IMG/VR virus record: IMGVR_UViG_3300043543_000325
Location: 1-21,254 of that record
From: a virus
Strand: one strand, 5' to 3'
DNA length: 21,254 nt
Below are positions 1 to 21,254 of this stretch, in pieces. Each line of letters opens with the position of its first letter. Position 1 is the stretch's first letter. The notes beneath the pieces were generated by a model. It did not search any database and was not told where the DNA came from. It saw only the letters and a list, made by a program, of their open reading frames with translations. Position numbers and translations under genes: made by a program.

Positions 1-26
1 CGGACATCGAGGGCATCTGACATCGC

Positions 27-344
27 ATGGACGGGCTGTTCCGCCGCGTCAGCCCCGACGGCGAGGAACTGGTGACTGCCCAGGAGGCCGCGCGCCTCCT
101 GGGCGTCTCAGTGCGCACCGTCCAGCGTTGGGTCAGGGCGGGACGGCTCCGCGCTGTGCAGGAGCCCGCCGCTGGGGGACACAGGCTGCTGATCTACCGA
201 GCTGACTGCCAGCGCGAAGCCCTGCGGTCGCCCGATCCAGCTGGCGGCGGTCTGCCAGGGCTCGCTGGGCTTGAGCGCCCACGTGAAACGAGGGATGACG
301 TTGACGGAGCTCATCGCCGTCCCAGTCGCAGGACGGGCCAGTAG
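27..344 (+). CDS. Helix-turn-helix protein, excisionase/MerR-like (HTH_17 type)
   Basis: This 105-residue protein is the only convincing plus-strand gene. Residues 16-63 form a winged helix-turn-helix of the HTH_17/MerR type: 'VTAQEAARLLGVSVRTVQRW' is the helix-turn-helix and 'GGHRLLIYRAD' is the wing. Such small proteins act as phage excisionases or repressor-like DNA binders. An in-frame TGA at 18-20 limits the start to the ATG at 27; no good ribosome site precedes it. Third-position GC bias is strong up to about base 225 and then fades, so the last 40 residues look like read-through of another module rather than an evolved domain. It converges on and overlaps the minus-strand genes. The domain call is firm; the exact role (Xis, repressor or other) is not known. 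Confidence 0.72.
   Translation: MDGLFRRVSPDGEELVTAQEAARLLGVSVRTVQRWVRAGRLRAVQEPAAGGHRLLIYRADCQREALRSPDPAGGGLPGLAGLERPRETRDDVDGAHRRPSRRTGQ
108..314 (-). CDS. Small hypothetical protein, possibly truncated, antisense to the HTH gene
   Basis: This 68-codon frame starts with an ATG that overlaps the previous gene's stop as ATGA, the same coupling used throughout the operon. Its first 30 or so residues (starting 'MSSVNVIPRFTWALKPSEPW') have the third-position GC bias of a real gene. From about base 225 down to the stop it lies antisense to the well-supported helix-turn-helix domain, and its last part is low-complexity and Ser/Pro rich. It may be the 5' part of a minus-strand gene cut by recombination near 225. 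I recognise no family, and a chance frame cannot be excluded. Confidence 0.35.
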   Translation of the reverse strand: MSSVNVIPRFTWALKPSEPWQTAASWIGRPQGFALAVSSVDQQPVSPSGGLLHSAEPSRPDPTLDGAH

Positions 345-526
345 CGCCGTCCGATGAGGATGCGCAGGTACGGCGGCCAGCGTCGGTAGACCCAACGGAT
401 GATGTTCCCGCCGTCCTCGCGGTTGAGGTCGCCGAGGCGCAGGTGCCGGCACCGGCGCTGGCAGCGCTCGTGCTCGCGATCCACGTTCCAGCCGTGCTCG
501 TCCACCCACGCCCGGAAGACGTACAT
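311..526 (-). CDS. Small basic hypothetical phage protein
   Basis: The product is 71 residues, rich in Arg and Trp, with the segments 'NIIRWVYRRWPPYLR' and 'IGRRYWPVLRLGRR' near its C-terminus. The ATG at 526 follows a GGGAGG ribosome site 8-9 bases upstream and lies 3 bases after the previous gene's stop. The frame ends in an ATGA overlap with the next minus-strand frame. It has no signal peptide or recognisable domain. The two cysteines in 'CQRRC' do not make a clear zinc site. The strong positive charge would suit nucleic-acid or membrane binding, but that is a guess. The call rests on operon position and ribosome site, not on homology. Confidence 0.55.
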   Translation of the reverse strand: MYVFRAWVDEHGWNVDREHERCQRRCRHLRLGDLNREDGGNIIRWVYRRWPPYLRILIGRRYWPVLRLGRR

Positions 527-529
527 CTA

Positions 530-742
530 TCAGCCCTCCCGGAAGCGGGCGAGGGCGTGCGTGCTCGCCCCCCCGTCGAGGATGTCCATCAGCTCGAGGA
601 TGGCGGCAGCGGCCTCCTCGTCCTCGGCGCGCCGGCAGCCCTCTAGGAGCAGGGCGAGCGCACCGATCGCGAGCGTCGGTTGCAGTCCGCCAGCCATCAG
701 CCGCTGGAACGTGCGGTACAGGTCGGAGCGGAGGTCGTTCAC
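530..742 (-). CDS. Small helical hypothetical protein
   Basis: This 70-residue product starts at the GTG at 742, which overlaps the metallophosphoesterase stop as GTGA. It looks all-helical: 'LYRTFQRLMAGG' followed by a Leu/Ala-rich helix ('TLAIGALALLLEGCRRAEDE') and a second acidic helix ('AAAAILELMDILDGG'). The hydrophobic stretch is short and broken by charges, so a membrane segment is unlikely. The tight coupling suggests it is made in step with the phosphoesterase. I do not recognise a family. Confidence 0.6.
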   Translation of the reverse strand: MNDLRSDLYRTFQRLMAGGLQPTLAIGALALLLEGCRRAEDEEAAAAILELMDILDGGASTHALARFREG

Positions 743-1587
743 CAGTCCTCCTCCCTCGGCTCGAACGTGTAGACGACCTCGAACCGGGTCAGCGGCGACA
801 GTCCCTTCGGGTGCAGCCCGATCTCGACGATGACGCCACCGACCTCGGAGACGAGCGACTTGCCAGCCATCCACGGCGTCTGCGCCTGGAAGGACGGGAG
901 CTGCAGCGCGAGGACGTTCCGGTAGTAGATGGCGCAGAACTTGTGGAAGTTGCCGATGAGGCTGACGTGAGGGCGGCGCTCCACGGACAGGGACTCGATG
1001 TGCTTCTGCGCCTTGTACGAGTAGGCGTAGGCGCTGCCGGTGTTGAGGTGCGTGACCTCGATGCGGGTGTTCCGGAAGGTCAGGTAGCCCAGCGACTTGC
1101 CGAGGTACTGGATGTCCTCACGCTGCTCGGCTAGGGCTCGGATCATGTCCGGGCCGCCATCGAGGGTCCACCAATCGTCGTGGTTCCCCGAGATCATGTA
1201 CCAGGGTCGCCCGGTCACGGGCAGCGACTCGGCGATGTAGTCGAGCGCCGCGTCATAGGTGTGCTTGAAGACCTCGTGCGGGTTGCGGTGGCGCGCGGTC
1301 GGCCCGTCGCCGACATCGCCAGCGTGGATGAAGGCGTCCACCTTCGCCCGGCGGGTGGCGTAGGCGCAGAACTCCCGCAACGCCGTCAGCTGCTGGTAGC
1401 GCGAGCCGAGGTGCGTGCAGGACACGACCGCGAGCTTCAACCTCTCCTTGCCGGTGAGATGGTCGAGCGAGATCGTCTCCGCCTTCGGAGGCGCGGGTCG
1501 CTGCACCACGTACCCGCGCTGCTCGAGGACGCCGATGAGCTCCTGCTCGTCCAGGCTGTCGGCGACCAGCCGCTCTACCTCGGACAT
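739..1587 (-). CDS. Calcineurin-like metallophosphoesterase with altered metal motifs
   Basis: The 282-residue protein has the order of motifs of the calcineurin-like phosphoesterases, hydrolases of phosphodiesters or phosphomonoesters that use two metal ions; phage members are often linked to DNA processing. Visible motifs are 'VVSCTHLGS' (residues 54-62), GDVGD (90-94), SGNHD (133-137), His180 and 'IGNFH' (211-215). Two usual metal ligands differ: the motif I Asp (D-x-H) is Cys57, encoded by TGC at 1419-1417, and the first His of the final GHxH is Asn213. Residues 1-45 form a charged helical N-terminal extension. The ATG at 1587 is preceded by GGGGGAG and overlaps the upstream gene by 13 bases. 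The fold call is secure. Whether it is a normal enzyme is open, and the substrate is unknown. Confidence 0.85.
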   Translation of the reverse strand: MSEVERLVADSLDEQELIGVLEQRGYVVQRPAPPKAETISLDHLTGKERLKLAVVSCTHLGSRYQQLTALREFCAYATRRAKVDAFIHAGDVGDGPTARHRNPHEVFKHTYDAALDYIAESLPVTGRPWYMISGNHDDWWTLDGGPDMIRALAEQREDIQYLGKSLGYLTFRNTRIEVTHLNTGSAYAYSYKAQKHIESLSVERRPHVSLIGNFHKFCAIYYRNVLALQLPSFQAQTPWMAGKSLVSEVGGVIVEIGLHPKGLSPLTRFEVVYTFEPREEDW

Positions 1588-1835
1588 GAGCACTCCCCCT
1601 TGAGGTGGCGGTCCACGCTGGTGCGGCCGACGTGGAGCCCGAAGCGGTCGCGGAGGATGCGCCAGACGGTCATGGTGACCGGCCTGCGGCCGCTCGCCCT
1701 CGCCCGCACGAGCGCCGCGACGTACTCGGCGGCCGGCCCCTCGAGGTCGTTCGCCCAGCACCTGGTGCCGGGCCTGCTGCCCTCGAACGAGGCTGCGATC
1801 AGCGCCTCGAGGTCCTGCTCTCCCCGGTGAGCCAT
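1575..1835 (-). CDS. Small HTH-like hypothetical phage protein
   Basis: The product is 86 residues. The ATG at 1835 is chosen because GGAGG lies 6 bases upstream; the open frame extends a little further but has no better start. The C-terminal half reads like a helix-turn-helix: 'PVTMTVWRILRDRFG' then 'VGRTSVDRHLKGECSC', similar in pattern to small DNA-binding phage proteins whose recognition helix ends in an R-H-x-x-G-x-C segment. Three cysteines (Cys26 and the C-terminal CSC pair) are present but do not form a standard zinc motif. It sits between a zinc-ribbon protein and the phosphoesterase. A DNA-binding role is an inference from the pattern only. Confidence 0.6.
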   Translation of the reverse strand: MAHRGEQDLEALIAASFEGSRPGTRCWANDLEGPAAEYVAALVRARASGRRPVTMTVWRILRDRFGLHVGRTSVDRHLKGECSCPR

Positions 1836-1843
1836 GAGACCTC

Positions 1844-2011
1844 CTATGCGTCTACGTCCCAGTCGTGCTCGCACCACAGGCAGTGCAGCCAGACGTGGGC
1901 ACGTTCTCCCTCCGTGGTCGGTAGCTCCAGCCTCCTGACGGCGCTCGCGTCGTACCCGCAGGCGGGACAGCGGAAGCCCGCAGCGGTCCAGGAGCCCTCA
2001 CGAGCGTCCAT
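1844..2011 (-). CDS. Zinc-ribbon mini-protein
   Basis: This 55-residue protein has two cysteine knuckles, CPAC at residues 15-18 and CLWC at 44-47, separated by a basic and acidic linker. That is the spacing of a single zinc ribbon. The ATG at 2011 overlaps the upstream gene by 14 bases, and AGGAG lies about 10 bases before it. Zinc ribbons of this size in phages usually mediate nucleic-acid or protein contacts; nothing in the sequence chooses between them. The C-terminus is acidic ('CEHDWDVDA'). Confidence 0.65.
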   Translation of the reverse strand: MDAREGSWTAAGFRCPACGYDASAVRRLELPTTEGERAHVWLHCLWCEHDWDVDA

Positions 2012-2261
2012 CGGCGTGCGTCTCCTGCCAGGCAACGGCGAGGCAGCGCCACGCCGCGTGCACGAGCGGATGGCATCCCGAGTCCGGGTCCTCCGTCTCG
2101 CCCGTCTCCCAGCGCCGCAGGTGCCGGTACATCGCCTCGATGTGGGAGTGGTCCACCTTCCAGTGGGGCTTCTTGCCCGCCGCACGCTTGCGCGCGCCGT
2201 CCTTGGTCGGACCCATCAGCAGCGCGAGGAACTCGCGCAGGATCTCGTCCTGTTCGTTCAC
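1998..2261 (-). CDS. dATP/dGTP diphosphohydrolase-like domain protein, short form
   Basis: The 87-residue product carries 'MYRHLRRWETGETEDPDSG' followed by 'CHPLVHAAWRCLAVAWQE'. This matches the closing half of the phage DUF5664 (dATP/dGTP diphosphohydrolase, all-alpha NTP pyrophosphatase-like) family, whose pattern is RH-x(2)-W-x(2)-GE-x-D-x-[ED]-SG-x-[PH]-H-x(2)-HA. Family members pyrophosphorolyse or dephosphorylate dNTPs and are usually longer. Here the front part is only 'GKKPHWKVDHSHIEAM' after a short charged helix, so some metal-binding residues may be missing. The start is GTG at 2261, overlapping the HAD gene's stop as GTGA. The resemblance is clear by eye; the activity is not proven. 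Confidence 0.55.
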   Translation of the reverse strand: MNEQDEILREFLALLMGPTKDGARKRAAGKKPHWKVDHSHIEAMYRHLRRWETGETEDPDSGCHPLVHAAWRCLAVAWQETHADGRS

Positions 2262-2599
2262 GACTTGTCACCTTGCCAGTTGAGCGGGTTCCAGGCGCGG
2301 TCGTCGACGTAGAGGCCAGCGACCGGCTTATCGGTCACGACGTCGTAGACGACCTCGCGCAGGCCGTTGTGGCGGAGCCAGTCCATGATGCGGGGCAGGT
2401 GGCTCGCGGGTCGCGCCGTCCAGATCACGACCTCGTACCCCTCGCGGAAGAAGTGGACGGCGAGGTCCACGCCGTCGGGCCTCGGAGCGCCGATGCCGGC
2501 GCGGGGCCAGACGTCCTCGGCCAGCACGCCGTCGAGGTCGATGACCACGCGGGTGTGCCCGGGCGGGACGACAGGGTAGCCCTCATCGCTGAGTTGCAA
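2258..2599 (-). CDS. HAD-like phosphatase/hydrolase
   Basis: The product (113 residues from TTG 2599) has the complete HAD motif series: DLDGV (Asp21, Asp23), the threonine of 'VVIWTARP' (Thr61), Lys91 in 'DKPVAG', and 'YVDDRAWN' (Asp99/Asp100). HAD enzymes remove phosphates through an aspartyl phosphate; phage versions of this size are thought to act on nucleotides or 5'-phosphates. No ATG is available. TTG at 2599 has GGGGAG about 7 bases upstream and overlaps the previous gene by 17 bases; another TTG at 2614 is a longer alternative with a weaker site. It lacks a large cap domain, so a small or exposed substrate is likely. Confidence 0.8.
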   Translation of the reverse strand: MQLSDEGYPVVPPGHTRVVIDLDGVLAEDVWPRAGIGAPRPDGVDLAVHFFREGYEVVIWTARPASHLPRIMDWLRHNGLREVVYDVVTDKPVAGLYVDDRAWNPLNWQGDKS

Positions 2600-2819
2600 T
2601 ATCGGTCTCCCCAAGGCTGCGGATCTCCATCACGCAGACGCGCGGGATGGTCGTGACGGCGCGCCACTCCTCCTCGCCGATGCGCTCCCCGGCGACCGAG
2701 ATCGCCGCCGCGTCCCGCGTGTCCAGGAGCCACCCCGTGGTCTCCACGGTTACAAGTTTCGGCACCTCGTCCAGGGCGAACGTGGCGTCGAGCCAGGTCA
2801 CCGTGACCAGCTCAGGCAT
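2583..2819 (-). CDS. Conserved-type hypothetical phage protein, beta-rich
   Basis: The 78-residue product overlaps the serine protease stop as ATGA at 2819. It alternates short beta-like segments: 'LVTVTWLDATFALDE', 'LVTVETTGWLLDTRD', 'AAAISVAGERIGEEEWRAV', 'TTIPRVCVMEIRSLGE'. The layout 'V-T-x-x-W-D ... T-x-G-W-L-x(6)-A-x-x-I-S-V ... T-x-I-P-R' resembles a small beta-barrel protein common in phage accessory regions that has no assigned function. It contains no signal, membrane segment or catalytic motif. It sits between the protease and the HAD protein in a coupled string. Confidence 0.65.
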   Translation of the reverse strand: MPELVTVTWLDATFALDEVPKLVTVETTGWLLDTRDAAAISVAGERIGEEEWRAVTTIPRVCVMEIRSLGETDIATQR

Positions 2820-3625
2820 CACTTGTCCTCCTCGGGGTTCTCCTTCCGGTGGAGCTTGTCGGCCTCGAGCAGGCGCTTGCGGGTCTCCGCCTCGCCCTCC
2901 TCGGTGAAGGCCGGGTCGTAGATGAACCGGAACATCTGCTTCTCGAGGAAGTCGTAGACCCGCGTGATCGGGATGGAGTACGACAGGTGCGTCACGGCGC
3001 TCGAGCCGAGGAAGCCGGTCACCGCCACGCGAGAGGGAACGCCGATGAACTCCCGGGTCTCTGCGAGGAACGTGCCGCCGCCGCTGTTCCCGTAGATCGA
3101 GGGGGCGGTGCAGAGCCAGTACTCCTTGCTGTCGATCTCGCGCCCGAAGACGGAGATGACGCCCTGCGTGAGCACCGGCGGCTCGCCGAGCCCGCAGCCG
3201 ACGGTGATGATGGGCTCGCCCACGAGCAGGCGGGACTCCTCCCCTCGAGGGAACATCTTCGCCACCGCCGGCACCGGGTCGGTTCCCCGGAGCTTCAGCA
3301 GCGCCAGGTCCTCGTCCTTGTCGTAGGCGACGATCTCTGCCTCGATGGCGTTCGCCCCGACCACCCGGGAGCTCCAGCGGTAGTTGAAGAAGTGAACCTC
3401 CACGAGGTCGCGCTCGTCCCGCTTGACGTTCTTCTGCAGGACCGGGTCCCACTTCTCCACCACGCGCACCGCGTCGTCGATGACGTGCTGGTTGGTGAGC
3501 ACGTAGGTCGAGACCTGCCCCGGCTCGCCCTGCGAGTAGATGACGGTGCCGGAGCCCCCGGCGCGCTTGGTGCGCACGCGCACGCAGGCCTTCAGCACCT
3601 CCGAGTGCAGCTGCTCGAGGTTCAT
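2819..3625 (-). CDS. Trypsin-like (HtrA/DegP-type) serine protease, no signal peptide
   Basis: The 268-residue protein shows the chymotrypsin-fold triad in order: His47 in 'VLTNQHVID', Asp106 in 'DKDEDLALLKL' and Ser181 in 'YGNSGGGTF'. These surroundings are those of HtrA/DegP S1C proteases ('TN.HV', 'D.DLALLK', 'GNSGG'). It has no PDZ domain and no signal peptide, so it should act in the cytoplasm or in the particle. The C-terminal 45 residues are a charged helix ('TEEGEAETRKRLLEADK'). The ATG at 3625 has GGGAGG 6 bases upstream. Neighbours are two small unknown genes in a coupled accessory cluster after the lysis genes. The protease call is firm; the substrate (host factor, phage protein or defence protein) is unknown. 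Confidence 0.88.
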   Translation of the reverse strand: MNLEQLHSEVLKACVRVRTKRAGGSGTVIYSQGEPGQVSTYVLTNQHVIDDAVRVVEKWDPVLQKNVKRDERDLVEVHFFNYRWSSRVVGANAIEAEIVAYDKDEDLALLKLRGTDPVPAVAKMFPRGEESRLLVGEPIITVGCGLGEPPVLTQGVISVFGREIDSKEYWLCTAPSIYGNSGGGTFLAETREFIGVPSRVAVTGFLGSSAVTHLSYSIPITRVYDFLEKQMFRFIYDPAFTEEGEAETRKRLLEADKLHRKENPEEDK

Positions 3626-3801
3626 CGCTCACCTCCCGGGCGCACGAACAGCGCGGGGTTGACGGCCCACCCGATCTTCGAGAGCGCCGCCATCACGTCC
3701 GGGTCACCCCGCTCGATGAGCGCGGCCAGCACCTTGAGCACCCGCCGCGCGTACTGGAGCTCGTGCTCCGTGACCTCGGGACCGTCTTCCCTGATGGGCA
3801 T
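3622..3801 (-). CDS. Small hypothetical protein
   Basis: This 59-residue product is well framed: its ATG follows directly after the upstream TAG (TAG-ATG) with GGAGG 8 bases before it, and its TGA overlaps the protease ATG. The first two thirds are predicted helix ('EHELQYARRVLKVLAALIE') and the end is 'SKIGWAVNPALFVRPGGER'. It has no membrane segment or known motif. Coupling to the protease gene makes an adaptor or inhibitor role possible, but nothing in the sequence shows it. Confidence 0.6.
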   Translation of the reverse strand: MPIREDGPEVTEHELQYARRVLKVLAALIERGDPDVMAALSKIGWAVNPALFVRPGGER

Positions 3802-4170
3802 CTACTCCACCTCCTCGTAGGTGACGTCGAAGTGGGAGAGCGCCCAGCTGTAGAGCGCGAGCAGCCCGCCGAGACGCAGCGGACGGTCGAACCCGAGCCA
3901 GGTCGCACCGATGGAGCCGGTGAGGGCTCCGATGAGGCTGAAGGTGAGCCAGCGTGGGAGGTAGTAGGCGGTGACGTACGTGAGCGGGGGCAGAGCGTCG
4001 TCCTTGCGCAGCAGCGCGATGCCCTCGGGGATCCCGAAGCAGACAGCGGCGAGGACGGCCCAGACGCGGAAGGGGAGGAGGAAGGCGGCGACGATGAGTC
4101 CGACGGCCACGACGAGCCACATCGCGAGCCAGGGCCTTGACCATCGCGACGGGCGTTCAGGCCAGGTCAT
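3802..4170 (-). CDS. Small multi-pass membrane protein, holin-like candidate
   Basis: The 122-residue protein has a short basic N-terminus (about 13 residues) and at least three membrane segments: residues 14-33, 36-54 and 74-93, with a weaker hydrophobic stretch at 99-113. It ends in an acidic tail ('DVTYEEVE'). Size, number of helices and position just after two cell-wall hydrolases fit a holin. The family is not recognisable and phage membrane proteins of other function look the same. The ATG at 4170 overlaps the CAP-fragment stop as ATGA. Confidence 0.65.
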   Translation of the reverse strand: MTWPERPSRWSRPWLAMWLVVAVGLIVAAFLLPFRVWAVLAAVCFGIPEGIALLRKDDALPPLTYVTAYYLPRWLTFSLIGALTGSIGATWLGFDRPLRLGGLLALYSWALSHFDVTYEEVE

Positions 4171-4277
4171 CGCGGCCTCCAGACCCGGCGGGCGTAGACG
4201 ATCCCGATGCCCACTCGCTCGTAGCGGCAGTTGAGCATGTTCTCGCGATGCTCCGGAGAGCGCATGAACCTACGCAC
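4167..4277 (-). CDS. 36-residue CAP/SCP-domain C-terminal fragment
   Basis: The peptide carries 'FMRSPEHRENMLNCRYERVG' followed by 'IGIVYAR', which matches the end of bacterial CAP (SCP/PR-1) domains ('W.SPGHR.NILN..F..vGvGva'). Full CAP domains are about 120-130 residues; the front part is absent, and the upstream frame is occupied by the holin-like gene in another frame and contains no CAP sequence. A start at GTG 4277 is supported by AGGAGG 4 bases upstream, inside the end of the preceding gene; ATG 4265 is the alternative. It is coupled to the next gene by ATGA. It is either a decayed remnant or a retained micro-protein; the strong ribosome site and intact frame favour translation. Confidence 0.5.
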   Translation of the reverse strand: MRRFMRSPEHRENMLNCRYERVGIGIVYARRVWRPR

Positions 4278-4515
4278 GCTTCCTCCTGCTGCGCATCTCG
4301 CGGATCTCGTCGACGAGTTCGCGCTCCTGCGCGGTGTGCCGATGGAACTCGTCACTCATGGCGCGGGTCGCCCGCACCAGCTCGTCGAGGACGGCGGTGA
4401 CCTTGCTCATGTGGTTCGCGAGGAACTGGACGAACAGGTAGACGGTCGCGGCGAGCGCGACGAGAACCGCGACAGCGAGTCCGTAGTCGAGCAGCGAGAA
4501 GGGGAAGTACGTCAC
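4270..4515 (-). CDS. One-helix membrane protein with coiled coil, holin/spanin-like
   Basis: The 81-residue product begins at GTG 4515, 1 base after the lytic transglycosylase stop. Residues 10-31 are one strong membrane helix ('YGLAVAVLVALAATVYLFVQ'). A charged helix with heptad character follows (about 33-75, 'VTAVLDELVRATRAMSDEFH'), ending in a basic cluster 'RSRRKRA'. This architecture fits small holin-like or lysis-accessory proteins next to endolysins. No lipobox is present, so a classical spanin is unlikely. Its 3' end overlaps the CAP fragment and supplies that gene's ribosome site. Confidence 0.65.
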   Translation of the reverse strand: MTYFPFSLLDYGLAVAVLVALAATVYLFVQFLANHMSKVTAVLDELVRATRAMSDEFHRHTAQERELVDEIREMRSRRKRA

Positions 4516-4516
4516 G

Positions 4517-4957
4517 TCAGTACCCCCGGTAGTAGGGTCGGAGCTTGGCGACCGTCCAGTCGGGATGCTCCATCCAGGTCCGCAGCACGAGACCCGGACC
4601 ACGGTCGTCGCGAGCGAGCAGCTTGCTGAGGCCGCCGTAGCCGCCGTAGCCCTGGAGCTCCGAGCGGATGTAGCGGATGGCGACCTCGACTGCCTGCACG
4701 GGGTCCGTGTAGCTGATGCGCCCGATGAACCCGCTCCGCTGCGCCGATGCGTACATCCCCTCGGCGAGCTGCATCATGCCCCGGCAGCCCGGGCAGACGG
4801 TGGAGACGACGTAGGGATCCCAGTCGGACTCGTAGCGTGCGATGACCTCCAGCGGCACCTGCCACTTGGCCGGTACGCCGACGCGCTTGCGCGCACGCTC
4901 GACGACCCACCGACCGAGCGGCGGGGTTCCGACGAAGTGCTCGGCCGGGTAGTCCAT
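4517..4957 (-). CDS. Lytic transglycosylase (SLT/goose-lysozyme fold)
   Basis: The 146-residue protein carries the SLT hallmarks: catalytic Glu43 in 'IARYESDWDP', then 'GCRGMMQLAEGMY' (the G-x-MQL motif, residues 57-69), a repeated-substrate helix 'DPVQAVEVAIRYIRSE', and 'LRPYYRGY' at the end. These enzymes cleave the MurNAc-GlcNAc bond of peptidoglycan to give anhydro-muropeptides. It has no signal peptide, so it needs a holin or acts from the tail. The ATG at 4957 follows GGAG with 7 bases between. A CPGC cysteine pair (55-58) sits just before the GMMQL motif, unusual for the family. It is next to a second peptidoglycan hydrolase and two membrane proteins, so a lysis role is most likely. 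Confidence 0.85.
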   Translation of the reverse strand: MDYPAEHFVGTPPLGRWVVERARKRVGVPAKWQVPLEVIARYESDWDPYVVSTVCPGCRGMMQLAEGMYASAQRSGFIGRISYTDPVQAVEVAIRYIRSELQGYGGYGGLSKLLARDDRGPGLVLRTWMEHPDWTVAKLRPYYRGY

Positions 4958-4966
4958 CTCAGCTCC

Positions 4967-5722
4967 TCACGACGCGCAGGGCGGGATGCCGGTCTTCAGC
5001 GGGTATCCCGAGACGTGGATGTGGTTGGTGTGCGGATTGACGCCGCCGTAAGCACGCCAGCCACGGTCCCTCGTCCAGATGCGGCCGTCGTAGATGACCT
5101 CTGCAACGTCGAGCGGCACGGCGTTGGCCACGAGGAAGTCCGCGATCTCGCGCATGACGGCTGCGGAATCGTGGTGGATGTCCCAGGCGTTGCACCATGC
5201 GTGCTGGCTCCAGGTCGACGAGCCGGCAACGCGCTTGCAGTTGCAGATGCCCCAGTTCTCGACGCCGCGCCACCTCGAGACGACCGTGCAGTAGATGCGG
5301 TCGATGGCGTCCGTGCCCTGGGTGTCCTGGGTGCAGGACAGGTCGATCTCGACCTTGCGCAGCAGCCAGGTCGCGCCGTCGTCAGCGCCGATGCGGTAGC
5401 GCGTCCCCACCGGCACCTTGGGCAGCACGACGCGGAGCCTGTCGATGATCTCGTCGAGCGTGCGAGGCGGACCCCACTCTCCGTCGTCACGCTTGAGCCG
5501 GTAGGGAGCCGGATGCTTCCCGACCCGCTTGCGCACCAGCGCCAGGAGGTCCGCCTTCCTTAGCGGCTTGGACCACTCTCCGCTAGGCAGCCTGCGGAGG
5601 CGGTAACGCACCTGGATGACCGACGGCGCGCGCGTGAGCAGCCTCGAGAGCATGGCTGCGCCCGCGGCCGTCGCGGCCGCACCGACCAGGAACCTGCGGC
5701 GAGTCAGCCTGATCATCGACAC
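4967..5722 (-). CDS. M15/ARB_07466-like peptidoglycan hydrolase with Tat signal
   Basis: The 251-residue protein starts with a twin-arginine signal: 'LTRRRFLVGAAATAAGAA' matches S/T-R-R-x-F-L followed by a hydrophobic helix. Residues 40-71 and 74-106 look like two copies of one unit ('YRLRRLPSGEW' and 'YRLKRDDGEW', each followed by a helix). The C-terminal domain has a zinc-site pattern, 'SQHAWCNAWDI' (His174, Asp181) and 'NPHTNHIHVSG' (His236), as in D-Ala-D-Ala carboxypeptidase-like and ARB_07466-type domains. It also has eight cysteines, mostly in this domain, suggesting disulfides after export. GTG 5722 has GGAGG 5 bases upstream; ATG 5716 is the alternative. It likely cuts cell-wall peptides outside the membrane. 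The domain call is good; its use in lysis versus entry is inferred. Confidence 0.8.
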   Translation of the reverse strand: MSMIRLTRRRFLVGAAATAAGAAMLSRLLTRAPSVIQVRYRLRRLPSGEWSKPLRKADLLALVRKRVGKHPAPYRLKRDDGEWGPPRTLDEIIDRLRVVLPKVPVGTRYRIGADDGATWLLRKVEIDLSCTQDTQGTDAIDRIYCTVVSRWRGVENWGICNCKRVAGSSTWSQHAWCNAWDIHHDSAAVMREIADFLVANAVPLDVAEVIYDGRIWTRDRGWRAYGGVNPHTNHIHVSGYPLKTGIPPCAS

Positions 5723-5723
5723 G

Positions 5724-5903
5724 TCAACCTCCGGTGGTCCTGATGTAGATGTCTTCGCGAAGCGCGAAGACGGGCTCGCCGTCGGCGCTCATGCCGGCCC
5801 AGACGAGGCGACCCGCCCTCCAGGCGTCCTGGACGAGCCGGATGGCCTCGGCGTGGGAGAGGCCGAGCCGCACGGCGGCAGCGGCCATCTCCTCGGTGGT
5901 CAT
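5724..5903 (-). CDS. Small hypothetical protein, winged-helix-like
   Basis: From ATG 5903 the product is 59 residues; ATG 5933 would add ten and is an alternative. AGGTG just before 5903 is a weak ribosome site, and neither start is well supported. The sequence reads helix-helix-strand-strand: 'EEMAAAAVRLGLSHAEAIRL', 'VQDAWRAGRLVWAGM', 'EPVFALREDIYIRTTGG', the order of a minimal winged helix. It ends 1 base before the hydrolase start and supplies that gene's GGAGGT. No family is recognised. It could be a small tail or regulatory protein. Confidence 0.55.
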   Translation of the reverse strand: MTTEEMAAAAVRLGLSHAEAIRLVQDAWRAGRLVWAGMSADGEPVFALREDIYIRTTGG

Positions 5904-5933
5904 GAGCACCTGTCGGTGCAGCACACCCGCCAT

Positions 5934-6002
5934 ATCCGCAGGTAAGCAGGTGTGTCTAGGGCGAGTTCACGCCGGACCGAGGAAGACCATGCTCATCGCG
6001 GA
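5934..6002 (-). other. Short intergenic stretch between tail and lysis modules
   Basis: These 69 bases separate the fibronectin protein from the small winged-helix-like gene and form one of the few gaps in the operon. I see no hairpin with a U-run and no convincing -35/-10 pair on the minus strand. An ATG-led frame of only eight codons lies inside it. It may carry a weak promoter or the 5' end of the small gene if ATG 5933 is used. Confidence 0.3.
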
Positions 6003-7715
6003 TCACGGCAGCCGCCTGCCGAGCGGCCGTCCGCTGGAGGGCGGACTCGACGTGAACTGCGGAGCGCCGAGGTAGGTGACGGCGAGCCGCTTACCTGCAG
6101 CGAGCAGGGTGAGCGAGGTGCTCCCGGTGTGACCGGCCACGAGGCGGATGCGCGTGTTCCCCGGCGAGACCGTCAGCCTGCCGAGCCACGTGAGCATCAC
6201 GTCGGTCGGTGCACCGGGCGCCGCCGCCACGCGGACGGTGTACAGGTTGGACCAGCTGGTCCCGTCGTTCGAGGTCTGCAGCGTCAGGCGACGGCGGCCC
6301 GTCGAGTCGGCGGAGAAGCGGACCGTACCCCACACGAGGTACACGCCGTTGTTGTCCGGCCCGCGCGCGTCCAGGATCACCCAGTTGTTCGACAGCTGAG
6401 GCGTGAAGTTCGGGGTCGAGTACTCCACGGTGTTGAAGCCGACCACGGTGTCGGTGTCGGTGTTCGGCACGCCCGTCTGGTCGTTCGTCGAGGCGACCGC
6501 ACACGACTCGGCGAGCAGCGCGAGGGTCGACGTGCCGGCCCAGGCCATCTCGGTGTCCGTGATCTCGTACTCCCCGATCGAGTCGCGCTCCCAGGTCTCG
6601 GACTCCGTGAGCGGGTCCGAGGTGACCGGATCGTCGGACTCCTCGACGGAGGCGTCGTAGAGGGCCCGCACCTCGACCTTGTGGTTCTTGCCCTTGTCCT
6701 CGGCCGGTACGTGGTAGCTGGCGCGACATCCGTCGACCCGCTGGGTCTCCATCAGGGTGGCTTGCCGGTACCACCTCACGCGGTACCCGATGACCGCGTC
6801 CTCGTCGCTCGGCGGATCCCACTTCGCCACGTACAGCCTGGGCTTCGGGTGCTTCAGGACGAGGTTCTGAACCGGCCCCGAGATCTTCGGCGGGCGAGCC
6901 CAAGCGGTCCATGCGCTCCACGCGCCCTTGCGACCGTAGACGTCGACCGCGCGGACCCTCGAGCGGTACCAGTAGTGCCGCGAGATGTGGTGCCAGATGC
7001 GGAAGGCGGTCGTGTCGGAGTCGGCGTCCCTCGCCTCGATGGAGTCCCTGCGGACGTTCTTGGTCGTCGTGCCGCCGTCGTCGGAGACGGCGAGCTGGAC
7101 CACGTAGCGCGCCGCGCCGTCGAGCGTGTCGCCGTCGGTCGGCGTCCAGGTCGGGACCTCGTTCCACTGCTGCTTCGCCGCCCACGGTGAGCCCTTGCGG
7201 GACTCGTCCCGGATGAACGTGAGGGTCTGCCCGGTGGGGACCGGCGGGCCAGGAAGCGCGCCGGTCGCGGGCTGCACCGGGGTCGTCCAGGCCGACCATG
7301 CCGACCAGCAGATCGTCCCGGCCACGCGGATCCCGGCCCGGACGCGGGTCTGGTAGTACCAGGTGCGGGGGCGCACGATGGGGGCGTAGACGTCGTGGTC
7401 GTCGTCGCCCCGGAGCAGGTGCTTCCAGACCGCGGGCTGGCCGGAGTCGAGCTCGACCGGGTTGCCGGAGGCGTTGGTGGCGCGCAGCTGCGTCTGGTAG
7501 GCGTCGATGCGGTCGGTGATGTCCCGCCCGGCCACGTCCTGCGTGACCGGGTCCCAGCGGACCCGTGCCCGCCACTCCTCGCGCTCCTTGACCTCACGCT
7601 TGCCGAACGTGAGCGTGACGTTCGCCGGTGCCTGGGGTGCCGAGCGGCACGGTCGCTTGGCCCGGCGCCTGGTCTTGCGCACGTCCTCGTGCAGGCCCTT
7701 CTTCTTGACGCCCAT
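6003..7715 (-). CDS. Fibronectin-III tail protein with C-terminal beta domain
   Basis: The 570-residue protein begins with a very basic segment (residues 4-22, 'KKKGLHEDVRKTRRRAKRP'). Three fibronectin-III-like units follow at about 28-153, 157-285 and 286-365. The first two end in Trp repeats ('CWSAWSAWTTP', 'GAWSAWTAWARPP') and each contains a W/Y-x-x-R-V-R-A strand. An acidic linker (366-390) leads to a beta-rich C-terminal region (about 390-570) with 'VVGFNTVEYSTPNF', 'GVYLVWGTVRFSADSTGRRR' and 'GNTRIRLVAGHTGSTSLTL', resembling the jelly-roll ends of virion surface proteins. It is coupled to the hub gene by ATGA. This is most likely a tail-tip or fibre protein that touches the host surface. 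The FN3 call is good; receptor binding by the C-terminal domain is inferred. Confidence 0.75.
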   Translation of the reverse strand: MGVKKKGLHEDVRKTRRRAKRPCRSAPQAPANVTLTFGKREVKEREEWRARVRWDPVTQDVAGRDITDRIDAYQTQLRATNASGNPVELDSGQPAVWKHLLRGDDDHDVYAPIVRPRTWYYQTRVRAGIRVAGTICWSAWSAWTTPVQPATGALPGPPVPTGQTLTFIRDESRKGSPWAAKQQWNEVPTWTPTDGDTLDGAARYVVQLAVSDDGGTTTKNVRRDSIEARDADSDTTAFRIWHHISRHYWYRSRVRAVDVYGRKGAWSAWTAWARPPKISGPVQNLVLKHPKPRLYVAKWDPPSDEDAVIGYRVRWYRQATLMETQRVDGCRASYHVPAEDKGKNHKVEVRALYDASVEESDDPVTSDPLTESETWERDSIGEYEITDTEMAWAGTSTLALLAESCAVASTNDQTGVPNTDTDTVVGFNTVEYSTPNFTPQLSNNWVILDARGPDNNGVYLVWGTVRFSADSTGRRRLTLQTSNDGTSWSNLYTVRVAAAPGAPTDVMLTWLGRLTVSPGNTRIRLVAGHTGSTSLTLLAAGKRLAVTYLGAPQFTSSPPSSGRPLGRRLP

Positions 7716-9250
7716 CAGACGGCCTCCAGCTCGGCCTCGACGAACTCCAGGGACGGAGGCTCCAGCGTGAGCGAGTAGCCGATGACCCGCATGGTCGGCC
7801 GGACCGGTCCGAACGCGCGCTCGAACGGCACCCAGTCGGTGACCTGGCCGCCGAACTCCAGCTGCACGTCGTCGATCACCCAGGTGCGGGCCGTGTTGAG
7901 GTTCCCGTCGGCGTAGATGGCGCAGTTCACCGTGGCCGTGCCCGGTGGCATGGTGTGGGTCACGCTCATCCGCGTCCAGGAGTCATCCGCGATGTACGAC
8001 GCCTCGGCCATCGCGAGGTTGTTGCCGCTCACATCGAGCGACCGGATGCGGAGGCGCACCGGCGTGCCGGGCACGGTCGAGTAGACGTAGGCGCTGAAGG
8101 TCCATCGCTCGCCCTCACGCGGACCCGGCACCTGGGCGACGCGCCACCCCTGCGTCTGGGAGCCGTTGCCGACGGTCGAGACCTGCAGGGCATACGAGCC
8201 CCTGCGGGTCGGGCTCGTCACACGCGTGATGGTGGCACCGCTCTGCGCCTGGCCTATCGGCGAGGGATCCTCGAAGGATGGGTTCTCGATCAGGTTCTTG
8301 GGGCTGAGGATGACGGTGGGTCTGTCGCCGAGACCGAAGCCGGGCCAGGGCTCGCTGTAGACGTCGCGGAAGTCGCCCGGGCGCGTCACGCGGAGGCGCA
8401 GCGCGCTCCGCCCGGCCGCCTGGAGGTGCTCGTCGGCGACCTCGGTCAGCTCGTCCACGCTCCTGGACTCCGACTCGACGACGGACTCCCACCGGCCGTA
8501 GGCTGCCGGCGGGAGCACGGATGAGGAGCTCGTGACGAGCGGCGGACCGCACGGCTCGTCGGCGGGTCCGAGCGCCGTGGCGTAGGTGTCGGCCTCGGCA
8601 CCGTCCCACGAGAGCTCCCACCCGCCGTCGCGCTCGCAGTCCATCGGACTGACCCGCGTACCGACGGACGAGCCCCGACCGCCGACCCAGGCGTTGAACG
8701 CGCCGTCGGGTCCGATCTCCCAGTCGAAGCCGCCGCTCGCGCGGTTCGCCAGCTCGCTGATGGCCTCTGAGATCACGTCGCCGTCGCAGTAGTGGCGCGT
8801 GCGGAGCGGACCTGTGCCGAAGACGCTACCGAGGGTAAGGCCCATCTCTCCCTGGGTCTGCGCCTGGGCGTGCTGGATCAGCTCCCACGCGATGGTGGGT
8901 CCCAACTTGTTCGCCTTGCTGAGGTCGCCGTGGATGACACGCCGCTCGAGCCACGCCCGCAGGCCGAGGCAGCGAGCGGTGTAGCGGGGCACGCCGCCCT
9001 CGATGCGTTGCTCGAGGCCGAGGAGCACGCCGGCCCACTTCGCGTTGTTGTTCCGCCGCACGAGCACCCGGCGGCGCATCGGTCGCCACGGCGTGGCCCC
9101 GGGCCAGTCGCCGAGGTCCTCGTCGCGGATGTCGATCTCAGCGGACCCCGGATCATCGAGCCGCCATCGGATCGTCGCCCGTACGAACGGCACGTCGCTG
9201 GCAACGAGGTTCTGGCCAGTGACGTTGTAGATGTCGATCTTCCAGGTCAT
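7715..9250 (-). CDS. Tail hub/minor tail protein with inserted CBM-like jelly roll
   Basis: The 511-residue protein directly follows the tape measure (TAG-ATG) and has the order of siphovirus hub proteins (gp37/gp27/Tal-like): an N-terminal beta barrel with 'LDDPGSAEIDI' and 'VLVRRNNNAKWAGVLLG', a helical part around 115-170, and a closing barrel. Between the strands 'GLGDRPTVIL' (306-315) and 'PTMRVIGYSLTLE' (485-497) lies about 155 residues (318-472) starting 'LIENPSFEDPSP' and ending 'WVIDDVQLE'. This is the pattern of a CBM_4_9-type carbohydrate-binding jelly roll. The protein would close the tail tube and bind cell-wall or capsule sugar. The hub role follows from position and barrel pattern. 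The insert is well supported by its start and end motifs. Confidence 0.75.
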   Translation of the reverse strand: MTWKIDIYNVTGQNLVASDVPFVRATIRWRLDDPGSAEIDIRDEDLGDWPGATPWRPMRRRVLVRRNNNAKWAGVLLGLEQRIEGGVPRYTARCLGLRAWLERRVIHGDLSKANKLGPTIAWELIQHAQAQTQGEMGLTLGSVFGTGPLRTRHYCDGDVISEAISELANRASGGFDWEIGPDGAFNAWVGGRGSSVGTRVSPMDCERDGGWELSWDGAEADTYATALGPADEPCGPPLVTSSSSVLPPAAYGRWESVVESESRSVDELTEVADEHLQAAGRSALRLRVTRPGDFRDVYSEPWPGFGLGDRPTVILSPKNLIENPSFEDPSPIGQAQSGATITRVTSPTRRGSYALQVSTVGNGSQTQGWRVAQVPGPREGERWTFSAYVYSTVPGTPVRLRIRSLDVSGNNLAMAEASYIADDSWTRMSVTHTMPPGTATVNCAIYADGNLNTARTWVIDDVQLEFGGQVTDWVPFERAFGPVRPTMRVIGYSLTLEPPSLEFVEAELEAV

Positions 9251-11488
9251 CTACCGCTCCCAGACGTAGGCGATCTTCTGCTGCTCGGTGAAGCGGCGGC
9301 GATCGACGATGAGGCGGACATCGACTCGGCGCGGAGCGACCTCGCGGGTCGTCTCCCGCACCTCCCGCAGGCGCGACAGAGGGATGACGGCCTCCGGGCC
9401 AGCCTCGCCGATGAGGGCGAAGGTCGGTCGGGTGACCACTCCTCCGTGCTGCAGCTGCACGCCGTGTCCACCTGCGCCGGCGGCGAGGGCGCTCTTCTGG
9501 ATCTCGACCGAGATGGTCATGGTCTTGTGGCTCGGCAGCGCGTTGACCGCCTGGCCGACCCCCCGGATGGCCTGCTCGGTGCGCTTCGCCTGCCTCTGAG
9601 CTTCCTTGAAGGCGCGGACGATCTCGCGGAAGCGCTGGTCGCTCGCGTTCGCCAGCTCCTGGAGGATGCTCGCGCCGTCGAGACCCATGTCGGCGATTTG
9701 CTGCGCGAGCGCGTCCGGGAGGCCACGCTTGATGACCGTTTCCCAGTTCTCGCGATAGTTCGCCAGGGCCTCGGCTTGCTTCCTGAAAGACCTGATGATC
9801 TCTCGGGCCGTGACCTTCCCGTCCTCCACCAGGTCAGCGAAGACACCGGAGACATCGCGCAGGTCCTCACCCACGCTCTTGGCCCAGTCCTTGAACTCGG
9901 CCTTGGTCATGCCAGCGAAGACCTTGATCTGCTTGCGCGTCTTGCCGACCTGCGAGGCCAGCTCCTGGCTCTTCTCGATGACCTTGTCGGTCGCTCCCGT
10001 CATCGTGCGCGCGGCGGCCTCCCAGCGGGCTGCCATGTTCTCGTTGGCCTGCGCCAGCTCCGCGGCCCGCTGGGCCGCCTCCTGGTGCCGGCGCGCGAGC
10101 TCGAACGCTGCGCTCACGCCCGACCGCCCCGCCGACGGCATCCGATGCAGGGTCTCCTCGGTGACGCCGAGCTGGTCGGCAAGCTCGTTCGCCTTGGAGC
10201 CCGCGTAGACGAACATCGCGGCGAGACCGATGACCGAAAGGCGCGTGGCGACGGATGCCTTGGCGACCGTGGAGATGCCGGCTGCGAGGCTCGTCAGCTT
10301 GGCGGCGGCAGCCTTGAGGCCGACGGACTCGAGACCGAGGGCGACCGAGAACAGCCCCTCCGCGATCGCGTGCAGCAGCCCCGGGAGGAACTTCAGGGCC
10401 TGCCAGCCGAGGAGCGCGGTGAGAACGAGCTCCGCGTTGTTGGCGACCTTCTCGAGGACGTCCGCCAGCGGCGGTAGCACCTTGCTCGCCAGCTCCTGGG
10501 CAGCCGTTCGGAGCTGCTGGAGGGCACGCGCCACGCGGAAGCTCGCGGTCTGCTCCATCGTGCGGAAAGCCTCATCCAGGCTCCCGGACGAGCGGGTGAC
10601 GCGCTCGAAGATGCCGTTGACCTTCTCCGCTTCCTGGACCGTGAGACCGAACGCGCCGGTCAGGGCCCGGACGTTCGGCACGATCCTCTTCATGAGGTCG
10701 ATGTTGCCGCCGGTGCGCTCCTCGAGCAGCCGCAGAGCGGCAAGCAGACCTTGCTCGGAGAGCACGCGCCGCATCTCGTCCGCCGAGATGCCGACCTCGG
10801 TCAGGGTCTCGGCCGCCTGGCTGCCGGGGGCCACGAGAGCCTGCAGGAGGCCGCGCATGGCCGTGACGCCCTCGTTGACGTCGAGGCCGATGTTGGACAG
10901 GGCGGCGAGCGAGGCGGTCACCTCGTCGAACCCGACCTGAGCCTGGCTCGCGATGGGCAGGATGCGGCCGAGCGCGTCGGCGAAGTCGGCAGGCTCGGCG
11001 GAGCCCTCGCGGACGGCGGCGACGAGCGTATCGGTGGCCTGCTTGGCCGTGAGCCCCGCATCCGCGTAGGCGTTGAGCGCGTTCGCGACGACCTTGGCGA
11101 TGTCCTCCGTCGCACCGAGCCCGACCGCTGCAGCCTTCGCCGACGCCTCCAGGGCCTCGACGGCCTGCCGGGCGCTGAGGCCCGAGGAGGAGAGGAAGAA
11201 CATCGCGTTGGCGAGCTCGGCTGGCGCACGGGCGGTCTCGCCCGAGAGCTTGAGCACCTGCTCGCGGAAGCCAGCGATCTCCTTCGCGCTCGCGTTCGAG
11301 ATGGCGTCGATGCGGGCGAAGGCCTGGTCGAACTGCAGGGCCGAGCGCAGCGCGTCGGCAGCCATGAGGCCGAACGACAGGCCGACGGCACGCTGAACCC
11401 CCTGCAGGATGCCCTGCAGGCGACGAGCCGAGGCCTGGAACTCGCGTACATCCCCGACGAAGCGTACGACTACGGTTCCGCCTGCCAT
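9251..11488 (-). CDS. Tape measure protein
   Basis: The 745-residue protein is the longest gene and lies between the frameshifted chaperone and the hub. The N-terminal 350 residues match the TP901-type tape-measure core: 'ALQFDQAFARIDAISNAS', 'LSGETARAPAELANAMFFLS', 'AADALRS' and repeated Ala/Leu-rich helices. Hydrophobic segments lie at about 385-425 and 440-460 ('LSVIGLAAMFVYAGS'). Helical heptads follow, and the end has the typical 'GGVVTRPTFALIGEAGPEAV' sequence. Tape measures set tail length and assist DNA entry; at about 1.5 angstroms per residue this length suggests a tail of roughly 110 nm. ATG 11488 follows TAG directly, with GAGGGG just upstream. Confidence 0.93.
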   Translation of the reverse strand: MAGGTVVVRFVGDVREFQASARRLQGILQGVQRAVGLSFGLMAADALRSALQFDQAFARIDAISNASAKEIAGFREQVLKLSGETARAPAELANAMFFLSSSGLSARQAVEALEASAKAAAVGLGATEDIAKVVANALNAYADAGLTAKQATDTLVAAVREGSAEPADFADALGRILPIASQAQVGFDEVTASLAALSNIGLDVNEGVTAMRGLLQALVAPGSQAAETLTEVGISADEMRRVLSEQGLLAALRLLEERTGGNIDLMKRIVPNVRALTGAFGLTVQEAEKVNGIFERVTRSSGSLDEAFRTMEQTASFRVARALQQLRTAAQELASKVLPPLADVLEKVANNAELVLTALLGWQALKFLPGLLHAIAEGLFSVALGLESVGLKAAAAKLTSLAAGISTVAKASVATRLSVIGLAAMFVYAGSKANELADQLGVTEETLHRMPSAGRSGVSAAFELARRHQEAAQRAAELAQANENMAARWEAAARTMTGATDKVIEKSQELASQVGKTRKQIKVFAGMTKAEFKDWAKSVGEDLRDVSGVFADLVEDGKVTAREIIRSFRKQAEALANYRENWETVIKRGLPDALAQQIADMGLDGASILQELANASDQRFREIVRAFKEAQRQAKRTEQAIRGVGQAVNALPSHKTMTISVEIQKSALAAGAGGHGVQLQHGGVVTRPTFALIGEAGPEAVIPLSRLREVRETTREVAPRRVDVRLIVDRRRFTEQQKIAYVWER

Positions 11489-11886
11489 CTAACCCCTCTG
11501 AGCCTCGTAGTAGGCGCGCATGTAGCGCGCGAGCGCGTCGATCTCCCACAGCCGCAGCCGGCGCAGCTCGGAGAGCGACAATCCGTAGAAGTGCATGAGC
11601 GGGGCCAGCGCCTCTACGCGCCGGCCCCGGTAGGGTTTGGCTCCTGCGCGGGACGCAGGGCCGTGAGCTTGAGCTTGCGGACGTCCTCGATGGTCACGTC
11701 CGGGTACGAGCGCCGCAGCACGAGGTACGCGAGCGCGGTGAGCGCCTTGGGCCGCGCACGCCCGGCCGCGATGTCCTCGAGCGCGGTCTCGCCGCCGAGC
11801 TCGGCCAGCTCCTCCAGCTCACCGAACGTCATCTCCTCGAGGACGCTCGTGCCGATCTCGACGCTGACTCCATCGGGCAGGGACAT
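11489..11886 (-). CDS. Tail assembly chaperone, -1 frameshift fusion (gpGT-like)
   Basis: Reading starts at ATG 11886 and shifts by -1 at the heptamer A AAC CCT (11638-11632), giving 84 zero-frame residues plus 48 from the -1 frame, 132 in all. The -1 extension is 'PYRGRRVEALAPLMHFYGLS' then 'LSELRRLRLWEIDALARYMR' and ends immediately before the tape measure ATG. It has no ribosome site or plausible start of its own. In lambda, HK97 and most siphophages the gpG and gpGT products made by such a shift chaperone the tape measure during tail assembly. Location, slippery heptamer, downstream stem-loop and a coding -1 frame all agree. The shift itself is inferred. Confidence 0.82.
11600..11629 (-). 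promoter_or_regulatory. Frameshift-stimulating stem-loop
   Basis: On the minus-strand RNA, CGGGGCCGGCGC pairs with GCGCUGGCCCCG over 12 base pairs (one G-U) around the 6-base loop GUAGAG. It begins 2 bases after the slippery heptamer, closer than the usual 5-9, so the lowest pairs may be open when the ribosome is on the heptamer. The zero-frame stop is in the loop. All of this is read directly from the sequence; the stimulating role is inferred. Confidence 0.75.
11614..11886 (-). CDS. Tail assembly chaperone, unshifted product (gpG-like)
   Basis: The zero-frame product is 90 residues, starting 'MSLPDGVSVEIGTSVLEEMT' and continuing with 'FGELEELAELGGETALEDIA' and 'LTALAYLVLRRSYPDVTIED'. A small beta N-terminus followed by acidic helices is usual for gpG-like chaperones. 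ATG 11886 has GGAGG about 5-6 bases upstream; GTG 11892 overlaps that ribosome site and is rejected. The stop TAG at 11616-11614 falls in the loop of the frameshift stem-loop. It precedes the tape measure as expected. Confidence 0.85.
   Translation of the reverse strand: MSLPDGVSVEIGTSVLEEMTFGELEELAELGGETALEDIAAGRARPKALTALAYLVLRRSYPDVTIEDVRKLKLTALRPAQEPNPTGAGA
11632..11638 (-). promoter_or_regulatory. -1 programmed frameshift slippery heptamer AAACCCT
   Basis: Read in the zero frame as A AAC CCT, this fits X XXY YYZ, so both tRNAs can re-pair with AAA and CCC after a -1 slip. It lies six sense codons before the zero-frame stop and leads into a 48-codon extension ending at the tape measure start. 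Confidence 0.8.
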
Positions 11887-11909
11887 GGACACCTCCTGTG
11901 CGTGGACGT

Positions 11910-11932
11910 GCCCGACCCGGGCCGGGCCGGGC
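11910..11932 (-). promoter_or_regulatory. GC-rich hairpin between gp10-like gene and tail chaperone
   Basis: Directly after the TGA of the gp10-like gene, GCCCGGCCC can pair with GGGUCGGGC (9 pairs, one G-U) around a 5-base loop on the minus-strand RNA. No U-run follows, so it is not a standard terminator. It may tune RNA stability or coupling in front of the chaperone gene. Confidence 0.35.
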
Positions 11933-12346
11933 TCAGAACCGGCGGGCCTGGAGCCCGGCGCGGGCGGCCGCCTCGAACAGCGCGTTCAGGTAGTCCTCCT
12001 GCGCGCGCGGGATCTCGCGAGCGGCGGCCTGCCAGATGTAGGGGCGTGGGATGTCGCGCTTCGGCCGCTGGATGCGACCCCACGGCTGCACCGGGGGATG
12101 GTGTCGCCAGGAGCCGCCGGCCATGATGCGGAGCACGTTGCGGCTCCCCGACGGACGCGGCACCGCGCCAGCGCCGGAGCCGACGTTCAGCGGCTTCGGC
12201 ATGGCGGCGTTGATGATGCGCTGCCCGATGGCGCGGTTCCGCTCCTGGATGCCCTTGATGAGGGCAGGGTCGATGGCGGCGATGGCCCGCGTGAGCTCCC
12301 GGACGCCCTCGAGCTTGACGGCGAACGGAGCGGTGCGAGCGCCCAT
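11933..12346 (-). CDS. HK97 gp10-like neck/tail completion protein
   Basis: The 137-residue protein begins 'MGARTAPFAVKLEGVRELTR' and 'AIAAIDPALIKGIQERNRAI', the pattern of HK97 gp10/Gp10-like proteins (a beta strand, then a helix with 'E-G-x-x-E-L-x-R-A-L'). The middle holds 'PLNVGSGAGAVPRPSGSRN' and 'GSWRHHPPVQPWGRI', and the end is helical. In HK97-type phages this protein joins head and tail and usually lies before the tail tube gene; here it lies just after it, coupled by ATGA. The family call is moderate, from the N-terminal pattern and basic character. Confidence 0.62.
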   Translation of the reverse strand: MGARTAPFAVKLEGVRELTRAIAAIDPALIKGIQERNRAIGQRIINAAMPKPLNVGSGAGAVPRPSGSRNVLRIMAGGSWRHHPPVQPWGRIQRPKRDIPRPYIWQAAAREIPRAQEDYLNALFEAAARAGLQARRF

Positions 12347-13347
12347 CAGGAGCCGTTGTAGCCGGTCGTGTTGACGCCGTTCTTGACGACGGCCGTGATG
12401 GCGTTGCCGGACGTCGGTGAGATCACCCGACCCTCGAGCTCGAGCTCGACAGGGCCACCGTCCGGGGAGGCCTCCGGGTAGCGGGCCGTGAACGCCACCC
12501 GCGGCGCGGTGATGTCGAGGCTGCGCTCCGGCGTCGCCTGGATCTGGAACTTCAGGCGGAACGAGCCGTACACCGGCGTGCTCGAGACGGCTGTGCCGGA
12601 GCCGGAGCCGGTGATGATCTTGCGCCAGAGCGTGGTGTCGGCCGGCGGGATGACGCGCACGCGGAACGTGATGTCCTGCGCGCCGGGCCAGACGTCATCG
12701 GGCTCGAGCGACTTGGACAGCTCCACCGGGATGAGGTTGTTGGCGATGGTCAGCTCGCCCCCCACCACGTCGGCGGCCGCCGGCGTGGAGCCAGCCGTCT
12801 CCACCTCGAACGTGCCGCCCGCCGGGAAGAACGCCTGGTCCTTGGACTCGTCGTTGGTGATGGTGAACGAGCTCTGGTAGAAGCTCGCCACGGTCCCCAG
12901 CATCCGGATGCGGGCGCGCAGCAGCTCACGGCTCTCCCAGGAGAGCGCCAGCTCGTCGACCTTGCAGTCGCGCACCTTGTGGTACTCGGTGTCGAGCCGC
13001 CCGAACGCCGTCAGGTACGGCAGGTTCACCGCCGGCGTGATCGTGTGCGTGAAGGGGTCGCTCGAGCCGGTGGAAGCGATGGCGCCCAGCGCGCCGAACA
13101 GGAGCAGCGGCACGGACCGCGGCCAGACCAGCGACTCGCACTCGACCCGGTGCTGGTAGCCCTTGAGCTCCACCGAGGGCGGCAGCCGGTCGGCGATGGT
13201 GAGCGGCGTGGGCTCCTGCGTCATCTCGGTCGAGATGACGGCACCGGACGTGAGCCCGAACCCGTACTTCGCCGTCGTCGCCAGCGTCCCCTTGCCCGAG
13301 GTCTGGCGGTCGAAGGCGACCTGCGCGATCTTACGGTTGAGCGGCAT
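12346..13347 (-). CDS. Major tail tube protein
   Basis: The 333-residue, Thr/Ser/Val-rich protein is almost all beta strand. It starts 'MPLNRKIAQVAFDRQTSGKG' and has the tube-like segments 'FTHTITPAVNLPYLTAFGRL', 'RVECESLVWPRSVPLLLFGA' and 'VDELALSWESRELLRARIRM', seen in long-form siphovirus tube proteins. It stacks as rings to form the tail. Its position before the chaperone and tape measure agrees. ATG 13347 follows GGAGGAGGAA and overlaps the small upstream gene by 17 bases. The C-terminal 90 residues ('VAFTARYPEASPDGGPVELE') may be a surface domain. At 333 residues it is longer than compact tube proteins. Confidence 0.78.
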   Translation of the reverse strand: MPLNRKIAQVAFDRQTSGKGTLATTAKYGFGLTSGAVISTEMTQEPTPLTIADRLPPSVELKGYQHRVECESLVWPRSVPLLLFGALGAIASTGSSDPFTHTITPAVNLPYLTAFGRLDTEYHKVRDCKVDELALSWESRELLRARIRMLGTVASFYQSSFTITNDESKDQAFFPAGGTFEVETAGSTPAAADVVGGELTIANNLIPVELSKSLEPDDVWPGAQDITFRVRVIPPADTTLWRKIITGSGSGTAVSSTPVYGSFRLKFQIQATPERSLDITAPRVAFTARYPEASPDGGPVELELEGRVISPTSGNAITAVVKNGVNTTGYNGS

Positions 13348-13507
13348 CGTGTTCCTCCTCCTCGGTCGGCTCGGCCAGGCCGAGCGTGCTGAGCAGCTCG
13401 AGCGCGGCCGCGTTCTGCTCCGTCGCCGCGACCAACCCGGCCTTCAACGAGACCGGGGCATCGGAGCCGACGACGACGTTCGCGGCCGCACGCAGGCGGT
13501 AGCGCAT
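13331..13507 (-). CDS. Small hypothetical protein before the tail tube gene
   Basis: The 58-residue product starts at ATG 13507, with AGGAGG 5 bases upstream. It reads 'MRYRLRAAANVVVGSDAPVS', a helical middle ('AATEQNAAALELLSTLG') and an acidic end ('PTEEEEHDAAQP'). Its stop overlaps the tube gene start by 17 bases. Short acidic proteins in this place are frequent in such phages and have no known role. Confidence 0.7.
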   Translation of the reverse strand: MRYRLRAAANVVVGSDAPVSLKAGLVAATEQNAAALELLSTLGLAEPTEEEEHDAAQP

Positions 13508-13525
13508 GGGAACCTCCTAGGTGGG

Positions 13526-13957
13526 TCAGCCCGGGGTCGGCAGCGTCGAGGAGGCGGTCACCTCGAGTTCGACGCTGGTGATGTGTCCCTTCGGCGTCGG
13601 GTCGTCCTGGGTCCGCATCGCCGACACGAAGGTGAGCTCGACGAGCCCGCCGAGCGTCTGGTCGGCGGCGATGGCCCGCTCGACCGCACCGGCGATGTCG
13701 TAGGCGCGGTCGCGCCGGGAGCCGAACTCGCCGACCGTCTCGGCCACGAGGACGAACACGCGCAGCGTGAGGATCTCGCGGCGCATCTGGGACGCGAGGC
13801 CGGTGGTCAGCGGCTCGTACCGTGCCTCCACCTGGTCCGAGACCCAGATGGCCTCGCCGGCCGCGATGACGTCCGGTCGGCCGAGGCTCGTGGGCACCTC
13901 CGGCGCTGCCGTGCCGACGAGGGCGACGAGCGCGTCCTGGACGGCTGCGGCCTTCAT
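13526..13957 (-). CDS. Tail terminator/completion-like protein
   Basis: The 143-residue protein has the alpha-beta order of tail-terminator proteins: an N-terminal helix ('VQDALVALVGTAAPEVPTSL'), a strand with 'EAIWVSDQVEARYEP', a central strand 'EILTLRVFVLVAETVG', a helix 'DRAYDIAGAVERAIAADQTL' and closing strands ('HITSVELEVTASSTL'). Such proteins cap the tube and join it to the head. Its ATG overlaps the connector stop as ATGA. I assign it from position and predicted shape; no unique motif confirms it, and a head-closure role is the alternative. Confidence 0.6.
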   Translation of the reverse strand: MKAAAVQDALVALVGTAAPEVPTSLGRPDVIAAGEAIWVSDQVEARYEPLTTGLASQMRREILTLRVFVLVAETVGEFGSRRDRAYDIAGAVERAIAADQTLGGLVELTFVSAMRTQDDPTPKGHITSVELEVTASSTLPTPG

Positions 13958-14556
13958 GCGAGCACCCGCCTGTAGGGCGCGAGCAGGAGCTGCACCTGGC
14001 GGTCGAGGAACCGGGAGGCGAAGCGGTTATCGCCCGCCTCACGGATCATGTCCTCGTCCACGCTGGCGATGACCGGCGTGGATTGGCGCAGCAGGACCCA
14101 GGCCTGGATCTGCACGGCGAGCTTCACGGCCGCCGGCACCTCGGGCCAGCCCCAGGTGCCCGTGACGAGAACGGCCCCGTCGCCGGACGGGAACCAGGCG
14201 GAGGTGGCCGTCGGCTTCAGCTGGACCCAGCCGTAGGGCCTCCCCTCGGCGGCCGCCGAGAACGGCAGCAGCTCCCAGGAGCCGGAGGCGATCGCCGTCT
14301 CGTGCGTGCCGTCCCCATCTCGGTCGACCGCGACGGCCGTGACGCTCGTCACGTCGTCGACGACCACGCGGACAGGCGAGATCGCCGTGAAGCGCCTCGA
14401 GGTCGCGGTAGCGCCGGCGACGTCGAACCTCCGGCCGCAGTAGGCGTCGATGGCGGCCTCGGCGGCGTCGATGGCGAGCTGCAGCTCGGTGTCGACGGCC
14501 GAGCTCGGGATCTGGGCCGACTCGCGGGCCTCCTCGAGCGTGAGGTAGCGGCTCAC
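13954..14556 (-). CDS. Head-tail connector/adaptor protein (gp6-like)
   Basis: The 200-residue protein starts at GTG 14556, overlapping the small upstream gene as GTGA. The N-terminus 'MSRYLTLEEARESAQIPSSA' and 'DAAEAAIDAYCGRRFD' is the recognisable start of gp6/gp15-like connectors (Y-x(2)-L-D-E-x(4)-L, then a helix ending in 'I-x-x-Y-C-G-R-x-F'). A beta part follows ('VVVDDVTSVTAVAVDRDG') and then a helix 'PAAVKLAVQIQAWVLLRQST'. These proteins form the ring under the portal. The position between capsid and tail genes agrees. Confidence 0.8.
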   Translation of the reverse strand: MSRYLTLEEARESAQIPSSAVDTELQLAIDAAEAAIDAYCGRRFDVAGATATSRRFTAISPVRVVVDDVTSVTAVAVDRDGDGTHETAIASGSWELLPFSAAAEGRPYGWVQLKPTATSAWFPSGDGAVLVTGTWGWPEVPAAVKLAVQIQAWVLLRQSTPVIASVDEDMIREAGDNRFASRFLDRQVQLLLAPYRRVLA

Positions 14557-14720
14557 CGCGTCTCGCGCTCCTCGGCCGTCGCCCGCCGCCTGGCGCGGGC
14601 GGGCGGCTCGCCGATGGCCTCGACCTCACCGTCCTGGATGTGGCCGAGCGCGTCGGCCTCGGGCATCTCGACGACCGTGCCCGGCTCACCGAGCCAGGCC
14701 ACGAGGATGCGTACCTTCAT
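14553..14720 (-). CDS. Small hypothetical protein after the capsid gene
   Basis: The 55-residue product starts at ATG 14720, with GGAGG 5-6 bases upstream, and ends in the GTGA overlap with the connector. It reads 'MKVRILVAWLGEPGTVVEMP' then 'EADALGHIQDGEVEAIGEPP' and a basic tail 'ARARRRATAEERETR'. The start resembles the short phage proteins that follow the major capsid gene and have a strand, turn and 'A-x-x-L-I-x-x-G-x-A-E' helix. No role is established. Confidence 0.68.
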   Translation of the reverse strand: MKVRILVAWLGEPGTVVEMPEADALGHIQDGEVEAIGEPPARARRRATAEERETR

Positions 14721-14739
14721 GCGTACCTCCAGGGGGTGC

Positions 14740-14771
14740 GATGGGGGAGGGGCATCCGCCCCTCCCCCATC
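14740..14771 (-). terminator. Perfect 14-bp hairpin after the major capsid gene
   Basis: GATGGGGGAGGGGC (arm) and GCCCCTCCCCCATC (arm) are exact inverted repeats separated by 4 bases. The hairpin starts 7 bases after the capsid TAG and ends 19 bases before the next ATG. The downstream sequence on the transcript has no U-run, so it is not a standard intrinsic terminator. It may be an attenuator or an RNA-stability element setting capsid over connector levels. Confidence 0.6.
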
Positions 14772-14778
14772 AGCCGGA

Positions 14779-16044
14779 CTAGCTCGCGGCGTTCTGGTAC
14801 GCCTTCACCGCAGCCGCGTCGACCACACGCCCGTCCGTGCGCATCAGCGCGCGGAAGGTGATGAGGTCGTTCGCGAAGGCGAAGTCGTCCGAGCGCTCGA
14901 ACCGGATGGTCCCGACGTCCCGGATGGTGTAGTACGAGCCGAAGTCGCCGAAGAGGATCGACTTCACGTTCGCGGCCATCGCGGGCACGTTGGGGTCGGT
15001 CACGACCGGACGCCCGAGCAGGGTGTCCGGCTGACCCGCCTGCAGACCCGGCTGCCAGAGGTACTGGTTCGTCGTCTCCTTCAGCTTCCGGATCTTCGCG
15101 AGCGAGGCGTCCAGCAGGAACCAGGTGCCGCGACCCCGGTAACCCGAGACCAGCGAGTGGTACAGGTCCATGAGGTCGTCGGCCGTGACCGTCGTGGTCT
15201 GGCCGGACGCGCCCTGCTTGCCGACCGTGAGCGAGGAGGACGACTGCGCGCCCTCCGGCTGGCTCGTGCCGTTGCCGGTGACCATGTGCGCGCCGCTCAC
15301 GCGACCGAGGGCGAGCCCCGTCTGCCGCGCGATGTAACCGAGCAGGTCGACGGCGGTGTCCTCGACGAGCTCACGGCTGACCTGCACCAGGACCCCGTAC
15401 TTGAAGGCCTTCAGCACGACCTGGCCGAAGGTGGGGTCGTTCTCCGGGATCGCGGCGCCCTCGGCGACGATCGCGGCGGTCGGGTGCGCGGTCGTCTTGG
15501 GCCAGGGCATGTCCTCACCGCTCGAGGTGGTGATGACGTTCGCCCCGGTCCGGCGGATGCCGGACTCCTCCACGAGGTGCTCGTAGAGCGAGCGGACGAA
15601 CCCGGTCGGCACCGTTGCGCCGCCGGCGGCGGCGGTGCCCTTGACCAGGTCACGGACCTCGACCCGGCCGTCGGCGTGGCGCTCCACGCGCACGGTGTCC
15701 AGCGGGACGACGACCGCCCCGCGCCTGCCGAGGAGCATGTCGCGGAACGCCTTCTCGGCGTCCTCCTCCGCCTGGCGGGTCTCCGGCTCCTCCGGGGTCT
15801 CCGGCCGGATGTAGCGCTCGACGTGCTCGCGGGCCTCGGCGGCCGCCTTCTCCCGCTCATAGCGGTCGATGAGCGCGCGGATGCGCTTGTCCAGGTCGTC
15901 GACCTCGGCGTTGGCCTTCCGCCAGGCCTGCTCCTCCTCCGCGCTCATGGCGCGGTCCTCGGCCTCGGCACGGTCGAGGATCTCCTTGGCAGCCTCCCAC
16001 GCGCGCATGCGCGCGGCGTGGAGCTGCTTGAGGATGTCGTTCAT
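14779..16044 (-). CDS. Major capsid protein, HK97 fold
   Basis: The 421-residue protein has an N-terminal coiled-coil/delta region (about 1-110, 'LHAARMRAWEAAKEILDRAE') that probably scaffolds assembly and is cut off by the adjacent protease. The HK97-fold core follows: 'GGATVPTGFVRSLYEHLVEE' (start of the N-arm/E-loop), 'SRELVEDTAVDLLGYIA', 'ALGRVSGAHMVTGNGTSQPE' and 'LLGRPVVTDPNVPAMAANVK' (the usual G-x-P-V segment). The end is 'SDDFAFANDLITFRALMR'. ATG 16044 is chosen because GGAGG lies 5 bases upstream; the open frame runs ten codons further with no such site. The gene is flanked by hairpins on both sides. Confidence 0.92.
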   Translation of the reverse strand: MNDILKQLHAARMRAWEAAKEILDRAEAEDRAMSAEEEQAWRKANAEVDDLDKRIRALIDRYEREKAAAEAREHVERYIRPETPEEPETRQAEEDAEKAFRDMLLGRRGAVVVPLDTVRVERHADGRVEVRDLVKGTAAAGGATVPTGFVRSLYEHLVEESGIRRTGANVITTSSGEDMPWPKTTAHPTAAIVAEGAAIPENDPTFGQVVLKAFKYGVLVQVSRELVEDTAVDLLGYIARQTGLALGRVSGAHMVTGNGTSQPEGAQSSSSLTVGKQGASGQTTTVTADDLMDLYHSLVSGYRGRGTWFLLDASLAKIRKLKETTNQYLWQPGLQAGQPDTLLGRPVVTDPNVPAMAANVKSILFGDFGSYYTIRDVGTIRFERSDDFAFANDLITFRALMRTDGRVVDAAAVKAYQNAAS

Positions 16045-16099
16045 GGCGACCTCCTGTGAGTCGGTGGTGGTCACCCGGCTCGGAGGCGTCGCCGTCCGG

Positions 16100-16126
16100 C
16101 TGACGAGTGGTAGCCCGGCTCGTCAG
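16100..16126 (-). promoter_or_regulatory. 8-bp hairpin in the capsid gene leader
   Basis: CTGACGAG and CTCGTCAG are exact inverted repeats around an 11-base loop within the 109-base gap between protease and capsid genes. The gap is long for this operon, so a capsid-specific promoter or leader element is possible. I see no clear -35/-10 pair and no U-run. Confidence 0.4.
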
Positions 16127-16153
16127 TGGTGCGGTCGGGACCTCGAGTGGGTC

Positions 16154-17092
16154 CTACAGCGGCGGGATGCGCCGCCTGGCGAGCTCCAGCCGCATGCGGG
16201 CGAGCTGGAGCCGGTGTCCGTCCTCGCGGACGGAATCCTGGTTGGCCTGCTGCCAGTCCTCGAGGTGACGGCGCAGGTGGCGCTCGACGCCGGCCCGGTC
16301 GTTCTCGGGGATGTCGGCCAGCGGCAGGCGGGCCAGCGCGTTGCGCACGGCCGAGATCACGGCCGGCGCGTCGAGCGCGCGGTGGTGGGGGAACTTGTAG
16401 CTCTGCTTCTCCTCCGGGTCGCCCGCCGAGTCGAACCAGGCGTGGCAGTACCGGAGGACGGCAGGCTCGTTCGGCATCTCGGCGACGGCGGCGGGACCGT
16501 CCCACGGCTCGTTGACGACCTCGGTCGAGTGCGACGCGATGGCGGTGCGCAGCGCGCGCTGGCGGACCTCCGCCGGCACGAGGACCTCACGCAGGCCGCC
16601 GTCGGTCGCCGGGTAGGCGGGGAACGTGACCGGCGAGACGTCCCACAGCCGCACCTCCTTCAGGGTGCGGACCGGGATCGGACCCTTGGTCCACTCATCG
16701 CGGATGTCCTGCTCTTCCCACTCGTCCTTGATGACCTCGAAGCCGAAGGACATCTGGTCGATGTGACCGTCGCGGACCTTGACCGCCAGGCGCTGGACGT
16801 CCGGATCGGCGGGATTGAGGTCAGCCTCCACGAGCAGGCCCACGCCGTCCTCCTTCAGCCGCAGCGTCCCCGCCTTGGTGCGCGCCATGACCGTGGCCGG
16901 GTCGTGCTGCGCGAGGAACCGGACGTCGGCCTCGCGGATGGTCTTGCGGAACGCGCCGCGCGCCACCCGCTCGCGGAAGCCGCCGAGCGGCAGCGAGAGC
17001 GAGTCGAAGACAGCGGCGTGGCCGACGAAGCGGAGGCTGCCCTCGTGCTCGCGGACCTCGAGGTCTCCGGCGGTGTAGCTACGTCGTTCCAT
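16154..17092 (-). CDS. Prohead (capsid maturation) protease, U35, with extra C-terminal domain
   Basis: The 312-residue protein begins with the HK97 prohead protease domain: 'LRFVGHAAVFDSLSLPL', then 'FLAQHDPATVMARTKAGTL' (catalytic His63), 'HIDQMSFGFEV' (catalytic Ser115) and 'VRLWDVSPVTFPAYP' (Asp151). It cuts the capsid delta region during head maturation. Beyond the usual 180-190 residues it has about 110 more: 'NEPWDGPAAVAEMPNEPAVL', 'RYCHAWFDSAGDPEEKQSYK', 'FPHHRALDAPAVISAVRNAL' and a helical basic tail. Two ATGs are adjacent (17095, 17092); the second has GGGAGG at the better spacing. The gene overlaps the portal stop by 14 bases. Confidence 0.9.
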   Translation of the reverse strand: MERRSYTAGDLEVREHEGSLRFVGHAAVFDSLSLPLGGFRERVARGAFRKTIREADVRFLAQHDPATVMARTKAGTLRLKEDGVGLLVEADLNPADPDVQRLAVKVRDGHIDQMSFGFEVIKDEWEEQDIRDEWTKGPIPVRTLKEVRLWDVSPVTFPAYPATDGGLREVLVPAEVRQRALRTAIASHSTEVVNEPWDGPAAVAEMPNEPAVLRYCHAWFDSAGDPEEKQSYKFPHHRALDAPAVISAVRNALARLPLADIPENDRAGVERHLRRHLEDWQQANQDSVREDGHRLQLARMRLELARRRIPPL

Positions 17093-18284
17093 CATCGCCT
17101 CCCACGCTGATCATGTTCACCGGCTCGAGGTAGCGGTCCCCGCCCGGGATCGGCGGCATGTCCTCGAGGCGGCGGATGTCGTTCGCGCTGAGCCAGCCCC
17201 ACTGACGCGCGGTGGCGTAGGCGCGGAACCTGTGCTCTGCCTGACCACGGAGCAGGCCCTCCACGTTCAGCTTCAGGAACACGCCCGGCAGGTCGAAGAG
17301 CAGGAACTTGGTGAACGAGCGCTCGACGCGCTCGATCCACTGCCGCAGCGTGTAGGTGACGAACGCGATGTTCTGCTCCTCGATGCCCGCCCCCCAGCTC
17401 GTCGTCTTGTCCGTCTTGCCGATGAGGTGCGGCGGGACGAGGAAGAACGTGGCGATGTCCTCCTTGCTGAACTGACGCGTCTCGATGAACTGCGCCTGCT
17501 CGGGCGTGATGCCGAGCGGCTTCCATGCGGCCCCGCCGGTCAGCACGGCCGGGCGGTGCGCGGAGCGCAGCCCGCCGTAGAGCGCGCCGAAGTCCTCGCG
17601 CAGCAGCTTGCGTTCCTCGGCCGATAGTTCGACGCCCTGGGGGAGCTCGATGATGCCCCCCATGTGCAGACCCTGGCCGAAGAAGCGGGCGCTGAACTCC
17701 TGCGCCGCGAGGCCGGCCCCGATCATCGTGCGCGCGACCTCGAGCGGCGGCATGCCCCGGAGCGAGCCCGGCGGCGCGTAGGCGGGGATGTGGAACATCT
17801 GCCCGCCGAGGCCTCCCTGCAGCGTCACGGAGCCGGATGCATCGAACACGTCGTAGACGACCTGTCCCCGCTCCCGCCGCGGCGTCACGTGCTGCGGATG
17901 CACGCACCAGGTCTCGACCACGCGGCCGTCCACGCGGACGACGTAGACGTAGGCCGTGCCGTCCAGCAGCAGGCTCTCGACGACCTGCTCCATGAACGCC
18001 GTCCAGGTCTGCTCCGGGTTGGGGTCGCCGACCCAGACCGGGCGCGGCCTGAACGGGAACCGCGCCCCGTCGCGGCGCACGTACACGTCCACCGGCAGCG
18101 TCGCGATGGTGCCGGCGATGAGGTTCCGGCAGGCCCACACGGCGGACAGCGCCTGCGCGCTCTCGCGGGTCACCGGCGTCGGCGCGTAGCTGCGGCCGAG
18201 GTCGAGGTCATCACCGCGCGCCCAGCGACCCCACACGTCCTCGTCGCGGATGGCGCGCTGCAGCAATGATCCGAGGATCGTCAC
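17079..18284 (-). CDS. Portal protein, HK97 family
   Basis: The 401-residue protein starts at GTG 18284, coupled by GTGA to the membrane peptide. It has HK97-portal features: 'ALSAVWACRNLIAGTIATLP' (N-terminal wing helix), 'FMEQVVESLLLDGTAYVYVV', 'GMPPLEVARTMIGAGLAAQE', 'FFGQGLHMGGIIELPQGVEL', 'LTGGAAWKPLGITPEQAQFI' and 'FFLVPPHLIGKTDKTTSW'. These form the dodecameric ring through which DNA passes, with the clip and stem in the second half. 'GWLSANDIRRLEDMPPIPGG' is the typical ending. It sits between terminase and protease as expected. Confidence 0.94.
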   Translation of the reverse strand: MTILGSLLQRAIRDEDVWGRWARGDDLDLGRSYAPTPVTRESAQALSAVWACRNLIAGTIATLPVDVYVRRDGARFPFRPRPVWVGDPNPEQTWTAFMEQVVESLLLDGTAYVYVVRVDGRVVETWCVHPQHVTPRRERGQVVYDVFDASGSVTLQGGLGGQMFHIPAYAPPGSLRGMPPLEVARTMIGAGLAAQEFSARFFGQGLHMGGIIELPQGVELSAEERKLLREDFGALYGGLRSAHRPAVLTGGAAWKPLGITPEQAQFIETRQFSKEDIATFFLVPPHLIGKTDKTTSWGAGIEEQNIAFVTYTLRQWIERVERSFTKFLLFDLPGVFLKLNVEGLLRGQAEHRFRAYATARQWGWLSANDIRRLEDMPPIPGGDRYLEPVNMISVGGDDGTT

Positions 18285-18430
18285 GTGTCTCTCCTACCTA
18301 GGACGACGCTCGCGGCGAGCAGCCAGAGACCGACCCAGACGCCAGCCGCCCACTCGGCGAGCTGCCAGAGCGAGAGCGCCACCATGGCGACGCCTGCGAT
18401 CTCGAGCGCTGAGGCGGCCAGCCGGCGCAT
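18281..18430 (-). CDS. Two-helix membrane peptide between terminase and portal
   Basis: The 49-residue product is coupled on both sides, ATGA with the terminase and GTGA with the portal. It has two hydrophobic helices, about 6-24 ('ASALEIAGVAMVALSLWQL') and 26-44 ('WAAGVWVGLWLLAASVVLG'), with a basic start (MRR) and end (GRRDT). Similar small membrane proteins occur at this place in several siphophages with no known job. A pinholin or superinfection role is only possible. Confidence 0.65.
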   Translation of the reverse strand: MRRLAASALEIAGVAMVALSLWQLAEWAAGVWVGLWLLAASVVLGRRDT

Positions 18431-19845
18431 CAGTCGAGCCTCAGCAGGCGGACCGCCGTCGGCGTCTCCGGCCCCTCGATGCCGACGGCGAGCGTGAGCG
18501 CCACGATGGGCGAGACGTCCGAGACCGAGGACTGACGCGACCAGAGCCAGCGGTCGCCGAGCGGACGCTTGCGGACGGCCGCCACGGCCTCGTCCAGCTG
18601 CTCCGAGCGCCTGATCGTCACCTTGCCGTCCACGAGCCGGTCCAAGAACCGTGCGCACGCCGCCGTCACCTCCCCAGTGCCGACCTTCTGCACGCGCACG
18701 CCCGCGCGCTCGAGGTCCGATGCCATGCCGGCCAGCGGCCCCTGCGCGTCGATGACGATGGGCAGACGGTAGCGCGCCCAGAGCGTCGCCAGGGCCTCCG
18801 GCAGCCAGGTCACGCCGATGCGCGAGTCCACGAGCTCGGCGACCCCGCCTCCGGCGACCGCGATGGCAGCCGCCGAGCGGTCCGGCATCGCGTCGGCCGC
18901 GAAGCGCTCCGGCTTGCGCACCCTCGCCTTCAGGTCGCAGGCCGCGTCCCAGACCGGCTGCGGGATCACGCGCTCGTCCGAGCCCGAGGTCGGCTGGTTG
19001 AGGTAGGCCCTTCTGAACTCCGGCTCCGTCATCGTGCGGTGCGCGTGCCGTAGCGTCTCCACCGAGATCGTGTGGCCGAGCGCCGGGTGGCACGCCCACC
19101 AGACGTCCTCGTCGTCGGCCTCCGCGTCCGGCGGTGCCGACCACTCGAAGTAGGCGACGGTCGACGTGTCCCCCGATGCCGCCAGGTGCCGCCCGAGCGC
19201 GACCTTGCGGTGCCAGTAGACCGAGTCGTCCGTACCGGCCGTCGAGGCGACCCAGAGCTGCGCGCGCGGGCGCGTGCTCATCGTCGGCACGAGCGCGGCC
19301 TCACGCCGGTCGTCTGGGTCGGCCCAGGCCTCGTCGATGACGGCCGCGTCGAGGACGAGCCCGTGGCCGGCGTCCTGGACGGCTGCGACCGTGCGGATGC
19401 GCGACTCGTTGCCGAACACGACGGCCGGATCGCCCATCGCCTCGTACACGCGCTCGACGAGCCGCCGCAGGCGCGAGCGTCGGAGGTCGCGGGCGAACTC
19501 GTGGATGAGCTTCCGCCTCGCGTCCGAGCCGGTCTGCGCGCTGTAGGCGACCGTGGCGGCCGCGATCTCGAGCGCCTCCATCGTGAGCCGCGCGAGCAGG
19601 ATCTGCGTCTTCCCGCTCTGGCGCGGCACCGAGACGATGACCTCCCGGTACGCCGGCATACCGGTATCCGGGTCGTACTCGAGCGCGACGTCGCCGACGA
19701 GGCGCTGCCACGGCATCGGCGGCGTCCCGAGCTCGCGCAGCACGTGCGCCAGCACGTCGCCGCGCGTCGGCCTATCGGTCCGTGGCGTTGCCCACCTGGG
19801 CGATGCCGAGCTCCTGGAGGAGCTGCTTGGCATCGTCATCACCAT
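18430..19845 (-). CDS. Large terminase subunit (ATPase-nuclease)
   Basis: From ATG 19845 the product is 471 residues. The motifs are 'LGTPPMPWQR' (residues 39-48), Walker A 'VPRQSGKT' (73-80), Walker B 'LVLDAAVIDEAW' (163-174) and coupling motif 'VASTAG'. The C-terminal RNase-H-like nuclease has 'FAADAMPDRSAAAIAV', 'LPIVIDAQGPLAGM' and 'SDVSPIVALTLAVG', supplying the acidic metal ligands. It drives DNA into the prohead and cuts it. The start is uncertain: ATGs at 19845, 19839 and 19833 are in frame and overlap the small terminase gene by up to 74 bases, with GGGAGG 12 bases before 19845. The first 25 residues are Ser/Pro-rich and unlike the family, so a later GTG at about 19755 is possible. 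Confidence 0.92.
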   Translation of the reverse strand: MVMTMPSSSSRSSASPRWATPRTDRPTRGDVLAHVLRELGTPPMPWQRLVGDVALEYDPDTGMPAYREVIVSVPRQSGKTQILLARLTMEALEIAAATVAYSAQTGSDARRKLIHEFARDLRRSRLRRLVERVYEAMGDPAVVFGNESRIRTVAAVQDAGHGLVLDAAVIDEAWADPDDRREAALVPTMSTRPRAQLWVASTAGTDDSVYWHRKVALGRHLAASGDTSTVAYFEWSAPPDAEADDEDVWWACHPALGHTISVETLRHAHRTMTEPEFRRAYLNQPTSGSDERVIPQPVWDAACDLKARVRKPERFAADAMPDRSAAAIAVAGGGVAELVDSRIGVTWLPEALATLWARYRLPIVIDAQGPLAGMASDLERAGVRVQKVGTGEVTAACARFLDRLVDGKVTIRRSEQLDEAVAAVRKRPLGDRWLWSRQSSVSDVSPIVALTLAVGIEGPETPTAVRLLRLD

Positions 19846-20032
19846 GAGCGTCGAGCACCTCCCGCAGCGCCTCGCGGTACTCCCGCCAGAGCGAGGCCTT
19901 GGCCGGCTCCGCATCGACCGCGTCGGCGAGCGAGCGCAGCATCTGCACGAGCACGTCGGGCACCTCACGCTCGATCTCGCGAAGCGTGGCGTCGAGCGCA
20001 GCCCGGTTGGGACCCTTACGCCGCGCCGCCAT
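19772..20032 (-). CDS. Small terminase subunit-like protein
   Basis: The 86-residue product lies between the HNH gene and the large terminase, the usual place for TerS. It starts with a basic 'MAARRKGPNRAALDATLREI', then helices 'VPDVLVQMLRSLADAVDAEP', 'ASLWREYREALREVLDAHGD' and 'AKQLLQELGIAQVGNATDR'. It is shorter than most TerS (120-180) and lacks a clear N-terminal HTH, though other short helical forms are known from high-GC siphophages. ATG 20032 has GAGGG 6 bases upstream and overlaps the HNH stop by 17 bases. The call rests mainly on position. Confidence 0.6.
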   Translation of the reverse strand: MAARRKGPNRAALDATLREIEREVPDVLVQMLRSLADAVDAEPAKASLWREYREALREVLDAHGDDDAKQLLQELGIAQVGNATDR

Positions 20033-20312
20033 ACCAGTCCCTCGAGGCCCCGGCGCGCGATGGCGGGCGGTAGCGGTAGCGCCGCTGGTCGTGGCAGGTC
20101 GCGCAGACGGCCCGCAGGTTGTCCGGATCGAACATCGCACCGCCGAACTGACGCGGGATGATGTGGTCCACCTCCTCCGCGCGGCCCGTGCAGCCGTCGT
20201 AGCGCAGTTGGCAGGTCCATCCATCGCGCTCGAGCACCGCCAGGCGCACCTTCTGCCACCGAGCGGCATTCCGGCCGCCGAGGTGAGTGCGTTTGCGCAG
20301 GTCAGAGGCCAT
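20016..20312 (-). CDS. HNH homing-type nuclease next to terminase
   Basis: The 98-residue protein has the HNH/zinc pattern: Cys34 and Cys41, His50 in 'EEVDHIIPRQFGG', Asn65 in 'DPDNLRAVCATCHDQR' and Cys70/Cys73/His74. ATG 20312 is chosen over a longer frame because GGAGGT lies 5 bases upstream. In many phages with HK97-type terminases an HNH protein beside the terminase stimulates DNA cutting at packaging start. The basic N-terminus ('LRKRTHLGGRNAARWQKVR') would bind DNA. The domain call is firm; the packaging role is inferred from position. Confidence 0.9.
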   Translation of the reverse strand: MASDLRKRTHLGGRNAARWQKVRLAVLERDGWTCQLRYDGCTGRAEEVDHIIPRQFGGAMFDPDNLRAVCATCHDQRRYRYRPPSRAGASRDWYGGAA

Positions 20313-20416
20313 CTGGCACCTCCGGTTCGTCCGCAGGGCGGAAAAAGGGTGGCGCGGAGTCGGGAAAACGGTCAAGCACCTAGACTTTCGCCTCCCCTAT
20401 CCCCGAGCGCCGCGGC
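20313..20416 (-). other. 104-base gap upstream of the HNH/terminase genes
   Basis: This stretch is richer in A/T runs than its surroundings (a five-T run and a four-T run on the minus strand) and holds TTGACC, a -35-like word, without a good -10 at the right distance. No terminator hairpin is present. Cos or pac sites often lie just before HNH/TerS genes, so it may hold the packaging start or a late promoter. Nothing more can be said from sequence alone. Confidence 0.35.
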
Positions 20417-20731
20417 TCACACCCGCATGTTGGCGTTGAGCGTCCTCAGCGCCTCGATCTGGGCCCTGATGCTCGCGACCTTCTCCCGCTGGGCGTGGTA
20501 GAGCCCCTCGGCGAGTCGGTGAGCGAGCAGCTCGTCCTGGCTCTCGAGCGTGGCGTGCGCCTCCCGCTCCGGCACCGTTCCCTCCGCTGCCAGGTAGGCC
20601 TTGGCCTTGCACGCCCGGTAGTCGACCTCGGCCCTGGCGGCTCTCTCGGCGAGCGCTGCGAGCTGCTCCGTCTCTCCCCAGAGGAGATCCATGAGCCGCT
20701 CGAGCTCGGAGGCGATGGCTCCGGGGTTCAT
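20417..20731 (-). CDS. Coiled-coil hypothetical phage protein
   Basis: The 104-residue product is nearly all helix: 'AIASELERLMDLLWGETEQL', 'AALAERAARAEVDYRACKAK' and 'EKVASIRAQIEALRTLNANM'. Ala, Glu, Arg and Leu heptads suggest a coiled-coil oligomer. It starts at ATG 20731, overlapping the Ig-like gene's stop as ATGA. Similar small coiled-coil proteins lie just before HNH/terminase genes in several high-GC phages and have no assigned role. A part in packaging or in recruiting the nuclease is speculative. Confidence 0.7.
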   Translation of the reverse strand: MNPGAIASELERLMDLLWGETEQLAALAERAARAEVDYRACKAKAYLAAEGTVPEREAHATLESQDELLAHRLAEGLYHAQREKVASIRAQIEALRTLNANMRV

Positions 20732-21057
20732 CCGCCGAGGTCGGGGTCGACCTGGATGCTCAGGTAGCCGCCGACCGGATAGGTCTCGACGGCTCCGCCT
20801 GCGAACGTGACCTGCCACTCGGCGATGTAGCGGCCGGGAGCGTCCAGGTCGGCGGCCTGCCAGGTGTAGCGCACCTTGCCGGCGGAGGCATCCACGATGG
20901 TGGCAGCGGCGTCCACCTTGGGCGTCGAGGTCGGGCTCGTGGACATGATGAACCTGACGGATGCGCCCGTGAGGTCCACGGCGGAGCCGTCGCGCCTGAG
21001 CGTCTGCTCGAGTGTCGAGCCCGCGTCGCCTCTCTTCAGGTAGATGCGCTGTGCCAT
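20728..21057 (-). CDS. Ig-like BppU N-terminal-domain protein
   Basis: The 109-residue protein is one Ig-like domain: 'RIYLKRGDAGSTLEQTLRRD', 'GSAVDLTGASVRFIMSTSPT', 'AGKVRYTWQAADLDAPGRYI' and 'AEWQVTFAGGAVETYPVGGY'. This matches the phage BppU N-terminal pattern ('G-D-t-lp-l ... L-t-G-a-t-v-x-F ... G-x-v-x-y-t-w-t-x-x-d-t-x-x-p-G-x-y-x-a-e-w-x-v'). The family normally anchors receptor-binding proteins to the tail baseplate; here the domain stands alone. ATG 21057 has GGAG 6 bases upstream, 3 bases after the preceding stop. Confidence 0.78.
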   Translation of the reverse strand: MAQRIYLKRGDAGSTLEQTLRRDGSAVDLTGASVRFIMSTSPTSTPKVDAAATIVDASAGKVRYTWQAADLDAPGRYIAEWQVTFAGGAVETYPVGGYLSIQVDPDLGG

Positions 21058-21060
21058 GAT

Positions 21061-21254
21061 TCACTCCACATCCCGAGAGGGAGATCCCGATGCCTTCCGC
21101 CCGCCCACGCCTGCGGCTGCGCGGGTGCCGACGCCGGCGGCCTGCCTCAGGCCTCGGCCGGGCATGCCCGCGACTCCGGCGAAGACCACGGGCTCCAGCG
21201 CGAGGGCATCAGCGAGCGCCAGAGGCACCAGCACGCGGGCGTCGAGGGCAGGAG
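21061..21254 (-). CDS. C-terminal part of an unidentified protein (5' end outside window)
   Basis: An open minus-strand frame enters at the right edge and stops at TGA 21063-21061. Its 63 residues begin 'ALDARVLVPLALADALALEP', continue 'VVFAGVAGMPGRGLRQAAGV' and end in a Gly/Ala/Arg-rich tail ('AAAGVGGRKASGSPSRDVE'). Third positions are strongly G/C, as in its neighbours, and it ends 3 bases before the Ig-like gene, so it is very likely coding. There is too little sequence for a family. Confidence 0.6.
   Translation of the reverse strand, partial: PALDARVLVPLALADALALEPVVFAGVAGMPGRGLRQAAGVGTRAAAGVGGRKASGSPSRDVE

Follow-up and report, generated by a model that had tools for sequence, protein, structure and literature searches.

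A predicted programmed -1 frameshift like that of phiC31 gp41/gp42, but with a different slip site and a strong hairpin, in the tail chaperone gene of an uncultured virus

Does this virus join the two overlapping reading frames in front of its tape measure gene by ribosomal slippage? The -1 frameshift of lambda-type tail chaperones is a well-known mechanism, and a preliminary description of the locus had proposed a shift of this gpG/gpGT type. The window, which is the whole stretch of DNA analysed here, is the 21,254-bp contig of IMG/VR virus record IMGVR_UViG_3300043543_000325. An HK97-like module of head and tail genes lies on its minus strand and is composed of HNH, terminase, portal, protease, capsid, adaptor, tail tube, G and tape measure genes. 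The tail tube gene (12346..13347, minus strand; Pfam PF18906, E 1e-11) is the upstream marker of the conserved gene order. Between the tube and G lies a small gene (11933..12346, minus strand), which is syntenic with phiC31 gp40 by its position and size. Its product has 137 aa, compared with 143 aa for the gene at the same position in phiC31-family records, and a family search with this product gave no match. The tape measure gene was identified at 9251..11488 on the minus strand (PHROG 991, E 3.3e-46; Pfam PF10145), and the G/T gene pair is placed between the tail tube and tape measure genes. The order of tube, small gene, G/GT and tape measure is thus the same as in phiC31. Three other genes of the window were recorded. 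A trypsin-like protease gene (2819-3625, minus strand; Pfam PF13365, E 6e-17) is located outside the head module. The protein encoded at 4967-5722 (minus strand) has an N-terminal RRRFLVGAAATAAGAAML stretch resembling a twin-arginine signal, and its gene is adjoined by a transglycosylase-like gene (4517-4957; Pfam SLT); the product of 4967-5722 is perhaps an exported lysis protein.

The zero-frame tail assembly chaperone gene G, of the gpG type, is an open frame at 11614..11886 on the minus strand and encodes a 90-aa homologue of phiC31 gp41. It starts with ATG at 11886, with AGGAGG upstream, and GTG at 11892 is an alternative in-frame start. The protein matched PHROG 17335, 'tail protein', with an E value of 1.3e-7. 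The slippery heptamer A_AAC_CCT (11632..11638, minus strand) can be read directly near the end of the gene. It stands in the X_XXY_YYZ register, CCA AAC CCT ACC, so the frame assigned to it in the preliminary description was right. Around the site, the zero frame reads CAG GAG CCA AAC CCT ACC GGG GCC GGC GCG TAG. The X_XXY_YYZ pattern of any kind was found at 7 of the 5337 in-frame positions of the window's genes, and AAACCC at only one, which is the heptamer itself. None of the 156 lysine codons in these genes is AAA, and CCT makes up 7% of the proline codons. The terminating TAG (11614..11616, minus strand) follows five codons after CCT, and the same spacing was found in 12 relatives.

The -1 frame extension, which is the T part of gpGT and a homologue of the gp42 extension, occupies 11489..11632 on the minus strand and was recognised by a T profile and by its GC content at the third codon position. 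It runs for 47 codons after CCT to a TAG (11491-11489), and the tape measure ATG follows at 11488; the extension was already described as ending exactly there, and this was borne out. The GC contents at the three codon positions are 0.70/0.47/0.91 for the extension versus 0.68/0.49/0.93 for the genes, which is coding-like. The accompanying claim that the extension lacks its own start needs a correction, because the -1 frame contains an ATG at 11596. However, this ATG is not preceded by a Shine-Dalgarno sequence and is CTG in a close relative, L002 (IMGVR_UViG_3300045922_000740). The -1 frame is open as far as the tape measure gene, and no convincing start codon lies in it.

Homology to the phiC31 system was found for both parts. 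A profile of the phiC31-family G proteins matched the window G with an E value of 1e-12, and the L002 G protein found the tail chaperones of phiC31-group Streptomyces phages (Shawty, E 1e-4). The phiC31-family T profile placed the window's -1 extension at the top of 357 sequences (E 1.7e-5), and the ORF that holds this extension was recovered again, unprompted, among a six-frame background. In a Foldseek search with a G fold model built from two sequences, the top viral match was phiC31 gp42 (probability 1.00), with a weak E value of 0.03; nothing was found with this model in the PDB. In GenBank, phiC31 gp42 is annotated with 'ribosomal slippage', and the phiC31 -1 ORF ends exactly at the annotated end of gp42. 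All 11 phiC31-family phages inspected have the site GAC CCT ACC, i.e. G_GAC_CCT, at the homologous position, a zero-frame stop five codons after CCT, and an open -1 frame beginning with YR.QR. The frame offset and the slip site are thus conserved in L002 and these 11 phages. Across all 13 phages, the window included, CCT ACC is invariant and the preceding codon is GAC or AAC.

The likeness to gp41/gp42 of phiC31 and its relatives (Lomovskayavirus, Vashvirus, Tigunavirus and related Streptomyces phages) therefore covers the homologous G and T, the gene order, the -1 direction, the slip at CCT/ACC and the position of the zero-frame stop. There are also differences. The P-site codon is AAC in the window and GAC in the phiC31 family, so that the window heptamer fits X_XXY_YYZ: the window clade has the full A_AA.C_CC.U, whereas the phiC31-group G_GAC_CCT fits only the C_CC.U tetramer. 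The T part has 47 codons in the window versus 69 in phiC31, and its stop lies directly before the tape measure start in the window but about 10 nt away in phiC31. If G_GAC_CCT is taken as the mark of the family, a definition drawn from the 11 members inspected rather than from the literature, the window and L002 do not carry it; they have A_AAC_CCT and share CCT/ACC. By its sequence, the window is best filed as a homologue of gp41/gp42 with a changed P-site codon, and not as a plain phiC31-family member.

The heptamer is followed by a 12-bp hairpin with a 6-nt loop (11600..11629, minus strand), the presumed stimulator. Its 5' arm spans 11629-11618, the loop GTAGAG 11617-11612 and the 3' arm 11611-11600. 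One of the 12 pairs is G-U, and the folding energy of the 40 nt after the heptamer is -29.4 kcal/mol. The 5' arm begins after a spacer of only 2 nt (AC), and the zero-frame TAG lies within the loop, at 11616-11614; both features had been reported from the letters and are present. When the -1 frame was recoded synonymously 5000 times, 4 of the variants folded as stably; of 300 dinucleotide shuffles, 0 did. Another hairpin, a perfect 14-bp one (GATGGGGGAGGGGC-GGAT-GCCCCTCCCCCATC, 14740-14771, minus strand), lies directly 3' of the major capsid gene and is not accompanied by a T run; the 111 nt around it have a folding z of -4.3. It is possibly a terminator or an mRNA stabiliser for the capsid message.

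IMG/VR was queried with G, T, the tail tube, the tape measure and the slip site, and L002 was the only close relative found; tape measure and tail tube queries against GTDB genomes gave no close relative. The G of L002 is 66% identical to that of the window. The heptamer is identical in L002, which keeps AAACCCTACC and the TAG in the loop. Its stem has 10 bp (GGCCGGCGCC/GGCGCTGGCC, loop TAGA), the first and third of the window's three basal pairs are broken, and the continuous helix starts 5 nt after the heptamer. The heptamer and stem differ between the two by 2 changes in 38 nt, compared with 71 changes in 255 nt over G (28%), with a binomial probability of about 5e-4; this conservation of the A_AAC_CCT heptamer and the hairpin is a comparison of two sequences, the window and L002. 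In the phiC31 family, a comparably stable proximal hairpin was looked for and none was found, and RNAalifold offered longer-range helices. The expected conservation in relatives thus holds for the heptamer and the 10-bp core stem in L002, but not for the phiC31 family with its G_GAC_CCT and no strong hairpin directly downstream. The anatomy of the site, its homology, its conserved position and the conserved core stem are direct observations.

Two details had been called unusual in the preliminary description, and both mostly lose this status. The spacer is indeed 2 nt in the window, below the commonly examined range of 5-9 nt (PMC5009743), but it is probably short only in appearance because the continuous stem of L002 begins 5 nt after the heptamer, within that range. 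The lowest pairs of the window stem would then be additional and would not stay paired in the ribosome. The stop is indeed in the loop, but its position is common to the whole phiC31 family. The slip position and the zero-frame stop are most simply explained as ancestral, whereas the strong hairpin is a feature of the small clade formed by the window and L002. The hairpin presumably formed around a stop of ancestral position, which is probably why the stop is found in the loop.

Other explanations of the locus were weighed against a frameshift. The two frames could be a single gene broken by a sequencing error or a frameshift mutation, and an IMG/VR contig could in principle contain an indel from assembly or sequencing. 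This explanation is already contradicted by the identical offset at the same place in L002 and 11 isolated phages, and almost no weight is left to it. It is very improbable, although slightly less so, that the T part is a separate protein made by re-initiation or internal initiation, for example at the ATG at 11596. Such an in-frame ATG exists, and T is annotated as a small gene of its own in a few phiC31-family records. However, the features of this ATG given above speak against its use, and the conserved T homology begins at YR right after the slip site, upstream of 11596.

The remaining alternatives concern the parts of the signal. The hairpin might be a by-product of overlapping frames in DNA of 70% GC, or a transcription signal, instead of a stimulator. 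GC-rich dual coding favours pairing, and the window has a few further hairpins of at least this strength elsewhere. On the other hand, very few synonymous recodings folded equally well, no T run follows the hairpin, and its core is kept in L002, so that this explanation is unlikely. Less easily dismissed, but still the less probable weighting, is a slip mainly on C_CC.U (Pro-tRNA from CCU to CCC), as in the phiC31 family, with AAA and the hairpin tuning the rate or being incidental. It shares the main frameshift conclusion and differs only in weighting. The invariance of CCT ACC after either GAC or AAC fits it, as do four loci with another type of G that have GAC CCT eight codons before the stop and an open -1 T frame, and C_CC.U alone shifts in E. 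coli (PMC4066793). Against it, the window clade kept the canonical heptamer and the hairpin beyond what synonymous codon choice would give.

A programmed -1 frameshift of the lambda/HK97 type, of the phiC31 gp41/gp42 kind, from which the window virus would make G and a G-T fusion, is the reading that we prefer, with a probability of roughly 0.93. The gpG/gpGT interpretation of the preliminary description is thus well supported by the homology of G and T to gp41/gp42 and by a slip position shared with 12 other phages, and it agrees with the survival of the heptamer and core stem in L002. We infer the occurrence and rate of the shift, the role of the hairpin and the functions of the proteins as follows. 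Most ribosomes would read AAC CCT ACC GGG GCC GGC GCG TAG and release the 90-aa G protein. While AAC occupies the P site and CCT the A site, the hairpin ahead would resist unwinding. In a minority of ribosomes, both tRNAs would slip back one base, to AAA and CCC; the Pro-tRNA would re-pair cognately on CCC and the Asn-tRNA would keep two of three pairs on AAA. Translation would go on through NP and then YRGRRVEALAPLMHFYG to the TAG beside the tape measure start, giving a G-T fusion of 132 aa. By analogy with lambda, G may coat the tape measure protein and the T part may recruit tail tube subunits.

The slippery heptamer of lambda, GGGAAAG, differs from A_AAC_CCT, and the likeness is drawn without a claim of sequence homology. 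It consists of a zero-frame chaperone and a rare -1 fusion acting between the tube protein and the tape measure (PMC5009743). E. coli dnaX is similar in having a slippery heptamer followed by a simple stem-loop, but has an upstream Shine-Dalgarno stimulator 10 nt before its site (PMC5009743). An upstream stimulator of this kind was considered for the window and rejected, since the AGGAG there stops just 2 nt short of the heptamer and is missing from L002. In E. coli, the shift-prone tetramers include C_CC.U. Three heptamers stay below threshold in that host when a strong stimulator is present, and A_AA.C_CC.U is not one of them; shifting is weaker for CCN motifs than for AAN or UUN, and also where X and Z are of unlike kind, such as A and C (PMC4066793). 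Measured examples of tail chaperones shift at 6-7% (PMC3711429). In lambda the chaperone is required at a ratio of about 30:1 (PMC5009743), and a modest rate would match such a need.

The site was also compared with more distant loci, which had been retrieved through their tape measure genes. All four of them (L006, L007, L008 and L012) have a different-looking G protein upstream of the tape measure gene, with GAC CCT eight codons before its stop, and an open -1 frame resembling the T part. Two other tail-chaperone loci have C_CCA_AAC or A_AAA_AAC near the G stop, and the tape measure genes at the loci studied seldom contain GAC CCT. These counts, from a small sample drawn for another question, suggest a recurring R_RAC_CCT site in tail chaperones. 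We propose tentatively, at somewhat less than even odds, that GC-rich phages repeatedly use R_RAC_CCT as a tail-chaperone slip signal, driven by Pro-tRNA moving from CCU to CCC and missed by the standard motif, and that the window clade is a step from the G_GAC_CCT tetramer form without a strong hairpin to the full heptamer with a hairpin. The primary survey of phage tail frameshifts is that of Xu, Hendrix and Duda (2004, Mol Cell). Among the titles and abstracts covered by the literature search, no paper was recognised that describes AAACCCT or GGACCCT as a phage slip site.

The lambda-type mechanism itself is already known, and what is new is an uncultured lineage with a variant slip site and hairpin. 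This lineage is added to the phiC31-type tail chaperones. In them, the slip site can vary, with GAC or AAC and with a strong hairpin or none, while the position, the direction and the downstream stop are fixed. Judging by the recurrence of GAC CCT in other tail-chaperone loci, a search for frameshifts that admits only X_XXY_YYZ probably overlooks sites in GC-rich phages.
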